A DNA stretch of 64,000 nucleotides from the NCBI RefSeq assembly GCF_036227225.1, contig NZ_CP109444.1, positions 9,405,501-9,469,500 on the forward strand, in the 5' to 3' direction. Source of the stretch: Streptomyces sp. NBC_01478. Lineage in GTDB: Bacteria; Actinomycetota; Actinomycetes; Streptomycetales; Streptomycetaceae. The notes beneath the pieces are model-generated. The model saw only the letters and a program-made list of their open reading frames with translations. It was not told where the DNA came from and did no database searches. Positions 1 to 64,000 of the stretch are shown here, one piece after another. Position 1 is the stretch's first letter; each line of letters starts with the position of its first letter. The position numbers and the translations under genes were made by a program.

Positions 1-2
1 TG

Positions 3-59
3 GGCGAGGCGGCCACGTTGCTGGAGGCGGGGGAGGACGACACGGCGGCGGTGTTCTAG
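3..59 (+). CDS. 3' end of a CDS entering the window (partial)
   Basis: An open frame runs from the window edge to a TAG stop at 57-59 and ends in the residues LLEAGEDDTAAVF. Only about 18 codons are visible, so the product cannot be named. The codons are strongly GC-rich at the third position, as in the neighbouring genes, which supports a real coding end. The next gene lies on the opposite strand, so this one is convergent with it. Confidence 0.5.
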   Translation, partial: GEAATLLEAGEDDTAAVF

Positions 60-90
60 GGGCGTGGTCCTTCGGGGTCGGGGCCAGGCC

Positions 91-477
91 CTAGTCGCCG
101 TCGCGCGGCACGAGTGTCACCCGGTGGAAGTTGCAGCCGGTCATGGGCGGGCTCCCGGACGGGGGCCCGCCCGCGTGTGCCTTGAGGGCGACGCTGACCA
201 GGCTCAGCAGCAGGTCGACGTCCGTCTCGCAGTCCAGGTGGACGGTCACCCAGCGGGAGCCCGGGATGATCCGGATCGCGGTCGACTCGCTGAGATCGTG
301 GTGGAAGCGGAGGATGGCCCCGACCGTGAGATGCAGGTCCACATCGTGGTCGGAGTGGAAATGCACGATCTCGCTGTGGGCGGACCGCAGCGCCCGCCCC
401 GTGCCGCAACTGGCCGGGACCGCGCTGAGGTCGCGCCAGCCTTCCAGTCGCTGCATGGCTCGCTCGGCCAGGGTCAT
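91..477 (-). CDS. Luciferase-like DUF5519 family protein
   Basis: A 128-residue protein. The segments SEIVHFHSDHDVDLHL and IIPGSRWVTVHLD match the pattern of the DUF5519 'luciferase domain' family, where a histidine-rich strand is followed by a PDSGWV-like motif. The family is common in Streptomyces, but its biochemical role is unknown and the luciferase name should not be read as light production. No signal peptide or membrane segment is seen. It lies downstream of the aminotransferase gene on the same strand, separated by a stem-loop, so it is probably transcribed separately. Confidence 0.6.
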   Translation of the reverse strand: MTLAERAMQRLEGWRDLSAVPASCGTGRALRSAHSEIVHFHSDHDVDLHLTVGAILRFHHDLSESTAIRIIPGSRWVTVHLDCETDVDLLLSLVSVALKAHAGGPPSGSPPMTGCNFHRVTLVPRDGD

Positions 478-545
478 GTGCCCATCGTGGACTGCTCACC
501 GCTTCGCAACCAGAGGTTGAGCGATTTGTAACCGGGGCGTGAGGT

Positions 546-577
546 ACCGCACACCTTGAGGGTGTGGGGTGTGCGGT
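546..577 (-). terminator. Stem-loop downstream of the aminotransferase gene
   Basis: The arms ACCGCACACC (546-555) and GGTGTGCGGT (568-577) are perfect complements around a 12-nt loop. It sits just past the minus-strand stop at 590 and lacks a clear U-tract. That is usual for Streptomyces terminators. Confidence 0.45.
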
Positions 578-589
578 GCGCGAAACGGG

Positions 590-1876
590 TCAACTCCCCT
601 CAGCCGCAAGCTTTTCGTACCCCACCAGCCGCACGCAGGTCGCCACTCCCTCGATGATCTCCTCGATCTCCGAGGCGTCCGGGAAGGAGGGGGCGATCCG
701 GATCGTCCGGTCCCTGGGGTCGTCGCCGTACGGATGCGTGGCGCCCGCCGGTGTCAGCGCGAGCCCGGCGTCGGCCGCGCGGCGCACCACCTCGCCGGCG
801 CACCCGTCGAGCACGTCGAGGGTGATGAAGTAGCCGCCCCTGGGCGTGGACCAGGTCGCGAGGCCGGTGTCGCCGAGCCGCTCGGTGAGGATGCGCAGCA
901 CGGTGTCGAACTTGGGCCGCAGCAGCTCACGGTGCTTGCGCATATGGGCCCGCACCCCGTCGGCGTCGCGCAGGAACATCGCGTGCCGCAGTTGGTTGAT
1001 CTTGTCGGGCCCGATCGAGCGCTTGGCGCTGCAGTTGCGCAGCCAGGCCACGTTGGCCGGGGACGAACCGAAGAAGCCCACGCCCGCACCGGCCAGCGTG
1101 ATCTTCGAGGTGGACCCGAAGACGAAGGCCCGGTCCGGGTGCCCGTGCTCGGCGCAGGCGGCCAACAGGTCGGCGATCTCCACCTCTTCGTCGGTGAGGT
1201 GGTGCACGGCGTACGCGTTGTCCCAGAAGATCCGGAAGTCGGGCGCCGCGGCCGGCATGGCGGCGAGCCGTCGTACGACCTCGTCGCTGTAGCAAGTCCC
1301 GTCCGGATTGCTGTACTTGGGTACGCACCAGATGCCCTTGACCGCCGGGTTCTCGGCGACCAGCCGCTCCACCACGGCCATGTCGGGGCCCTCGGCGGTC
1401 ATCGGCACCGGGATCATGTCGATGCCGAAGCGCTGGCACAGCGCGAAGTGCCGGTCGTAGCCGGGGACCGGGCACAGGAACGCGATCCGCTCCTCGTCCG
1501 CCCAGCGGCGCGCCGCCCCCGGCAGCGTGCCGAGCAGCGCGTGCACCAGGCAGTCGTGCATCAGCTCCAGGCTGGAGTTGCCCACGGCGAGCAACTGCCC
1601 GGCCGGCACCTGGAGGAACCCGGCGAAGATCTGCCGGAGCTCCGACAGCCCGTCCGCGCCACCGTAGTTGCGGCAGTCCGTGCCGTCGGCGGAGGTGTAG
1701 CGGCCGGCGGGCAGCGTGAGGAGTTCGGCGGACAGGTCGAGCTGCCGGGCGGAGGGCTTGCCGCGGGTCAGGTCGAGGGACAGCTTCTTCGTGAGGAGGG
1801 CTTCGTAGTCGCTCCGGGCCGTGTCGAGGCGGGCCGGGAGGGAGTCGGCGCTGTGCGCGGGTGAGGGAGGGGTCAC
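590..1876 (-). CDS. Aspartate aminotransferase, MocR-like aminotransferase family (Rv3722c type)
   Basis: PLP-dependent fold-type I aminotransferase of 428 residues. It closely resembles the actinobacterial family typified by Mycobacterium tuberculosis Rv3722c, which interconverts aspartate/2-oxoglutarate and oxaloacetate/glutamate. Diagnostic segments are LTRGKPSARQLDLS near residue 40, NYGG near 70, FWDNAYAVH near 218, the PLP lysine in GSTSKITLAG (about K258), and TIRIAPSFP near the C-terminus for carboxylate binding. I chose the GTG at 1876 because it gives the family length (about 430). The longer reading upstream adds a basic low-complexity tail and would overlap the divergent repair gene region. 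It is cytosolic and divergent from the Ada/AlkA gene. Confidence 0.85.
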   Translation of the reverse strand: MTPPSPAHSADSLPARLDTARSDYEALLTKKLSLDLTRGKPSARQLDLSAELLTLPAGRYTSADGTDCRNYGGADGLSELRQIFAGFLQVPAGQLLAVGNSSLELMHDCLVHALLGTLPGAARRWADEERIAFLCPVPGYDRHFALCQRFGIDMIPVPMTAEGPDMAVVERLVAENPAVKGIWCVPKYSNPDGTCYSDEVVRRLAAMPAAAPDFRIFWDNAYAVHHLTDEEVEIADLLAACAEHGHPDRAFVFGSTSKITLAGAGVGFFGSSPANVAWLRNCSAKRSIGPDKINQLRHAMFLRDADGVRAHMRKHRELLRPKFDTVLRILTERLGDTGLATWSTPRGGYFITLDVLDGCAGEVVRRAADAGLALTPAGATHPYGDDPRDRTIRIAPSFPDASEIEEIIEGVATCVRLVGYEKLAAEGS

Positions 1877-2058
1877 GGAGGTCGACGCTACAAAGCCGCG
1901 GGTCGCACCACAAACGCATACCCGTCCGCGCCCCTTACGCTTTCCGCTTCCCGCGGAGATACGGTGATCCGTGCCTGACCAGGCCACACAAGGTTGATGT
2001 CGGATTCCCGCCAGCCCCGGCCCGTCCGGTGCCGGATGCTGGACGTATGCAGAACGGG

Positions 2059-3525
2059 ATGCACACCGACACGGAGCGTTGTGTGCGCGCGGTCCAGTCG
2101 AAGGACGCGCGCTTCGACGGCTGGTTCTTCACGGCCGTCCTGACCACCCGCATCTACTGCCGGCCGAGCTGCCCGGTCGTCCCGCCCAAGCCGGAGAACA
2201 TGACGTTCTACCCGAGCGCGGCGGCTTGCCAGCAGGCGGGTTTCCGGGCCTGCAAGCGCTGCCGCCCGGACACCAGCCCCGGCTCCCCGGAGTGGAACCA
2301 GCGGGCCGACCTGGTGGCCCGCGCGATGCGCCTGATCGCCGACGGAACCGTGGACCGCGAGGGCGTCCCCGGCCTCGCCGCCCGCCTCGGCTACAGCACC
2401 CGGCAGATCGAACGCCAGCTCCTCGCCGAACTCGGCGCCGGCCCCCTCGCGTTGGCCCGTGCCCAACGAGCCCAGACGGCAAGGCTGTTGATCGAGACGA
2501 CCGCGCTCCCGATGGCGGAGATCGCCTTCGCCGCCGGCTTCTCCTCGATCCGCACCTTCAACGACACCGTGCGCGAGGTCTTCGCCCTGTCCCCGAGCGA
2601 GCTGCGCAACAGGCGCCCGAAGACAACCGTGTTGACCCCCGGCACGCTCACGCTCCGCCTGCCGTTCCGCGCCCCCCTCAACCCCGACAACCTCTTCGGC
2701 CACCTGGCGGCGACCGCCGTACCGGGCGTGGAGGAGTGGCGGGCCGACGCGTACCGCCGGACCCTCCGCCTCCCCTACGGCCACGGCATCGCGTCCCTCA
2801 CTCCCCGGTCCGACCACATCGCCTGCCGCCTCACCCTCAGCGACCTGCGCGACCTGCCCGTGGCGATCAGCCGTTGCCGCCGCATGCTCGACCTGGACGC
2901 CGATCCGGTCGCGGTGGACGACCAACTGCGTACGGATCCGGTGCTGGCGCCACTGGTGGACAAGGCCCCGGGCCGGCGCGTGCCGCGCACGGTCGACGAG
3001 GCGGAGTTCGCCGTACGGGCCGTCCTCGGCCAGCAGGTCTCCACGGCGGCGGCCCGCACCCACGCGGCCCGCCTGGTCACCGCGCACGGCGAGCCGGTCG
3101 ACGACCCCGAGGGCGGCCTGACCCACCTCTTCCCGTCCCCGGAGTCACTCGCGGCGGTGAACCCGGAAACCCTGGCGATGCCGAACACCCGCCGCACCAC
3201 GTTCACCACTCTGGTGGCCCAACTTGCCGACGGCACGCTCCACTTGGGAGTGGAGAGCGACTGGGCGGAAACCCGCGCCCAGCTCCTCTCCCTCCCCGGC
3301 TTCGGCCCCTGGACGGCCGACGTCATCGCCATGCGCGCCCTCGGCGACCCCGACGCGTTCCTCCCCACCGACCTCGGAATCCGCCGCGCCGCCCAGGAGT
3401 TGGGCCTCCCGTCGACCCCGGCCGCCCTCACGGCGCGCGCGGCGGCGTGGCGGCCGTGGCGGGCGTACGCGGTCCAGTACCTGTGGGCGACGGACAGTCA
3501 CCCGATCAACTTCCTTCCCGTGTAA
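2059..3525 (+). CDS. Ada/AlkA fusion: DNA methylphosphotriester sensor, AraC HTH and 3-methyladenine glycosylase
   Basis: A 488-residue alkylation-repair protein with three parts. First is an Ada zinc domain with four cysteines (RIYCRPSC at about 33-40 and FRACKRC at about 63-69), one of which accepts methyl groups from phosphotriesters. Second is an AraC-type HTH (about 85-185, with YSTRQIERQL and AEIAFAAGFSSIRTFN). Third is an AlkA N-domain with an HhH-GPD glycosylase carrying LPGFGPWTADVIAM and the catalytic aspartate in FLPTDLGIRRA. The start is MHTDTERC; an in-frame ATG four codons earlier (2047) is possible. The ogt gene follows after 22 bp, so sensor/glycosylase and alkyltransferase probably form an adaptive-response operon. 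Confidence 0.9.
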   Translation: MHTDTERCVRAVQSKDARFDGWFFTAVLTTRIYCRPSCPVVPPKPENMTFYPSAAACQQAGFRACKRCRPDTSPGSPEWNQRADLVARAMRLIADGTVDREGVPGLAARLGYSTRQIERQLLAELGAGPLALARAQRAQTARLLIETTALPMAEIAFAAGFSSIRTFNDTVREVFALSPSELRNRRPKTTVLTPGTLTLRLPFRAPLNPDNLFGHLAATAVPGVEEWRADAYRRTLRLPYGHGIASLTPRSDHIACRLTLSDLRDLPVAISRCRRMLDLDADPVAVDDQLRTDPVLAPLVDKAPGRRVPRTVDEAEFAVRAVLGQQVSTAAARTHAARLVTAHGEPVDDPEGGLTHLFPSPESLAAVNPETLAMPNTRRTTFTTLVAQLADGTLHLGVESDWAETRAQLLSLPGFGPWTADVIAMRALGDPDAFLPTDLGIRRAAQELGLPSTPAALTARAAAWRPWRAYAVQYLWATDSHPINFLPV

Positions 3526-3547
3526 GCCGTTCAAGGAAGCCGAGAGC

Positions 3548-4033
3548 ATGAAACAGCACACCGTGACCGACAGTCCGTACGGCCCGCTGACCCTCGTGGC
3601 CGACGAGGACGGCGCCCTCTGCGGCCTCTACATGACCGACCAACGCCACCGCCCACCGCAGGAGCACTTCGGCCCCCGGGACGACACACCCTTCTCCTCC
3701 GCGATCGACGAGCTACAGGCCTATTTCGAGGGCGAGTTGAAGGAGTTCACCCTCGAACTGCGCCTGCACGGAACCCCGTTCCAACTCACGGTCTGGGACC
3801 AGCTCCGCCGCATCCCCTACGGCGAGACCCGCTCCTACGGCGACCTCGCCGACGCCCTCGGCAACCCGGGCGCCTCCCGCGCGGTGGGCCTCGCCAACGG
3901 CAAGAACCCCATCGGGATCATCGTCCCCTGCCACCGGGTCGTCGGCGCGAACGGCAGTCTCACGGGTTACGGCGGCGGGCTCGACCGCAAGCAGCGGCTG
4001 CTGGACTTCGAGAGCGGGGCGGCGCTGTTCTAG
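3548..4033 (+). CDS. ogt: Methylated-DNA--protein-cysteine methyltransferase (Ogt)
   Basis: A 161-residue suicide enzyme that transfers alkyl groups from O6-alkylguanine in DNA to its own cysteine. The active site is in IVPCHRVVGANG, followed by GYGGGLDRKQRLLDFE. The N-terminal half carries the usual ribonuclease-like fold segments, and PFQLTVWDQLRRIPYGETRSYGDLA is the HTH-containing DNA-binding part. The ATG at 3548 starts 22 bp after the stop of the Ada/AlkA gene. Both are on the plus strand, so co-transcription and Ada-dependent induction are likely. Confidence 0.92.
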   Translation: MKQHTVTDSPYGPLTLVADEDGALCGLYMTDQRHRPPQEHFGPRDDTPFSSAIDELQAYFEGELKEFTLELRLHGTPFQLTVWDQLRRIPYGETRSYGDLADALGNPGASRAVGLANGKNPIGIIVPCHRVVGANGSLTGYGGGLDRKQRLLDFESGAALF

Positions 4034-4061
4034 GCGCCCTGGCCGAGACGGCGCCGTACCG

Positions 4062-4115
4062 GCTGTCCTAGCTGTCCTACCTTTCCTAGCTGTCCTTGCT
4101 GTCCTTGCTGTTCCG
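4062..4115. repeat. Six 9-bp tandem repeats across the sirtuin stop codon
   Basis: Six tandem 9-bp units close to GCTGTCCTA or GCTGTCCTT run from 4062 to 4115. On the minus strand the units encode the KDS repeats of the sirtuin tail; from the fourth unit the lysine AAG becomes the stop TAG. The repeat therefore determines the length of the protein's tail. Confidence 0.8.
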
Positions 4116-4832
4116 CAGGGTGCGCAGAAGCTCCGGCAGGGCGGTCCCGATCGGCTCCCGTACGACCTCGTCGGCGCGGTCGTCGTAGGGAGTCGGCTCG
4201 GCGTTGACGATGACCAGCCGTGCCCCGTAATCGGCGGCGACACCGGCGAGCCCGGCGGCGGGCTGCACCTGGAGACTGCTCCCGACGGCGACGAACACCT
4301 GACAGGCCTTGGTGATGGCGACGGCCTCGCCGAGGACGACCGGGTCGAGCCGCTCACCGAAGAAGACGGTCGCCGACTTCAGGATCCCGCCGCACTCCAG
4401 GCAGGCGGGATCGTCCTCACCGGCGTCGACGCGGGCGAGGGCGTCCGCCATCGGCCCCCGTACATGGCACCCAGTGCACACGAACTCCCTTGCGGTGCCG
4501 TGCAGTTCGAGCACCTTGCGGGCAGGGAGGCCGGCGAGCTGGTGCAGCCCGTCCACGTTCTGCGTGATGACCCGCACGGGTACGCCGGACTTCTCCAGCT
4601 CGACGACGGCCCGGTGCGCGGCGTTGGGCTCGGCCTGGAGCGTGCGGTTCTTGCGCCGCATCTGCCAGGACCGGCGCCGGATCTCCGGGTCGCCCATGTA
4701 GTACTCGTACGTCACGAGCTTCTCGGCCTCGGGATCGCGCCGCCAGAGGCCGTTGGGGCCGCGGTAGTCGGGGATGCCGGAGTCGGTGGAGATACCCGCC
4801 CCGCTGAGAAGGGCGACAAGAGGCTTGCTCAT
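4086..4832 (-). CDS. NAD-dependent protein deacylase, sirtuin (Sir2/CobB family)
   Basis: A 248-residue class sirtuin that removes acyl groups from lysine using NAD. The NAD-binding GAGIST is at residues 11-16, followed by SGIPDYRGPNGLW. TQNVDGLHQLAG and the catalytic histidine in LELHGTARE follow. A zinc site is formed by two Cys pairs (CTGC and CLEC), and VAVGSSLQVQPAA is the late Rossmann segment. In Streptomyces sirtuins act on acetyl-CoA synthetase among other targets. The C-terminus ends in NSKDSKDS, encoded by the 9-bp tandem repeat that also creates the stop codon. It is convergent with ogt. Confidence 0.92.
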   Translation of the reverse strand: MSKPLVALLSGAGISTDSGIPDYRGPNGLWRRDPEAEKLVTYEYYMGDPEIRRRSWQMRRKNRTLQAEPNAAHRAVVELEKSGVPVRVITQNVDGLHQLAGLPARKVLELHGTAREFVCTGCHVRGPMADALARVDAGEDDPACLECGGILKSATVFFGERLDPVVLGEAVAITKACQVFVAVGSSLQVQPAAGLAGVAADYGARLVIVNAEPTPYDDRADEVVREPIGTALPELLRTLRNSKDSKDS

Positions 4833-4929
4833 GCAGCTGAGGGTAGGTGGGTGGGGTCGGGGCGGCGAGTGGATATCGCGGCACCGGGGGAAGGGCCGGC
4901 CATGAGGGGAGTCGCCCCTGGCCGGCGAA

Positions 4930-4969
4930 ATATTCAGAGATGTTCGGGGATATTCAGGGATGTTCGAGG
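4930..4969. repeat. Two 20-bp direct repeats upstream of the VapB-like gene
   Basis: Two adjacent 20-bp units (4930-4949 and 4950-4969) begin ATATTCAG and continue GATGTTCG; they differ at two positions. They lie 27 bp before the start of the small RHH gene, where an operator would be expected. An iteron-like binding site is an inference. Confidence 0.6.
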
Positions 4970-4996
4970 CGCGGAGACGGGTGTTAACGTCCGCTC

Positions 4997-5197
4997 ATGG
5001 CCAAGGTGAACGTCTCGCTCGACGCAGCGCTCGTCGTGGAAGTCATGGTCCTCGCGGGCGTGGGCAACCCGCAGGACGCCGTCGAACTCGTCGTCCGCGA
5101 CTACATCGAGCGCGGCCACCGCACGGAGGCCAGGGCCGAGGCCCGCGACGACGCGTTGCGTGAGGTGGATGTGAAACCTCGGGAGGTCGAGGGCTGA
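4997..5197 (+). CDS. Small ribbon-helix-helix protein, VapB antitoxin-like
   Basis: A 66-residue protein. Its N-terminal MAKVNVSLDAALVVEVMVLAG followed by DAVELVVRDYIERGH fits the ribbon-helix-helix pattern of VapB-type (DUF2191) antitoxins: a short beta strand, then two helices. No VapC/PIN toxin gene follows, so this is a solitary antitoxin-like regulator and not a complete toxin-antitoxin module. There is no good ribosome site before the ATG and GTTAAC lies just upstream, so leaderless translation is possible. The last 50 bp of the gene are duplicated directly downstream. Confidence 0.65.
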   Translation: MAKVNVSLDAALVVEVMVLAGVGNPQDAVELVVRDYIERGHRTEARAEARDDALREVDVKPREVEG

Positions 5198-5259
5198 ACT
5201 CCGCGACGACGCGTTGGGTGAGGTGGATGTGAAACGCCGGGAGGGCGAGGGCTGAAGCT
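5144..5259. repeat. 58-bp tandem duplication of the 3' end of the VapB-like gene
   Basis: Units at 5144-5201 and 5202-5259 both contain CGCGACGACGCGTTG, GAGGTGGATGTGAAAC and the GAGGGCTGAA end. The period of 58 bp is not a multiple of three, so the second copy is out of frame with the gene and lies beyond its stop. Confidence 0.85.
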
Positions 5260-5719
5260 CGCGTGGCCGGTCGGCTGGTGCGGTCCAACTCGCCCAGCGG
5301 TCAACGGTGTTACCCAACTGCCCGCTCCGCGGCCATCTGCTCGGCGTCGACCAGGCGGCCTCGCCAGCCGCCGGCCGTCCGCCGTCCGCCGTCCGCCGCC
5401 GAGTGGTCATCGGCTGCGGCGGTCCTGGCCTTCCGCCTGGTGTCAGCCGACTCGCCCGCAACGTCCAGCCCGACGTCGGCCGACGCGCCCCGGTCCTCCG
5501 CCCAGCGTCAACGATCTCGCTCGCCCCGGGCCTTCTGTCCGGCGCCAGCCGATTCGCCCCCAGCGTCCCGCCTGGCGTAAGCAGACTCGACTCCGCCGCC
5601 GTCCCTCGCTGGCGGACCCGCCCTTGGAGCTCCGCCCGGCCCCGCCCAGCGTCATCTGCCTTGCCCACCCCGAGCCGCCCGTCCGGCGTCAGCCGCCCCC
5701 CGAGTCATTCCGCCCAACG
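5260..5719. repeat. Gene-free stretch with a degenerate GTCAGCCGACTCGCC-like minisatellite
   Basis: No convincing gene was found between the VapB-like locus and the NUDIX stop. From about 5430 to 5735 a degenerate core resembling GGCGTCAGCCGACTCGCC recurs roughly every 30-40 bp (for example near 5441, 5540, 5575, 5684 and 5718). The long open frames here are low-complexity and change composition on both strands, so I treat them as non-coding. The last repeat copy supplies the TGA stop of the NUDIX gene. Confidence 0.55.
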
Positions 5720-6217
5720 TCAGCCGGCCCGCCGCCCGTTCTCCAACTCCGCCGTCCCCGCCCCTTCCTCCAGCACATCGAGCGCGACCAGTACCCGGAG
5801 GCCCAGCGAACCGTGCAGGTACTCCGTGAGGTCCTCGCGCGCGACGAGGCGCCAGGACAGTAGTTCCTCCTCCTGGAGGCGGATCGACTTGAGGTCGTTG
5901 GCGGTGAGGATTCCGCCGTCGTAGAGGTAGGCCACCAACGGCGGGTAGTCCGGGCCGTGGTAGACCCAGTCGACGGCGAGCAGGGGGCCGAGTTCGATGT
6001 CGAGGCCGATCTCCTCCAAGGTCTCGCGGCGTGCGCCCTGGCGTGGGGTCTCGCCGTCGTCCGACTCGATCGTGCCGCCCGGAAGGGCCCAGCCCTCACG
6101 GTAGTTGGGCTCGACGAGCAGGACCCGGCCCTCGGTGTCACGGAAGAGCGCGGCGGCCCCGGCGAGGATGCGGGGGAGACCCGCGAGGTACGTGGCGAAG
6201 TCTGGCGTGGTGGTCAT
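5720..6217 (-). CDS. NUDIX hydrolase
   Basis: A 165-residue NUDIX enzyme that hydrolyses a nucleoside diphosphate linked to another moiety; the substrate is not predictable. The Nudix box reads GGTIESDDGETPRQGARRE followed by TLEEIG, a canonical box with two extra residues between the glycines and the first glutamate, so REtLEEiG supplies the metal ligands. The C-terminal tail (LENGRRAG) runs into the minisatellite and ends at a repeat copy. The ATG overlaps by ATGA with the stop of the decayed MmyB-type regulator remnant, so the gene may once have been translationally coupled to it. Confidence 0.85.
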   Translation of the reverse strand: MTTTPDFATYLAGLPRILAGAAALFRDTEGRVLLVEPNYREGWALPGGTIESDDGETPRQGARRETLEEIGLDIELGPLLAVDWVYHGPDYPPLVAYLYDGGILTANDLKSIRLQEEELLSWRLVAREDLTEYLHGSLGLRVLVALDVLEEGAGTAELENGRRAG

Positions 6218-6389
6218 TCAGGAAGGGTAACCAGCCCGCGCGTCCGCCTTGCCGACTCACTGCCCGGCTCCGGGAAGTGACAGATCAGGCTCAGCCAGGC
6301 CCCCTCCTGCACCGCGAGCCGTACGAACGACACCTCAATGTCACCCGCGCGGGGGTGGCGGTAACGGCGCACGGAGGAACGGAACTTCG
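6214..6389 (-). pseudogene. Remnant of an MmyB-type transcription regulator (C-terminal ligand-binding end)
   Basis: The minus strand reads FRSSVRRYRHPRAGDIEV and then SLICHFPEPGSES, a good match to the extreme C-terminus of MmyB-like (MLTR) regulators. In that family the pattern is VRRYRHPxxGdleL followed by an AEPGSpS segment. The HTH and most of the ligand-binding domain are missing: the frame stops making sense at about 6389, where an SDR-like remnant starts on the other strand. It ends with TGA overlapping the NUDIX start. Confidence 0.55.
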
Positions 6390-6537
6390 CCACCAGGGCG
6401 TCAAGGTCACCCTCGTCGAACCCGGCGCCATGGACCCCCCGATCTTCGCGGACGGGTTGCGGGACAGGCTGGTGCTACGGGCGTCCGGCGTGACGGCGCA
6501 GACGTTCGACGACAGGGCCCTCACGGAGGTGTCCTGA
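6379..6537 (+). pseudogene. Remnant of a short-chain dehydrogenase (C-terminal half)
   Basis: The plus strand reads ELRHQGVKVTLVEPGAM, the conserved SDR segment after the active-site helix, then about 30 residues without clear similarity and a TGA at 6535. The catalytic and NAD-binding parts are absent. It abuts, head to head, the decayed MmyB-type regulator on the other strand. The tail falls in the 37-bp tandem repeat. Confidence 0.4.
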
Positions 6538-6612
6538 ACCCGCAGGGGACACGGCCCTTACGGAGGCGTCCTGAGCCCGCCGGGGACACGCCCCTTACGG
6601 AGTCGTGCGGAG
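6516..6612. repeat. Three 37-bp tandem repeats over the TetR stop codon
   Basis: Units starting at about 6516, 6553 and 6590 share GCCCTTACGGAGG and CCTGAGCCCGCCGGGGACAC-like sequence with a 37-bp period. The third unit contains the TAA stop (6595-6597) and the last codons of the TetR gene, so the gene end appears to have been copied downstream twice. Confidence 0.8.
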
Positions 6613-7164
6613 TCCGTCGACGACGAGGTCCAGGATCCGCCCGGCCCGCGCCTCCGCTCCCGGTCGCGTCGGATCGATCCGCCACAGCACGCTGAGCTGA
6701 AGCAGCACGTCCTCCGGGTCGATGCCCGGCTTGAGTGAACCGTCGGCGGCCCCGGCCTTCAGGAGTACGTCGATCGCGGCCACGAAGGGCGCGAGGTACT
6801 CGTCGTCGGCGCCCCCGTCGGTCGCCGCGTGGATCACCTCGGCCACGCCGTACTTGAGCCGCCCGTAGTGGGCGACCTCGTCGAACCAGCGCCGTAGCGC
6901 CACCAGCGGCGGATGCTCCGTGAGCAGCACGGGCGCGCGGTCGATCAGGTGCTGTATGTCGTGCCGGTACAGCTCCAGGATCAGCGCCTCCCGGGTGGGG
7001 AAGTGGCGGTACAGCGTCCCGATGCCGACGCCCGCCTCCTTGGCGATCGCGGTGAGGGACACACCGTTCGACACACCGCTCGACGCGGCGACGGCCTCGC
7101 GGGCGACGGCCAGGATGCGCTCCCGGTTGTCGAGGGCGTCTCGGCGGGTCGGTTTCGGGTTCAC
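6595..7164 (-). CDS. TetR/AcrR family transcriptional regulator
   Basis: A 189-residue repressor. The N-terminal HTH is at about residues 8-55 with SLTAIAKEAGVGIGTLYRHFPTREAL, followed by an all-helical ligand-binding domain. I take the GTG at 7164 (start NPKPTRRDALDNRERI), because the longer frame would run through the operator palindrome and the divergent promoter. It is divergent from the NAD(P)-dependent reductase at 7299, and an 18-bp inverted repeat lies between them. The likely role is autorepression and control of that reductase. The 3' end is part of a 37-bp tandem repeat. Confidence 0.85.
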   Translation of the reverse strand: MNPKPTRRDALDNRERILAVAREAVAASSGVSNGVSLTAIAKEAGVGIGTLYRHFPTREALILELYRHDIQHLIDRAPVLLTEHPPLVALRRWFDEVAHYGRLKYGVAEVIHAATDGGADDEYLAPFVAAIDVLLKAGAADGSLKPGIDPEDVLLQLSVLWRIDPTRPGAEARAGRILDLVVDGLRTTP

Positions 7165-7200
7165 GTTCGTGGGTCGTCCGTCCGGTGTCGGATTGCTAAG

Positions 7201-7246
7201 CGGAGGGCCCTCCGGTACGTTGGGAGATGTACCGGAGGGGCCTCCG
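7201..7246. promoter_or_regulatory. Operator palindrome between TetR gene and reductase gene
   Basis: Arms 7201-7218 (CGGAGGGCCCTCCGGTAC) and 7229-7246 (GTACCGGAGGGGCCTCCG) are complementary with a single mismatch around a 10-nt spacer. The first arm itself contains the 14-bp palindrome CGGAGGGCCCTCCG. The position between divergent genes is typical of a TetR autoregulated operator. Confidence 0.7.
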
Positions 7247-7298
7247 TTTCGCTCTCCATTCTGGCACATCCCCGTCCGACACCGCAGGGAGCTCCGTC

Positions 7299-8318
7299 AT
7301 GCCCGAACTCGTCCTGGTCACCGGAGGCAGCGGCTACATCGCAGGCTGGTGCATCGCCGAACTGCTGCGCCGCGGCTACGACGTCCGTACGACCGTCCGC
7401 ACCCCGGGCAAGGAGCGCGCGGTCACCGACGCCGTCGCGACCGTCGTCGACCCCGCCGGCCGGCTGAGCTTCGCCGTCGCCGACCTCACCGCCGACGAGG
7501 GCTGGGAGGCCGCCGTCAAGGGCGTCGACCGCGTCCTGCACGTCGCCTCCCCGCTCGGCGCCGCCTCGGACGACCCCGACGCCCTGATCGCGGCGGCCCG
7601 CGACGGCGCCCTGCGCGTCCTGCGCGCGGCCACCGAGGCGGGCGTACGACGCGTGGTGCTGACCTCGGCGGCGAACGCCGCGAGCCCCTCGTCGTACGCC
7701 TCCGAAGGCGTCACCGACGAGGAGCTGTGGACCGATCCGGACGACCCGACCCTGATCCCCTACCGCCGCTCGAAGACCCTCGCCGAGCGCGCCGCATGGG
7801 ACTTCATGAGCGGCTACGACGGGACGACCGAGCTGACGACCGTGCTTCCCGGCGCGGTCTTCGGGCCGGTCCTCACCACCGCGAACCTGGGTTCCGTCGG
7901 CATCATCGCGCGCATGGTGACCGGCAGGATGCCCGGCGTCCCGCGCATCGGCCTCGAAGTCGTCGACGTCCGGGACCTGGTCGACGTCCACATCCGCGCG
8001 ATGACCTCACCGGAGGCCGCCGGTCAACGCTTCCTGGCCACCGGGGAGTTCGTGTGGATGGAGGACATCGCCCGCACCCTGCGCGAGGGCCTCGGCGAGC
8101 ACGGCCGTACCGTCTCCACGCGCCGCCTCCCGGATTTCGCGGTCCGCCTCGCCGCCCGCTTCCGGGACCCGTCCCTGCGCGAGATCGCCCCCGCGCTCGG
8201 CCGCCGCAACCGCCACAGCACCGAGAAGGCGCGCCGCGTCCTCGGCTGGGAACCACGCCCGGCCCGGGAAGCCGTCCTCGACTGCGCCCGGAGCCTCATC
8301 GCGCAGGGGGCTGTCTGA
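7299..8318 (+). CDS. NAD(P)-dependent epimerase/reductase, extended SDR (dihydroflavonol-reductase type)
   Basis: A 339-residue extended short-chain dehydrogenase with an N-terminal Rossmann motif TGGSGYIAGW (about 9-18). The catalytic YRRSK follows at about 160, and LTSAANAAS carries the serine region. The family reduces aldehydes, ketones or flavanols; the substrate is unknown here. The ATG at 7299 is preceded by GCAGGGAGC. The divergent TetR gene and the strong palindrome between the two suggest substrate-induced expression, perhaps as an aldehyde detoxification unit. Confidence 0.85.
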   Translation: MPELVLVTGGSGYIAGWCIAELLRRGYDVRTTVRTPGKERAVTDAVATVVDPAGRLSFAVADLTADEGWEAAVKGVDRVLHVASPLGAASDDPDALIAAARDGALRVLRAATEAGVRRVVLTSAANAASPSSYASEGVTDEELWTDPDDPTLIPYRRSKTLAERAAWDFMSGYDGTTELTTVLPGAVFGPVLTTANLGSVGIIARMVTGRMPGVPRIGLEVVDVRDLVDVHIRAMTSPEAAGQRFLATGEFVWMEDIARTLREGLGEHGRTVSTRRLPDFAVRLAARFRDPSLREIAPALGRRNRHSTEKARRVLGWEPRPAREAVLDCARSLIAQGAV

Positions 8319-8383
8319 GAACGAACGGCAACAGGCATCGAGTGCGGGGGAGGGCGATCGCGACCGCCGTGCTCCGGGGCGGC

Positions 8384-8707
8384 CTACCGTGCCGGGCGGA
8401 ACGGCCGCAGGAAGCGGATCCCGTCCTCGATCGTGCCGTCCATCAGCTCCAGCAGTCGGGGCACCAGGTCCTGCATGCGGGGTGCCCCCAGGTGGCCGTC
8501 GAGGGCCTCGCGGCTCTCCCAGCGCTCGAAGACGACGAACGCGCCCGGTTCTCCCTCGACCTGGTGGGCCTCGTAGTCGATGTTGCCCGCGTCGTGGCGT
8601 GACGCGGTGACGGCGGCTGTCATGAACGCCCTCATCTCGGCTTCCTTCCCGGTTTTGGCCCGGGCTTCCCACAGCACGGTGACGTAGTGGTTCGACGTGG
8701 TGGTCAT
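8384..8707 (-). CDS. Antibiotic biosynthesis monooxygenase (ABM) domain protein
   Basis: A 107-residue small dimeric alpha/beta protein of the ABM/YgiN type. It has YVTVLWEARAKTGKEAEM at the start, then DYEAHQVEGEPGAFVVFERWESREALDGHL, the pattern of heme-free monooxygenases and quinol monooxygenases. AGGAGGA precedes the ATG at ideal spacing. It is divergent from an SDR gene, and both starts lie inside a 46-bp inverted duplication, so the two are probably co-regulated. The substrate is unknown. Confidence 0.8.
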   Translation of the reverse strand: MTTTSNHYVTVLWEARAKTGKEAEMRAFMTAAVTASRHDAGNIDYEAHQVEGEPGAFVVFERWESREALDGHLGAPRMQDLVPRLLELMDGTIEDGIRFLRPFRPAR

Positions 8708-8801
8708 GCCGGCTCCTCCTGATTTCGAACAGCGTCGTTCTGACTCCGAACGGCGCACAACGACGCCGTTCGGACTCAGGAGGAGCCGGCATGACCACCA
8801 C
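8697..8801. promoter_or_regulatory. 46-bp inverted duplication carrying both ribosome sites and start codons
   Basis: Arms 8697-8742 and 8756-8801 are inverted copies with four mismatches. They include both ATGACCACCAC gene starts, both AGGAGGA ribosome sites and a CGAACRGCGTCGTT box. The centre adds the palindrome TCCGAACGGCG / CGCCGTTCGGA (about 8744-8774), a likely operator serving both genes. Confidence 0.85.
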
Positions 8802-9483
8802 ATTCATCACGGGGGCCAACAAGTCCCTCGGACTTGAAACCGCCCGTCGCCTCGTCGAGGCGGGGCACACCGTCCTCCTCGGTGCCCGCGACCGTGAGCG
8901 CGGCCGGGCCGCGGCGAAGGCGCTCGGCGCCCGGTTCGTCCAGATCGACGTGACCGACGACGCCTCGGTCCGGGCGGCGGCCGCGGACGTCGCCGCGCGG
9001 GAGGGAACGGTCGACGTCCTGGTCAACAACGCCGGCGTCCTCGGCAGGGTCGGCCCCGTCGAGGAGTACACCGCGGCCGACATGAGCGCCGTGCTCGACG
9101 TGAACGTCGTCGGGATCGTGCGCGTCACGCACGCCTTCCTCCCGCTGCTGCGCACGTCGCCGAACCCCGTCATCGTCAATGTGTCCAGCGGGATGGGCTC
9201 CTTCGGCATGACCCAGGACCCGGCGCGGATCGAGTCGCACTATGCCCTGCCCCTCTACTGCGCCTCGAAGGCCGCCGTCACGATGCTCACGACGCAGTAC
9301 GCCAAGGAACTGAAGGACGTGAAGGTCAACGCCGCGGACCCCGGGCAGACCGCGACCGACTTCACCGGCGGCCTCGGACACAGCGTCGCCGACGGCGCGG
9401 AGTCCATCGTGACCCTCGCGACGATCGGCCCGGACGGCCCGACGGGACGGTTCGTCGACCGATCCGGGAACCTCCCCTGGTGA
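8791..9483 (+). CDS. Short-chain dehydrogenase/reductase
   Basis: A 230-residue classical SDR. It has TGANKSLGLETAR (nucleotide binding, residues 7-19), NNAGVLG near 76, the catalytic serine in NVSSGMG, and YCASK (Tyr/Lys) at about 155. It is close to the group of NAD(P)-dependent oxidoreductases that accept short carbonyl compounds. The AGGAGGAGCC ribosome site lies in the inverted duplication shared with the divergent ABM monooxygenase. A pathway pairing of monooxygenase and reductase is plausible but not shown. Confidence 0.85.
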   Translation: MTTTFITGANKSLGLETARRLVEAGHTVLLGARDRERGRAAAKALGARFVQIDVTDDASVRAAAADVAAREGTVDVLVNNAGVLGRVGPVEEYTAADMSAVLDVNVVGIVRVTHAFLPLLRTSPNPVIVNVSSGMGSFGMTQDPARIESHYALPLYCASKAAVTMLTTQYAKELKDVKVNAADPGQTATDFTGGLGHSVADGAESIVTLATIGPDGPTGRFVDRSGNLPW

Positions 9484-9580
9484 ACCTGCCCTGAGCACAG
9501 GGCCGGCCGCCCCGCCGCCCCGCGCGTACCTCGTGCTCGAGATCTCCACGCTCAGTGATCACGAAGGGCGGCCGTGGGGC

Positions 9581-10657
9581 CTAATTGTCGTCGGCCTCCG
9601 CCAACCGCACGGTCCGCTCGGCCAGTTCACTGATCCGCACCCCGTCGAACCCGAACACCGCACTGCGCACGGTGTCCTCCAGCGGATCCGTCCACTGCCC
9701 CGGGATCGCGTCCGCGCCGGTCAGCACCCCGGCGACCGAACCGGCGGTCGCGCCGTTCGAGTCGGTGTCCAGGCCGCCGCGCACGGTGAGCGTGATGGTG
9801 CGGGTGAAGTCCCCGTCGCCGTACAGGAGTCCGGCGGTGAGGACGGCCGCGTTCGGGACCGTGTGGATCCAGCCGAGCCCGGGGGTCTCCTCGGACAGCG
9901 TGGTGAGCGTGTCCTCCCAGGTCATCCGGGTCTCGTGCAGCGTGAGCACCCGGCGCACGGTGCGCGCGAGGCGGCAGCCCGGCGGGATCACGGTCAGCGC
10001 CGTGTCCAGCGCGTGCCGCACGGTTGGCGCGGTGAACGCGGCCGAGATCAGCGCGGCGGCCCACATCGCGCCGTAGACACCGTTCCCGGAGTGGGACAAC
10101 ACCGCGTCCCGGCGCGCCAGTCGAGCCGCGCGGCGCGGGGCTCCCGGGCTGGTCCAGCCGTAGATGTCGGCGCGGATGAGGGCGCCGATCCACTCCTGGT
10201 ACGGGTTGTCGTGCGTCGCCGTCAGCGGTGGCTTGAGTCCGTTCGCGAGGTTGCGGTAGGCGACCCGCTCGGCCGTGTACGTCTGGAGATACGGCAGTCT
10301 CCGCAGCCACAGTTCGCCGACCTGCTCGGTGCTGAAGCCGAAGCCGTGGGTCTCCAGCAGGTCGAGGCCGAGGACGGCGTAGTCGACGTCGTCGTCACGG
10401 CAACTGCCGTGGATCCGGCCGCGCACGCACCGCTGCCACTCGGGGCGCAGCTCGAAGCCGTCGTCCTCACCGGCCGGCTCCGGCAGATAGTCGGTCAGCG
10501 GCAGGGCGCCGGCCCGTCGGAGATAGCGGTCGATGCGGTCGCGCGTCCACAGGTCGCCCTGCTCGACCGGCTTGCCGAGCATGTTGCCCGCGATCCGGCC
10601 CAGCCAGCCCCCGAGGATGCGGTCCGCGAGCGCCCGCTCAGTGCGCACTGGGGTCAT
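9581..10657 (-). CDS. ADP-ribosylglycohydrolase family protein
   Basis: A 358-residue protein of the ARH/DraG fold, which removes ADP-ribose from proteins or small molecules using a binuclear magnesium site. The early segment ILGGWLGRIAGNMLGKPVE is the family N-terminus. SCRDDDVDYAVLGLDLLE and GGLDTDSNGATAGSVAGVLTGA supply the metal-binding aspartates. The start is the ATG at 10657 (MTPVRTERAL), since the upstream part of the frame has no family similarity. It is divergent from the glycerate kinase gene. Confidence 0.85.
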   Translation of the reverse strand: MTPVRTERALADRILGGWLGRIAGNMLGKPVEQGDLWTRDRIDRYLRRAGALPLTDYLPEPAGEDDGFELRPEWQRCVRGRIHGSCRDDDVDYAVLGLDLLETHGFGFSTEQVGELWLRRLPYLQTYTAERVAYRNLANGLKPPLTATHDNPYQEWIGALIRADIYGWTSPGAPRRAARLARRDAVLSHSGNGVYGAMWAAALISAAFTAPTVRHALDTALTVIPPGCRLARTVRRVLTLHETRMTWEDTLTTLSEETPGLGWIHTVPNAAVLTAGLLYGDGDFTRTITLTVRGGLDTDSNGATAGSVAGVLTGADAIPGQWTDPLEDTVRSAVFGFDGVRISELAERTVRLAEADDN

Positions 10658-10822
10658 ATATCCGGTGTACCCGATTCCAGGCGGGGCAGTGGCACAGGGG
10701 GCGCTCAGCCCGGTCCCAGCGTTCGGTCGGGGCATGACGGCGAGGGCGTCGGCCGGTTAAGGTCGCAGCGGCGCGACTGGCCCCGGAACGCGCGGGGGCC
10801 CGTAGAGCAAGGGGATCGCAAG

Positions 10823-11974
10823 GTGGCGAACGCTGCACAGAGGGGCACCCACAGGGTGCTCATCGCCGCGGACAAGTTCAAGGGGTCGCTGACGGCCGTG
10901 CAGGTCGCCGAGCGGGTGACGGCCGGGCTGCGCCGGGTCGTACCCGATCTGGAGGTCGCGGCGATGCCGGTCGCCGACGGCGGCGACGGCACGGTGGACG
11001 CGGCCGTCGCGGCGGGCTTCGAGCGGCGCGAGATACGGGTCGCCGGGCCCCTCGGCGACGAGATCACGGCGGCCTTCGCGGTACGCGGCGACACGGCCGT
11101 CGTGGAGATGGCCGAGGCGAGCGGGCTGCAGAGACTGCCCAAGGGCGTCTTCGCCCCGCTGACCTCCTCGACGTACGGCTCCGGCGAACTGCTGCGGGCC
11201 GCCCTCGACGCGGGCGCCCGGACGATCGTGTTCGGCGTCGGCGGCAGCGCCACGACGGACGGCGGCGCGGGCATGCTCTCCGCACTCGGCGCCCGCTTCC
11301 TGGACGCGGACGGCGAACCGGTGTCCCCGGGCGGCGGCGGCCTGGCCGACCTCGCCTCGGCCGACCTCACCGGCCTCGACCCGCGCCTCACCTCCGTCGA
11401 CCTGATCCTCGCGAGCGACGTCGACAACCCGCTCACCGGCCCCAAGGGCGCCCCCGCGGTCTACGGCCCCCAGAAGGGCGCCGCACCGGACGACGTGGAC
11501 GCCCTCGACGCGGCCCTCGGCCACTACGCGAAGATCCTGGAGGAGTCGATCGGCGCCAAGGCCACCGAGTACGCCTCCGCACCCGGCGCCGGCGCGGCGG
11601 GCGGCATCGGCTACGGCGCGCTCCTCCTCGGCGCCCGTTTCCGCCCCGGCATCGAGGTCATGCTCGACGTCCTCGGCTTCGCCGCCGCCCTGGAGGGCGC
11701 CACGCTCGTCATCACCGGCGAGGGCTCCCTCGACGAACAGACCCTGCACGGCAAGGCCCCGGCCGGCGTCGCCGCGGCGGCCCGCGCCGAGGGCAAGGAG
11801 GTCGTCGCCGTCTGCGGCCGCCTCGCCCTGCCCCCGCAGTCCCTCGGCCACGCCGGCATCCGCCGCGCCTACCCGCTCACCGCCGTCGAACCGGACGTCG
11901 TGAAGTGCATCGCGGACGCGGGCCCGATCCTGGAGCGGGTCGCGGAGAGCATCGCCCGGGACTTCCTGGTCTGA
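10823..11974 (+). CDS. Glycerate kinase, type 1
   Basis: A 383-residue ATP-dependent kinase of the GK-1 family that phosphorylates D-glycerate to 2- or 3-phosphoglycerate. Family landmarks are LIAADKFKGSLTAVQVAE at the N-terminus, MPVADGGDGTVDA, GVGGSATTDGGAGM and ITGEGSLDEQTLHGKAP. The GTG at 10823 gives the usual length. The gene ends 24 bp before a very strong bidirectional terminator. Confidence 0.92.
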   Translation: MANAAQRGTHRVLIAADKFKGSLTAVQVAERVTAGLRRVVPDLEVAAMPVADGGDGTVDAAVAAGFERREIRVAGPLGDEITAAFAVRGDTAVVEMAEASGLQRLPKGVFAPLTSSTYGSGELLRAALDAGARTIVFGVGGSATTDGGAGMLSALGARFLDADGEPVSPGGGGLADLASADLTGLDPRLTSVDLILASDVDNPLTGPKGAPAVYGPQKGAAPDDVDALDAALGHYAKILEESIGAKATEYASAPGAGAAGGIGYGALLLGARFRPGIEVMLDVLGFAAALEGATLVITGEGSLDEQTLHGKAPAGVAAAARAEGKEVVAVCGRLALPPQSLGHAGIRRAYPLTAVEPDVVKCIADAGPILERVAESIARDFLV

Positions 11975-11997
11975 GTCCGAGTCCCTCACGAAACACC

Positions 11998-12034
11998 GAA
12001 GGGCCCCCGAGCCAATGTGGCTCGGGGGCCCTTC
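11998..12034. terminator. Strong bidirectional terminator between glycerate kinase and pssA
   Basis: Perfect 16-bp arms GAAGGGCCCCCGAGCC (11998-12013) and the complement at 12019-12034 surround a 5-nt loop. CGTTTCGT follows on the plus strand. Both flanking genes converge on it. Confidence 0.9.
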
Positions 12035-12053
12035 GTTTCGTCTTCTACGACCG

Positions 12054-12911
12054 CTACGGAAGCTGTGCGGCTCGCGCCTCACGCCGGTTGTCGCGGAAGT
12101 TGTTCACCCGGCGAGCCGTGGCGAACAGCGGGATCACCGCACCCATGACCAACTGGAGCGCACACCCCGTCTGCAGGAGCAGTTGGCCGCTCGGGGCGTC
12201 GAACGCCCAGGCCGCCAGCAGCCCCATCGACAGGACGATCCAGGCGAGCATCGCCACCGCGAGGCGCCCGCGCGGCTTCGGGTACTCGACCCGGCTCACC
12301 ATCAGCCAGGCGGTGCCCAGGATCGCGAGCAGCGTTGCCACGAAGGGCAGTTCGAGCAGCACGATCGAGACCACCGTCAGCGCACCGAACGGGGAGGGCA
12401 TGCCCTGGAACATGCCGTTCGGTGGCGTCACGCACGAGAAGCGGGCCAGTCTCAGCACCACCGCCAGCAGCACCACGATCGCCCCGACCGCGGCCACTCT
12501 CTGGTGCGCGTCGTCGGCGACCATGCCGTAGACGAGGACGAAGTACGCCGGCGCGAGGCCGAAGCTGATCAGGTCCGACAGGTTGTCCAGCTCCGCGCCC
12601 ATGGGGGAGGAGCGCAGCTTGCGGGCGACGAGGCCGTCGAAGAGGTCGAAGACCGCCGCGCACAGCATCAGGATGACCGCGGTGGCCGCGCTGTGGCGGG
12701 CCATGCCGGTCGACTCGTCGTTGCCCGTCAGATGCGGGATCAGGATGCCGGTGGTGGTGAAGTACACCGCCATGAAGCCGCAGGTGGCGTTGCCGAGGGT
12801 GAGGGTGTCCGCTATTGAGAGGCGGAGAGAAAGAGGCATCTCCTCCTCGTCGTCCACCTCGTCGGCCGCGGGCACCCAGCCCGTCTGTGTCTCCGGATCA
12901 ACCACGGTCAA
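12054..12911 (-). CDS. pssA: CDP-diacylglycerol--serine O-phosphatidyltransferase
   Basis: A 285-residue integral membrane enzyme that makes phosphatidylserine from CDP-diacylglycerol and serine. The CDP-alcohol phosphatidyltransferase signature appears as DGLVARKLRSSPMGAELDNLSD-type spacing (DGx2AR x8 G x3 D x3 D, about residues 93-114). Several hydrophobic helices follow. The start overlaps the end of psd by 14 bp, so the two are translationally coupled and together lead to phosphatidylethanolamine. Confidence 0.92.
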   Translation of the reverse strand: MTVVDPETQTGWVPAADEVDDEEEMPLSLRLSIADTLTLGNATCGFMAVYFTTTGILIPHLTGNDESTGMARHSAATAVILMLCAAVFDLFDGLVARKLRSSPMGAELDNLSDLISFGLAPAYFVLVYGMVADDAHQRVAAVGAIVVLLAVVLRLARFSCVTPPNGMFQGMPSPFGALTVVSIVLLELPFVATLLAILGTAWLMVSRVEYPKPRGRLAVAMLAWIVLSMGLLAAWAFDAPSGQLLLQTGCALQLVMGAVIPLFATARRVNNFRDNRREARAAQLP

Positions 12912-13554
12912 TGCGAGTCACCCCAGCCACCGTCTTCTGACCGACCTCCAGGTCCACCTCGACACCCTCGGGGAGGTAGATGTCGACACGCGAACCGAAG
13001 CGGATCAGTCCGATGCGCTCGCCCTGCTCGACCTTCGTGCCCTGCGGAACGTAGGGGACGATACGGCGGGCGACGGCGCCGGCGATCTGGATCATCTCGA
13101 TGTCACCGAGCTCGGTGTCGAAGTGCCAGACGACCCGCTCGTTGTTCTCGCTCTCCTTGTTGAACGCGGGAACGAATCCACCCGGGATGTGCTCGACCGA
13201 TGTCACCGTGCCGGAGAGCGGCGCGCGGTTGACGTGGACGTTCAGCGGGCTCATGAAGATGGCGACGCGGGTGCGACCGTCCTTCCACGGCATGATGCTC
13301 TGCACCACACCGTCGGCGGGCGAGATGACCCGGCCCTGGGTGATCTCGCGCTCGGGGTCGCGGAAGAACCACAGCATGCCCGCCGCGAGCGCGGTGGCGG
13401 GTACGGCCACGGCCTTGGCGGCGCCGGACTTGCGCGCACGTACCAGGCTGAGGGCTGCGGTGGCGACGGTCGGCAGGAGCCACGGCGATGCTCCGCGCGC
13501 GAGGCGTACGCCTGCCAGGCTGTCGCGTGGTGCAGAGGTTTGGCTGTGGGGCAT
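12898..13554 (-). CDS. psd: Phosphatidylserine decarboxylase proenzyme
   Basis: A 218-residue short-form decarboxylase that converts phosphatidylserine to phosphatidylethanolamine. It has a membrane-associated N-terminus (WLLPTVATAALSLVRA, then VAVPATALAAGMLWFFRDP), conserved ISPADGVVQSI and FMSPLNVHVNR. The self-cleavage site is in RFGSRVDIYLP near residue 190, where the serine becomes the pyruvoyl group. The ATG at 13554 starts MPHSQTSAPRDS. It is upstream of and overlaps pssA. Confidence 0.92.
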   Translation of the reverse strand: MPHSQTSAPRDSLAGVRLARGASPWLLPTVATAALSLVRARKSGAAKAVAVPATALAAGMLWFFRDPEREITQGRVISPADGVVQSIMPWKDGRTRVAIFMSPLNVHVNRAPLSGTVTSVEHIPGGFVPAFNKESENNERVVWHFDTELGDIEMIQIAGAVARRIVPYVPQGTKVEQGERIGLIRFGSRVDIYLPEGVEVDLEVGQKTVAGVTRIDRG

Positions 13555-13723
13555 GGATGACCTTCGTAGCGGATGATGCCGCGCTGTAACGGGGGACGGC
13601 GGCTTTCCCGGGATCGTACCGGTCGCGGGCCACAACTGGGCAAGCCAGGAAGCCGAGTCGGCGGCTGAAGAGCGTTGACGGGGTGTGATCTTCTTCTCGA
13701 TGAAAACACCCCGAAACGGACAA

Positions 13724-14929
13724 TCAGCCCTGGAATCGATACTCTTCGAGCAACCTGCGCCCGATGATCATTTTCTGGATTTCGGCGGTACCTTCGCCGA
13801 TCAACAGCATCGGCGCCTCGCGGTAAAGGCGTTCGATCTCGTACTCCTTGGAGAATCCGTACCCGCCGTGGATCCGGAAGGCGTCTTCGACGACCTCCTT
13901 GCAGTACTCGGAGGCGAGGTACTTCGCCATCCCTGCCTGAAGGTCGTTTCGTTCGCCGGAGTCCTTTTTGCGTGCCGCATTTACCATCATCGCATGGGCG
14001 GCCTCGACCTTGGTGGCCATCTCCGCGAGCTTGAACTGGATCGCCTGGTGCTGGGCGATGGGCTTCCCGAAGGTGTGACGCTGCTGCGCGTACGAGACGC
14101 CCAGCTCGAAGGCACGCTGAGCGACACCGCAGCCACGCGCCGCCACGTTGACGCGGCCGACCTCGACTCCGTCCATCATTTGGTAAAAACCTCGGCCGGT
14201 CTTGCCGCCGAGCACGCGGTCGGCCGGAATCCGCAGGCCGTCCATGATCAACTCGGTGGTGTCGACGCCCTTGTAGCCCATCTTGTCGATCTTCCCGGGG
14301 ATGGTGAGGCCGGGCCGGACCTCACCGAAACCGGGCTCCTTCTCGACCAGGAAGGTCGTCATCGACTTGTGGGGCGCGGTGCCCTCCGGGTGTCCTTCGT
14401 CGCTTCGTACGAGGACGGCGACGAGCGACGACGTACCGCCGTTCGTCAGCCACATCTTCTGACCGGTCAGGACGTACTCGTCACCGTCCTTGACCGCCTT
14501 CGACGTGATCGCCGAGACGTCCGATCCGAGCGCGGGCTCCGACATGGAGAACGCGCCCCGGATGTCGCCGGCCGCCATCCGCGGCAGGAAGTGGTCCTTC
14601 TGCTCCTGCGTGCCGTGCTGCTTGAGCATGTAGGCAACGATGAAGTGGGTGTTGATGATGCCGGACACCGACATCCACCCGCGCGCGATCTCCTCCACGC
14701 ACAGGGCGTACGTCAACAGGGACTCGCCCAGGCCGCCGTACTCCTCCGGGATCATCAGGCCGAAGAGGCCCAACTCCTTGAGCCCGTCGACGATCGCTTG
14801 CGGATACTCGTCGCGGTGCTCCAGCTCGGTGGCGACCGGGAGGATCTCCTTGTCGACGAAGTCGCGGACGGTGGACAGGATTTCCCGCTGGATGTCGGTG
14901 AGACCGGCGGTCTGGGCGAGTCGCGCCAT
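13724..14929 (-). CDS. mcd: Acyl-CoA dehydrogenase, probable (2S)-methylsuccinyl-CoA dehydrogenase
   Basis: A 401-residue flavin enzyme, last gene of the ethylmalonyl-CoA operon. It has MSEPALGSDVSAI and MWLTNGGTSS for FAD/substrate binding, HTFGKPIAQHQAIQ, and the catalytic region IHGGYGFSKEYEIERLYREAP, with EGTAEIQK at the end. By position it should oxidise methylsuccinyl-CoA to mesaconyl-C1-CoA. It starts 2 bp after the stop of the MaoC gene. The substrate call rests on context; the family call does not. Confidence 0.87.
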   Translation of the reverse strand: MARLAQTAGLTDIQREILSTVRDFVDKEILPVATELEHRDEYPQAIVDGLKELGLFGLMIPEEYGGLGESLLTYALCVEEIARGWMSVSGIINTHFIVAYMLKQHGTQEQKDHFLPRMAAGDIRGAFSMSEPALGSDVSAITSKAVKDGDEYVLTGQKMWLTNGGTSSLVAVLVRSDEGHPEGTAPHKSMTTFLVEKEPGFGEVRPGLTIPGKIDKMGYKGVDTTELIMDGLRIPADRVLGGKTGRGFYQMMDGVEVGRVNVAARGCGVAQRAFELGVSYAQQRHTFGKPIAQHQAIQFKLAEMATKVEAAHAMMVNAARKKDSGERNDLQAGMAKYLASEYCKEVVEDAFRIHGGYGFSKEYEIERLYREAPMLLIGEGTAEIQKMIIGRRLLEEYRFQG

Positions 14930-14931
14930 GG

Positions 14932-15444
14932 CTACTTCTCCTGCTCCTTGAGCTGGGGGCGGCCGGGCTGCTCGCCGCCGCGCTCCTTGATGTACGTCTC
15001 GGTCGGCACCATCACCTTGCGGCGGAACACGCAGACCAGCGTGCCGTCCTGCTTGTAGCCCTTGGTCTCGACATACACGATCCCGCGGTCGTTCTTCGAC
15101 TTCGAGGGCGTCTTGTCGAGGACCGTCGTCTCGCCGTAGATCGTGTCCCCGTGGAAGGTCGGCGCCACGTGCTTCAGCGACTCGACCTCCAGGTTGGCGA
15201 TCGCCTTGCCCGACACGTCCGGCACCGACATGCCCAGCAGCAGCGAGTAGATGTAGTTGCCGACCACGACGTTCTTGCCGAAGTCCGTCGTGTTCTCGGC
15301 GTAGTTGGCGTCCATGTGGAGCGGGTGGTGGTTCATCGTCAGGAGACAGAAGAGGTGGTCGTCGTACTCCGTGACGGTCTTCCCGGGCCAGTGCTTGTAG
15401 ACCGCGCCGACCTCGAACTCCTCGTAGGTGCGTCCGAACTGCAT
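14932..15444 (-). CDS. mch: MaoC-like dehydratase, probable mesaconyl-C1-CoA hydratase
   Basis: A 170-residue hot-dog-fold hydratase. The segment MNHHPLHMDANYAENTTDFGKNVVVGNYIYSLLLGM contains the MaoC-type aspartate/histidine pair. EVESLKHVAPTFHGDTIYGETTVLDK is the typical mid segment. In the pathway it hydrates mesaconyl-C1-CoA to beta-methylmalyl-CoA. It lies 5 bp after the lyase gene and 2 bp before the dehydrogenase gene, all on the minus strand. Confidence 0.87.
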   Translation of the reverse strand: MQFGRTYEEFEVGAVYKHWPGKTVTEYDDHLFCLLTMNHHPLHMDANYAENTTDFGKNVVVGNYIYSLLLGMSVPDVSGKAIANLEVESLKHVAPTFHGDTIYGETTVLDKTPSKSKNDRGIVYVETKGYKQDGTLVCVFRRKVMVPTETYIKERGGEQPGRPQLKEQEK

Positions 15445-15449
15445 GGTGC

Positions 15450-16421
15450 TCAGGCCTCCGGGGCTTCGAACTTGGACGTGCGCTCCATGCCGGCGGCCCG
15501 GCCCTTGCCCGAGATGACGAGCGCCATCTTGCGGCTGGCCTCGTCGATCATCTCGTCGCCGAGCATCGCGGAGCCCTTCTTCCCGCCCGCCTCGGACGTG
15601 TAGTAGTCGTACGCGTCCAGGATCAACTCGGCGTGGTCGAAGTCCTCCTGGGACGGCGAGAAGATCTCGTTGGACGCCTCGACCTGACCGGGGTGCAGCA
15701 CCCACTTGCCGTCGAAGCCGAGCGCGGCGGCGCGCTGCGCGACCGCGCGGTAGCCGTCGATGTTGCGGATCTGGAGGTAAGGGCCGTCGATCGCCTGGAG
15801 GTTGTTGGCGCGGGCGGCCATCAGGATCTTCATCAGGATGTAGTGGTAGGCGTCCGCCGGGTAGCCGGGCGGCTGCTCGCCCACGACCAACGACTTCATG
15901 TTGATCGACGCCATGAAGTCGGCCGGTCCGAAGATGATCGTCTCGACGCGCTGGGAGGCCGTCGCGATCTCGTTGACGTTGTTGAGGCCCTGCGCGTTCT
16001 CGATCTGCGCCTCGATGCCGATCTTGCCGACCTCGAAGCCCATCGTCTTCTCGATCTGCGTCAGCAGCAGGTCCAGGGCGACGACCTGCTGGGCCGTCTG
16101 CACCTTCGGCAGCATGATGCAGTCGAGGTTCTGCCCCGCGCCCTCGACGACCGTGACGACATCGCGGTACGTCCACTCGGTCGTCCAGTCGTTGACGCGC
16201 ACGACCCGTGTCTTGCCCGTCCAGTCGCCCTCGTTGAGGAACTTGACGATGGTGTGCCGTGCCTCGGGCTTGGCGAGCGGCGCACACGCGTCCTCCAGGT
16301 CCAGGAAGACCTGGTCGGCCGGGAGGCCCTGCGCCTTCTCCAGGAAGCGCGGGTTGCTGCCCGGGACCGCGAGACAGGAGCGCCGCGGGCGAAGCCGGTT
16401 GACGGGGGCGGGCGTGGTCAT
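15450..16421 (-). CDS. mcl1: HpcH/HpaI-CitE-like lyase, probable L-malyl-CoA/beta-methylmalyl-CoA lyase
   Basis: A 323-residue TIM-barrel lyase. PRRSCLAVPGSNPRFLEKA, DLEDACAPLAK, MLPKVQTAQQV, EAQIENAQGL and FGPADFMASINM include the acidic metal ligands of the CitE superfamily, and KWVLHPGQVEASNEIFSP is the late conserved motif. In the ethylmalonyl-CoA pathway it cleaves beta-methylmalyl-CoA to propionyl-CoA and glyoxylate. Its ATG overlaps the stop of meaA by four bases. Confidence 0.9.
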   Translation of the reverse strand: MTTPAPVNRLRPRRSCLAVPGSNPRFLEKAQGLPADQVFLDLEDACAPLAKPEARHTIVKFLNEGDWTGKTRVVRVNDWTTEWTYRDVVTVVEGAGQNLDCIMLPKVQTAQQVVALDLLLTQIEKTMGFEVGKIGIEAQIENAQGLNNVNEIATASQRVETIIFGPADFMASINMKSLVVGEQPPGYPADAYHYILMKILMAARANNLQAIDGPYLQIRNIDGYRAVAQRAAALGFDGKWVLHPGQVEASNEIFSPSQEDFDHAELILDAYDYYTSEAGGKKGSAMLGDEMIDEASRKMALVISGKGRAAGMERTSKFEAPEA

Positions 16422-18457
16422 GCGGGGACCTCCAAGGGGTCGAGCAGGGGGTCGAGCTTGTTCGCTTTCCGGATCTCGTCGACGATGCGGCCGATGATTC
16501 CGGTGATGTCGAAGTCCTTCGGTGTGAAGACCGCCGCGACTCCGGCGGCCCGCAACTGTTCGGCGTCACCATTGGGGATGATCCCACCGGCGATGACAGG
16601 TATGTCTGTGGCACCGGCCACACGGAGCCGATCCAGGACATCCGGCACCAGTTGGGCGTGCGAGCCGGAGAGGATGGACAGGCCGACCGCGTGCACGTCC
16701 TCGGCGAGGGCCGCGTCCACGATCTGCTCCGGGGTGAGCCGGATGCCCTGGTACACCACCTCGAAGCCGGCGTCACGCGCGCGTACGGCGATCTGCTCGG
16801 CGCCGTTGGAGTGCCCGTCCAGGCCCGGCTTGCCGACCAGGAAGCGCAGCTTGCCGACGCCCATCTCGCGCGCCGTCACGTCCACCTTCCGGCGTACCCC
16901 GGCCATCGCCGAGCCCTCCTCGGCCGGCACCGCCACCGGCGCCGACGAGACGCCCGTGGGCGCCCGGAACTCCCCGAACACCTCCCGCAGGGCCCCGGCC
17001 CACTCACCGGTCGTGACACCGGCGCGGGCGCACTCCAGGGTGGCCTCCATGAGGTTGTCGGTGCCCTTGGCGGCCTCCTTCAGCCGTTCCAGCGCCTTGC
17101 ACGGGCGCGGGTGGTTGAACGGCGGCTGGTAGCGCGTGTCCCGCCACCGCTGCAACGACTCGATGACCCGCGCCTCGACGGCCGGGTCGACCGTCTGGAT
17201 CGCTGTATCAAGGTCGGCGGTGAGTGGATTGGGCTCGGTCGTGTTGAAGATGTTGACGCCGACGATCTTCTCTTGACCGGACTCAATACGGCCCCGCCGC
17301 TCGGCGTGCGAGGACACGAGCTGCGACTTCAGATAGCCCGACTCGACGGCGGCCATCGCGCCGCCCATCTCCTCGATGCGGTCGATCTCCGCGAGGGACT
17401 CCTCGACCAGGGAGGCCACCTTCGCCTCGATGACGTGCGAGCCGTCGAAGATGTCGGCGTACTCCAGCAGGTCGCTCTCGTGCGCCAGCACCTGCTGGAT
17501 GCGCAGCGACCACTGCTGGTCCCAGGGGCGGGGGAGCCCCAACGCCTCGTTCCACGCCGGGAGTTGCACGGCACGCGCGCGTGCGTCCTTCGACAGCGTC
17601 ACGGCCAGCATCTCCAGGACGATCCGCTGGACGTTGTTCTCCGGCTGCGCCTCCGTCAGGCCCAGCGAGTTGACCTGGACGCCGTAGCGGAACCGGCGCT
17701 GCTTCGGGTCCTCGATGCCGTAGCGCTCGCGCGTGATCTCGTCCCAGATGCGGCCGAAGGCGCGCATCTTGCACATCTCCTCGATGAAGCGGACGCCCGC
17801 GTTCACGAAGAAGGAGATGCGGGCGACGACATCGCCCCTGCGGTCCTCGGAGATCTGACCGGAGGCGAACACCGCGTCCAGGACGGCGATCGCGGTGGAC
17901 ATCGCGTACGCGATCTCCTGGACCGGTGTGGCCCCGGCCTCCTGGAGGTGGTAGCTGCAGATGTTGATCGGGTTCCACTTGGGGATGTGGTTGACCGTGT
18001 AGCAGATCATGTCGGTCGTCAGCCGGAGCGACGGAACCGGCGGGAACACGTGCGTGCCCCGCGACAGGTACTCCTTGACGATGTCGTTCTGGGTCGTCCC
18101 CTGGAGCTGGGTGATGTCCACACCCTGCTCCTCCGCGACGACCTGATAGAGCGCCAGCAGCCACATGGCGGTGGCGTTGATCGTCATCGAGGTGTTCATC
18201 TGGTCCAGGGGGATGTCCTGGAACAGCCGGCGCATGTCACCGACGTGGGCCACCGGCACGCCGACCCGGCCGACCTCGCCGCGGGCGAGGATGTGGTCGG
18301 AGTCGTAACCGGTCTGCGTCGGCAGGTCGAACGCGACCGACAGACCGGTCTGGCCCTTGGCGAGGTTGCGCCGGTACAACTCGTTGGACGCCTCTGCCGT
18401 GGAGTGACCGGCGTACGTGCGCATGAGCCACGGCCGGTCTTTCTGGCGCTCAGTCAT
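16418..18457 (-). CDS. meaA: Ethylmalonyl-CoA mutase (MeaA-type, adenosylcobalamin-dependent)
   Basis: A 679-residue mutase converting ethylmalonyl-CoA to methylsuccinyl-CoA. The N-terminal TIM barrel starts RPWLMRTYAGHSTAEASNELYRRNL and contains GLSVAFDLPTQTGYDSDH and TINATAMWLLALY. The C-terminal B12 domain shows GKPGLDGHSNGAEQIAVRA (the DxHxxG class, about residues 555-573) and SILSGSHAQLVPDVL. Unlike methylmalonyl-CoA mutase, both domains sit in one shorter chain. ATG at 18457 has GAGG eight bases upstream; TTG directly before it is less likely. It overlaps the next gene by 4 bp. Confidence 0.93.
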   Translation of the reverse strand: MTERQKDRPWLMRTYAGHSTAEASNELYRRNLAKGQTGLSVAFDLPTQTGYDSDHILARGEVGRVGVPVAHVGDMRRLFQDIPLDQMNTSMTINATAMWLLALYQVVAEEQGVDITQLQGTTQNDIVKEYLSRGTHVFPPVPSLRLTTDMICYTVNHIPKWNPINICSYHLQEAGATPVQEIAYAMSTAIAVLDAVFASGQISEDRRGDVVARISFFVNAGVRFIEEMCKMRAFGRIWDEITRERYGIEDPKQRRFRYGVQVNSLGLTEAQPENNVQRIVLEMLAVTLSKDARARAVQLPAWNEALGLPRPWDQQWSLRIQQVLAHESDLLEYADIFDGSHVIEAKVASLVEESLAEIDRIEEMGGAMAAVESGYLKSQLVSSHAERRGRIESGQEKIVGVNIFNTTEPNPLTADLDTAIQTVDPAVEARVIESLQRWRDTRYQPPFNHPRPCKALERLKEAAKGTDNLMEATLECARAGVTTGEWAGALREVFGEFRAPTGVSSAPVAVPAEEGSAMAGVRRKVDVTAREMGVGKLRFLVGKPGLDGHSNGAEQIAVRARDAGFEVVYQGIRLTPEQIVDAALAEDVHAVGLSILSGSHAQLVPDVLDRLRVAGATDIPVIAGGIIPNGDAEQLRAAGVAAVFTPKDFDITGIIGRIVDEIRKANKLDPLLDPLEVPA

Positions 18458-18466
18458 CAAGGGACC

Positions 18467-19810
18467 TCAGATGTTCCGGAAGCGGTTGATCGCGTCGATG
18501 TGCTTGTCGCGCAGTTCCTCGTCGCGGACGCCGAGGCCTTCCTCGGGGGCGAGGCACAGGACGCCGACCTTGCCCTGGTGGAGGTTGCGGTGGACGTCGT
18601 AGGCGGCCTGCCCGGTCTCCTCCAGGGAGTACACCCTGGAGAGCGTCGGGTGGATCTTGCCCTTGGCGACCAGCCGGTTGGCCTCCCAGGCCTCGCGGTA
18701 GTTGGCGAAGTGCGAGCCGACGATCCGCTTCAGGGACATCCACAGGTAGCGGTTGTCGTACTCGTGGTTGAACCCGGAGGTCGACGCGCACGTGACGATC
18801 GTGCCGCCCTTGCGCGTGACGTAGACGCTTGCGCCGAAGGTCTCGCGTCCGGGGTGCTCGAAGACGATGTCGACGTCCTCGCCGCCGGTGAGCTCCCGGA
18901 TGCGCTTGCCGAACCGCTTCCACTCGCGCGGGTCCTGGTGGTGCTCGTCGGCCCAGAACTTGTAGTCCTCGGCGGTGCGGTCGATGATCGCCTCGGCGCC
19001 CATGGCCCGGCAGATGTCCGCCTTCTGGGGGCTGGAGACGACGCAGATGGGGTTGGCGCCGCCCGCGAGCGCGAACTGTGTGGCGTACGAGCCGAGTCCG
19101 CCGCTCGCGCCCCAGATCAGGACGTTGTCGCCCTGCTTCATGCCGGCGCCGTTGCGGGAGACCAACTGCCGGTAGGCGGTGGAGTTCACGAGCCCCGGGG
19201 CGGCGGCCTCCTCCCACGACAGGTGGTCCGGCTTGGGCATCAGTTGGTTGGACTTGACCAGTGCGATCTCGGCGAGTCCGCCGAAGTTGGTCTCGAAGCC
19301 CCAGATCCGCTGCTCGGGGTCGAGCATCGTGTCGTTGTGGCCGTCGCTCGACTCCAGCTCGACGGACAGGCAGTGCGCGACGACCTCGTCACCGGGCTTC
19401 CAGGCGTTGACGCCGGGGCCGGTGCGCAGGACGACGCCCGCGAGGTCGGAGCCGATGACGTGGTACGGCAGGTCGTGCCGCTTGGTCAGCTCGCTGAGCC
19501 TGCCGTAGCGCTCCAGGAAGCCGAAGGTCGACAGCGGCTCGAAGATCGAGGTCCACACGGAGTTGTAGTTGACGCTCGACGCCATCACGGCCACCAGGGC
19601 CTCGCCCGGGCCGAGTTCCGGCACCGGGACGTCGTCCAGGTGGATCGACTTGCGGGGGTCCTTGTCGCGGGTGGTGAGGCCCGCGAACATGTCCGTCTCG
19701 TCCTTGTGCACGGTGATCGCACGGTACGACTCGGGGAGCGGCAGGGCGGCGAAGTCCGCCGGAGTCGAGTCCGGCGACTGGATCGCGGCGAGGATGTCCT
19801 TCACGGTCAC
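18467..19810 (-). CDS. ccrA: Crotonyl-CoA carboxylase/reductase
   Basis: A 447-residue MDR-family enzyme that reductively carboxylates crotonyl-CoA to ethylmalonyl-CoA with NADPH and CO2. It supplies both the ethylmalonyl-CoA pathway and C4 polyketide extender units. Visible are WGASGGLGSYATQ for NADPH and the CO2-pocket residues: an Asn in SSVNYNSVW (about 81-83), Phe-Glu in WGFETNFGG (about 172-173) and His in GSHFANYREA. GTG start with CGCCGGAGGC upstream. First gene of a five-gene minus-strand operon. Confidence 0.95.
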   Translation of the reverse strand: MTVKDILAAIQSPDSTPADFAALPLPESYRAITVHKDETDMFAGLTTRDKDPRKSIHLDDVPVPELGPGEALVAVMASSVNYNSVWTSIFEPLSTFGFLERYGRLSELTKRHDLPYHVIGSDLAGVVLRTGPGVNAWKPGDEVVAHCLSVELESSDGHNDTMLDPEQRIWGFETNFGGLAEIALVKSNQLMPKPDHLSWEEAAAPGLVNSTAYRQLVSRNGAGMKQGDNVLIWGASGGLGSYATQFALAGGANPICVVSSPQKADICRAMGAEAIIDRTAEDYKFWADEHHQDPREWKRFGKRIRELTGGEDVDIVFEHPGRETFGASVYVTRKGGTIVTCASTSGFNHEYDNRYLWMSLKRIVGSHFANYREAWEANRLVAKGKIHPTLSRVYSLEETGQAAYDVHRNLHQGKVGVLCLAPEEGLGVRDEELRDKHIDAINRFRNI

Positions 19811-20049
19811 GGTGTTGCCTCCGGCGAAGTGCGCCCTGAGGGAGGGGCGCCGATGGTTACGTCGGTGCTGCTGCTGAGGGTGGGTGGTGAAGTGCCGTCG
19901 GTTCGGCGGGTGGTGCTTCGGCAGCGCTTTGTGGCGCGGGAGGGTGCCTGTGACGCAGGCGTCCGGGCGCGCAGCCCAGTGGTGGGTTGCGGGGACAGCC
20001 GACGTACGAGAGGTCTCTGCACGCCGGCCGCCCGGACACCTTCAACGTA

Positions 20050-20064
20050 TGACACTGCGTGTCA
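20050..20064. promoter_or_regulatory. Inverted repeat TGACAC-N3-GTGTCA upstream of ccrA
   Basis: Perfect 6-bp arms around TGC, 240 bp before the ccrA start. The size and symmetry fit a TetR-family site, and a TetR gene lies next door on the same strand. That this regulator binds here is an inference. Confidence 0.5.
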
Positions 20065-20183
20065 CCTCGCAAGGCACCGAGTGCCATGAATCGCTCTCAG
20101 GTGAAATCTTTACGTAACAAATGAGCGATGATCGATCGAACGGGGTCTGAAAGCTGCGTGAAAAGGTGCTCTGACATGCCAAA

Positions 20184-20207
20184 ACGGCCACCCCGTGGGG
20201 TGGCCGT
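20184..20207 (-). terminator. Rho-independent terminator of the TetR gene
   Basis: Arms ACGGCCACCCC (20184-20194) and GGGGTGGCCGT (20197-20207) with a 2-nt centre. On the minus strand the stem is followed by TTTT, consistent with termination of the TetR transcript. Confidence 0.8.
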
Positions 20208-20228
20208 CATCACAGGGGGCAGGGGGAG

Positions 20229-21038
20229 TCAGCGGTCCCTGAGTGCCTCTTCGATGGTCCGCATGACCTCGTCCAGCGGGGCGTCGGTGCGGGCGACCGT
20301 CACCAGGACCTCGCCCTGCTGGTGCACCATCGCCGTGGCCGGTTTGGGGGTCGTGGTGCGGCCGGCTCCGATGCCGCTGCCGAACGTCTTCCGTACGATC
20401 CCGAAGGCGTGGTCGAGCTGTGCCTCGACGTCGCCCTGGCCGCCGGCCCGCAGCCAGCGCCGCAGCACGTGGTTGTGGGCGGTGACCACGGCCGAGGCGG
20501 CGACCTCGGCGAGCAGCGGGTCGTCGTTGGCGTCGTCGTCGTGCGCGTGCTCGTCGAAGTGGCCCAGCAGATAGCGCGTGAACAGCCGCTCGTAGCGGGC
20601 CACCGACGCGATCTCCGCCTCGCGCAGGGTGGGCACCTCGCGCGTCAGCTTGTAGCGGGCGACCGAGATCTCCGGCTGCGCCGCGTACATCCGCATGACT
20701 TCCTTGATGCCCCGGCACACCGTGTCGAGCGGGTGCTCGTGCGCGGGGGCGGCATTGAGTACCGCCTCGGCACGGATCAACGTGTCGTCGTGATCCGGGA
20801 AGATCGCCTCTTCCTTGGAGCGGAAGTGACGGAAGAACGTCCGGCGTGCGACTCCGGCCGCCGCGGCGATCTCGTCGACGGTGGTCGCCTCGTACCCCTT
20901 GGTCGCGAACAGCTCCATCGCGGCCGCCGCCAGTTCGCGCCGCATCTTGAGGCGCTGGGCGGCGGCGCGACTGCCCGCGGCACTCTCCGGTGCGTCGGGC
21001 GTGGCTGCTGTACGGGCGGGCTTGGCGGGCTGGGGCAT
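20229..21038 (-). CDS. TetR/AcrR family regulator next to the ethylmalonyl-CoA operon
   Basis: A 269-residue regulator, longer than the usual 190-220. The HTH spans about residues 35-80: ELAAAAMELFATKGYEATTVDEI then GVARRTFFRHFRSKEEAIF. The C-terminal extension after about 220 ends in VMRTIEEALRDR. No good ribosome site is visible; I use the ATG at 21038 (MPQPAKPART), with an ATG six codons earlier as the alternative. It sits between ccrA and the 3-hydroxyacyl-CoA dehydrogenase, so it probably controls one or both. Confidence 0.8.
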   Translation of the reverse strand: MPQPAKPARTAATPDAPESAAGSRAAAQRLKMRRELAAAAMELFATKGYEATTVDEIAAAAGVARRTFFRHFRSKEEAIFPDHDDTLIRAEAVLNAAPAHEHPLDTVCRGIKEVMRMYAAQPEISVARYKLTREVPTLREAEIASVARYERLFTRYLLGHFDEHAHDDDANDDPLLAEVAASAVVTAHNHVLRRWLRAGGQGDVEAQLDHAFGIVRKTFGSGIGAGRTTTPKPATAMVHQQGEVLVTVARTDAPLDEVMRTIEEALRDR

Positions 21039-21174
21039 GACCCGAACGTACTGCATGTGCGCAGCTTGGCGTGCACGTCGGGGGTTTCCCCCGCCCACCG
21101 CGGGCGGGGGTCCTTCCGAGGGGTCGAGCAACCCGCCCCAGTCTCCGTCGGCCGAGAACGGGTCGCCGGGATCC

Positions 21175-22980
21175 TCAGCGGCGGGCATATTCGCGGAAGC
21201 CGCGGCCCGTCTTGCGGCCGAGGCAGCCCGCGGCCACCAGGTGCTCCAGGAGCGGCGCCGGAGCCAGGCCCGGGTCGCGGAACTCACGGTGCAGGACCTT
21301 CTCGATCGCCAGGGAGACGTCCAGCCCCACGACGTCCAGGAGCTCGAAGGGGCCCATCGGGTAGCCGCCGCCCAGCTTCATCGCGGCGTCGATGTCGTCA
21401 AGAGATGCATAGTGCTCCTGCACCATCTTGATCGCGTTGTTGAGGTACGGGAAAAGCAGTGCATTGACGATGAAGCCGGCTCGGTCACCACAGTCGACCG
21501 CATGCTTCTTGATCTTGACGCAGACCTCGTGCACTGTTGATTGGACGTCAACATCCGTCAACACTGTACGGACGACCTCGACCAGCTTCATCGCCGGTGC
21601 GGGGTTGAAGAAGTGCATGCCGATCACGTCCTGCGGACGCGAGGTGGCGCGGGCGCACGCGACGACCGGGAGCGACGAGGTCGTGGTGGCCAGGACCGCC
21701 CCCGGCTTGCAGACCTTGTCCAGCGTCGCGAAGAGCTGCTGCTTGATCTCCAGGTCCTCGGCGACCGCCTCGACGGCCAGATCGACGTCCGCGAAGGAGT
21801 CGTAGGAACCCGCCGCGCTGATCCGGTCCAGGGTCTCGGCGGCGGCCTCGGCGGTCATCCGCCCCTTGTCGACGGAGCGCGAAAGCGACTTGCCGATACG
21901 GGACTTGGCGAACTGCGCCTTCTCCTCGCTGCGGGCGGCGAGCACCACGTCGTAGCCGGCCTTGGCGAAGACCTCGGCGATACCGGACGCCATGGTCCCG
22001 GAGCCCGCGACCCCGACGGAGCGCACGGTACGGCCGGGGGTGAGCTGCGCGCCCTCCGGCGGGGTCAGCGCGTCCCGCACGACGATCGCGCTGCCGGGAG
22101 CCTCGTAGGAGTAGAAGCCGCGACCCGTCTTACGGCCGGTCAGGCCCGCCTCGCTGAGTTGCTTGAGGATCGGCGCGGGGGCGTGCAGGCGGTCGTGCGA
22201 CTCGGAGTACATGGCCTCCAGGACCGTGCGCGCGGTGTCGATGCCGATGAGGTCGAGGAGTGCGAGCGGGCCCATGGGGAGTCCGCAGCCGAGCCGCATC
22301 GCCGCGTCGATGTCCTCGCGGGATGCGTACTTCGCCTCGTACATCGCGGCCGCCTGGTTGAGGTAGCCGAAGAGCAGTCCGTCCGCGACGAACCCGGGTC
22401 GGTCGCCGACCGCGACGGGCTCCTTGCCCAGCTCGATCGCCAGGTCGGTGACGGCGGCGACGGCGGCGGGCGCGGTCAGCACCGAGGAGACCACCTCGAC
22501 CAGCTTCATCGCGGGCGCCGGGTTGAAGAAGTGCAGCCCGAGCACCCGCTCCGGCCGCGCCGAGTCGGCGGCCAGCCGCGTGACGGACAGGGCGTTCGTA
22601 CCGGTCGCGAGAATCGTCTCGGGGCGCACGATCCCGTCCAGCTCCCGGAAGATCTGGTGCTTGATCTCGTACGACTCCGGGGCCACCTCGATGACCAGGT
22701 CGGCGTCGGCCGCCGCGCCCAGGTCGGTGGAGGTGCGGACCCGGGCGAGGGCGTCGGTGCGTTCCTGCTCGGTCAGCCTTCCGCGTCGCACGGCGTGGGC
22801 GGTCGCGGTCTCCAGGGCGGCGACGGCGTGCGCGGTCGCGGCCTCGCTGACGTCGATGCCGACGACCTCGCGGCCGGCCCGGGCGAGGACCTCGGTGATA
22901 CCGGTGCCCATCGTGCCGAGACCGACGACGGCAATGGTCTTGAACAGGGACAGGGGAGCGTCGGACAGGGGAGCTGCCAT
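21175..22980 (-). CDS. Double-module 3-hydroxyacyl-CoA dehydrogenase (3-hydroxybutyryl-CoA dehydrogenase type)
   Basis: A 601-residue protein made of two tandem dehydrogenase modules. Each has a Rossmann NAD motif (VVGLGTMGTGITEVLARAG near 18; GVAGSGTMASGIAEVFAKAG near 320) and the signature LHFFNPAPAMKLVEVV or MHFFNPAPAMKLVEVV. Each also has its own C-terminal domain ending in GRKTGRGF. Both modules look catalytically complete. The reaction interconverts 3-hydroxybutyryl-CoA and acetoacetyl-CoA, two steps before crotonyl-CoA, which feeds ccrA. The start ATG at 22980 has CCAGGAGTCC upstream. Confidence 0.88.
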   Translation of the reverse strand: MAAPLSDAPLSLFKTIAVVGLGTMGTGITEVLARAGREVVGIDVSEAATAHAVAALETATAHAVRRGRLTEQERTDALARVRTSTDLGAAADADLVIEVAPESYEIKHQIFRELDGIVRPETILATGTNALSVTRLAADSARPERVLGLHFFNPAPAMKLVEVVSSVLTAPAAVAAVTDLAIELGKEPVAVGDRPGFVADGLLFGYLNQAAAMYEAKYASREDIDAAMRLGCGLPMGPLALLDLIGIDTARTVLEAMYSESHDRLHAPAPILKQLSEAGLTGRKTGRGFYSYEAPGSAIVVRDALTPPEGAQLTPGRTVRSVGVAGSGTMASGIAEVFAKAGYDVVLAARSEEKAQFAKSRIGKSLSRSVDKGRMTAEAAAETLDRISAAGSYDSFADVDLAVEAVAEDLEIKQQLFATLDKVCKPGAVLATTTSSLPVVACARATSRPQDVIGMHFFNPAPAMKLVEVVRTVLTDVDVQSTVHEVCVKIKKHAVDCGDRAGFIVNALLFPYLNNAIKMVQEHYASLDDIDAAMKLGGGYPMGPFELLDVVGLDVSLAIEKVLHREFRDPGLAPAPLLEHLVAAGCLGRKTGRGFREYARR

Positions 22981-23319
22981 CGCGGGACTCCTGGAATGAG
23001 GGTGACGACTGGGAGCGCGCGCCGTACGCCGAGGGGCGCACAGGGTGCGAGAAGGAGTGCGGGTGGTGCCGGGCAACGAGCGCACACGCCCGGCGAGTTG
23101 AGAGTTCCGACCGGCTCTGTCCCAAGCCGTGTCGTACTGCGGCACACGAAGTACCGAACCGACTGCACTCACGGCGGCTGCGTCACCAGGCCGCCGTAAG
23201 GAGGTACGCGAGTGGGTAACTCGCTCACCTGAGCTTAACCGGTGGGTAACGAGCGCGCCAGCCCCCGGAGTTTGTGATGTAGGTCCCGTCTGTCCCGCGA
23301 CCCCCATAGGCTCGGTTTC
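22981..23319. promoter_or_regulatory. 339-bp divergent promoter region with repeated GTGGGTAAC
   Basis: No gene was seen here. GTGGGTAAC occurs at 23212-23220 and again at 23242-23250, exactly 30 bp apart. The first copy lies within the inverted repeat GCGAGT-GGGTA-ACTCGC (23208-23224). CATAGGCT near 23308 could be a -10 element for the HEAT-repeat gene. Confidence 0.45.
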
Positions 23320-23895
23320 ATGGACGAAGAGTTGCGATCACTCACGGAGCGCTTACGGCAGGAGTCGGGAGGGGCGGCGCCGTACGAGGAACTCGCGGCG
23401 ACCGACGACCTCGACGAACTGGCGGAAGTGCTCACCGCCCCCGGCCGTCCGCTGTGGGCAAGGGAGTTGGCCGCGTTCCGCCTCGGCCTCGCGGGCGACC
23501 GGCGGGCCTTCGAGTCCCTCGTCCTGTTCCTCAATCATCGCGAGCCAGCACGCTGCGCCTCCGCGGCGTACGCCCTGGCCCGCCTCGACGACCCGCGCAC
23601 CGCCCGCGCGGCAGCCGCCCTCGCCACCAACGAACTCCGCGTCGCCTACGCCCTGCACCCCGTCCGACTCCTGGCCGACCTCCACGCGCCCGAGTCCGTC
23701 CCGGCCCTCATCACCACCCTGCGACGCCGCCTGCGCCCCCAGGACCCGTACCGCCGCGTGGCCCTCGCCTGCGTACAGGGCCTCGGCGAACTGGGCGACC
23801 CGCGCGCGAGACCCGTACTGAACGACGCGCTCGCGCACCCGGCCCTGGCGGAGGCGGCGGTGCACGCGCTGGGCCGGATCCCACGGCAGCGGTGA
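23320..23895 (+). CDS. HEAT-repeat protein
   Basis: A 191-residue protein built of alpha-alpha hairpins of the HEAT/PBS-lyase type: GRPLWARELAAFRLGLAGD, CASAAYALARLDDPRTARAA, RVALACVQGLGELGDPRARPVL and AAVHALGRIP. Such repeats usually mediate protein contacts. Homologues are often mis-labelled adenylosuccinate lyase; nothing in this sequence supports that activity. It is divergent from the dehydrogenase. Confidence 0.75.
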   Translation: MDEELRSLTERLRQESGGAAPYEELAATDDLDELAEVLTAPGRPLWARELAAFRLGLAGDRRAFESLVLFLNHREPARCASAAYALARLDDPRTARAAAALATNELRVAYALHPVRLLADLHAPESVPALITTLRRRLRPQDPYRRVALACVQGLGELGDPRARPVLNDALAHPALAEAAVHALGRIPRQR

Positions 23896-23911
23896 GCCGC
23901 TCACGACCCCC

Positions 23912-24445
23912 TTACCGCGTCAGCTTCCTGGCGTACCGGAGCTCGGGCACCAGCACTCCCGCCACCTCGTACGGCTCCTCCGTGCCGTCCGCCCGGAATC
24001 CGGCCCGCTCGTAGAAGCGGCGGGCACGGGCGTTGTCCCGGACGACCCAGAGGAGCACGTGGTCGTGGCCGAGGGCCGCGCACCGCCGTAGCGTCTCCTG
24101 CGTCAGGGCCCGGCCGGCGCCGGTGCCCAGGTGGCGCGGGTCGAGGTAGAGGGCGTACAACTCGACGTCCCCGGTGCGGACTTCGCCGTCCCGGTAAGGC
24201 CCGAACGCCACCCAGCCGACGATCTCCGCGCCCCGCGTGGCCACCAGGTTCACCACGCTGCCGTCGCCCTGCGCGAGACGAGCCCGGTGGCGCTCGGCGT
24301 CGTCCTTCGCGCTCAGCGCGTCGAGGAAGGGCTGCGGCATGAGGCCCCGGTACGCGAACCGCCAGCCGAGGACGCGGATCTCGGAGACGCGGTCGCAGTC
24401 GGCGAGGGCCATGGGGCGGATCTGGAGGGGCTCGACGTCGTTCAT
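23912..24445 (-). CDS. GNAT family N-acetyltransferase
   Basis: A 177-residue GNAT protein. LYALYLDPRHLGTGAGRALTQETL is the acetyl-CoA-binding motif A (V/I-x-x-x-x-Q/R-G-x-G/A pattern as HLGTGAG). VVRDNARARRFYERAGFRADG is motif B. The N-terminus IRPMALADCDRVSEIRV is typical. The substrate amine is unknown. Confidence 0.85.
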   Translation of the reverse strand: MNDVEPLQIRPMALADCDRVSEIRVLGWRFAYRGLMPQPFLDALSAKDDAERHRARLAQGDGSVVNLVATRGAEIVGWVAFGPYRDGEVRTGDVELYALYLDPRHLGTGAGRALTQETLRRCAALGHDHVLLWVVRDNARARRFYERAGFRADGTEEPYEVAGVLVPELRYARKLTR

Positions 24446-24485
24446 GGCGGCACCCTAAGGACTCGGCCGCCGGCCCGGCCGCTGA

Positions 24486-24884
24486 TTATTCGCCGATCAC
24501 CGCGAACGCCTCGATCTCCATCAGGAACTCCGGCCGCACCAGCGCGGCGACCTGCACGGCGGAGGCGGCGGGGAGCCGGTCGTCGGGTATGTGCGCCGCG
24601 CGGGCCGCGCGGATCGCCGGCATGTGGGCCATGTCCGTGACGAAGAAGGTCAGTTTGACCACGTCGTCGAAGGTGGCCCCGGCCGCGGCCAGGCAGCGGC
24701 GGAGGTTCTCGAAGACCTGGCGGGCCTGCGCGGCCGGATCGTCTTCGCCGACGAGCTTGCCGTCCTCGTCCAGGGCGAGTTGGCCGGAGATCGCGACGAA
24801 GCGGCCGGTGCCCACGACGACGTGTGTGTAGGCCGTCGCGGGGGCGACGCCGTCGGGGGCGGGAATCCTCGTCAGCTCACTCAT
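24486..24884 (-). CDS. RidA/YjgF family protein
   Basis: A 132-residue Rid-family protein. The patterns TRFVAISGQLALDEDGKLVG-like, QARQVFENLRRCLAAAGATFDDVVK and FLMEIEAFA are characteristic. Canonical RidA hydrolyses reactive enamines and imines using an arginine near the end (R in ALVRPEFLMEIEAFA fits). I chose the ATG at 24884 (MSELTRIPAP). Its first codons are mirrored in an inverted repeat with the other strand. Confidence 0.85.
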   Translation of the reverse strand: MSELTRIPAPDGVAPATAYTHVVVGTGRFVAISGQLALDEDGKLVGEDDPAAQARQVFENLRRCLAAAGATFDDVVKLTFFVTDMAHMPAIRAARAAHIPDDRLPAASAVQVAALVRPEFLMEIEAFAVIGE

Positions 24885-24932
24885 GCGTCCATGGTGGACC
24901 ATGGGTCTGACAACGAGGATTCCCGCCCCCGA
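24853..24932. repeat. Inverted duplication of the ridA start
   Basis: Arms TCGGGGGCGGGAATCCTCGT (24853-24872) and its perfect complement (24913-24932) mirror each other. The mirror axis at 24892 also relates the ridA ATG (24884) to an ATG on the plus strand (24901), where the sequence reads MGLTTRIPAPEG. The plus-strand copy has no gene behind it. Confidence 0.8.
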
Positions 24933-24950
24933 AGGACCGTCTGGCGGGGC

Positions 24951-26531
24951 TCAGCCGCGGAAGCCCAGCAGGCCGTGCAGCGTCGAACCGTGTGCCGTGC
25001 TCGTCGCCGCCTTCGCCGTGGTCAGCGGCTTCGGGTCCGGTGTCTTCTGGCACACCGCGTCGACCTCGCCACCGCTGCGCGGCACCTTGCCGTTGGTCAG
25101 ATACGTCGCGAGGTACTTGTCCAGGCAGGTGTTACCGCTCAGCGTGATGCCGTGGTTCCCGCCGCCTTCCTCGACCACGAAGCTGGAGTCGGCGAGGAGT
25201 TGGTGGACCGTCGCGCCGCCCTCGTACGGGGTCGCCGCGTCGTTCGTCGCCTGGAAGAGCAGCACCGGCGGCAGTTTGCCGTTGGCGATGTTGACCGGGT
25301 GCTCGGACTTCGTCGGCCAGAACGCGCACGGCGCGTTGTACCAGGCGTTGCTCCAGGCCATGAAGGGCGCTTTGTCATAGACCGCCCAGTTGTCCTTGCG
25401 CCACTGGTTCCAGTCGCGCGGCCAGGACGCGTCACGGCACTGCACCGACGTGTAGACGCTGTACCCGTTGTCCCCGGAGGCGTCGATCGCGGCGAAGTTG
25501 TCGTACGCCTCGACCAGCGGATCGACGTTCTTGTCGTTCACGTACGCCGCGAACGCCTCGGCGAGGTAGGGCCAGTAGCCGTTGTAGTACCCGCCCGGGA
25601 TGAAGGTGTCCTCCAGCTCGGAGGCGCCCACCTTCCCGCCGGCCGGCTTCTTGGCCAGCGCCTTCCGCATGGCGTACCACTTGGCCTCGATCCTGGCCGG
25701 GTCGGTGCCGAGCTTGTACGTGGAGTCGTACTTCGCGATCCACTCCATGAGCGCCCGCTGGCGGTCGTTGAAGGCGTAGTCCTGGCCGAGGTTGTCGTCG
25801 TACCAGACGCCCGTGGGATCGACGATGGAGTCCAGCACCAGGCGGCGCACGCGCTCCGGGTAGAGCTTGGCGTACACGGCGCCCAGGTAGGTGCCGTACG
25901 AGTAACCGAAGTAGTTGATCTTCTTCGCGCCGAGCGCCGCCCGGATCGAGTCCATGTCCCGCACGGCGCTGACGGTGTCGATGTACGGCAGCACGCTCGC
26001 GTACTTCTTGCCGCAGGCCGCCGCGTAGGACTTCGCGCGCGTGAGGTTGGCCTTCTCCAGCGCCGGGGTGCTCGGCACCGAGTCGGGGCGCACCGGGTTG
26101 AAGTAGCCGGGCTTGCAGTCGAGGGCGGGGGTGCTCTTGCCGACGCCGCGCGGGTCGAAGCCGATGACGTCGTACTGGGACGCCACCGCCTTGGGCAGCG
26201 AGGACGCGACGAAGCCCGCGAGGGTCAGTCCGCTGCCGCCGGGGCCGCCGGGGTTGACCAGCAGCGGGCCCTGGTACGTCTTCGCGGTGTGCGGGACGCG
26301 GGACAGGGCGAGCGTGATCTGCCTGCCGTGCGGGTTCGCGTGGTCGAGCGGCACCTTGACGCTCGCGCACTGGAGCGTCGGATAGTCGGTGGTGGCACAG
26401 CTCTTCCAACCGAGCTTCGCCGCCTGGACGGTGGTCGCGGAATGCGCGGTGCTCGCGTCGGCGGGGAGAGCGGTGACCGTCCCGGCCACGACGACGGCGG
26501 CACCGCACAGCACTGCTGCGCGTTTTCTCAT
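24951..26531 (-). CDS. Secreted alpha/beta hydrolase, tripeptidyl aminopeptidase-like
   Basis: A 526-residue exported hydrolase. A signal peptide MRKRAAVLCGAAVVVAGTV with ALPADAS cleavage around residue 26 is followed by a mature N-terminus. LLVNPGGPGGSG forms the oxyanion hole. The nucleophile is in YFGYSYGTYLGAVYA, and the C-terminal TAP-like domain has LLFQATNDAATPYEGG and the histidine in EGGGNHGITLS. Streptomyces relatives cleave N-terminal tripeptides from secreted proteins. ATG 26531 has GGGAGGACAC upstream. Confidence 0.9.
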   Translation of the reverse strand: MRKRAAVLCGAAVVVAGTVTALPADASTAHSATTVQAAKLGWKSCATTDYPTLQCASVKVPLDHANPHGRQITLALSRVPHTAKTYQGPLLVNPGGPGGSGLTLAGFVASSLPKAVASQYDVIGFDPRGVGKSTPALDCKPGYFNPVRPDSVPSTPALEKANLTRAKSYAAACGKKYASVLPYIDTVSAVRDMDSIRAALGAKKINYFGYSYGTYLGAVYAKLYPERVRRLVLDSIVDPTGVWYDDNLGQDYAFNDRQRALMEWIAKYDSTYKLGTDPARIEAKWYAMRKALAKKPAGGKVGASELEDTFIPGGYYNGYWPYLAEAFAAYVNDKNVDPLVEAYDNFAAIDASGDNGYSVYTSVQCRDASWPRDWNQWRKDNWAVYDKAPFMAWSNAWYNAPCAFWPTKSEHPVNIANGKLPPVLLFQATNDAATPYEGGATVHQLLADSSFVVEEGGGNHGITLSGNTCLDKYLATYLTNGKVPRSGGEVDAVCQKTPDPKPLTTAKAATSTAHGSTLHGLLGFRG

Positions 26532-26670
26532 GTGTCCTCCCAGGACGGAGAGGCGGCGGACCGCGGGTCTCGCGGTCGGTCCTCGCCGCATAGTCCCGAA
26601 AAGTCGGACCGGAAGAACCTGTTCGGCCGATACTTGACCCAATTGGGCCGCCGGATGCGCTCGAACGCCG

Positions 26671-27480
26671 TCAGATGAACGAGAGCTGCGTCGGCTCGCT
26701 CACCGGTTCCGCCGGCTCGGGAATCCGGCGCGGCATGCCCGCGCGCGCGGGACCGATGCCGTACTCCTGCGCCAGGTCGTGCACCTGACGGGTGATCCGG
26801 CGCTGGTACCACTTCGGGGCGTACGCGCCCTCCGCGTACAGCCGCTCGTAGCGGCGCACCAGATGCGGATGATGCTGCCCGAGCCAGGCCATGAACCACT
26901 CGCGGGCGCCGGGCCGCAGATGCAGCACCAGGGGAGTCACCGAGGTGGCCCCGGAGGCCGCGATCGCCCTTACGGTGGCGCGCCGTTGGGCCGGGTGGTC
27001 GCTCAGGAAGGGGATCACCGGGGCCATCAGGACGCCCACGTCGATGCCGTGCTCGGTCAGCGTGCGTACGGCGTCCAGGCGCCGCTCCGGGGAGGGCGTC
27101 CCGGGCTCCACCGTGCGCCACAGCGTCGGGTCGGTGAAGCCGACCGAGACCGAGATGCCGACCTCGGTGACCTCGGAGGCCTGCACCAGGAGGTCCAGGT
27201 CGCGCAGGATCAGCGTGCCCTTCGTGAGGATCGAGAAGGGGTTCGCGCAGGTCGCGCAGGTCGCCCAGGATGCCCGGCATCAGCCGGTAGCGGCCCTCCG
27301 CGCGCTGGTAGCAGTCGACGTTCGTGCCCATCGCTATGTGCTCGCCGAGCCAGCGCCGTGAGCCGAGCCGGCGGCGCAGCAGCTCCGGCGCGTTCATTTT
27401 GACCACGATCTGCGAGTCGAAGCCGAGGCCGGTGTCGAGGTCCAGATAGCTGTGCGACTTGCGGGCGAAGCAGTACACGC
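26671..27480 (-). pseudogene. C-terminal part of an Rv2578c-type radical SAM gene, split by an island and frameshifted
   Basis: The frame begins at the junction with CFARKSHSYLDLDTG, continues through MGTNVDCYQRAEGRYRLMPG, then shifts by +1 near 27,235-27,262. There a GACCTGCGC duplication is seen and the frame changes to FSILTKGTLILRD-type sequence. It continues normally (SVSVGFTDPTLWRTVEPGTPSPERR and later LHLRPGAREWFMAWLG) to the stop at 26671. The N-terminal part, with the start codon and most of the Fe-S motif, lies 8.2 kb away at 35706-35940. Confidence 0.85.
27472..27480. other. Left attachment core AGTACACGC
   Basis: This 9-bp sequence is identical to that at the right junction. Host sequence lies to the left (GCGGGCGAAGC) and island sequence to the right (AAGTACTGGACGC). 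Confidence 0.7.
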
Positions 27481-27539
27481 AAGTACTGGACGCAGGACGC
27501 CCGTGGTCCTGGTTGATCATTTCTGTTCTCTACGCAGAA

Positions 27540-27968
27540 CGATCGTCTGGGAGCCACGGGCTTGGTCAACGATACGACGTTGCTGCTGGACCTCGACGGA
27601 GTGTCCGTCATGCGGGTCGAGCGGCTTCAGTGCGGTGGGCGCCGGGTCCACCTGGCCACGGCGGACGCCTCGGCCCGGGCAGAGCGGGCTGGAGTTCGTC
27701 TGGCACAAGCGGCGCTGGTGGTGCCGTGAGACGGCCTGTCCACGACGGTCGTTCAGGGAGCAGATCGAGCAGATACCGGCCGGGGCCCGGATCACACCGT
27801 CGCCGACGTGCTGGCCTGGCTTTCCACCACGTCTCTGACCTGGAGGAAGGCCATCCGATACGTCGCCATCGACATGTCGGCCATCTACCGCTCCGCGATC
27901 CGCACCGGCCTGCCCGAGGCCACCGTCGTGGTCGATCACTTCCATGTGGTGCAGCTCGCGAACAAGAT
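27540..27968 (+). pseudogene. Decayed ISL3-family transposase
   Basis: Pieces of an ISL3 transposase appear in order but in different frames. They are LLLDLDGVSVMRVERL, then GLEFVWHKRRWWCRETACPRRSF (zinc-binding N-domain end), then DVLAWLSTTSLTWRKAIRYVAIDMSAIYRSAI and ATVVVDHFHVVQLANKM of the DDE domain. The segment with the first CPxCG pair is missing. After NKM the frame passes without a stop into a lysA fragment. Confidence 0.75.
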
Positions 27969-28512
27969 GCGCCCTGGGGACGAGGCCCTCGACCTGACCA
28001 CGCTGGCCCGCAGGGTACGCACCGAGCTCGCCGAGGCGTGCGCCGCGGCCCGGCTCCCCGTGCCGCGCCTGATCATCGAACCGGGGCGTGCGATCGCCGG
28101 CCCGGCAGGCATCGCGCTCCACCACGTGCTGGCCGTGAAGCGCACGGGCGACCAGCTGTTCGTCGCGGTGGACGGCGGCATGAGCGACAACCCGCGGCCG
28201 GCACTGTACGGCGTGCGGTACGCACCACGCCTCATCGGCCGGCACAGCACCGCCGACCCGGCCCGAGTGACCGTCGTGGGCCGGCACTGCGAGGCCGGAG
28301 ACATCCTGGCCGCCGAAGTCGAACTCCCCGACGACGTACGCCCGGGAGACCTGCTCGCCGTGCCGGTGTCCGGCGCCTACCACCTCTCCATGGCGTCCGG
28401 CTACAACCTGGTCGGCCGCCCACCGGTGGCCGCCGTACGCGACGGCCACGCCCGCCTCCTCGTACGCCGCGAGTCCCCGGACGACATCCGCAGCCGCGAT
28501 GTGGGCCTGTAA
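27969..28512 (+). pseudogene. C-terminal fragment of diaminopimelate decarboxylase (LysA) fused to the transposase remnant
   Basis: From about 27,969 the frame reads DEALDLTTLARRVRTELAEAC and then IEPGRAIAGPAGIALHHVLAVKR. VDGGMSDNPRPALYG (the conserved PLP-dependent decarboxylase motif) and SGAYHLSMASGYNLVGRP follow. This is the C-terminal 180 residues of LysA with an intact stop. The PLP-lysine half is absent, so the protein cannot decarboxylate. The ORF from 27808 would encode a transposase-LysA chimera of 234 residues. Confidence 0.8.
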
Positions 28513-28611
28513 CCTGCGGTGCTTCCTCGCCTACGAAGGCCAGGCGGACAGTCTTTGGAGACCTTCATCCAGCCCAGAAGCGGTCACGTTCCTGTGGACC
28601 GCGGAAGGGGT

Positions 28612-28965
28612 TCAACAGTGCTCCAGTTCCCCGATGCGGGCCACCGTCGCTCCACTCTTCGGGCACACCCACACTGCTGAGCTGACCACGATCGTCGCCG
28701 CCGGTGGATGCATGTCCGGGTGGGCCGGGCAGTGCGGCCGGACCGCCGGTGCGCCCTCGGACCACAGCGCCTCCACCGCCCATTCCTGGACCTGATCCGC
28801 GAGGCTCGCCAACTGCTCCGCCGCGGTCCACGCGTACGCGTTCCCGCCCGCCGACCAGGCCGTACGGCTCGGGGTTCTGCTGAAGAGCCCGCACGCCGGC
28901 GTCCTGGGCACCAGCACCGCCTTCATCCCTCTGACCCGCCGCACGAACACCATCAACACCATCAC
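28612..28965 (-). CDS. Hypothetical protein
   Basis: A 117-residue frame. The C-terminal half looks coding: EQLASLADQVQEWAVEALWSEG, then CPAHPDMHP and AVWVCPKSGATVARIGEL. I associate this Cys-Pro/His-Pro pattern with small Streptomyces hypothetical proteins of unknown function. The N-terminal third (MMVLMVFVRRVRG) looks unrelated, so the gene may be truncated at its 5' end by island rearrangement. I cannot assign a function. Confidence 0.4.
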   Translation of the reverse strand: MMVLMVFVRRVRGMKAVLVPRTPACGLFSRTPSRTAWSAGGNAYAWTAAEQLASLADQVQEWAVEALWSEGAPAVRPHCPAHPDMHPPAATIVVSSAVWVCPKSGATVARIGELEHC

Positions 28966-29431
28966 GAGGACATCAGGGGATCCCCCTGCCGCAAGCCAAC
29001 CGGGGACGGGTTCTCACCGAGCCCAGGCTATTCCGGTTGATGGATCATGAAGCCGGCGATCGTTTCCTTCGCCTCTTGGCCGAGAGCTTGCACCCGTTGC
29101 GCGGTGACGATGAGCCCGGCTTGCTCCAGCAGTTCGGAGATGCGATCCGCCGATCTTGGTCGCGGCGGTCTTCGCGGACGCCATTGCCTCGGTGTCCGCA
29201 GAGGCATCGGCCGAACCACTGCACCCGGGTCAGGGCAGCAACCGCGGGTACGGCGCCCGGAAACGGCAAGGGGGCCGCGCCGGGACCACCTCTCCGACGG
29301 TTGCTCTGACGGGTTCGGAGAGTGTGAGACGCCCACGGCAGGCCTTCCTGAGTTGTCCATCTACGCGTGGGTACCGTGCGCTCTTCGTATGGGTTGATCC
29401 TGCCAATCGGATGGGAATGATCGCGGCCATG
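28966..29431. other. 466-bp stretch without a recognisable gene
   Basis: On the minus strand 29028-29170 reads RISELLEQAGLIVTAQRVQALGQ then EAKETIAGF, which has protein-like composition. It is preceded by a frame change and has no credible start. It is probably a decayed gene; I do not recognise it. The rest shows no conserved frame. Confidence 0.35.
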
Positions 29432-30214
29432 TCACGCGGCGGTGGACGCCCCCACGACCAGGCACATGTAATCCATGCGGACCTCCCCGCCCTCCTCGGC
29501 ATCGAGGCAGGAGGCGACCTCGCGCAGAAGCCGTTGCCGCACCACCGAGGGCAGGACCAGGTGGCGGCTCTCGGTACCCAGCAGGTCGCAGAACTCCCGG
29601 GTGGTGAGCCGGTCCTGCCAGGGCACGGCGGTCCTCGTCACGTGCTGGAACCCGTGGGATCGCAGTTCCTCGGCATATCCGTCGAGGTCGGTCTCCGACA
29701 GGGACGTCCTGCCACCCGGCCCGGGGGGCAGGCCATCGGGCAGGACATTGGCGTAGACACGGTTGAAACTGGCGCTGTTGCGCAGTCTGTAGGAGCCGAA
29801 GTTCCAGGCGAGGAGGATCCGGCCGGCCGGGCGCAGGCACCGCGCCGCCTTGTCCGACCGCTCTCCGCTGTGCAGCCAGTGCCATGCCTGGCCGCATGCC
29901 ACCAGGTCGAACCGCCTGTTGCCGGGCTCCCACGTCTCGAAGGCGCCGACCTCGACGGCCAACCCGTTGGCCGAGGCGACGGCCGCCATCCGCGCATCCG
30001 GCTCGAGACCGGTGACCGTATGGCCGAGTGCCGCCAGGGTGACCCCGAGCTTGCCGGTGCCGCAACCGATGTCGAGCGCGGTGCCGGGTGGGTCGCCACC
30101 CAGGGCGGCCAGGGTCTCGGTGACGGCTTCGGCGGGGTAGCCAGGACGCAGCCGGTCGTAGTCGTGCGCGCGGGCGCCGAAACTGGTGGGCGCCCACACC
30201 GTCTGTTCCGTCAT
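29432..30214 (-). CDS. Class I SAM-dependent methyltransferase, last gene of the RiPP-type locus
   Basis: A 260-residue methyltransferase. SFGARAHDYDRLRPGYP is the usual N-terminus and ALDIGCGTGKLGVTLAALGHTVTGLEPD is motif I. FDLVACGQAWHWL and RCLRPAGRILLAWNFGSY are motifs II and III. It begins one base after the HTTM gene stop, with ATCGGAGGCTGAC as ribosome site, so it is part of the same transcript. It could methylate the peptide product (N- or C-terminus or a side chain); that role is inferred only from position. Confidence 0.85.
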   Translation of the reverse strand: MTEQTVWAPTSFGARAHDYDRLRPGYPAEAVTETLAALGGDPPGTALDIGCGTGKLGVTLAALGHTVTGLEPDARMAAVASANGLAVEVGAFETWEPGNRRFDLVACGQAWHWLHSGERSDKAARCLRPAGRILLAWNFGSYRLRNSASFNRVYANVLPDGLPPGPGGRTSLSETDLDGYAEELRSHGFQHVTRTAVPWQDRLTTREFCDLLGTESRHLVLPSVVRQRLLREVASCLDAEEGGEVRMDYMCLVVGASTAA

Positions 30215-30215
30215 G

Positions 30216-31157
30216 TCAGCCTCCGATCAGGGTCACGAACGTGTGCTGCGGAAGGAAGAGCACGTAGGCGCCCACCGAGGTGAGGCCGAAGGGCACGAGG
30301 CGTTTGGGCAGTAGCGTGGTGAAGGAGACGTGCGTGAGCAGACCGAGAAGTGCACCCGCAGGCCAGGTGGCGGGGAAGATCAGCAGGAGGGGGAGGACGG
30401 CCTCCACGGCGATCGTCGCCAGTGAGGGGAGGCGCCATCGGTGGGCGACGAGCGACGGGTCGGCGGTGGCGAAGCGGCGGGTGAACCAGTCGGGAAAGAA
30501 ATATTCGCGCGGTCCGCCGGGCAGGTCGTCGCGCACGGAGGCCAGTTGCTCGAACACCCTTTGCAGGGTGTACCCGCTGGTGAACTGGCGAGAGATGGCC
30601 TTGTGCCAGGCGCTGCTCCAGTACAGGTGGAACACCAGCACGACGGCGGCGGCCTGTGGCCAGGACGGTCGCCCTTCCCCGGGCACCCGTCGGGGATCGA
30701 AGAATGCGCCCGGGGACGGGGCGTCCAGCAGCGACTGCAGGCTCAGATAGGTGTCGGCCCCCCTGGCGAAGACGAACGGCAGGCACATCGCCCCCAGGAA
30801 CAGCGTGTTGAACTTGCGGTCCCAGGTGAACTCGAAGATGCACCAGGCGGACACGACTGCCGAGGCCAACGGGGTGAGCACACCCGCGAGCACGCACAGC
30901 ACCGCGAGGGCACGGGCGGCGTAGAAGACCCTGAAGGCCGTGGGGCTCAGCAGCAGCTTCACGGACATCTCGTCGTGCTCGTAGCGCCAGCGCTGCAGGG
31001 ACTTGGGGCCGAGGTCGAAGAACCGCGCCATGCCGAAGACGTGGTCGGCGGTGATCTTCCAGAGCAGAGCCGTTCCCAGGACCAGGCGGAAGAAGCACAG
31101 TGAGGGGCCGGCCGTCGTTCCGTGCACCGGGAACGCGGTGGGCAGCAGGTCATGCAC
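30216..31157 (-). CDS. HTTM-domain membrane protein (vitamin K-dependent carboxylase-like)
   Basis: A 313-residue integral membrane protein. LCFFRLVLGTALLWKITADH, ALAVLCVLAGVLTPLASAVVSAWC, FNTLFLGAMCLPFV, AAAVVLVFHLYWSSAWHKAISRQF and LATIAVEAVLPLLLIF give the HTTM pattern, including the HLYWSSAWHK helix with its histidine and lysine. HTTM is shared with vitamin K-dependent gamma-carboxylase, but bacterial members mostly have no known reaction. It starts with GTG inside the end of the preceding small gene (8-bp overlap), implying coupled translation. A modification or export/immunity role in the RiPP locus is possible. Confidence 0.8.
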   Translation of the reverse strand: MHDLLPTAFPVHGTTAGPSLCFFRLVLGTALLWKITADHVFGMARFFDLGPKSLQRWRYEHDEMSVKLLLSPTAFRVFYAARALAVLCVLAGVLTPLASAVVSAWCIFEFTWDRKFNTLFLGAMCLPFVFARGADTYLSLQSLLDAPSPGAFFDPRRVPGEGRPSWPQAAAVVLVFHLYWSSAWHKAISRQFTSGYTLQRVFEQLASVRDDLPGGPREYFFPDWFTRRFATADPSLVAHRWRLPSLATIAVEAVLPLLLIFPATWPAGALLGLLTHVSFTTLLPKRLVPFGLTSVGAYVLFLPQHTFVTLIGG

Positions 31158-31491
31158 GGAGGATCCTGCCGTTTCTGACCACGATCCTGATGTGGTCGAA
31201 GTGCGTCAGGATGACGCCCTCCCCCACGACGCGCCTGCCGTGCTCCTCGTTGAGGTAGCTCACCAGTGAGCCGAGTTCTTCCGGGGAGTTGAAGTAGTCC
31301 TGGCGCACCTCGTACTGCCACGGGTAGACCGGCTGCCCGTCGCGTACGTCGTGCAGCCGGACGCGGTAGGCACCGATGTTGGCGAACATCGGCCAGGAGC
31401 CGAACGCGCCCGGCTCAGTGCAGAATCCACGCCACACCAGCCAGCCCACCGCCCCGCAGCCGAGAACCGCTGCGGCGATGTCGTTGATCAC
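31150..31491 (-). CDS. Small membrane-anchored protein of the RiPP-type locus
   Basis: A 113-residue protein with an N-terminal hydrophobic segment (INDIAAAVLGCGAVGWLVWRGF), then GAFGSWPMFANIGAYRVRL and a charged soluble part. The W-P-M-F-A motif just after a membrane segment recalls periplasmic-side partners of HTTM proteins. GTG start with AAGGAGCCGTC upstream. It overlaps the HTTM gene by 8 bp, so the two likely form a complex. No family name can be given with confidence. Confidence 0.7.
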   Translation of the reverse strand: MINDIAAAVLGCGAVGWLVWRGFCTEPGAFGSWPMFANIGAYRVRLHDVRDGQPVYPWQYEVRQDYFNSPEELGSLVSYLNEEHGRRVVGEGVILTHFDHIRIVVRNGRILRA

Positions 31492-31521
31492 GACGGCTCC
31501 TTCGGTACGTGACGGGACGGG

Positions 31522-32109
31522 TCAAAGGACCATGGACGGCACGGGCCACCGGTCGATCCGGTACGGTGCCCACCAGTCGCGGCCGCCGAAGTCCAGAACG
31601 AGGTGCTCGGCGCGCAGCGCGGCCAGGACCTTGGGGTCGACGCCGTCCGCCCGCTGATCCTCCAGCAGGGTCACGGCCTGCACATACTCGGGCTGGATCA
31701 GATCGAACCGTTGCAATACTCCGTCCCGCCGGTCGCGGATCTGCACGAATCCGGGGCCGCGGCGCCACACGCAGCGGCCGACGTAGAACCGGGTCCTCCA
31801 CTCGGCGAGGCGCTCGACGGACCGGCCGCCGTCGAGCGAGACCGGGGGTTGAAGGTGGGTCAGGTGATGTGCCGTCAGGGCGGGATCGGCGCGGCGGCCG
31901 GCCCGTAGGTGCCAGCGCACCAGCAGACCCCGGCCGGTGGCGTTCCGGACGAAGTCCAGAGCGCGCAGATCGCGCGGGGTGGGGGAGCGCAGCGATACGG
32001 GCTCGTCGAGGGCGACGCACCGGATGCCGCGGCTGTACAGGTCGCTGACCTGCTCGCCGGAGAGCAGGCCGTCCGAGGCGGTGGACGGGGTCAGGAGATC
32101 GTCAGGCAT
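31522..32109 (-). CDS. DUF5825-like protein, RiPP-locus partner of the radical SAM enzyme
   Basis: A 195-residue protein containing SGEQVSDLYSRGIRCVALDEP, VRWHLRAGRR, YVGRCVWRRGPGFVQIRDRR and LVLDFGGRDWWAPYRIDRWPVPSMVL. From memory this resembles the DUF5825 family found beside RiPP-maturation radical SAM C-methyltransferases. The GPGFVQIRDRR segment suggests a small RRE-like or recognition fold, but this is a guess. Its ATG (GAGGAGCC upstream) overlaps the end of the radical SAM gene by 19 bp, implying equal expression and probably physical association. Confidence 0.65.
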   Translation of the reverse strand: MPDDLLTPSTASDGLLSGEQVSDLYSRGIRCVALDEPVSLRSPTPRDLRALDFVRNATGRGLLVRWHLRAGRRADPALTAHHLTHLQPPVSLDGGRSVERLAEWRTRFYVGRCVWRRGPGFVQIRDRRDGVLQRFDLIQPEYVQAVTLLEDQRADGVDPKVLAALRAEHLVLDFGGRDWWAPYRIDRWPVPSMVL

Positions 32110-34028
32110 GCGGGCTCCTCGGCCAGCTCCAGGGCCAGTTCAGGCCCGCCGGACTTCTGCGACTCACGTCGGATGCGGCACATCAACTGGTTCTCGTCCT
32201 CGGTCGCGACATGGAGGGCGCGACCGTCCTCGACGAAGATCAGCCCTTGGCGGCACCAGTCGGCGAGCAGGGCCTCGACACGGGGCTTGTCCCAGGCGTC
32301 GCTCCGCCGGGTTGCGCGGCCTACCAGCTGATCGAGGGATCTGGGGTCGTGCAGGGCATGGAACAACTCCACCTCGACCGGGTCGTCCAACGTCATGGAC
32401 CGCCAGGTGAAACCCGGCCGGGAGTTGACCAGTTCGATGCGGTCACCGAGATCGACGTAGGACAGGCGGCTGTGGACGTAGTTCTCGCTCCATTCCTGAA
32501 GGGCCTCGTCCAGGCGGTCGGCGACCGTGCTCTCGATGCCCCGGTCGTCGGTGTCGAACAGGTAGGCCAGGTCGGCCAGTTCGGTGTCCGGCAGGTCATA
32601 AATGAGCTCGTACTGCCAGTGCGGGCTGCGGTCGGCGAAGCCCAGCTCGGGGCGGTCGAAGTAGGGACTGAAACGCTCCAGCGCGATCCTGCCGGCTCCG
32701 GAGGAGGGGTGAAGGTGATGCAGGGCCGGAAGCTGCTCGATGACAGGCAGATAGTCGGCCTGCGTTTCACCCGGAAACCCGTACAGGTAGTTCCACGCCA
32801 CCGACAGTCCGTTGCTCTCGGCATCCCGGAGAAAGCGTACGTTGAGGGTGCCACTCACCCCCTTGTCCATGATTCCCAGCACGCGGGTGCTGAGGTTCTC
32901 GATGCCCGGCTGGACGCTGACCACTCCCGCCGCGCGCAACTGGGCGATCTGTGACAACTTCATGTTCGACTTGACCTCGTACTGGATACGCAGGTCGAAG
33001 GGCGCCTCGGCGATCTTGGCCAGGACGGAGTCGAGGTAGGACATCTCCAGAATGTTGTCAACGGCGTAGAAGTCCAGCACGCGGTGACGTCCGGCGAGCG
33101 TGAGAATCTCCTCCAGATAGGTGTGCGGACTCTTGCTGCGGAAGGTCATTGCCGACCCGTTGAGCCCGCAGAAGGTGCAGTGGTGCTTTTCACCCCACCA
33201 GCAGCCGCGTGCGCCTTCGACCACGAGCACGGGCTCGAACCAGGACTGCACGCGGGATCGCCGCATCCGGTCGAAGTAGGCGTCGTAGTCGGGCGACGGG
33301 ATCTCGCCCGGTGCCAGCAGGCGATCGGACAGCGGATTGCTCACACTCGTGTCGCCGTCGCGCCAGCACAGGCCGGGAACGCCGGAGATGTCCACCTTGT
33401 CGTCGGCGCCATCGGGGAGATGGGCCGCGACGAGTTGCGTAAATGTCCGCTCCCCCTCGCCGCGTACGGTGTAGTCGACGAAGTCGAAGTTGCGGTGCAG
33501 CGCTTCGCCCTGCGAGCCGTCACAGTTGGCGCCGCCCATGACGGTCTTCGTGGCCGGGGACAACTCCTTTATGCGCCGCAGCAGTGCGAGGGATGCCACG
33601 TTCTGCTGGAACGTCGAGGTCGCGCCCACGAGATCGGGTCCGTCGGCGACGATCCGCCGCGCGAGCGCGTCGATGAAGCCGGGGGCTGTCCGGTGTAGCC
33701 GCAGGCATGTCTCCATCTGCTCGGCGCTGATACGGTCCGCCATCTCGCGGGTGAATTCTTCGACCCGCCACGAGGTGTCGTCGTAGAGAGCGGAGGAGAA
33801 CACCCAGTCGCCGCATCCCATGAAATAGCTCTGCAGGGAGAAGAAGCCGAAGTCGACGGCACCGTATCCGCCTTGGTGATGCATCCAGTCCGCGAAGTCG
33901 ATGTTGGCGTACACGGTCTCCGTCTCAATCTCCGGAAACGTGGCCGCGATCTTTTTCGAGAGGATCCCGAGTGCGAGCGAGGGAGTTGCTATCGAGGCCC
34001 ACGGCATGCTGACCAGCGTGATCTTCAT
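32091..34028 (-). CDS. B12-dependent RiPP maturation radical SAM C-methyltransferase
   Basis: A 645-residue enzyme. The N-terminal cobalamin-binding domain (KITLVSMPWASIATPSLALG to about residue 200) includes VGATSTFQQNVASLALLRRIKE and VMGGANCDGSQGEAL. The radical SAM core has the iron-sulfur cysteines C276, C284 and C287 in GARGCWWGEKHHCTFCGLNG. It continues with YAVDNILEMSYLD and SVQPGIENLSTRVLGIMDKG. The C-terminal 150 residues are specific to the rSAM_ocin_1 / TIGR03975 type. Such enzymes methylate unactivated carbon atoms of precursor peptides. An SD of GGAGGG precedes the ATG. The candidate substrate gene lies 127 bp upstream. Confidence 0.9.
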   Translation of the reverse strand: MKITLVSMPWASIATPSLALGILSKKIAATFPEIETETVYANIDFADWMHHQGGYGAVDFGFFSLQSYFMGCGDWVFSSALYDDTSWRVEEFTREMADRISAEQMETCLRLHRTAPGFIDALARRIVADGPDLVGATSTFQQNVASLALLRRIKELSPATKTVMGGANCDGSQGEALHRNFDFVDYTVRGEGERTFTQLVAAHLPDGADDKVDISGVPGLCWRDGDTSVSNPLSDRLLAPGEIPSPDYDAYFDRMRRSRVQSWFEPVLVVEGARGCWWGEKHHCTFCGLNGSAMTFRSKSPHTYLEEILTLAGRHRVLDFYAVDNILEMSYLDSVLAKIAEAPFDLRIQYEVKSNMKLSQIAQLRAAGVVSVQPGIENLSTRVLGIMDKGVSGTLNVRFLRDAESNGLSVAWNYLYGFPGETQADYLPVIEQLPALHHLHPSSGAGRIALERFSPYFDRPELGFADRSPHWQYELIYDLPDTELADLAYLFDTDDRGIESTVADRLDEALQEWSENYVHSRLSYVDLGDRIELVNSRPGFTWRSMTLDDPVEVELFHALHDPRSLDQLVGRATRRSDAWDKPRVEALLADWCRQGLIFVEDGRALHVATEDENQLMCRIRRESQKSGGPELALELAEEPACLTIS

Positions 34029-34086
34029 ATGCCCTCCGGTGCGAGCCCGCGCTTCCGGAAATGCGGGGCGAGGCGTGATCGTTGAC

Positions 34087-34127
34087 CGCTTCCGGTGCGG
34101 CCCGAACTTCCGGCCGCACCGGAAGCG
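34087..34127 (-). terminator. Stem-loop between precursor gene and radical SAM gene
   Basis: Perfect 16-bp arms CGCTTCCGGTGCGGCC (34087-34102) and complement (34112-34127) with a 9-nt loop. There is no U-tract after the stem on the minus strand. This placement is typical of RiPP operons, where partial termination or RNA stabilisation keeps precursor levels above enzyme levels. Confidence 0.75.
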
Positions 34128-34155
34128 ATGGAAAACCCAGATCAGGTGGGCCTCG

Positions 34156-34245
34156 TCAGAACCTGCCGGTTATGATCGGTATCGTGATCGTGGCCGATTC
34201 AGTGCCTTCGGTCTGCGGGTCGTTGTCGACGACTGTCTTCTCCAC
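34156..34245 (-). CDS. Candidate RiPP precursor peptide (29 residues)
   Basis: A minus-strand frame of 30 codons begins with GTG at 34245 behind a near-perfect ribosome site (GAGGGGAGGAA, spacing about six) and ends with TGA at 34156. The N-terminal part starts MEKTVVDNDPQTEG and is acidic and polar, like a leader. The C-terminal part ends TITIPIITGRF, rich in beta-branched Ile and Thr that a C-methyltransferase could modify. No other start exists in this frame back to the stop at 34318. It is followed by a strong stem-loop and the radical SAM gene. Confidence 0.65.
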   Translation of the reverse strand: MEKTVVDNDPQTEGTESATITIPIITGRF

Positions 34246-34494
34246 GGCGTTCCTCCCCTCAGTCGCTCGATGGGGCCGACACGCGAATGGTGCGTAGCTG
34301 CGCCGGCGAGTCGTAACTCACCGGACAGCGTGGGCTGTTCAGAGCGGGCTGTCGTGCTCTGTTCCGCTCAGCGGACCGGACCCGACGCCACCGCTACGGG
34401 TCGGCACTTGCAGGTGGCTGCTCCGCTCAACCACACAGGACACGGTCTGTTCAAGACAGGGCTGTTTCCGTTGAGCCCCTGTTCCCTGTGAGGT

Positions 34495-34991
34495 GTTCGG
34501 CTTCAGCCCGGACGATGTCCGCGACGGCTTCGTGCACGTGGAGCGGCAGATCCTCCTGCACAAGTCGCGGCTGTACTTCGGTCCCCCCAAGGGACCTTGC
34601 ACGCGAGAACCGGCGCAAGGTGACGGTCCGGCTGCTCGTGTACACACGGCGGGGCGGCGCGATCAACCGCACCACTTGGAACACCGGGGCGCGGAAGCCT
34701 GCGCTTGGGACTGCGGGAGTTGTCTCTCCGCTCCCCGCGCAACAGCCGGGGGAGAAGCCGTCGCAGGTTTGGGAGCCGAGCCGCGAGCACGGCTTCCACG
34801 TCTTGCGCCATACGTACGCCTCCGTGATGCTCGAAGCAGGTGAGTCGATCGCCTCCCTCGCGAAGTGGCTGGGGCACTCCGACCCCGCGTTCACGCTCCG
34901 CACGTACACGCACTTCATACCGCAGGCCTGCGCCCGGGGACTGTCCGCGATCGTGGTCGGGGGCGTTGTTGCCGAAGGCCTTGCGTGGTGA
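34495..34991 (+). pseudogene. Decayed tyrosine recombinase (phage/ICE-type integrase), C-terminal part
   Basis: One frame reads FGFSPDDVRDGFVHVERQI and then LLHKSRLYFGPPKG. After a frameshift near 34,590 another gives RKVTVRLLVYTRRGGAINR and SQVWEPSREHGFHVLRHTYA, then LAKWLGHSDPAFTLRTYTHFIP. HVLRH, WLGH and the tyrosine in TYTHF are catalytic-domain motifs of tyrosine recombinases. The N-terminal domain and the first catalytic arginine region are missing or out of frame, so it is inactive. Confidence 0.75.
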
Positions 34992-35089
34992 GTCGATGAC
35001 GAGGAGTGAGGGAACGAGGACGTCGGCGATCACTACCGTCTACGAGTGGCGCGCTAACGGCCACGCCGCTGAAGTGGCGGATGATCGGG

Positions 35090-35290
35090 GCGTGTCATCG
35101 CGACGACCACTAAAGCTTCTCCTCGGCGCCAGCCAGGCTGACCTGGAGACCTTCGACCTCGCCGAGCCGGCCTTCCGTCTCGGCTTCGGTGACTTCGGGC
35201 GATCAAGTTGTCGCGGATCTCAGCAAGCCGTGTCCGTTGGCTGCTCGGCGAGAACAAGTCGCTCCAGGGCCAGGAGTTTCAACAGGCGTA
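35090..35290 (-). pseudogene. Fragment of a second mobile-element protein (coiled-coil segment)
   Basis: The minus strand shows RLAEIRDNLIAR and, in another frame, TEGRLGEVEGLQVSLAGAEE. Together they resemble the C-terminal helical part of actinobacterial transposon or integrase proteins as I remember them. At least one frameshift separates the two pieces. The surrounding 34,992-35,464 has no intact gene. Confidence 0.35.
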
Positions 35291-35464
35291 TGCCTGGGAG
35301 CCCGTGTCTTGCTGAGCACGGCTACCGATCAGGCCGTAACGGTCCTGGCCTCGATTGTCCGCAGGCTGGTTCCGCGCGGCTTGTACGGGTTGGTGCAGGA
35401 CTACCTCGACGGCGTCCTGGGCGGCTGACGCGTTCCTGAAGTGCGGCTGCTGCTGGTGCGTCGG

Positions 35465-35671
35465 TTATTGGCGCTTCGCTGTGCGGTCGCGCAGCAGCAG
35501 CCACTGACTCGCGCCGGTGCCGCCTGAGCGCGCGGCCGGTCCATGCAGGAGCACGGCGTAAGCCGTCCTCTCCGCCTTGCTGGGGGCGGCATACTGGCCT
35601 GGCGCCTCCGGGGTCGGGAATGACCTCGTCATGCCTTTCCAGGCCTTGTCCGCGTTCGGAGTGCTGAGCAT
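35465..35671 (-). CDS. Small hypothetical protein next to the right attachment site
   Basis: A 68-residue protein starting MLSTPNADKAWKGMTRSFP and ending SQWLLLRDRTAKRQ. The ribosome site CCCAGGAGGGCCG is excellent, which supports expression. The gene starts 35 bp inside the island from the attR core. I do not recognise a family. Its position would suit an excisionase or cargo gene, but it has no visible HTH. Confidence 0.5.
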   Translation of the reverse strand: MLSTPNADKAWKGMTRSFPTPEAPGQYAAPSKAERTAYAVLLHGPAARSGGTGASQWLLLRDRTAKRQ

Positions 35672-35694
35672 CGGCCCTCCTGGGCTCAATAGGG

Positions 35695-35940
35695 TCAGGC
35701 AGTGAAGTACACGCACGCGTGCGAGCAGCCCCGGTACGGGTTGACCGTCCACTCGAAGGGCATGCGGGACGCCCCCGGCACCCGGTTGATGATCGAGCGG
35801 GCCCGCACCTCGTGGAAGGTGATCCCGCGGAACGCGGGTGTGTCGAACGTACGGCTGACCACGGCGTCCGCGCCGAACAGCGCGGCGTCGGCCGCCCGGC
35901 TGTGACCGCCGGACTCCAGGGTGAGGTTCTCCCAGCGCAT
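35695..35940 (-). pseudogene. N-terminal part of the split Rv2578c-type radical SAM gene
   Basis: The frame starts at ATG 35940 behind AGGAGGCGTC. It reads MRWENLTLESGGHSR, then VVSRTFDTPAFRGITFHEVRA and MPFEWTVNPYRGCSHACVY. It enters the island with FTA and a stop. RGCSHACVYC would be the CxxxCxxC radical SAM cluster, so the insertion removes the third cysteine. The remainder lies at 26671-27480. Confidence 0.85.
35706..35714. other. Right attachment core AGTACACGC
   Basis: Identical to the left core. Island sequence (GGCAGTGA) is on its left and host gene sequence (ACGCGTGCGAGCAG) on its right. Confidence 0.7.
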
Positions 35941-36120
35941 GACGCCTCCTAGGTAGGCCTGCCCCTCGAGTGAAACACTTGTTCGAATTACTGTGCAAGT
36001 GTCATTCCCGATCGCTTCCGACGCCTTGAGGCACCCCGATTTGGGTGGCCGTGGGCGGGGGTGGTTGGCTTGCCCCGACCCCGACAACCGATGTCCTGAC
36101 TCATGTCCTGGAGGAAACCG

Positions 36121-36564
36121 ATGGCGCAGGTCGAGGCGACTACCGAGCGGGTCGTCGCAGCCGACGCGGAGGCTGTCTTCGACGCCCTCGCCGACTACAG
36201 CGGCACGCGCGCGAAGGTGCTGCCCGAGCAGTTCAGCGAGTACGAGGTGCGCGAGGGCGGCGACGGCGAGGGCACCCTCGTCCACTGGAAGCTCCAGGCC
36301 ACCAGCAAGCGCGTCCGCGACTGCCTCCTGGAGGTCAGCGAGCCCACCGACGGCGAACTGGTCGAGAAGGACCGCAACTCCACCATGGTCACCACCTGGC
36401 GGGTCACCCCGGCCGGCGAGGGCAAGTCCCGCGTCGTCGTGACCAGCACCTGGAACGGCGCCACGGGCATCGGCGGCTTCTTCGAGCGGACCTTCGCCCC
36501 CAAGGGCCTCGGCCGGATCTACGACCTGGTGCTCGACAGGCTCGCCGCCGAGGTCGAGAAGTAG
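36121..36564 (+). CDS. SRPBCC (START-like) family protein
   Basis: A 147-residue polyketide-cyclase/dehydrase-like protein. AQVEATTERVVAADAEAVFDALADYSG is the usual beta1-alpha1 start, TTWRVTPAGEGKSRVVVTSTW forms the central strands, and the C-terminal helix carries GLGRIYDLVLDRLAAEVEK. The family binds hydrophobic ligands in a helix-grip cavity; the ligand here is unknown. TCCTGGAGGAAACCG precedes the ATG. A small stem-loop (36584-36603) follows the gene. Confidence 0.85.
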   Translation: MAQVEATTERVVAADAEAVFDALADYSGTRAKVLPEQFSEYEVREGGDGEGTLVHWKLQATSKRVRDCLLEVSEPTDGELVEKDRNSTMVTTWRVTPAGEGKSRVVVTSTWNGATGIGGFFERTFAPKGLGRIYDLVLDRLAAEVEK

Positions 36565-36583
36565 GCCCCAAGGGCCAAGCCCC

Positions 36584-36603
36584 CAGGGCGTGTTGACGCC
36601 CTG
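36584..36603 (+). terminator. Short stem-loop after the SRPBCC gene
   Basis: CAGGGCGT-GTTG-ACGCCCTG, a perfect 8-bp stem with a tetraloop 20 bp after the stop. There is no U-tract. Confidence 0.5.
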
Positions 36604-36730
36604 ACGGCGTCCCTCACCGGTTCGGGTGGATCTCCGTCCGGGCCGGGCGTACGCCGTAACTCGTCACGCTTGCTCGCAGTTGTCGCCCAAAGCGGGAATT
36701 GTGCGGCAGGCGCGACGAGGGGAGCGGTAC

Positions 36731-39121
36731 GTGGGCGGGACGACTCTGGTGCAGGACGAACAGGCCCCGGCACCCCCGGAAACACCCGTCCCCGCACCCG
36801 TCGACAAGGCCGAACTCAGCCCGCGCCGCGTGCGGTTGGTGTTCCTCGGGCTGATGCTCGCCCTGCTCCTCGCCGCGCTCGACCAGATGATCGTCGCCAC
36901 CGCGCTCCCCAAGATCGTCGGCGAACTGCACGGCCTGGAGAAGATGTCCTGGGCGATCACCGCCTACCTTCTCACCTCCACGATCGGCCTGCCGGTCTAC
37001 GGCAAACTCGGCGACCTCCTCGGCCGCAAGAGCGTGTTCCAGTTCGCGATCGGCGTCTTCGTCGTCGGCTCCGCGCTCGCGGGCCGCGCCCAGTCCATGG
37101 ACCAACTCATCGCCTTCCGCGCGGTGCAGGGCATCGGCGCCGGCGGACTCATGATCGGCGTGCAGGCGATCATCGCGGACATCGTGCCGCCCCGGGAGCG
37201 CGGCCGCTTCATGGGCCTGATCGGCGCCACCTTCGGACTCGCCTCCGTGGCGGGCCCGTTGCTCGGCGGCTACTTCACGGACCACCTCTCCTGGAGGTGG
37301 TGCTTCTATGTCAACGTGCCCTTCGGCGTGGTGACGTTCGCCGTCGTGACCGTCGTACTGAAACTGCCGAGGCCGACCGCCAAGGCGCGCCTCGACCTCC
37401 TCGGCGCACTGCTCCTCGCCGCCGCGTCGACGTGCCTGGTGCTGCTGACCAGTTGGGGCGGGACCGAGTACGGCTGGGGCTCGCGCGTGATCCTCGGACT
37501 CGGGGCGGGAGCCGTGGCCGCCGCGGTCCTCTTCCTCGTCGCCGAGCGCTTCGCGCCCGAACCCCTCATCCCGCTACGGCTGTTCAAGGACGCCGTCTTC
37601 AACGTCACCGCTCTGGTGGGCCTGGTGATCGGCGTCGCGCTGTTCGGCGCCGCCAGCTATCTGCCGACCTTCCTGCAGATGGTCGACGGGGCCAGCGCCA
37701 CCGAGTCCGGACTGCTGATGCTGCCCATGATGGGCGGCATCGTCGGAGCGTCCATCGTCTCCGGCCAACTCATCAGCCACACCGGCCGCTACAAGATCTA
37801 CCCCGTCCTCGGCAGCGCGCTGGCCACCCTCGGCATGTGGCTGCTGTCCCGGCTCGAAGTCGACACGTCCCGGCTCCAGTACAGCGTCTGGATGGCCGTC
37901 CTCGGCGCCGGCATCGGCATGGTGATGCCCGTCCTCGTCCTCGCCGTGCAGAACTCCGTACGGCCCGCCGACCTCGGCACCGCCACCAGCGCCAACAACT
38001 ACTTCCGGCAGATCGGCGGCAGCGTCGGCGCCGCGATCTTCGGCACGCTCTTCGCCGACCGGCTCGCCGACGCCCTGCGCGAACGCCTCCCCACGCGCGC
38101 GGGTGCCGGCCTCCCCGACCCCCAGTCCATCACCCCGCAGCTCGTCCACACGCTGCCCCCGGCGCTGCGCGACAGCTACATCCGGGCCTACGCCGACGCC
38201 ATGCCCCGGATCTTCCTCTACCTGGTGCCGGTGCTCGCCCTCGGCCTGCTCATCGCCTTCTTCCTCAAGGAGAGACCACTGGTGTCCCACAACGCCCCCG
38301 CCGAGACCTCGGAGACCGCGCCCCTCAACTCCCCGATCCCGCAGGCACGTTCGTCCTACGCGGCCGGAATCCCGGTCTGCGGCACGGTGCAGCACCCGGA
38401 CGGGACCGTCGTGCCCCGGGCCGCGCTCACCCTCATCGACGTCTCCGGGCAGCAGATCGGGCGCGGCGCCAGCGGCGCGGACGGACGGTACGCGCTGTCG
38501 ACGCCCGGGTCCGGGGCGTACGTCCTGATCGCGGCGGCCGGCGGGCACCAGCCGCAGGCGGTGTCCGTGACCGTGGGGGAGCGGCCCGTCGAACTGGACG
38601 TCGTCCTCGGCGGCGCCGGACGCCTCGCCGGGAGTGTGCTGACCGCGGACGGCACCCCGGTGCGGGAGGCCGCCGTGACGCTCACCAACGTGCACGGCGA
38701 GGTCGTCGCCGGCACCCGCAGCGGGCGCGAAGGCACCTATGTGATCAGCGAGTTGGTGGCCGGCGAGTACACCCTCGCCGCCAGCGCGCCCGCGTTCCGC
38801 CCGGCCGCGCTCCCCGTCAGCGTCCAGGCGTCCCGCGAGACCCGTCAGGACGTCGAACTCGCGGGCGGCGCCCTGCTGCGCGGCACCGTCAGGGCGAGCG
38901 GCGGGCGCCCCGTCGAGGACGCGCGCGTGACGCTCCTCGACGCGGCGGGCAACGTCGTCGACACCCTCACCACCGGACCCGACGGCACCTTCCGGTTCGT
39001 CGATCTGTCCTCCGGCGAGTACACGGTGATCGCCGCCGGGTATCCGCCCGTGGCCACCGTGCTCCAAGTGGCGGGCGGGGGACGCACCGAGCGCGATCTG
39101 CAACTCGGCCACGAGGACTGA
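36731..39121 (+). CDS. DHA2-type MFS exporter fused to three carboxypeptidase-regulatory-like domains
   Basis: A 796-residue protein. Residues 30-510 form a 14-helix EmrB/QacA-type drug exporter: [17 protein letters not shown] in helix 1, [13 protein letters not shown] in the helix 2-3 loop, and [25 protein letters not shown] as motif C. After a linker ([14 protein letters not shown]) come three Ig-like beta-sandwich units at about 545-625, 626-711 and 712-796. Each has the pattern GxVxxxDGxPVxxAxVTLxDxxGxxV then GxDGxYxxxxLxxGxYT. The GTG start follows GAGGGGAGCGG. Domain-fused exporters of this kind are unusual. Confidence 0.88.
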
Positions 39122-39271
39122 CCCCCCGCCCCAGGGGGCGCGCAGGCGCACGCCGGTGCGGATCGGCCGGAACCAATTCCAGGAATGCCACACATCGCCA
39201 CCGGCCGCCCCCGTAGCGTGGTCAGTGGCGCAACAGATCTTGCGGAGCCGTGCGGAGAGAGGGCCTGGGCC

Positions 39272-41773
39272 ATGGACCGTGGCACCGAACGGGAGACACC
39301 TCCCGGCCGCGGGGCCGGGGACGAGGCGGTGGCGGAATACTCCGCGGCCGGCCGTATCCCCCTCGCTGTGATCCTCGTCGACCGCGACGGCCTGGTCTCG
39401 CACTGGAGCCGCGGCGCCCGACGCCTGTTCGGCGCCACCAGGGAAGAGGCGATCGGCCAGCCCGCCCTCGACCTCCTCCCCGTCTCCGGCGCCCTGCCCG
39501 ACGACGAGGAGACCGGTCCCTACGGCGCGTTCACCGCCTACGACGGACTCGGCCCCGATTTGGAGTCCTCCCTCGACGGACGGCTGTCCTACCCGGCCGC
39601 GGGCCGCGCCCGCCTCACCGTCCCCGAGCGAAGCGAGACGGGTGTCCCGCCGGCCGAAGACTGGGGGAGGGACCGTGTGGACGTCCTGTGGTGGGCCTAC
39701 CCCCTGGTCGGCCCCGGACAGGAGCGGCTGCTCGTGCTCGCCGCCGACGCGGGCGGCCTGCGCCAGGACCTCCCCGAAGGGGACGTGGCCTTCGAGCGCA
39801 TAGCCCCCGGCTTCGCCCTGCACACCGACTTCCCCGGCGCCGAGGAACTCGCCCGCAGGCTCCCCGAGATCCTGCCCAGCATGAGCGTCGACGAGAGCGC
39901 CCGCATCGTCGCCCAGGTCCTCGAACTGGGCTATCCCGTCCTGGAGTTCAGCCAGAACGAGCGGGTGCCGGTGACCCCCGACTGGGGCGTCGCCCGCCGC
40001 GCCGAGCGCAAGGCGCGCCGCGAGCGGGTCGCCCTCGCGGTCGCGGAGGGGCGGCCCGTGCCCCAGGAGACCGACGACGAGGGCGAGGACCTCGAATACG
40101 CCGCCGTACGCGAGCGGTTGGAGTTCCTCAACGAGGTCAGCGGCCGCATCGGCACCTCGCTCGACCTCGCGCAGACCATTGTCGAGGTCAGCAAGGCCGT
40201 CGTCCCCAAGTTCACCGACGTCGCTGGCACCTATCTGCGTGAACAGGTCGTCGCCGGCGAGGGGTTCCCGGACGGCGTGCCCGACACCACCACCATGTGG
40301 CACCGCGTCGCCCTGGAGCACACCGACGAACCCGGCCGCTGGGACGACGTCGTACCGGTCGGCGAGGCCATGCCGTTCCCGGCGCACACCCCGTTCTTCC
40401 AGTGCATGACCACCGGCGACCCCGTCCTCGTGCCGCGCATCAGCGAGCAGATGGGGCACATGATCGCCTCGCAGTTCGAGAAGCGCGACATCCGGCCGCT
40501 GATCACCGGCCGCTCCATGCTGGTCGTCCCGCTCAAGGCCCGCAACGTCGTCCTCGGCTTCATGATCCTGCTGCGCCACCCGGAGCGCGTCGAGTTCAAC
40601 GACATGGACCGCGTCACCGGCGCCGAACTCGCCGCCCGCGCGGGCCTCGTGCTCGACAACGCGCGCATGTACACCTACCAGGAGAGTGTCGCCGAGACCC
40701 TCCAGGACAGCATGCTGCCGCACATCCCGGCGCGCATGGCGGGCTGCGACATCGCCACCCGCTATCTGCCGGGCACACTCCTCGGCCGGGTCGGCGGCGA
40801 CTGGTTCGACTCGGTGAAACTGCCCGGCGCCCGCACCGCGCTCGTCGTCGGCGACGTCATGGGCCACGGCCTCAACTCGGCCGCGATGATGGGCCAGTTG
40901 CGCACCGCCGTGCAGACCATGGCCGCCATGGACCTCCCGCCCGCCCAACTCCTCCGCAACCTCGACGACCTGGCCCAGCGCCTCGGCGACTCGTACCTCG
41001 CGACCTGCCTCTACGTGATCTACGACCCGATCGGCGGCGAACTCCACATCGCCAACGCGGGCCACATCCCGCCGGTGATCGTGCGGGCCGACGACGGCCG
41101 CAGCGAACTGCTCGACCTGCCCACCGGGGCGCCCATCGGCGTCGGCGGGGTGCCCTTCGAGGCGGTACGCGTGCGCGTGGAGCCCGGCGACCGGCTGGTG
41201 ATGTGCACCGACGGACTCGTCGAGGTGCGCGGCGAGGACATCGGCGTAGGACTCGCGACGTTGAGCGAGTCCGCCGCGCATCCGGCCGCGTCCATGGACG
41301 ACGCCTGCGACACCATCATCCGCACCCTCAACACCCGCGGCGGCCGCAAGGACGACGTCGCGCTCCTGATGGCCCGCCTCAACGGCATCGAGCCGGACGA
41401 CGTCGCCGAGTGGCGGCTCACCCTCGACCCGGCCCAGGCCGCCCGCGCCCGCGCGGCGGTCCGCGAACAGGTCCACGAGTGGGGCCTGGCCAGACTCGCC
41501 GACACCGCCGCCCTGTTGGCGAGCGAGCTGGTCACCAACGCCGTACGGCATTCCCACGGCCGCCGGATCGAACTGCGTCTGGTGCGCGGCGACACCCTGC
41601 TGTGCGAGGTGGACGACGACGACCCCACCCTGCCCTCCCTGCTCAGCGCCGGCCCCGACGACGAGCACGGACGCGGACTGCACGTGGTCGGCGCGCTCGC
41701 CCGCGAATGGGGCGCCAGCCGTACGACCGCGGGCAAGACCGTCTGGTTCGAACTCACCCTGCCCCGCCGCTGA
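39272..41773 (+). CDS. Multi-domain PP2C-type (SpoIIE) phosphatase with PAS, GAF and HATPase domains
   Basis: An 833-residue signalling protein. A PAS-like domain is near residues 25-75 (IPLAVILVDRDGLVSHWSRGARRLFG). A GAF domain runs from about 280 to 470 (LEFLNEVSGRIGTSLDLAQTIVEV then VVPLKARNVVLGFMILLR). The PP2C/SpoIIE phosphatase is at about 475-705 (GGDWFDSVKLPGARTALVVGDVMGHG and MCTDGLVEVRG, DDVALLMARL). A RsbW-type anti-sigma kinase fold is at 710-833 (LLASELVTNAVRHS, DEHGRGLHVVGALA). Such proteins control anti-sigma factor antagonists. No membrane segments, so it is cytosolic. Confidence 0.9.
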   Translation: MDRGTERETPPGRGAGDEAVAEYSAAGRIPLAVILVDRDGLVSHWSRGARRLFGATREEAIGQPALDLLPVSGALPDDEETGPYGAFTAYDGLGPDLESSLDGRLSYPAAGRARLTVPERSETGVPPAEDWGRDRVDVLWWAYPLVGPGQERLLVLAADAGGLRQDLPEGDVAFERIAPGFALHTDFPGAEELARRLPEILPSMSVDESARIVAQVLELGYPVLEFSQNERVPVTPDWGVARRAERKARRERVALAVAEGRPVPQETDDEGEDLEYAAVRERLEFLNEVSGRIGTSLDLAQTIVEVSKAVVPKFTDVAGTYLREQVVAGEGFPDGVPDTTTMWHRVALEHTDEPGRWDDVVPVGEAMPFPAHTPFFQCMTTGDPVLVPRISEQMGHMIASQFEKRDIRPLITGRSMLVVPLKARNVVLGFMILLRHPERVEFNDMDRVTGAELAARAGLVLDNARMYTYQESVAETLQDSMLPHIPARMAGCDIATRYLPGTLLGRVGGDWFDSVKLPGARTALVVGDVMGHGLNSAAMMGQLRTAVQTMAAMDLPPAQLLRNLDDLAQRLGDSYLATCLYVIYDPIGGELHIANAGHIPPVIVRADDGRSELLDLPTGAPIGVGGVPFEAVRVRVEPGDRLVMCTDGLVEVRGEDIGVGLATLSESAAHPAASMDDACDTIIRTLNTRGGRKDDVALLMARLNGIEPDDVAEWRLTLDPAQAARARAAVREQVHEWGLARLADTAALLASELVTNAVRHSHGRRIELRLVRGDTLLCEVDDDDPTLPSLLSAGPDDEHGRGLHVVGALAREWGASRTTAGKTVWFELTLPRR

Positions 41774-41935
41774 AGCGCAGGTGACCGTGGGGGCGCACGG
41801 GGCGCACATCGGCGTACACGCGTCGAATGAGCGGTGAAGGAATGCGCCGTGCGCTTGTGAGCGGGACCCGGGCGCGATAGACCGTACTGGCCCGTCACTT
41901 ACGGCGGAACGGCCTTGCATCCTGGGGAGTTGGGC

Positions 41936-42661
41936 ATGAGTGTGACCAGTCGGTACCGGGAGGCCTGGGAAGGTTTCTGGCGCGAGGCGCCCGACGGGCA
42001 GGGAGCCGTCTTCTGGGACGCGGCGGCGGCACAGACCGTCGGGCTCCATCTCGCCCTGTTCGAACCGAAGTTGCGCGACCCCGGCCTCCAGATGGTGGAC
42101 CTCGGCTGCGGCAACGGCACGCAGACCCGGTTCCTCGCCGACCGGTTCACCCATGTCGTCGGCGTCGACCTGTCCGCCGCGGCCCTCGACCACGCCCGGC
42201 ACGCGGACCCGGCGGGGCAGGCGGCCTACCGGCTGCTGGACGCCGCCGACAAGACCGAGGTCGAGACCCTGCACGCCGAACTCGGCGACGCCAACGTCTA
42301 CATGAGGGGCGTACTGCACCAGGTCGATCCCGACGACCGGCAGCCGCTGGTGGACGGGATCGCCACGCTCGTCGGGGAGCGCGGCCACGCCTTCCTCGTC
42401 GAACTCGCCGAGGCCGCCCGCCCGATCCTCGGCGAACTGGCCCAGGACCCGGCCGGACCGCCCGCGAAACTCGCCCCGGTCCTCCGCCACGGCATCGTCC
42501 CCGGCGAGGTGGCCGACGACGAGGTGCACGAACTCCTGCGCGCGGCCGGCCTCGCCGTTCTCGCGAGCGGTGAACTGCCCCTGATCACCACCGAGTTCAG
42601 GGAAGACGGCGCACGCATCGAACTGCCGTCGAAGTGGCAGATCGTGGGCCGTACGTCCTGA
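41936..42661 (+). CDS. Class I SAM-dependent methyltransferase
   Basis: A 241-residue methyltransferase. MVDLGCGNGTQTRFLADRF is the SAM-binding motif I near residue 50, then VVGVDLSAAALDHAR and ANVYMRGVLHQVDPDDRQPLVDGIATLV. GGGGAGTTGGGC precedes the ATG. The acceptor is unknown. It ends at a terminator shared with the convergent SDR gene. Confidence 0.85.
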   Translation: MSVTSRYREAWEGFWREAPDGQGAVFWDAAAAQTVGLHLALFEPKLRDPGLQMVDLGCGNGTQTRFLADRFTHVVGVDLSAAALDHARHADPAGQAAYRLLDAADKTEVETLHAELGDANVYMRGVLHQVDPDDRQPLVDGIATLVGERGHAFLVELAEAARPILGELAQDPAGPPAKLAPVLRHGIVPGEVADDEVHELLRAAGLAVLASGELPLITTEFREDGARIELPSKWQIVGRTS

Positions 42662-42677
42662 GGAGGCAGGGAAGGCA

Positions 42678-42708
42678 GGGGGAGGCGGGGCGGCTCACCG
42701 CCTCCCCC
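42678..42708. terminator. Bidirectional terminator
   Basis: GGGGGAGGCGG (42678-42688) pairs with CCGCCTCCCCC (42698-42708) across a 9-nt loop, between the convergent methyltransferase and SDR genes. Confidence 0.75.
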
Positions 42709-42715
42709 GACCGGT

Positions 42716-43633
42716 CTAGCCGAACTGGTGCTTGAGGAACGACCCGGACCACGCCATCAGGTCCGCGGGCACGTAGTACCCCTTCTCGTCGTTGATCGCG
42801 TCCCAGTTCTTCGCGACGTCCTCGACGGAGGCATCGCCCCCCTCGTGCGCGTACCCCTCCGTCGAGGCCAGGAACACCCGCGCGAACCGGCCCGCACCGG
42901 CCGTGTAGATCTCCCCGCTCACCGGGACGCTCTCGTGCGCGAGGTAGGCCACCATCGGCGCCACCGCCGACGACGGCATGTACGGCATGCCCTCCGCGGT
43001 CTCGGTGGGTTCCTCCTCGGGGCCGCCGCCCATCCGGGTCATCGCGGCCGGCGCGATCAGGTTGACCTTGATGTTGTGCGGTTCGCCCGCCAGTTTCGCG
43101 CTGCGCGCCATGCCGACCGTGCCCGCCTTCGCGGCGGCGTAGGACAGGTTGTTGTCCATGCCGAACATGCCGCTGGAGGTGGTCAGCACGACCCGGCCGT
43201 ACCCCTGTTCCACGAAGTGCGGCCAGGCGGCCCGCATCGTGTTGAAGGAACCGAGGAGGTGGACGGCCAAGTGCCGTTCCAGGTTGTCGAGTTCGATCTC
43301 CGGCAGGCCCGCGTAGCGGATGATCCCGGCGTTGTTGACGAGGACGTCGATCCGGCCGAAGGTCTCGATCGCGGTGCCGATGATGGCCTCGCCGCCCGCG
43401 GTCGTGGACACGTCGTGGGTGTCGGCCACCGCCTCACCGCCCGCCGCGACGATTCCGTCGACGACCTTCTGCGCGGGTCCGGCGTCCGAGCCCTCGCCCT
43501 CCATCGACCCGCCCAGGTCGTTGACGACGACCTTCGCCCCGCGCTCCGCCAGCAGACGGGCGTAGGCGCGGCCGAGGCCGCGGCCCGCGCCGGTGACGAC
43601 GGCGACGCGTCCCTCGAAGCTGAACTCGCTCAT
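42716..43633 (-). CDS. SDR of the 3-hydroxyacyl-CoA dehydrogenase (MFE-2) type
   Basis: A 305-residue SDR. TGAGRGLGRAYARLLAERGAKVVVNDLGGSMEGEGSD is the hallmark of the dehydrogenase domain of multifunctional enzyme type 2. NNAGIIR, TTSSGMFG and YAAAKAG carry the catalytic Asn, Ser, Tyr and Lys. The C-terminal extension (KNWDAINDEKGYYVPADLM) also fits. It likely oxidises a 3-hydroxyacyl-CoA in the beta-oxidation-like part of the catabolic region, last in the minus-strand run from 47713. Confidence 0.85.
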   Translation of the reverse strand: MSEFSFEGRVAVVTGAGRGLGRAYARLLAERGAKVVVNDLGGSMEGEGSDAGPAQKVVDGIVAAGGEAVADTHDVSTTAGGEAIIGTAIETFGRIDVLVNNAGIIRYAGLPEIELDNLERHLAVHLLGSFNTMRAAWPHFVEQGYGRVVLTTSSGMFGMDNNLSYAAAKAGTVGMARSAKLAGEPHNIKVNLIAPAAMTRMGGGPEEEPTETAEGMPYMPSSAVAPMVAYLAHESVPVSGEIYTAGAGRFARVFLASTEGYAHEGGDASVEDVAKNWDAINDEKGYYVPADLMAWSGSFLKHQFG

Positions 43634-43766
43634 GCCTGACTCCTGTCGTACGCGCCGTACGTCGTTGTCGACGCTGTCATGGTGTTCGTCCTACTGCGGT
43701 GGGGGGTCGGCACAGGACGGCCGAGGTGCGGCCCTGCCTCCTGCGCGATGGGGAGCACTGCCCGAG

Positions 43767-45002
43767 CTACCAGGTGAGGGGCAGCTCGCGGATACCTCCG
43801 GCGAGATCGTCGGCGGTCCGGAAGCTGAGCTCCTCGAAGGGGACCGCGAGGCGCAGGGTCGGGATGCGCCGGTAGAGCGTGCCGTACACGACCTGAAGTT
43901 CGATACGGGCGAGCTGCTGGCCGAGGCACTGGTGGATGCCCCAGGCGAACGCGTGGTGATGGCGCGCCTCGCGACCGATGTCGAACTTCTCCGGCTCGGG
44001 GAACGCCGCCGGGTCCCAGTTGCCCGCGGGCAACGCGACGACGATGCCCTCGCCGGCCTTGATGGTCACGCCCTCGATCTCGATGTCCTCGCGGGCGATC
44101 CGCCGCTGCCCGAGCTGCGGGACGGTCACGTAGCGGAGGATCTCCTCGACCGCGTTCGCGACGGCCTTCGGGTCGTCCGTCTCACGCAGCAGGGCCAGCT
44201 GGTCCGGGTTCTCCAGGAGCAGGGCGGTGCCCAGGGTGATCATGCTCGAGCTGGTCTCGTGCCCGGCGATCAGCAGGATCATGCACAGCATGACGGCCTC
44301 GGGCAGGGTGACCTCGCCGGCCTTGATCCGCGTGGCGAAGTCCGAGACCACGTCGTCGGTGGGCTCCTCCATCTTGGCCTGGAGCAGCCCGGCCAGATAG
44401 CCGCCCAGCGCCGCGTTCGCAGCTTGCTGCTCCTCGACGGTCTTGTCGCTCCTGGTCGCGTAGGAAGCGTGCTCCTGGAAGAAGTCGTGGTCCTCGTAGG
44501 GCACACCGAGCAGTGCACAGATCATCAGCGAGGGCAGCGGCAACGACAGCGCGGTGACCAGGTCCACCGGCTTGGGGCCCGCCAGCATCTTGTCGATGAG
44601 CTCGTCGGTGAAGCGCTGGATGTCCGGCCGCAGCTTCTCCATCCGGTTGCGCGTGAACGGAGCCGTCATCATCCGGCGGATCCGCGTGTGGTCGGCCCCG
44701 TCGGCGTTGAAGATGGTCAGCGGGTGATGGTGGTGGGTTTCCTTCATCACCTGGTTCGGAAACGGGAACCCGGGCTGCTTGTCGTCCGAACTCACCCGGG
44801 GGTCGGAAAGGATCACGCGCTGCGCGGCGTGTCCCGTGACGAGCCAGGGGGTGCTGCCGTCGAAGATCCGGCCCCGAGTCACGGGCGCCTTGTCGTTCAG
44901 TGCGCGAAGTGCGGCCGGCGGAGCGAACGGGCACTTGCTGTCCTTGACGCCCGGGTAGTCAAAGATCTCCGGGTCGGGGGCGGCCAGATCTGTCTCGGCC
45001 AT
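43767..45002 (-). CDS. Cytochrome P450 (CYP105-like)
   Basis: A 411-residue bacterial class I P450. The I-helix has LLIAGHETSSSMI, the K-helix EEILRYVT, and the heme loop HHAFAWGIHQCLGQQLA with the axial cysteine at about C359. The N-terminus DSKCPFAPPAALRAL and HTRIRRMMTAPFT are typical of CYP105 relatives. GGAGGAAAGACC precedes the ATG. It is followed upstream in the operon by its ferredoxin (45244) and ferredoxin reductase, giving a complete three-component hydroxylase that probably performs the first attack on the substrate. Confidence 0.92.
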   Translation of the reverse strand: MAETDLAAPDPEIFDYPGVKDSKCPFAPPAALRALNDKAPVTRGRIFDGSTPWLVTGHAAQRVILSDPRVSSDDKQPGFPFPNQVMKETHHHHPLTIFNADGADHTRIRRMMTAPFTRNRMEKLRPDIQRFTDELIDKMLAGPKPVDLVTALSLPLPSLMICALLGVPYEDHDFFQEHASYATRSDKTVEEQQAANAALGGYLAGLLQAKMEEPTDDVVSDFATRIKAGEVTLPEAVMLCMILLIAGHETSSSMITLGTALLLENPDQLALLRETDDPKAVANAVEEILRYVTVPQLGQRRIAREDIEIEGVTIKAGEGIVVALPAGNWDPAAFPEPEKFDIGREARHHHAFAWGIHQCLGQQLARIELQVVYGTLYRRIPTLRLAVPFEELSFRTADDLAGGIRELPLTW

Positions 45003-45049
45003 GGTCTTTCCTCCAACAGGTGAGGTGTGGGGGGAACGGGGTGGCGCGG

Positions 45050-45244
45050 CTATTCCTCGATACGGATCGCCAGGGCGGGGCACACCGCGGCGGCGTTCCG
45101 TACGTCGTCGGCCAGTTCGGCCGGCGGGTTCTCGTCCAGCAGGACGACGATGCCGTCCTCGTCACGTTGGTCGAACACGTCCATCGCGGCGGCGACGCAC
45201 TGCCCGGCGGCGACGCATTTGTCCTCGTCGACGACAACCTTCAT
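45050..45244 (-). CDS. [3Fe-4S] ferredoxin, P450 redox partner
   Basis: A 64-residue ferredoxin with only three cluster cysteines: C10 and C16 in KCVAAGQC and C55 in AVCPALAI. The second cysteine of a 4Fe motif is replaced by alanine or glycine. This is the classical P450-associated [3Fe-4S] type. It lies between the P450 and the reductase genes on the minus strand. Confidence 0.93.
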   Translation of the reverse strand: MKVVVDEDKCVAAGQCVAAAMDVFDQRDEDGIVVLLDENPPAELADDVRNAAAVCPALAIRIEE

Positions 45245-45262
45245 GGCAACTCTCCTGATCGT

Positions 45263-46474
45263 TCAGTGGGCCGGGGAGGAGACGGGGGAGGGGACCGCGT
45301 CGACGATCTCCTGACGACGCTGCCTGGCCTGCTTGGGCATGTTCCAGCCGAGGATCCCGGTGACCCGGCCCCCGCTGCGGTACCGCGCGACGAACCGACG
45401 GGCTCTCAACTCCCCGTCGACGACGTCGACTTCGGCATCGGCCGGCAGGAAGCCGTGCACCTGGAGCTTGGCGTCGAACTGATCGGTCCAGAAGTACGGC
45501 ACCGGCTCGTAGGGCCGGTCCTCCCCGAGGATCGCTCCGGCGACCGCCATGGCCTGCTCGGTGGCGTTCGTCCGGTTCTCCAGCCGGATCAGCCGGCCGA
45601 GCTGCTCGTGCTGCCAGCGGGCCACGTCACCGACGGCGTAGATACCCGGCGCGGCCCGGCAACGCGAGTCGCACACCACGCCGTTGTCGAGTTCCAGCCC
45701 GCTGTCGGCCAGCCACTCCGTCGCCGGACTCGCCCCGATCGCGACCACGACCACATCGGCGGGCAGCACCTCGCCGGTGCTCAACTCGACGCCGGTGACG
45801 CGGCCTTGGGCGCCGGTCAGCCCTGTGACGCCGTTCCCGAGCCGGAGCCGGACGCCCCGCTCGGTGTGCAGCTCCGCCAGCAGTCCCGACACCAGCGGGC
45901 CCACCTGAAGGGCCAGTGGTCCGGTGAGCGGTCCCGCCAGGGTGACGTCCAGGCCCAACGTCCGTGCGGTGGCGGCGATTTCGGAGCCGAGGACCCCTTC
46001 GCCGACGACCACCAGGCGTGACCCGGCGAGCAGATCCGTGCGCAGGGCGAGCGCGTCGTCGAGGGTGCGCAGCACATGCACACCGGTCAACTCGCCCTGC
46101 CCGGGCAGCACTCGGGGCCGTACCCCGGTGGCGATCACGATCGCGTCGGCGCTCAGCTCGCGCCCGGACTCGGTGCGCACGGTCCGGGTGGCCGGGTCGA
46201 GAGCGACCGCCGGATCGCCGAGCACGAACTCGGTGTCCAGGCCGGTCAGCATCTCCTCGGTGCGCAGCGCGGCCCGGCCGGGCTCCCAGGCGCCGGAGAG
46301 GATCTGCTTGGACAGCGGCGGACGGTCGTACGGGGCGTGCGGCTCGGCGCCGAGCACCGTGATCCGGCCCGTGTACCCCTTGCGCCGGAGGGCCTCCACC
46401 GTGGTCAGCCCGGACGCGGAGGCGCCCACCACCAGCACGTGGGCCACGGCCCCGGTGTCGTCCTCGATGCTCAT
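45263..46474 (-). CDS. FAD-dependent ferredoxin reductase (putidaredoxin reductase type)
   Basis: A 403-residue flavoprotein. VLVVGASASGLTTVEALR binds FAD, PYDRPPLSKQIL is a family motif, IVIATGVRPR precedes the NAD Rossmann LVVVGEGVLGSEIAATA, and IYAVGDVARWQHE closes the FAD site. I use the ATG at 46474, with CGGAGCAG upstream. A GTG 16 codons earlier would overlap the SDR stop. It passes electrons from NADH to the 45050 ferredoxin and the P450. Confidence 0.9.
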   Translation of the reverse strand: MSIEDDTGAVAHVLVVGASASGLTTVEALRRKGYTGRITVLGAEPHAPYDRPPLSKQILSGAWEPGRAALRTEEMLTGLDTEFVLGDPAVALDPATRTVRTESGRELSADAIVIATGVRPRVLPGQGELTGVHVLRTLDDALALRTDLLAGSRLVVVGEGVLGSEIAATARTLGLDVTLAGPLTGPLALQVGPLVSGLLAELHTERGVRLRLGNGVTGLTGAQGRVTGVELSTGEVLPADVVVVAIGASPATEWLADSGLELDNGVVCDSRCRAAPGIYAVGDVARWQHEQLGRLIRLENRTNATEQAMAVAGAILGEDRPYEPVPYFWTDQFDAKLQVHGFLPADAEVDVVDGELRARRFVARYRSGGRVTGILGWNMPKQARQRRQEIVDAVPSPVSSPAH

Positions 46475-46518
46475 GTTCTGCTCCGTTGCAGCGTCGTTGC
46501 GATGTACTTTGCGGGTGC

Positions 46519-47259
46519 TCACACGAGGTAGCGTCCGCCGTTGGCGCTGAGGGTCTGGCCGGTGACGTAGGACGCTTCCTCGGAGGCGAGGTAGGCCACC
46601 GCGTAGGCGACGTCCTCCGGCTGCCCGGCGCGCTTCATCGGCATGGTGGCGGCGGCCGCCTCCACGTCGACGGGGCCCTGGCGGACCAGCGGGGTGTCGA
46701 TGAAGCCGGGCGGCACGTGGTTCACCGTGATGCCCTTCTCGATGTACTCGATCGCGAGGGCGCGGGTGAGGCCGATGACACCGCCCTTGGAGGACACGTA
46801 GTGGGCCATGGCGGGTGCGCCGGTCTGGGTGGAGGACGAGGAGATGTTGATGATCCGGCCCCAGCCCGCATCGAGCATGTCGGGCACGATCTCCTTGGTG
46901 ACCAGGAACGGGCCCTTGAGGTTGATCCCGATCATGCGGTCCCAGGACGCCTCGGAGATGCTGGTGAACGGCTCGTAGGCGGTGATGCCCGCGTTGTTCA
47001 CGAGGATCGTGACCGGGCCGAGCTCCTCGCGGGTGCGGGCCGCCGCCCGTGCGACGGCGCCGGCCTCGGCCGCGTCACCGGCGACCGCGATCGCCGTACC
47101 GCCCGCCTCCTGGATGGCCGCCGCGGTCTTCTCGGCGCCCTCGCTGTTCAGGTCCCACACCGCGACCGCGGCGCCCCTGGCCGCGAGCACCTTCGCGATC
47201 GCCTGGCCGATGCCCCGGCCGCCGCCGGTGACGACCGCGACCTTTCCCTGCAGTGACAT
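46519..47259 (-). CDS. Short-chain dehydrogenase/reductase
   Basis: A 246-residue classical SDR. TGGGRGIGQAIAKVLAARG, NNAGITAYEP, INISSSSTQTG, and YVSSKGGVIGLTRAL with Tyr and Lys are present, along with the common C-terminus YVTGQTLSANGGRYLV. In a P450-BVMO pathway it would oxidise the hydroxylated product to a ketone. It is in the operon with the ferredoxin reductase. Confidence 0.87.
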   Translation of the reverse strand: MSLQGKVAVVTGGGRGIGQAIAKVLAARGAAVAVWDLNSEGAEKTAAAIQEAGGTAIAVAGDAAEAGAVARAAARTREELGPVTILVNNAGITAYEPFTSISEASWDRMIGINLKGPFLVTKEIVPDMLDAGWGRIINISSSSTQTGAPAMAHYVSSKGGVIGLTRALAIEYIEKGITVNHVPPGFIDTPLVRQGPVDVEAAAATMPMKRAGQPEDVAYAVAYLASEEASYVTGQTLSANGGRYLV

Positions 47260-47317
47260 GTGCGCTCCCTTGCGCTCGTGCGCGGTGCCGAAGTACGGAC
47301 ACCGGTGGTTCGTCCGG

Positions 47318-47713
47318 CTATTCGCCCAGGGCCTCGCGGGCCGCGTTACGGGCGGCCACGGCCTTGGGGAAGCCGGTGTACCCGGCGGAGTGGTAGATGA
47401 CCTCGGCCAGCTCGTCCCTGGTCACCCCGTTGGTCAGGGCGACCCGGACATGGGTCTTCAGCTCGGTCTCGGCGCCGAGCGCGATCAGGATGCCGAGGGT
47501 GACGAGGCTGCGGTCGCGCGGGGCGAGGCCCTCGCGGCCCCACAGTGCGCCCCACACGGTGGACAGGCCGATCTCGACGAGATCCTCGCCGAACTTGCCG
47601 TCCCGCATGTCGAGATCGCCCTCCGCGGGCACCACTCCGGGCAGCGCGGCACGAAGGGCTTTCAGTCCCGCGACGCGCAGATCGGTGGTTTCCTTGACGT
47701 CTTCGGCGCTCAT
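47318..47713 (-). CDS. Carboxymuconolactone decarboxylase family protein
   Basis: A 131-residue AhpD/CMD-fold protein. GLSTVWGALWGREGLAPRDRSLVTLGILIALG is the diagnostic core, with TNGVTRDELAEVIYHSAGYTGFPKAVAA at the end. It lacks the CxxC of AhpD, so a peroxidase role is unlikely. ATG 47713 has GGGAGTCGC upstream. It is the first gene of the minus-strand catabolic run. Confidence 0.87.
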   Translation of the reverse strand: MSAEDVKETTDLRVAGLKALRAALPGVVPAEGDLDMRDGKFGEDLVEIGLSTVWGALWGREGLAPRDRSLVTLGILIALGAETELKTHVRVALTNGVTRDELAEVIYHSAGYTGFPKAVAARNAAREALGE

Positions 47714-47760
47714 GCGCGACTCCCGGTCCATGCGATTGCATTCGTCCCAAACGAAAGTTA

Positions 47761-47777
47761 GACCAAGCGGTCGGTAC
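47761..47777. promoter_or_regulatory. Shared motif, site A: GACCAAGCGGTCGGTAC
   Basis: It is located between the divergent decarboxylase-like gene and the BVMO gene. GACC-AAGC-GGTC is an inverted repeat and GGTACAAT follows. Similar sites occur in three more divergent promoters of the region. Confidence 0.6.
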
Positions 47778-47869
47778 AATCAATGCCTGTTACGGATATG
47801 GCTGGTCCAAGCTCTCTCCGTCATCGCCATTGATCGGGCCGAGACCCTCATCTAGTCTCGGTCTGAATA

Positions 47870-47887
47870 TTCGACCGACTGGTCGAA
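47870..47887. promoter_or_regulatory. Inverted repeat TTCGACC-GACT-GGTCGAA
   Basis: Perfect 7-bp arms around GACT, 54 bp before the BVMO start. A likely second operator in this promoter. Confidence 0.6.
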
Positions 47888-47940
47888 CTATCAAACCAGG
47901 CTCATGTGGGAGCCGCAGCCCCAGTCACCATGGAGCGCAA

Positions 47941-49569
47941 ATGAGCGAAACTTCGAAGCCGGCGGTCCAGGACCGGGTCGACGTCGTCGTCATCGGGGCC
48001 GGCGTCACCGGCATCTACCAGCTTTACACCGCCCGCGAGGCGGGCTTCTCGGTGCGGCTCCTCGAAGCGGGCACCGGCGTGGGCGGCACCTGGTACTGGA
48101 ACCGCTACCCCGAGGCGCGCTTCGACTCCGAGAGCTACACCTACGGCTACCTGTTCTCGAAGGAGCTGTGGGAGGAGTGGGAGTGGTCGGAGCGGTTCGC
48201 GGGCCAGCCCGAGATCGAGCGCTACTTCAACCACGTCGTCGACCGCTTCGACCTGCGGCGCGACATCCGCACCGGCGTCAAGGTGACCTCGGCCGTCTTC
48301 GACGAGCCCTCCGGCACCTGGACCGTGCGGGGCAGCGACGGCACCGAGGTCCGGGCCCGCTACGTCGTCGCGGCCACCGGCAACCTCTCGGTGCCGTTCA
48401 TCCCCGGCATCCCCGGCCGCGAGGACTTCCGCGGCGAGCAGCACCACACCTCGCGCTGGCCGAAGACGCCCATCGACTTCACCGGCAAGCGGGTCGCCCA
48501 GATTGGCACCGGCTCCAGCGGCGTGCAGATCATCTCCGCGATCGCCGACGACGTAGCACAGTTGACGGTGTATCAGAAGGACGCGGACTGGCTCACCCCG
48601 CTCAACAACGGGCCGATCGCGCCCGAGGAACAAGCCGAGCTCAAGGCCAACTACGAGTCCATCCGCGACACGTTGAACACCTCGCCGAGCGGCTTCCTGC
48701 ACCAGATCGTCATGCGCTCCGGCCTCGACGACAGCCCGGAGGACCGCCAGGCGTTCTACGAGGAGCGGTGGAACGGCCCGGGCTTCACCAAGCTGACCGA
48801 GCACTACATGGACATGCTGTCGAACGAGACCGTCAACGCGGAGTGGTGCGCGTTCATGGCCGACAAGATCCGCAGCATCGTCAAGGACCCTGAGACGGCG
48901 GACAAGTTGATCCCGAAGGGCCATGGCTACGGCGGCCGTCGGCCCCCCTTCGGCACCGGCTACTACGAGACGTACAACAAGCCGAACGTCTCCCTCGTCG
49001 ACATCAACACGACGCCGATCACCCGCATCACCGAGGACGGCATCGAAACCGCCGACGGTGTCGAGGAGTTCGACATCATCATCTGGGCCACCGGCTACGA
49101 CTTCGGCACCGGCGCCCTCAACAGGCTTGGTGTACAAGGCCGTCGGGGTCTCCCGCTCAAGGAGTACTGGTCGGACGGCCCGCGCACCTACCTCGGTGTC
49201 GCGACGGCCGGCTTCCCCAACTTCTTCTTCCCCGGCGGCCCGCACGGCGCGACCGGCAACAACCCGCGCTACGCCGGCGACCAGGTGGAGATCATCACCG
49301 ACGCCCTCGTCCACACCCGCGACAGCGGCTACGACGTCATCGAGGTCACCGAGGCCGCCGAGGAGGAGTGGACGGACAGCATGAACAACAGCACGATGTC
49401 CTCCTTCCTGGAGAGCAGCTACTTCTACGGCGGCAACATCCCCGGCAAGCCGGTCAAGCAGCTCCTCAACCCGACGGGCCGGTGGGCGCTCCAGGAGGCG
49501 ATCAACGCCGTCAAGGAGAACGAGTTCCCGACCTTCGTGCTCACCAAGGCCGAGAACCCGGACGCCTGA
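47941..49569 (+). CDS. Type I Baeyer-Villiger flavin monooxygenase
   Basis: A 542-residue enzyme that inserts oxygen next to a ketone, using NADPH and FAD. VVIGAGVTGIYQLYTAREAG binds FAD, GGTWYWNRYPEARFD is a family block, and the fingerprint FRGEQHHTSRWP (FxGxxxHxxxWP) is at about 163-174. The second Rossmann motif is IGTGSSGVQIIS. The length equals cyclohexanone monooxygenases. ATG 47941 has CATGGAGCGC upstream. It likely turns a cyclic ketone into a lactone. A strong terminator follows. Confidence 0.92.
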   Translation: MSETSKPAVQDRVDVVVIGAGVTGIYQLYTAREAGFSVRLLEAGTGVGGTWYWNRYPEARFDSESYTYGYLFSKELWEEWEWSERFAGQPEIERYFNHVVDRFDLRRDIRTGVKVTSAVFDEPSGTWTVRGSDGTEVRARYVVAATGNLSVPFIPGIPGREDFRGEQHHTSRWPKTPIDFTGKRVAQIGTGSSGVQIISAIADDVAQLTVYQKDADWLTPLNNGPIAPEEQAELKANYESIRDTLNTSPSGFLHQIVMRSGLDDSPEDRQAFYEERWNGPGFTKLTEHYMDMLSNETVNAEWCAFMADKIRSIVKDPETADKLIPKGHGYGGRRPPFGTGYYETYNKPNVSLVDINTTPITRITEDGIETADGVEEFDIIIWATGYDFGTGALNRLGVQGRRGLPLKEYWSDGPRTYLGVATAGFPNFFFPGGPHGATGNNPRYAGDQVEIITDALVHTRDSGYDVIEVTEAAEEEWTDSMNNSTMSSFLESSYFYGGNIPGKPVKQLLNPTGRWALQEAINAVKENEFPTFVLTKAENPDA

Positions 49570-49572
49570 ACG

Positions 49573-49619
49573 CCCGGACGCCCGTGCCGCCCTGGACGTG
49601 GGCGGCACGGGCGTCCGGG
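49573..49619. terminator. Bidirectional terminator after the BVMO gene
   Basis: Perfect 19-bp arms at 49573-49591 and 49601-49619 (CCCGGACGCCCGTG... and complement) with a 9-nt loop, between convergent genes. Confidence 0.9.
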
Positions 49620-49632
49620 TTCCCGCAGGGGG

Positions 49633-50031
49633 CTACTCGGCGAAGGTCGTGACCCGGTGCTGGAACAGCCATGCGCCGTCGTGCCGGCGCAGGACGTCGT
49701 CGTAGCGCCCGACCATCTGCACGGTCCAGCCCGCCTCGCCGCGCGCGAAGAACGCCAGGTTGCTGGTGGCCCTCGCCTCGTCCTCGGTCGCGGAGGTGAC
49801 GACGGTGTTGGCGATCAGGTGCAACTGCGGTGCCTGGGGCGTGAATCCGCCGAAGCCCTGCCGTATCGCCTCGCGGCCCTCGAACTTGGCCATGCCGACG
49901 ATCTCGGCGACGCCGTCGGGGGTGTAGAGGTCGGCGATCTCGTCGGCCTTTCCGGCGTCCAGGGCTTGCGCGTAGGCGGCGATGGCGGTCTGGACGGCCG
50001 CCGTGACGGACGCGTCGATCGATGTGGTCAT
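49633..50031 (-). CDS. SnoaL/NTF2-like protein, copy 2
   Basis: A 132-residue cone-shaped alpha+beta-barrel protein. ALDAGKADEIADLYTPDGVAEIVG and FEGREAIRQGFGGF define the family, and the C-terminal strands carry YDDVLRRHDGAWLFQHRVTTF. It is the tandem paralogue of the upstream gene, with the same length. Such proteins are isomerases, cyclases or hydratases. ATG 50031 has CTTGGAGTGAG upstream. Confidence 0.85.
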   Translation of the reverse strand: MTTSIDASVTAAVQTAIAAYAQALDAGKADEIADLYTPDGVAEIVGMAKFEGREAIRQGFGGFTPQAPQLHLIANTVVTSATEDEARATSNLAFFARGEAGWTVQMVGRYDDVLRRHDGAWLFQHRVTTFAE

Positions 50032-50077
50032 CTCACTCCAAGGTCGAGAAGGTCAACAGGCATGCTGAGGACGGCCG

Positions 50078-50476
50078 TTACGCCTGGTACGTCGTCTTCC
50101 TGCGGTGCAGCAGCCAGGTGCCGTCCTGGCGGCGCAGGGTGTCGTCGTAGTGCCCGACCACGCCGATCGCCCAGCCCGCCTCGCCGCGCTGGAGGAAGAC
50201 CACGTCGCTCAGGGCGCGGGCCTCGTCCTCGCCCGTGGACGTCACGACGGTGTTGGTCACGAGGTGGAGCTGCGGCTTGACCGGCTCCCATCCCTTGAAG
50301 GCCGCGTGGATCGCGTCGCGCCCCTCGACCGGGTCCATGCCCGGGATCTCCAGGACGGCGTCGGGCGTGTACAGCGCGACGATCTCGTCGGTGCGGCCGG
50401 CGTCCTGGGCCTGGGTGTGCGCGCCCAGTACGGCCCGTACGCCCGCCACGACCCACGCCTGTGTGGATTCGCTCAT
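50078..50476 (-). CDS. SnoaL/NTF2-like protein, copy 1
   Basis: A 132-residue paralogue of the adjacent gene: AQDAGRTDEIVALYTPDAVLEIPG, VEGRDAIHAAFKGWEP and HYDDTLRRQDGTWLLHRRKTTY align without gaps. CTTGGAGCGAAG precedes ATG 50476, almost the same as its neighbour's ribosome site, so the pair arose by tandem duplication. It is divergent from the cyclase-type hydrolase, with motif site B between. Confidence 0.85.
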   Translation of the reverse strand: MSESTQAWVVAGVRAVLGAHTQAQDAGRTDEIVALYTPDAVLEIPGMDPVEGRDAIHAAFKGWEPVKPQLHLVTNTVVTSTGEDEARALSDVVFLQRGEAGWAIGVVGHYDDTLRRQDGTWLLHRRKTTYQA

Positions 50477-50559
50477 TCTTCGCTCCAAGGTCAGGTGTTT
50501 CGACCACTCAGTCTATTGATGAGTCGAAGATAAAGGGAGGGGGGTGCGTCGGATTCGTT

Positions 50560-50572
50560 GACCGATCGGTAC
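50560..50572. promoter_or_regulatory. Shared motif, site B: GACCGATCGGTAC
   Basis: ACCGATCGGT is a perfect palindrome followed by ACAATCA. It lies in the divergent SnoaL/cyclase promoter, 60 bp before the cyclase start. Confidence 0.65.
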
Positions 50573-50632
50573 AATCAGAAATAACATGCGGGCGGCTGGT
50601 CAACGGGGACTGTCGCCGAAGGAGGCGTGATC

Positions 50633-51682
50633 ATGACGAAGCGTTGGAAGCAGCGTCCGCCGGGCTCTACGTGGGGCGATTGGGGCGAGGACGACGAACT
50701 GGGCCGGATCAACCTGCTCACCCCCGAGAAGGTCCTCCAGGGGGTCCGCGAGGTCGAGCACGGGATCAGCTTCAGCCTGAGCCTGCCGCTCGACTATCCG
50801 GGCGGGAGCGAGCTGAACCAGCGGCGCTACCCTCCGATCCTGCGGCCCACCGAGGACCTGGAACACAAGCAGGACGTCTTCTACAACATCAAGGCGCGGG
50901 AGCACTTCTCGCCGCACCTCAGGGACGTCTGGTCCGACGACGTGGTGACCCTCTGGCTCCAGTACTCGACCCAGTGGGACGCACTCGCCCACCAGGGCCA
51001 GGAGTTCGACGCCGACGGTGACGGCGTCGAGGAGGCCGTCTACTACAACGGGTACCGCGCGGACACCGACATCGTCGGACCGCAGGAGGACGCCAAGGGC
51101 GACGGCAGCGGCACCCTCGGCTTCGCCCGCCACCTCGGCCTGGAGCACATGGCGGAGCACGGGGTCCAGGGCCGGGGCGTCCTGGTCGACCTGGCCCACC
51201 ACCTGGGCAACACCTGGCAGCCGGTCAACCTGAAGACCCTTCAGGAGATCATGGCGGCGGACAACATCGTCGTCGAGCCCGGTGACATGCTCCTCCTGCA
51301 CACCGGTTTCGACACCGCCGTGATGGCCTGGGGCAAGAACCCGGACCCCGTGGGGATCCACACCACGGCCTCCTACCTCGACGCGTTCGACCCGGCGCTG
51401 CTGGAGTGGATCGCCGAGTCGCAGATCTCGGCGCTGGTCTCGGACAACTACGCCGTCGAGGGCGTGGGCGTCGGCCCCGAGGACAACACCCCGCACTCGC
51501 TGCTCCCGATCCACAACCTCTGCCTCTTCAAACTGGGCGTCCCGCTCGGCGAGTTGTGGTACCTGGAGAAGCTGGCGGCCTGGCTGCGCGAGCACGACCG
51601 CAGCCGCTTCCTGCTCACCGCGCCCCCGCTCAACCTGCCGGGGACACAGGGCAGTCCGCTGACACCGGTCGCGACCGTCTGA
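50633..51682 (+). CDS. Cyclase-family (kynurenine formamidase-like) hydrolase
   Basis: A 349-residue PF04199-type hydrolase. STWGDWGEDDELGRINLLTPEKV is the N-terminal pattern of the long subgroup, SLPLDYPGG and STQWDALAHQGQEF carry the metal-ligand region, and GVLVDLAHHL and NYAVEGVG follow. In BVMO clusters such enzymes can open lactones or cleave ring intermediates; this is inference from context. ATG 50633 has GAAGGAGGCG at good spacing; a GTG two codons earlier is too close to it. Confidence 0.8.
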   Translation: MTKRWKQRPPGSTWGDWGEDDELGRINLLTPEKVLQGVREVEHGISFSLSLPLDYPGGSELNQRRYPPILRPTEDLEHKQDVFYNIKAREHFSPHLRDVWSDDVVTLWLQYSTQWDALAHQGQEFDADGDGVEEAVYYNGYRADTDIVGPQEDAKGDGSGTLGFARHLGLEHMAEHGVQGRGVLVDLAHHLGNTWQPVNLKTLQEIMAADNIVVEPGDMLLLHTGFDTAVMAWGKNPDPVGIHTTASYLDAFDPALLEWIAESQISALVSDNYAVEGVGVGPEDNTPHSLLPIHNLCLFKLGVPLGELWYLEKLAAWLREHDRSRFLLTAPPLNLPGTQGSPLTPVATV

Positions 51683-51699
51683 CCGCCTGACAGCCGCTA

Positions 51700-51742
51700 C
51701 GACGGGAAGGGCCCCCAGAATCTCTGGGGGCCCTTCCCGTCG
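51700..51742. terminator. Bidirectional terminator
   Basis: Perfect 20-bp arms CGACGGGAAGGGCCCCCAGA (51700-51719) and complement (51723-51742) with a 3-nt loop, between convergent cyclase and E1 genes. Confidence 0.92.
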
Positions 51743-51756
51743 TGGAACCGCTTGCT

Positions 51757-53739
51757 TCAGACCGCGGCGATCCTCCGCACCGTGTCCGCGATCGTGTCCC
51801 GCGACGGCAGCCAGACCCGCTCCAACGAGGGCGCGTACGGCGCCGGGACGGACGGCGGGGCCACACGGGTGACCGGGGCGTCCAGGTGCCAGAAGCCCTC
51901 GTCGACGGCCATCGCGGAGAGTTCGGCGCCGACGCCGAAGTCCCGTACCGCCTCGTGCGCGATGACCAGGCGGTTGGTCTTGGCGAGGGAGGCGAGGACC
52001 GTCTCGCGGTCCAGCGGGGCGATCGTGCGCAGATCGATCACCTCGACGCTGATGCCCTCACCGGCGAGCAACTCGGCCGCGGCCAGGGCGTCCTGGACCA
52101 TCCGCGACCAGGAGACCAGGGTGAGGTCGGTGCCCTCGCGGATCACCTTGGCCTTGCCGAGCGGGACCAGATGGTCGGCCGGGGGCTTGGGGCCCTTGAG
52201 GCCGTACTGGAGGCGGTTCTCGACGAAGACCACCGGGTTCGGGTCCTGGATCGCGGCGCGCAACAGGCCATAGGTGTCAGCCGGGTTGGAGGGCATCACG
52301 ACCGTCAGGCCGGGGATGTGCGCGAGCAGCGCCTCCAGGCTCTGCGAGTGCTGGCTGCCCGAGGAGCGGCCCGCGCCGAACTGGGTGCGGACGACCAGGG
52401 GCATGGAGGCCCGGCCGCCGGTCATGAAGCGGAGTTTGGCGGCCTGGTTGAGGAGCATGTCGAGACAGACGCCGATGAAGTCCATGTACATGATCTCGAC
52501 CACCGGCTTCATGCCGGCCATGGCCGCCCCCACCGCCGTACCGACGATGGCGCTCTCGCTGATCGGCGTGTCCCGCACCCGGCCGGGGAAGGCCTGGGCG
52601 AGTCCGCGGGTGAGGCCGAAGACGTTGCCGCCCGCGCCGACGTCGATCCCGGCGACGAACACGCTGGGATCGGCGGTCAGTTCATGCTCCAGCGCCAGTC
52701 GTACGGCGTCCATGGACCGGAAGATCTCGGCGTCGGCCGGGAGCGGCGCGGGCTCGGCGACGGCGAGGCGGGGGGCCGAGACGTAGTCGTGCAGGGTCTC
52801 GGGGGCCGGCTCCGGCAGGCTCCGCGCCCAGTCGATCGCCGCCTCTATCTCCTTGTCGATCTCCTCGTCCACGGCGTCGGCCGCCGCCGCGTCCAACTGG
52901 CGGCGGGCGATCAGCAGCGGGTCGCGCTCCTTGGCGGCGGCGACCTCCTCGGCGGGGCGGTAGCGCTCGGGGTCGCCCTCGTAGTGGCCGTGCCAGCGGT
53001 AGGTCTCGGCTTCGAGCAGGACCGGACCGCCGCCCGCGCGCAGCCGCGCGACCAGCCCGGTCATGGTCTGCGCCACCGCCAACACGTCGTTGCCGTCGAC
53101 GTGTTGGTACTCGATGCCGTATCCGGCGGCACGCGCGGAGAGCGGGGCGCGGTGCTGCTCGGACTCGGGGGAGAACTCGGAGTAGTGGTTGTTCTCACAG
53201 AGGAAGACGACCGGCAGATCCCATACGGCGGCCAGGTTCACCGCCTCGTGGAACATGCCCTGGGCCACCGCTCCGTCCCCGAAGAACGCCACCACCACGT
53301 CACCGGCCGCCCGGAGCTTCGCGGCGGTGGCGACCCCGGCGGCGATCGGGAGGCCGGCGCCGACGATGCCGTTCGCGCCGTAGATCCCGAGGCCGGGGTC
53401 CGCGATGTGCATCGAGCCGCCGCGGCCGTGGCAGGTGCCCGCGTCCTTGCCCATCAGCTCGGCCATCATCGACGCCGAGTCCAGGCCCTTGGCCAGGACG
53501 TGGCCGTGGCCGCGGTGGGTGGAGGTGATGCCGTCGCGTGCGCCCAGCGGCCAGCAGGCGCCGACGGCGCTCGCCTCCTGGCCGATCGACAGATGCAGGA
53601 AGCCCGGGATCTCCGTCGCCTTGTACAGCTCGGACGCCCGCTCCTCGAAGCGCCGGATGCGGCGCATCCGGCGGTACATCTCCAGGAGCCGGTCGGGCTG
53701 TGCGGAGCCGGTGCCGGTGTGGTGCGATGCCTGAGTCAT
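51757..53739 (-). CDS. 2-oxoacid dehydrogenase E1, alpha and beta subunits fused
   Basis: A 660-residue thiamine-diphosphate enzyme. Residues 1-330 form E1-alpha (HLSIGQEASAVG, GDGAVAQGMFHEAVNLAAVWD to CENN, the TPP motif; then ETYRWHGHYEGDPERYR). Residues 345-660 form E1-beta (VFVAGIDVGAGGNVFGLTRGL, RVRDTPISESAIVG, EIMYMDFIGVCLDML). No E2 or E3 gene is adjacent. It could act on a branched or short 2-oxoacid with shared E2/E3. It is divergent from the TetR gene with motif site C. Confidence 0.88.
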   Translation of the reverse strand: MTQASHHTGTGSAQPDRLLEMYRRMRRIRRFEERASELYKATEIPGFLHLSIGQEASAVGACWPLGARDGITSTHRGHGHVLAKGLDSASMMAELMGKDAGTCHGRGGSMHIADPGLGIYGANGIVGAGLPIAAGVATAAKLRAAGDVVVAFFGDGAVAQGMFHEAVNLAAVWDLPVVFLCENNHYSEFSPESEQHRAPLSARAAGYGIEYQHVDGNDVLAVAQTMTGLVARLRAGGGPVLLEAETYRWHGHYEGDPERYRPAEEVAAAKERDPLLIARRQLDAAAADAVDEEIDKEIEAAIDWARSLPEPAPETLHDYVSAPRLAVAEPAPLPADAEIFRSMDAVRLALEHELTADPSVFVAGIDVGAGGNVFGLTRGLAQAFPGRVRDTPISESAIVGTAVGAAMAGMKPVVEIMYMDFIGVCLDMLLNQAAKLRFMTGGRASMPLVVRTQFGAGRSSGSQHSQSLEALLAHIPGLTVVMPSNPADTYGLLRAAIQDPNPVVFVENRLQYGLKGPKPPADHLVPLGKAKVIREGTDLTLVSWSRMVQDALAAAELLAGEGISVEVIDLRTIAPLDRETVLASLAKTNRLVIAHEAVRDFGVGAELSAMAVDEGFWHLDAPVTRVAPPSVPAPYAPSLERVWLPSRDTIADTVRRIAAV

Positions 53740-53751
53740 ACGGTCCTCGCT

Positions 53752-53772
53752 TTAATGTACCGTTTGGTCTAG
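53752..53772 (-). promoter_or_regulatory. Shared motif, site C: TAGACCAAACGGTACATTAA
   Basis: On the minus strand this lies directly upstream of the E1 gene (13 bp from its ATG). It has the same GACC-N4-GGTACA core as the other sites. TACATT may serve as -10. Confidence 0.6.
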
Positions 53773-53880
53773 CAAACTAGAGCGACGTCCCCGGATCCGC
53801 TTCCCCCGGGCGTGCCGTGACACGGCGCCCGTGCGGACCCGGGACAGCACGCACGTCGTCACAGCCAGGGGAGAGAAGAC

Positions 53881-54594
53881 ATGCCACGACCGCCGGGTCA
53901 TGGGCCGGGCTTCGAAGTCAGACGCCAGAAGATCATCGACACCGCGGCGTCCCTGTTCGCGCAACAGGGCTACGCGGCGACCTCCATCAACGACCTGGGC
54001 CGCGCGGTCGGGCTCGCCAAGGGAGCCCTGTACTACTACATCGGCTCCAAGGAGAACCTGCTGATCGAGATCCAGTCGCGGGTGCTCGGCCCGCTGCTGG
54101 CCCGCGCCAAGGAGATCGCGGCCCTCGACGAGGTGCCCCTGCTGCGGCTGCGGCTGCTGTCCGAGTCGCTGCTGACGATCATCTTCCGCCGGCTCGACCA
54201 CATCTGGGTCTACGAGCACGACTACCGCAGCCTCAGCGGCGACGAACTGGAGATCGTGCTGCGGCAGCGCGCCGACTTCGAGCACCTGATCACCGGCCTG
54301 CTCACCGAGGCCGTCGAGGAGGGCAGCTTCCGCGCGGTCGAACCGCACCTGGCCACCCTGCAGTTCCTCAACCTGCACAACCACACCTACCAGTGGGTGC
54401 GTCCCGGCGGCAGTTGGGACGCCGCGTTCCTGTCGGGCGAGTACTGCTCGACCCTGTTCCGCGGTTTCGCCGCGTCCGTCGGCGACCTGCCCGATGTGGA
54501 GGCGCTGGCCACCGAGTTCAAGCGGGCCAGGCCCGAACTGCCCCTCGATCCCGAGGCGTTGTGGGAGTCGGAGTCGGTCTCCGTCGCGAGCTGA
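53881..54594 (+). CDS. TetR/AcrR family regulator, KstR2-like
   Basis: A 237-residue repressor. VRRQKIIDTAASLFAQQGYAATSI then DLGRAVGLAKGALYYYIGSKENLL is the HTH. The C-terminal domain with FRRLDHIWVYEHDYRSLSGDELEIVLRQRADFE and HNHTYQWVRPGGSW fits the KstR2/FadR-like branch that binds acyl-CoA ligands. It is the only regulator gene among the catabolic genes, so it is the best candidate for binding the four shared sites. Confidence 0.87.
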   Translation: MPRPPGHGPGFEVRRQKIIDTAASLFAQQGYAATSINDLGRAVGLAKGALYYYIGSKENLLIEIQSRVLGPLLARAKEIAALDEVPLLRLRLLSESLLTIIFRRLDHIWVYEHDYRSLSGDELEIVLRQRADFEHLITGLLTEAVEEGSFRAVEPHLATLQFLNLHNHTYQWVRPGGSWDAAFLSGEYCSTLFRGFAASVGDLPDVEALATEFKRARPELPLDPEALWESESVSVAS

Positions 54595-54643
54595 CCGGAT
54601 CCGCGGTGCGCCGCCGCTTCGGCGCACCGCGGGACCCGTCGCC

Positions 54644-55798
54644 TCACGCGCCCTTGACGAGGGCCTTGGCGATGACATTGCGCTGGATCTCGTTGGTGCC
54701 CTCGCCGATCTCCAGGATCTTGGCGTCGGCGTAGAAACGGGAGATCTCCGACTCGCGTACGTAGCCGTACCCGCCGTGGATCTGAAGTGCCTGCGAGGCC
54801 GCCCGGTTGGCGACCTCGGAGGCGTACAGCTTGGCCATCGCGGCCTCCGTGCTGTGCGGGCGGCCCTGGTCGGCGAGCCACGCGGCGCGGTAGACCATCC
54901 AGCGGGCCGCCTGGTACTCCGTACCGATGTCGGCGATCTTGTGCGCCACGGCCTGGAAGTCCGACAGCGGACGCCCGAACTGGTGCCGTTCCTTGGCGTG
55001 TTTGATCGCGAGGCCCAGCGCCGCCTTGGCCAGCGAGAGCCCCAGCGCGGCCACGCTGATCCGGCCGCCGTCGAGCACGGACAGGAACTGCCGCAGGCCG
55101 TTGCCCTCCTCGCCGATCAGATGGTCGTCGGAGACCCAGCAGTCGGTGAACACCAACTCCCTTGTGTCCATGGCGTGCCAGCCGAGCTTCTTCAGCTTCG
55201 CGCCGACCGTGTAACCGGGCGTGCCCGTCGGGACGTAGAAGGTCGCGTAGCCCTTACGGCCGTCCGCGCCCTTGCCGGTCGTGGCCAGCAGGGTGACGCC
55301 CTGGCTGATGTCGGTGCCCGCGTTGGTGATGAACATCTTCGTGCCGTTGATCACCCAACCCCCGTCCGCCCGGCGGGCGGTGGTCGCGATACCGGCCGCG
55401 TCGGAGCCGGCCTCCGGCTCGGTCAGCCCGAACGCGCCGATCGCCTCGCCCTTCGCCAGGGGGGTCAGCCAGCGGTGCTTCTGCTCCTCGGTGCCGTACG
55501 CGAGCAACGGCAGCGTGCCGATCGTCGAGTGCGCGTTCCACGAGGAGGCCACCGACTGGTCGGCGGCGCCGAGTTCCTCCATCACCGCGACATAGGTGAC
55601 CGTGTCCGAGCCCGCCCCGCCGTACTCCTCCGGCACCAGCATGCCCATCAGGCCGAGTTCGCCGAGCTTGGTGAAGATCTTGGTGGGGAAGATCTCGTTC
55701 TCGGACCACTCGGCCGCGTGGGGCGTGATCTCGTTGGCCGCGAACTCGCGGACCATGTCCTGGAGAGCGAGGGTCTCCTCGGGCAGGTCGAAGTCCAT
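54644..55798 (-). CDS. Acyl-CoA dehydrogenase
   Basis: A 384-residue flavin enzyme. [17 protein letters not shown] and [11 protein letters not shown] are the ACAD signatures 1 region. [19 protein letters not shown], then [34 protein letters not shown], complete the fold; the catalytic glutamate is in the EGTNEIQ region, as in short-chain and branched-chain types. Its start is 1 bp from the stop of the alcohol dehydrogenase gene, so the two form an operon. Confidence 0.9.
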
Positions 55799-55799
55799 G

Positions 55800-56858
55800 T
55801 CACAGTCCCTTCGGGGTCAGCAGCACCTTCAGGTGCTTGGCCCGGTCGGCGGCCAGGTCCTCGAAGACACCGGCTCCTCCCGAGAGCGGAAAACGGCCGG
55901 TGATCAGGGCGGAGGCATCCAGTCGTCCGGTGCTCATCAGATCGATCACGCGCGGGATGTCGAAGTTGTAGCCGAGCGTGCCGACCACCGACCGCTCGTA
56001 GAACACGAGTTGGCCCATGTCGAACTCGACGCTGCCGTGCCCTACCCCGGCCAGCACGACCCGTCCGCCGCGCCGGACGATCGAGACGGCCTGGCCCGCG
56101 AGGGCGGGCACGCCGGTCGCGTCGATGACGACGTCCGGGCCGATGCGGTTCGTTCGCACGAACACCTCGCGCCGTACGTCCGTCGCACGCGGGTCGAAGG
56201 CCTCGGTGACGCCGATGCCGAGCAGCATCTCGCGGCGGCCCGCGAGGGGTTCGCTCACGAACAGGCCTGCGGCGCCCGCGATTTGGGCCGCGAGGACGAC
56301 GGCTACGCCGATCGGGCCGCCGCCGACCACGAGGACGTTGTCGCCCGGCTTGACCCCGGCGCGGGTCACGGCGTGCAGCCCGACCGCCAACGGCTCTGCC
56401 ACGGCGGCGAGTTCGTCGCTCACGTTGTCCGGGAGGCGGGTCAGGCCGGCCAGCGGGACGGTGACGCGTTCTGCGAAGGCGCCGGGGGAAGCGAGGCCTA
56501 CCGAGCCGCTCTTGGGGCAGATGTGGTACTCGCCCCTTGTGCACCAGAAGCAGGTGCCGCAGCGCCAGACCGGGTCTGCGGTGACGCGGTCTCCGATGGT
56601 GATGCCCGGCGCGTCCGCTCCCAACGCGACTACTGTGCCGCTGAGTTCGTGGCCCAGGGCGAGGGGTGGCTTGGTGCCGGTGAGGGGGTGGGGGCCCTCT
56701 CGGATCATGTGGGGGCCTTCTAGGTACTCGTGCAGGTCTGTGCCGCAGACTCCGCACCACGTCACCTCTACGACGGCCTCGTGTGGGGCGGGGTCAGGGG
56801 GTTCGGCGACCTCTTCGAAACGCAGATCTTGTGCACCGTGCCAGACGAGTGCCTGCAT
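55800..56858 (-). CDS. Zinc-dependent alcohol dehydrogenase (butanediol-dehydrogenase-like)
   Basis: A 352-residue MDR enzyme. CGVCGTDLHEYLEGP carries the catalytic zinc cysteine, ALGHELSGTVVALG the GHE motif, and CGTCFWCTRGEYHICP the structural zinc cysteines. VLVVGGGPIGVAVVLAAQ is the NAD-binding motif. The overall pattern is close to 2,3-butanediol or sorbitol-type dehydrogenases. First gene of the pair with the acyl-CoA dehydrogenase. Confidence 0.9.
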   Translation of the reverse strand: MQALVWHGAQDLRFEEVAEPPDPAPHEAVVEVTWCGVCGTDLHEYLEGPHMIREGPHPLTGTKPPLALGHELSGTVVALGADAPGITIGDRVTADPVWRCGTCFWCTRGEYHICPKSGSVGLASPGAFAERVTVPLAGLTRLPDNVSDELAAVAEPLAVGLHAVTRAGVKPGDNVLVVGGGPIGVAVVLAAQIAGAAGLFVSEPLAGRREMLLGIGVTEAFDPRATDVRREVFVRTNRIGPDVVIDATGVPALAGQAVSIVRRGGRVVLAGVGHGSVEFDMGQLVFYERSVVGTLGYNFDIPRVIDLMSTGRLDASALITGRFPLSGGAGVFEDLAADRAKHLKVLLTPKGL

Positions 56859-56887
56859 GTTTTCCGCCCCTTTCGTATCGTTTTTGT

Positions 56888-56941
56888 CTGCGGGCCCGGT
56901 GGGGGCTGGTCGCGCAGTTCCCCGCGCCCCTTAAGGGGCGC
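56888..56941. repeat. Dispersed Streptomyces intergenic repeat
   Basis: It contains GCTGGTCGCGCAGTTCCCCG and CGCCCCTTAAGGGGCGC, an element I recognise as very common in Streptomyces intergenic DNA, often as part of a stem-loop. Here it sits between the alcohol dehydrogenase and enoyl-CoA hydratase genes and supplies the latter's TAA stop. Confidence 0.7.
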
Positions 56942-57695
56942 TTTTCTTACGCCTGTTGAGAAATGAGCGGAGGCCCGTCGTTGCGTCCTCTGTGCCGAAC
57001 ACGCCTGTGAACAGGGAGCGTTCAAGAGCCAGGCCCGCCGCCATGCTTGCGTCCGTGCCGTGGTCGACCGCCTCTTTGATCGCTTCCAGGGCTGCCGGTG
57101 GGCCCTCGGACAGGAGGCGGGCGTAGGTCTGGGCGGCCTTCAGGGCCTCGCCCGTGGGGACGACCTCGTCGACCAGGCCCAGTCGTAGCGCCTCCTCCGC
57201 CTTGACCCTGCGGCCGGTCATCAGGAGGTTCTTCGCGCGGGACGGGCCGATCAGGCGGGACAGGCGTTGGGTGCCGCCGGAGCCGGGCATGATGCCTAGC
57301 TGCACTTCCGGCTGGGCGAAGACCGCGTCCTCTGCTGCCACCCGGTAGTCGGCGGCCAGGGCCAGTTCCATGCCGCCGCCGAGGGCGTAGCCGGTGACCG
57401 CCGCGATCACCGGCATGGGCAACCGCGATACCTCGTCGAAGGTGCGTTGCAACGCGCGGTTCCAGCCCCGTATCTCCTCCGGGCCCATCGCGGCCAGGGC
57501 CTTGATGTCGGCGCCCGCGGCGAAGAGGCGTTCGCCGCCGTAGAGGACCACGGCCCGTACCGCGGGGGAGTCGGCCAGCTCGCGTACGCGGGCGGACAGC
57601 TCCTCTCTCTGCGGGGAGTCGAAGGCGTTCATCGGCGGGTTGTCGAGGCGGAGCGTGACGACCGGTCCTTCGGTGTCCAGCCGGATGCGTGGCAC
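56931..57695 (-). CDS. Enoyl-CoA hydratase/isomerase
   Basis: A 254-residue crotonase-fold enzyme. VTLRLDNPPMNAFDSPQREEL, FAAGADIKALAAMGPEE (oxyanion hole) and ALGGGMELALAADYRVAAEDAVFAQPE (catalytic glutamate region) are present. GIMPGSGGTQRLSRLIG and SEGPPAALEAIKEAV also follow the family. GTG 57695 is chosen because GAGGAGGGTTCC precedes it; an ATG at 57791 would add an unrelated basic tail. The C-terminal residues KKSAP and the stop come from the dispersed repeat. Confidence 0.88.
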   Translation of the reverse strand: MPRIRLDTEGPVVTLRLDNPPMNAFDSPQREELSARVRELADSPAVRAVVLYGGERLFAAGADIKALAAMGPEEIRGWNRALQRTFDEVSRLPMPVIAAVTGYALGGGMELALAADYRVAAEDAVFAQPEVQLGIMPGSGGTQRLSRLIGPSRAKNLLMTGRRVKAEEALRLGLVDEVVPTGEALKAAQTYARLLSEGPPAALEAIKEAVDHGTDASMAAGLALERSLFTGVFGTEDATTGLRSFLNRRKKSAP

Positions 57696-57799
57696 GTAGG
57701 AACCCTCCTCGTCGGTGGAAGCGGCGGAAGCGGCGGCACGTGCGCTCGGGTGGTTGTCGATGTGCACGTGCCGTCGTAAAGTGCGGCTCATAGGTTTTA

Positions 57800-57820
57800 T
57801 AGACCAAGGGGTACACTAAA
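57800..57820. promoter_or_regulatory. Shared motif, site D: TAGACCAAGGGGTACACTAA
   Basis: It lies in the divergent enoyl-CoA hydratase / acyl-CoA ligase promoter. The same GACC-N4-GGTACA core is followed by an AT-rich stretch. Confidence 0.6.
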
Positions 57821-57836
57821 TTATGTGAGTGGGCAA

Positions 57837-57848
57837 CCGACCGGTCGG
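57837..57848. promoter_or_regulatory. Palindrome CCGACCGGTCGG
   Basis: A perfect 12-bp palindrome 18 bp downstream of site D and 70 bp before the ligase start. A second possible operator, parallel to the double arrangement at the BVMO promoter. Confidence 0.5.
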
Positions 57849-57918
57849 GATCCGGTTTGCCCCATGAGCCGTGGTCGAGCCGTGTTCAGCGCCGAACACC
57901 ACAGAGCGAGAGTGAGCC

Positions 57919-59454
57919 GTGCACAATTTCGCGAGCATCCTCGATTACCACCTGGCGCAGCGGCCCGACGCCGTGGCCGTCGTCCAGGACGAGCGTTCTC
58001 TGACCGTCCGTCAACTGCACGAGCGCGTGAACCAGTTGGCGGCGGGCCTGGCCGAGCTGGGCGTCGGGCGCGGCGATGTCGTAGGTCTGCTGCTCTACAA
58101 CCAGCCGGAGTTCCTGGAACTGGTGCACGCCACCAACCGGCTCGGCGCGGTGTTCCTGCCGCTCAACTACCGCCTCTCCGAAGAGGAGTGGCAGTACATC
58201 CTGGGGCACGCCCAGGCCAAGGTGATCGTCACCGAGCCGGAGTTCGTCCGGGCGGTCGAGCGCAGCGCCGGGTGTCTGACGGATCTGGAGCACCGGATTC
58301 TGATCGGTGGGGGCGAGCCGCCCGAGGAGCCGTGGACCGACTACGAGGAGTTGCTCGCCCGGCACAAGGGGGAGCGGGTGGAGCCCGTGGACGTCGAACT
58401 CGACGATCTTCAGCGGCTCATGTACACCTCCGGGACCACGTCACGTCCCAAGGGCGTTCGCATCACCTACGGAAACCTCGAGGCCAAGAACCTCGCGCAC
58501 ATCGTCCACTTCGGTCTTACGGCGGCGGACACCACGCTGGTGTGCGGCCCGCTCTATCACGTGGGCGGTCTGGACATGCCTGCCCTCGGGGTCCTCCACG
58601 CGGGCGGGAGCGTCGTACTTCAGCGGAAGTTCGATCCGCAGGGTGTCCTGGACGCGATCGAGAAGCACCGGGTCACCAACGTGTGGCTGGCGCCCGCCAT
58701 GGTCAACGCGGTGCTTGAGGTGCCCAACCGGGAGGAGTACGACACCAGCTCGGTCCGCTTCATCCTCGGTGGTGGCGAGAAGACTCCCGAACCGGTGCTG
58801 CGGCGCGTCATGACCGCGTTCCCCAACGCCTGGTTCGCCGACGCCTACGGCCTGACCGAGACCGTCTCCGGCGACACCTTCCTCGACCGCGAGCACGCGC
58901 TGTCCAAGCTGGGCTCGGTCGGGCGTCCCGTGCCGCACACGCGCGTGCGGATCGTCGACGACACGGGCGTCGAGGTTCCGGCCGGTGAGCTCGGCGAGAT
59001 CACCCTGCGCGGGCCGAAGGTCTTCGCCGGGTACTGGCGGGACGAGAAGGCCACGGCGGCGGCCCTGCGGGACGGCTGGTTCCACACCGGCGACATCGGG
59101 CACGTCGACGAGGACGGCTTCCTCTACATCGACGACCGGAAGAAGGACATGATCGTCTCGGGCGGCGAGAACATCGCCACGCCCGAGGTGGAGCGCGTGC
59201 TGTACGAGCACCCGGCCGTTCTGGAGGCCGCCGTGGTCGGGCTCAACCATCCCCGCTGGGGTGAAGTCCCGCGCGCGTTCGTGGTGTTCAGGCCCGGCGA
59301 GGGCGCCGGCGCGGAGGAGCTGCGGGAGTTCTGCCGGGCCCGTCTCGCCAAGTTCAAGGTGCCGGCCCGCTTCGACATCGTCGACGAACTGCCCCGCACC
59401 CCGTCCGGCAAGGTCCTCAAGCGGACCCTGCGCGACATCCCCGCGGAGGGCTGA
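57919..59454 (+). CDS. Acyl-CoA synthetase (AMP-binding, class I adenylate-forming)
   Basis: A 511-residue ligase activating a carboxylic acid with ATP and CoA. LMYTSGTTSRPKGVRITYGN is the P-loop A3 motif, FADAYGLTETVSGD is A5, DGWFHTGDIGHVDEDGFLYIDDRKKDMIVSGGENI-type A7/A8 (in pieces GWFHTGDIGHVDEDG and DRKKDMIVSGGENI), and RTPSGKVLKRTLRD is A10 with the catalytic lysine. GTG start. It is followed after 3 bp by an SDR gene. It probably activates the acid released after ring opening. Confidence 0.9.
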   Translation: MHNFASILDYHLAQRPDAVAVVQDERSLTVRQLHERVNQLAAGLAELGVGRGDVVGLLLYNQPEFLELVHATNRLGAVFLPLNYRLSEEEWQYILGHAQAKVIVTEPEFVRAVERSAGCLTDLEHRILIGGGEPPEEPWTDYEELLARHKGERVEPVDVELDDLQRLMYTSGTTSRPKGVRITYGNLEAKNLAHIVHFGLTAADTTLVCGPLYHVGGLDMPALGVLHAGGSVVLQRKFDPQGVLDAIEKHRVTNVWLAPAMVNAVLEVPNREEYDTSSVRFILGGGEKTPEPVLRRVMTAFPNAWFADAYGLTETVSGDTFLDREHALSKLGSVGRPVPHTRVRIVDDTGVEVPAGELGEITLRGPKVFAGYWRDEKATAAALRDGWFHTGDIGHVDEDGFLYIDDRKKDMIVSGGENIATPEVERVLYEHPAVLEAAVVGLNHPRWGEVPRAFVVFRPGEGAGAEELREFCRARLAKFKVPARFDIVDELPRTPSGKVLKRTLRDIPAEG

Positions 59455-59457
59455 GTC

Positions 59458-60255
59458 ATGGCGGCATCGAACGACGTGAATGATGTGAATGACGTGAATG
59501 CCCAACTCCGGCTCGACGGGCGGACGGTGTGGGTGACGGGTGCGGGGAAGGGACTCGGGCGGGCGATCGCCGTCGCGCTGTCCCAGGCGGGTGCCACCGT
59601 GGCCGCAACGGCCCGTACCGCGGCGGACCTTGAGAGCCTGGAGGCCGAACTCGCGGCCCACGGCGGCAAGGTGCTGGTCCTGCCCGGCTCGGTCGCCGAC
59701 TCCGCCGCCGTACGGACCATCGTCGAGCGCATCACCGACGGCACCGGCCGTCTCGACGCGGTCGTCAACTGCGCCGGTACGAGCCCGCACTTCACCCGCA
59801 GCGAGCGGGTCACCGACGAGGACTGGCAGCAGGTCCTCGACGTCAATCTCCAAGGCACCTTCTACTGCTGCCGCGAGGCCGGCAAGGTGATGCTGGAGCA
59901 GCGCTCGGGCTCGATCGTCAACGTCTCCTCGGTGCACGCCCGCACCGGCTTCGAGCGGATCGCCGCCTACGCGGCCAGCAAGGGCGGGGTCGAGGCCCTC
60001 ACCAAGTCCCTCGCCGTGGAGTGGGCCGATCGCGGGGTGCGGGTCAACGCCCTCGCGCCCGGCTACTTCCACACCGACCTCAGCTCCGGCCTGCTGGCCA
60101 GCCGCTGGGGTGAACGCATCGTCGACAGCACGCCGTTGGGCCGCGTCGGCGACGTGGCGGAACTCGGCGGCGCCGCCGTCTTCCTCGCCTCCGACGCCTC
60201 CCGCTTCGTCACCGGCACGACCCTCACGGTGGACGGCGGCTGGACCGCGCGGTAG
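59458..60255 (+). CDS. Short-chain dehydrogenase/reductase
   Basis: A 265-residue SDR. VWVTGAGKGLGRAIAVALSQAG, NCAGTSP, VNVSSVHARTG and YAASKGGVEALTKSLAVEW carry the usual motifs, and it ends GTTLTVDGGW. The N-terminus contains NDVNDVNDV, encoded by three 9-bp repeats (59470-59496), ahead of the conserved fold. It is cotranscribed with the acyl-CoA ligase. Confidence 0.88.
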   Translation: MAASNDVNDVNDVNAQLRLDGRTVWVTGAGKGLGRAIAVALSQAGATVAATARTAADLESLEAELAAHGGKVLVLPGSVADSAAVRTIVERITDGTGRLDAVVNCAGTSPHFTRSERVTDEDWQQVLDVNLQGTFYCCREAGKVMLEQRSGSIVNVSSVHARTGFERIAAYAASKGGVEALTKSLAVEWADRGVRVNALAPGYFHTDLSSGLLASRWGERIVDSTPLGRVGDVAELGGAAVFLASDASRFVTGTTLTVDGGWTAR

Positions 60256-60264
60256 CGCCCGCGC

Positions 60265-61071
60265 TCACTGGTCCGGGACGGGCCGCACGGTGAGCATCTG
60301 GAGCGCGTGTCCCACCGGGCCGTCGACGTCGTGCAGCACGGTGCTCGTCAAGCCCTGCCCGGTGGGTCCGAAGGTGACCGTCGTGTCCAACCCCGTCCAG
60401 TCGCCCTCGGGTTGGCGGTGCAGATGGACCGTCAGGTCGACGTTCGGGTAGATCCAGGCGGTCGGCGGCTGTCGTACGGCGATGCCGTTCGCGGTGTCGA
60501 CCAGCGCGAGGTAGGACGCGAGCGGACTGGCGGGCTCACCGGCGACGAGGGCGTGCCGGGTGGAGATCCAGGCGGTCGTACGGCCCGGCCGTGGCGGCGC
60601 GAGCGGTCGTACGTCCACGGAGGCGATGTAGCCGCCGGGCCAGAGCGCGCTCATCGCCCAGGGGGCCAACTGCTCGGGAGGGGTGAGCCGTTGGTCGGGT
60701 CCGCCCGCGACGCCGGAGGTGTCGACCGTGGCGAGGAACCAGGCCCGGGCCCGCACCACCGGCCGGTCGGCGACCAGCACCACGGCCTCGACCAGCTCGA
60801 TCGTGCGGCCGGGGCGGACGGTCTCCACCCGGATCTCGCACTCGTCGAGGGCGAGCCTGCCGAGGATGTCGTAACTGATCCGCGACAGCACGAGACCGCT
60901 CTCCGGCCGGGTGGCCCGCTCGCGCTCCATGGCATGCACGACGAGCCCGCCGAGCGGGCTGAAGTGCAGCTCGGCGGGGTCCCAGGCGCCGCCCGCGTGG
61001 GCGGTGGGCTTGTAGCGGTGCTCGTCGATGCGCTCGTAGTAGCCGGCGGGGACCGGGGTTCCGGTGTTCAA
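60265..61071 (-). CDS. Thioesterase-like (TesB/4HBT_3) family protein
   Basis: A 268-residue double hot-dog protein. YYERIDEHRYKPTAHAGGAWDPAELHFSPLGGLVVHAMERE and ILGRLALDECEIRVETVRPGRTIELVEA form the first half. WISTRHALVAGEPASPLASYLALVDTANGI and DLTVHLHRQPEGDW form the second. I choose TTG 61071, because GGGAGAGAAG precedes it and the conserved fold begins here; the longer frame adds low-complexity residues. It is convergent with the SDR gene. It may hydrolyse pathway acyl-CoAs. Confidence 0.75.
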   Translation of the reverse strand: MNTGTPVPAGYYERIDEHRYKPTAHAGGAWDPAELHFSPLGGLVVHAMERERATRPESGLVLSRISYDILGRLALDECEIRVETVRPGRTIELVEAVVLVADRPVVRARAWFLATVDTSGVAGGPDQRLTPPEQLAPWAMSALWPGGYIASVDVRPLAPPRPGRTTAWISTRHALVAGEPASPLASYLALVDTANGIAVRQPPTAWIYPNVDLTVHLHRQPEGDWTGLDTTVTFGPTGQGLTSTVLHDVDGPVGHALQMLTVRPVPDQ

Positions 61072-61303
61072 CGGACTTCTCTCCCAAGGCTGTTCCGGCC
61101 GTGCGTGCGATGTTCCGGTGACCACTCTGCCACCTGCGGAAAGGTCCGTACCGGACGCGTCAAGTGATGGATGAATGCGGCCGGTCCGGGTGAGGCCTGC
61201 GGTCGGATCCTGAACGGAAGCCTCCCCGCAGGCGCCCGCATCGGCGAACTGCCGTTCATTCGGCTTCAGTTGTTGACGGCGGGCGGGGGCGGGACTACAA
61301 CCC

Positions 61304-61319
61304 GGGGAGAGCGCTCCCA
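61304..61319. promoter_or_regulatory. LacI-type operator resembling CebR sites
   Basis: The minus strand reads TGGGAGCGCTCTCCC just 22 bp before the GH64-like gene. Eleven leading bases equal the CebR consensus TGGGAGCGCTCCCA; one inserted T spoils the right half. Glycan-dependent derepression is therefore plausible. Confidence 0.6.
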
Positions 61320-61340
61320 ACCCCACTGAGGAGACCCCCC

Positions 61341-62681
61341 ATGCAGATATCCGCCAGACCTCCGACCGTGGCCGTACGCTCCCGTACGGCTCTCGGTCTG
61401 GTCGTCGTCCTGATCGTCGCCTTCTTCGCCGCCCTGTCGCCCTCGCCCGCGCGCGCCGCCGACCAACTGCTGTCCCAGGGGCGGCCCGTCACCGCGTCCT
61501 CGACGGAGAACGCGTCCTTCCCGGCGAGCGCGGCCGTCGACGGGAACACCGGGACGCGCTGGTCCTCCGCCTTCGCCGATCCGCAGTGGCTGTCGGTGGA
61601 CCTCGGCTCCGTCCAGCAGCTCACCCGCGTCTCGCTCACCTGGGAGGCCGCGTACGCCACCGGCTACCAGATCCAGACCTCGGCCGACGCCAACACCTGG
61701 ACCACCGTCTACTCCACCACCACCTCGACGGGCGGCACCCAGAACATCGCCGTTACGGGCAACGGGCGCTACGTCCGCGTGTACGGCACCGCCCGGGCCA
61801 CCCAATGGGGCTACTCCCTCTGGGAGTTCCAGGTCTACGGCCCCGGAAGCACCACCCCGCCCGACGATTTCTGGGGCAGCACCAGCGACATACCGGCGGC
61901 CAACAACGCCGTAGAGGTGAAGATCCTCAACCGCACCAACGGCAAGTACCCGGACAGCCAGGTGTATTGGAGCTTCAACGGGCAGACGCACTCCATCGCC
62001 GAACAGCCCTACCTCGACATGCCCGCCAACTCCGCGGGCCGGATGTACTTCTACCTGGGCTCGCCCACCAGCTCGTACTACGACTTCATCGAGTTCACGG
62101 TCGGCAGCAACGTCTTCAACGGCAACACCACCCGGGTCGACGCCTTCGGCCTCAAGCTGGCCATGCGCCTGCACAGCAAGGACGGTTACGACACGGAGGT
62201 CGGCGAGAACCGGGCGACCTTCGCCGAGGACCGCGCGACCACCTTCCAGCGGTTCACGGACGCGGTGCCGGCCCAGTTCAAGGTGCTGGCCCAGACGCAG
62301 GCGCCGTACCGGATCATCGCGCCCGGCAGCGACGCGAGCTTCCGGGCGGGGGGCGCCAACGCCAACTACTTCACGTCGTACGCCCAGTCGGTCGGCGTGA
62401 ACGCGGCCACCTCCGACATCTTCGGCTGCGCCGCCTCGCTGGCGGCCGACCCCAACATGTGCGCCGCCCTCAACCGCCATGTGGCGACCCTGCCGGCGTC
62501 GCAGCAGTCCGACCCGGCGCAGTTCTACAAGGCGGCGCCCGCGAACTACTACGCCAAGTTCTGGCACGACAACGCCATCAACCAGTTGGCCTACGGCTTC
62601 CCTTACGACGACGTCGCGGGCCAGTCCTCCTTCATCTCGCACGCCAATCCGCAGTGGCTGCTGGTCGCCGTCGGCTGGTAG
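61341..62681 (+). CDS. Secreted GH64-like beta-1,3-glucanase with N-terminal F5/8-type (CBM32) domain
   Basis: A 446-residue exported protein. The signal peptide (ALGLVVVLIVAFFAALSPSPARA, cleavage near 40) is followed by a discoidin-type domain (about 42-170: GRPVTASSTENASFPASAAVDGN, then WLSVDLGSVQQLTRVSLTWE). A thaumatin/GH64 fold runs from about 185 to the end (VEVKILNRTNGKYPDSQVYWSF, RVDAFGLKLAMRLHSKDGYDTEVGEN, FWHDNAINQLAYGFPYDDVAGQSS). It should cut laminarin-like beta-1,3-glucan. A terminator follows and the GH87-like gene converges on it. Confidence 0.85.
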   Translation: MQISARPPTVAVRSRTALGLVVVLIVAFFAALSPSPARAADQLLSQGRPVTASSTENASFPASAAVDGNTGTRWSSAFADPQWLSVDLGSVQQLTRVSLTWEAAYATGYQIQTSADANTWTTVYSTTTSTGGTQNIAVTGNGRYVRVYGTARATQWGYSLWEFQVYGPGSTTPPDDFWGSTSDIPAANNAVEVKILNRTNGKYPDSQVYWSFNGQTHSIAEQPYLDMPANSAGRMYFYLGSPTSSYYDFIEFTVGSNVFNGNTTRVDAFGLKLAMRLHSKDGYDTEVGENRATFAEDRATTFQRFTDAVPAQFKVLAQTQAPYRIIAPGSDASFRAGGANANYFTSYAQSVGVNAATSDIFGCAASLAADPNMCAALNRHVATLPASQQSDPAQFYKAAPANYYAKFWHDNAINQLAYGFPYDDVAGQSSFISHANPQWLLVAVGW

Positions 62682-62716
62682 GCACGGCACATCGCGGAAC
62701 ACGGCACATCGCGAAA

Positions 62717-62748
62717 CGGGGCCGCCCTCGTCAGGAAGGGCGGCCCCG
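62717..62748. terminator. Bidirectional terminator between the two glucanase genes
   Basis: CGGGGCCGCCCT (62717-62728) pairs with AGGGCGGCCCCG (62737-62748) across an 8-nt loop. Confidence 0.85.
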
Positions 62749-62770
62749 CTTCATGGGGTGATGGTCGGGG

Positions 62771-64000
62771 TTACCGGACGTTGATCGTGAAGGTGGACGT
62801 GGTGTTGCGGATGTCCTGGGCGTTGCCGCTCATCCGCAGGTTGACGAAGGTGGCCGAACCGACGGCCGGTCCCTGGCCGGGCTCGGGCAGTTCGTTGGCC
62901 CAGATGCCCCACCCGGACTTGGCGTCGAACGCGTCTCCGCTCTTCTTGGAGTTGGTGATGGAGATGTCGGTGAAGATCGTGTCCTTCACCGGGAACTGCG
63001 GTTGCCCGCCCACGTAGTTGGTCTGGAACATCACTCCGCCGTAGGTGGAGTTGTCGATGTCGACGTCGTTGACCCGGATCCCCTGGAAGACCTTCGAGGC
63101 CGAGAACGCCCAGATGGCCGGGAAGACCTGTGAGCCCCAGAAGTGGCCGCCCGTTCTGTCCAGGGAGACGTTCTCGATCGTCGTCGGATCGGTCCCGAAG
63201 CCGTTCATCGGGTAGCCGAAGTCCAGCGAGGAGATCGTGATGCCGGAGTAGACCAGGGTGTCGGCGACCCTGATGTTGCGGAAGGTGTTGTTGTAGCCGC
63301 CGTAGACGGCGATACCGGCCGCACGCCAGGTGAGCGTCGAGGTCAGGTTCTCGTAGAGGTTGTTCTTCTCGTCGGCGCCGCCCGCGTCGATCGCCGAGAA
63401 GAGGGCGAAGCTGTCGTCGCCCGTGGCGCGGGCGTCGTTGTTGACGACGTGGTTGTCCGTGGAGCCGTTCGTCATGTTGATGCCGTCGGCGAACGTGTCA
63501 CGGATGCGGGAGTTCTTGATGGTCATGTTGTCGGTGTTGGCGCCCCAGTACAGGCACACCATGTGCTCGACCCAGATGTCGTCGATGGTGATGTTGGAGA
63601 CGTTGGAGAAGTCGAATACCTTGCCGGGACCGTCGATTCGGGAGGTGTAGTTCCCGAAGTAGGCGAAGCCGGTGAACGACGAGCCGTTCGCGGTCGCCTC
63701 GGCCCGGAAGCCGATGTCGGTGTTCTCCTGCGAGGCGGGGGCGTGGAAGCGGGTGAACCACGACCCGGCTCCGACGACCTTGACCGCCTTGCCGTAGACC
63801 TGGAGCTTGCTGGAGGTCTCGTAGTCACCGGCCGGCAGGTAGACGCCGACGAGCTTGCCCGTGGTGTCCATCCGGACGGTGTCGAGGGCGTTCTGCACGT
63901 CCTGCTGGGAGAAGCCGGCCGGGACCGCGTAGGCGGCCGGGTCCGGGTTCGGGACGGCCGTCGCCTGTTCGAGGTTGATGAAGTCGACGGCGTAGGTGGA
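62771..64000 (-). CDS. GH87-like alpha-1,3-glucanase (mycodextranase type), 5' end outside the window
   Basis: A right-handed beta-helix hydrolase open to the window edge; 409 residues are visible. GFSQQDVQNALDTVRMDTTGKLVGVYLPAGDYETS begins the helix domain. NITIDDIWVEHMVCLYWG, IRDTFADGINMTNGSTDNHVVNN and ARATGDDSFALFSA carry the aspartates expected for GH87 catalysis. The C-terminus ends AQDIRNTTSTFTINVR. Pectin-lyase-fold relatives (GH28) are the alternative. It probably cuts fungal alpha-1,3-glucan. N-terminal signal and binding domains must lie beyond 64000. Confidence 0.75.
   Translation of the reverse strand, partial: STYAVDFINLEQATAVPNPDPAAYAVPAGFSQQDVQNALDTVRMDTTGKLVGVYLPAGDYETSSKLQVYGKAVKVVGAGSWFTRFHAPASQENTDIGFRAEATANGSSFTGFAYFGNYTSRIDGPGKVFDFSNVSNITIDDIWVEHMVCLYWGANTDNMTIKNSRIRDTFADGINMTNGSTDNHVVNNDARATGDDSFALFSAIDAGGADEKNNLYENLTSTLTWRAAGIAVYGGYNNTFRNIRVADTLVYSGITISSLDFGYPMNGFGTDPTTIENVSLDRTGGHFWGSQVFPAIWAFSASKVFQGIRVNDVDIDNSTYGGVMFQTNYVGGQPQFPVKDTIFTDISITNSKKSGDAFDAKSGWGIWANELPEPGQGPAVGSATFVNLRMSGNAQDIRNTTSTFTINVR

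Follow-up and report, generated by a model that had tools for sequence, protein, structure and literature searches.

An HTTM membrane protein, a small partner and a methyltransferase in a clavusporin-type RiPP operon of Streptomyces

Introduction

What does an HTTM membrane protein do in an operon that modifies a ribosomal peptide? The question is raised by six adjoining genes of Streptomyces sp. NBC_01478, which lie in a 64,000-nucleotide stretch of DNA (the window; all positions are given in it). A sequence-only reading of the window had proposed a new RiPP system, in which a short peptide is the substrate of a B12 radical SAM C-methyltransferase, and an HTTM protein with a small partner adds a further step. 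We compared the operon with related loci in other genomes, and here weigh the roles that the HTTM pair may have.

Results

A six-gene operon begins with a conserved precursor peptide

The genome is a single contig of 12.1 Mb, and the operon runs along its minus strand from 34245 to 29432 as six genes (Table 1), with the coordinates and strand first reported for them. The spacing is as tight as that reading claimed for most of the operon: the radical SAM and DUF5825 genes overlap by 19 bp and the small-partner and HTTM genes by 8 bp, with gaps of 30 bp between the DUF5825 and small-partner genes and 1 bp between the HTTM and methyltransferase genes. The exception is the gap between the peptide and radical SAM genes, which measures 127 bp and not 1-30 bp. 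A ribosome site, GGGGAGG, precedes the peptide gene at 34258-34252.

Table 1. Features of the operon and of the insertion that carries it.
Feature	Position in window	Strand	Details
10-bp repeat, opposite insertion end	35706..35715	-	TGCGTGTACT
Precursor peptide gene, 29 aa	34156..34245	-	MEKTVVDNDPQTEGTESATITIPIITGRF; GTG start
Hairpin in the gap before the radical SAM gene	34087..34127	-	20-nt arms, 95% complementary
B12-binding radical SAM C-methyltransferase, 645 aa	32091..34028	-	TIGR03975, PF02310, PF04055
DUF5825 protein, 195 aa	31522..32109	-	PF19142, E 1.6e-54
Small membrane-anchored partner, 113 aa	31150..31491	-	W-P-M-F (family: W-x-M-F)
HTTM (gamma-carboxylase-fold) membrane protein, 313 aa	30216..31157	-	
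Class I SAM-dependent methyltransferase, 260 aa	29432..30214	-	PF13649, E 2.9e-12
10-bp repeat, one insertion end	27472..27481	-	TGCGTGTACT

Nine distinct loci of the HTTM clade could be read: the window, L039, L051, L052, L053, L054 (the same as L042), L055 (L041), L056 and L057 (L040). The gene order recurs at all nine together with a conserved precursor, which bears out the proposal of a RiPP-type operon. Directly 5′ of the radical SAM gene, each locus encodes one or two short peptides, 13 in total, with the leader [MV][EQ]K[TV][VI]V-x-[NS][DN]PQ, then a variable stretch, and then a Val/Ile/Thr/Ser-rich end. The window peptide has its leader and its C-terminal aromatic residue in common with 12 more peptides at the eight other loci. 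We searched for homologous loci without a conserved short ORF, the finding that would have spoken against a precursor, and found the ORF kept; comparison of the C-termini, also suggested by the sequence-only reading, showed an aromatic end across all 13 peptides (Phe in 12, Tyr in one).

The short precursor encoded ahead of the radical SAM gene has the leader K-x-[VI]-[VI]-x-[NDS]-[DNS]-P, which it shares with the non-HTTM loci. We scanned 90 loci (1.66 Mb, six frames) for a looser leader pattern, and all 73 matches, in 68 loci, fell no more than 700 bp from a radical SAM start. This pattern was devised after the peptides had been seen, and the position of its matches serves as the control; it is absent from 22 of the 90 loci, some of which have variant leaders or no upstream DNA. 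Because every match adjoins a radical SAM start, we conclude that the peptide gene is real and tied to the enzyme. Many other TIGR03975/DUF5825 loci encode related peptides, for which MQKDIIHNDPLAGDEENRKPGIGITVTVPFRNAEDGEED is typical in Streptomyces and MRKNIIENDPISGNRDQVRSDVAVTVTVTVKF in Micromonospora. The make-up of the HTTM-clade cores is not plainly unlike that of the non-HTTM Micromonospora cores, which likewise end in Phe, and thus no residue marks an extra modification. Four clade loci (L051, L052, L054 and L055) encode two precursors each, both 5′ of the radical SAM gene; in the second the core is longer, for example STVISVMVVVSF.

The hairpin that follows the precursor gene folds at -49.1 kcal/mol (z -6.6). 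When the counterpart gap was folded in five other clade loci, four gave z of -2.7 to -4.4, and L039 just -1.2. No T-run terminator was found at the hairpin, a search for a sigma-70-type promoter found none, and an Rfam search of the window returned nothing at gathering score. We propose that the hairpin may be a processing or attenuation element that would keep the mRNA of the precursor more abundant than that of the enzymes.

The radical SAM/DUF5825 core is of the clavusporin kind

The radical SAM protein matches TIGR03975 with an E-value of 1.4e-180 and 601.8 bits, against a curated cut-off of 281.85, and also matches PF02310 and PF04055 in Pfam. Its closest named homologues are Streptomyces proteins at 89-91% identity. 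A pairing of the same kind is known from the clavusporins (Zhang, Li, Overton, Seyedsayamdost, Nat Chem Biol 2025), in which a B12-rSAM/DUF5825 pair is reported to C-methylate amino acids, as cited in PMC12257519. The system is therefore not new as a whole: its radical SAM/DUF5825 core, with the two genes side by side as in clavusporin clusters, is of a published kind, and DUF5825 is present in 89 of 394 Streptomycetaceae genomes. The HTTM pair and the methyltransferase are the new part, and the system is a variant of the clavusporin-type RiPP.

In the clavusporin pathway a prolyl oligopeptidase, MpcP, cuts off the leader (PMC12951456), whereas the HTTM clade has no such gene at the locus and has the HTTM protein, its partner and the methyltransferase in addition. 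Since no prolyl oligopeptidase is linked at any of the nine HTTM-clade loci, we class the locus as a variant and not as a clavusporin locus. The common non-HTTM Streptomyces loci, which have a peptidase gene and precursors with a KP site ahead of the core, are by contrast probably of the clavusporin type, and we infer that their peptides are clavusporin precursors.

Biphenomycin-like clusters, with YHxYxY precursors, also contain a second B12 radical SAM enzyme and a DUF5825 protein (PMC12257519); they are built, however, around an MNIO as core enzyme together with its partner protein, neither of which is among the window's six genes. The strain itself has a second radical SAM/DUF5825 locus (L044, G000:C1:11603000-11618000; 51% and 34% identity), in which we found no HTTM match and no leader-motif peptide.

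The HTTM pair is inherited within a single radical SAM clade

To follow the suggestion that the radical SAM protein, the DUF5825 protein and the HTTM pair be sought together, we searched up to 9 kb either side of radical SAM genes (tblastn, E <= 0.01), and found them together at all nine clade loci. The HTTM protein and small partner are 60-81% identical at the other eight, and were detected at none of 73 loci whose radical SAM proteins are less closely related (50-58% identity); 70 of these loci are informative for absence, as L078, L107 and L125 stop before the expected HTTM position. The methyltransferase is likewise present at 9/9 clade loci, with weak partial matches, all outside the operon, at four of the 73 distant loci; DUF5825 is present at 72 of them. 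No HTTM match was found in 30 short DUF5825 loci (L009-L038), and four of 12 further DUF5825 places examined carry the full gene set.

In a radical SAM tree of 52 rows (25 from alignment A1, 7 clade loci and 20 of the 73 others), the HTTM clade forms one branch with 100/100 support. A count of HTTM gains and losses on this tree (8 changes) was discarded, as 18 protein-database clade rows carry no context label; our reading of the tree relies on the support for the clade and on the 8 rows that have context. Presence at 9/9 clade loci, absence from the 73 others and confinement to one clade indicate that the HTTM pair belongs to the system by inheritance. The HTTM family of the window protein is narrow, with at least 17 homologues at E <= 0.001, of which at least 15 reach 72% identity, and a sample of 394 genomes from the class gave a single match, in the source genome. 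We found no paper in the open-access literature that joins HTTM, RiPP and radical SAM, and just one, on corynaridin (PMC9927463), that joins HTTM with a RiPP.

The HTTM protein has a predicted gamma-carboxylase fold

The HTTM protein of the window itself matches no HTTM model, but a relative at 43% identity, P0137, matches PF05090 (the one member of 18 to do so), and the predicted structure of the window protein adopts a gamma-carboxylase fold with moderate confidence (pLDDT 67.8). The gamma-carboxylase GGCX shares the HTTM fold with this predicted structure over residues 59-322. The two systems differ in that GGCX is one chain of more than 600 residues, compared with a 313-aa protein and a separate 113-aa partner here, and in that window-type precursors offer no general Glu substrate. 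A profile of the HTTM family (A2) gave no PDB match at E <= 10 and no sequence-level link to GGCX; as neither this search nor one with the P0137 sequence returned GGCX, the link to GGCX is one of fold. The single-sequence PDB search with P0137 matched designed TPR proteins alone (best E 1.2e-6), which we take as compositional. For the small partner, the best match to a PDB chain (E 0.9) is taken as chance, and its VIA list of 50 rows held 44 proteasome or Anbu chains, which we do not count as kin, and 6 GGCX rows.

Lys186 of the HTTM protein is invariant in all 18 family members. The catalytic lysine of GGCX is K218, and by analogy Lys186 may act as a base. Nine generic HTTM proteins have a Lys aligned with Lys186 too; their frames were picked by a pattern demanding that Lys, and their agreement does not count as independent. 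Asn117 is found in 17 of the 18 members in alignment A2, with His in the PF05090-matching P0137; this difference may mark a change of chemistry. Generic HTTM genes are widespread, with PF05090 matches in 186 of 199 sampled Streptomyces genomes at E <= 0.001 (over cut-off in 150), and no W-x-[MF]-F protein was found beside the strain's own two in 3.3-kb loci (L131, L132).

The carboxylase fold and conserved Lys would also suit a true gamma-carboxylase, with Gla formed in the peptide, and some peptides do have a Glu near the end (for example VEVGITVKF). We rate this reading as very improbable because two of the 13 precursors, those of L039 and L056, contain no Glu whatever, and Glu carboxylation as a general reaction was set aside on the same count. 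The same invariant Lys186 and fold suggest an enzyme, and so weigh against the pair being an immunity or sensing device by which the producer withstands the membrane-active peptide that it makes. Such a role would agree with membrane proteins that belong to no recognised enzyme family and always accompany the peptide; the non-HTTM loci, however, do without the pair, and we consider protection of the producer an improbable explanation.

A linked peptidase is missing from HTTM-clade loci

A prolyl oligopeptidase homologue is encoded at 61 of the 73 non-HTTM loci versus none of the nine HTTM loci, the window included (the upstream DNA of L054 extends just 2.1 kb), and a KP site occurs in 37 of 60 motif-bearing non-HTTM precursors versus none of the 13 HTTM-clade precursors. 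On these counts, the sub-clade is a C-methylation core without a linked peptidase, and with a membrane unit and a methyltransferase instead. They also raise the possibility that the HTTM pair matures the peptide, cutting the leader or releasing or exporting the product in place of the peptidase. No protease is found among 10 annotated conserved clade neighbours (including P450, MFS and SARP-type regulator genes), and PF05090 has a match in Bacillus subtilis. In Bacillus, the HTTM protein SdpB is needed, with SdpA, for maturing the peptide SDP. Yet the absence of the peptidase counts as one event, the HTTM clade being one lineage, and the peptidase is also missing at 12 of the 73 other loci (two of which, L074 and L079, have no upstream DNA). 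In addition, none of the 18 HTTM family members matches an SdpB-type model at E <= 10 in NCBIfam, which presumably includes one, and GGCX, the solved relative, is no protease. We regard a maturation role as possible but on balance unlikely.

Corynaridin offers a precedent. The operon of this linaridin, whose core peptide is rich in Thr, encodes CrdG, a protein with an HTTM domain, and all Thr and Ser of the peptide, seven and one, are dehydrated; the same account calls the exact mechanism of linaridin HTTM proteins unclear (PMC9927463). Some other linaridins have D-residues, for which grmL is a candidate epimerase gene, and linaridins are usually N-dimethylated (PMC10373908); the methyltransferase that is usual in them is a further likeness. 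A point against a dehydrating role for the HTTM protein is that a review (PMC10880069) ascribes the dehydration of cypemycin to kinases and lyases and not to a protein of the HTTM kind. The operon also differs from linaridin loci, which have the hallmark LinL and an alpha/beta hydrolase (PMC9927463), neither of them named by Pfam or NCBIfam among the window's six genes.

The operon lies in an 8.2-kb insertion

In the window, the operon sits inside an 8.2-kb insertion, flanked by a 10-bp direct repeat (Table 1), that splits a host gene into a start at 35940-35703 and a remainder from 27481 down. The two parts are contiguous in all five relatives compared (L166-L170), and the downstream part has a match of 600 bases or more in 20 of 21 genomes searched, its own included. 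Relative to these relatives, the downstream half shows a frame disruption. Their intact product carries a C-x3-C-x2-C motif (GCSHACVYC), and we take it to be an Rv2578c-type radical SAM protein; a Pfam search with the two split-gene fragments gave no match. Also within the insertion are a C-terminal phage integrase fragment (34488-34991) and an ISL3 transposase piece joined to a PLP-dependent decarboxylase C-terminal domain (27808-28512). The insertion fits a sporadic, horizontal spread of the operon.

The surroundings vary among clade loci. Two cytochrome P450 genes (PF00067) lie directly 5′ of the precursor at L039:10128-12720, and L056 has related ORFs in the same place (by blastp; the Pfam annotation is in L039 alone). 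A SARP-type regulator (BTAD, NB-ARC, TPR) lies upstream at L052:5523-8459 and an MFS transporter downstream at L052:13646-14959; SARP- and MFS-related ORFs occur at other clade loci, with none at these places in the window.

Discussion

We propose that the radical SAM enzyme and DUF5825 protein would bind the leader and methylate side-chain carbons of the core, as reports on the clavusporins suggest. The HTTM protein and its partner would form one membrane unit akin to the vitamin K-dependent gamma-carboxylase, which would alter the peptide at the membrane; the probable means is C-H chemistry with a strong base, for instance epimerisation or dehydration. One end of the peptide may be capped by the class I methyltransferase, and we would expect a linear, hydrophobic product that is perhaps surface-active. 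A precursor that is C-methylated is, taken alone, very likely. For the pathway as a whole, in which a clavusporin-type RiPP operon carries an extra modification step at the membrane and the HTTM pair has a chemical role, we judge the chances to be evenly balanced.

A more specific form of this pathway can be put forward only tentatively, and seems to us rather unlikely in its full detail: the HTTM protein and W-x-M-F partner would be a gamma-carboxylase split into two chains, a membrane and a luminal domain, in which a strong base made with menaquinone and oxygen epimerises or dehydrates the C-methylated peptide. If true, this would be a quinone-powered RiPP enzyme, and would tie vitamin K chemistry to bacterial peptide natural products.

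The compact operon combines an HTTM pair with an obvious substrate of 26-33 residues and two more enzymes of understood kind, and thereby makes the action of bacterial HTTM proteins on peptides testable. It also extends the clavusporin kind, and its leader and core rules serve to find further loci.
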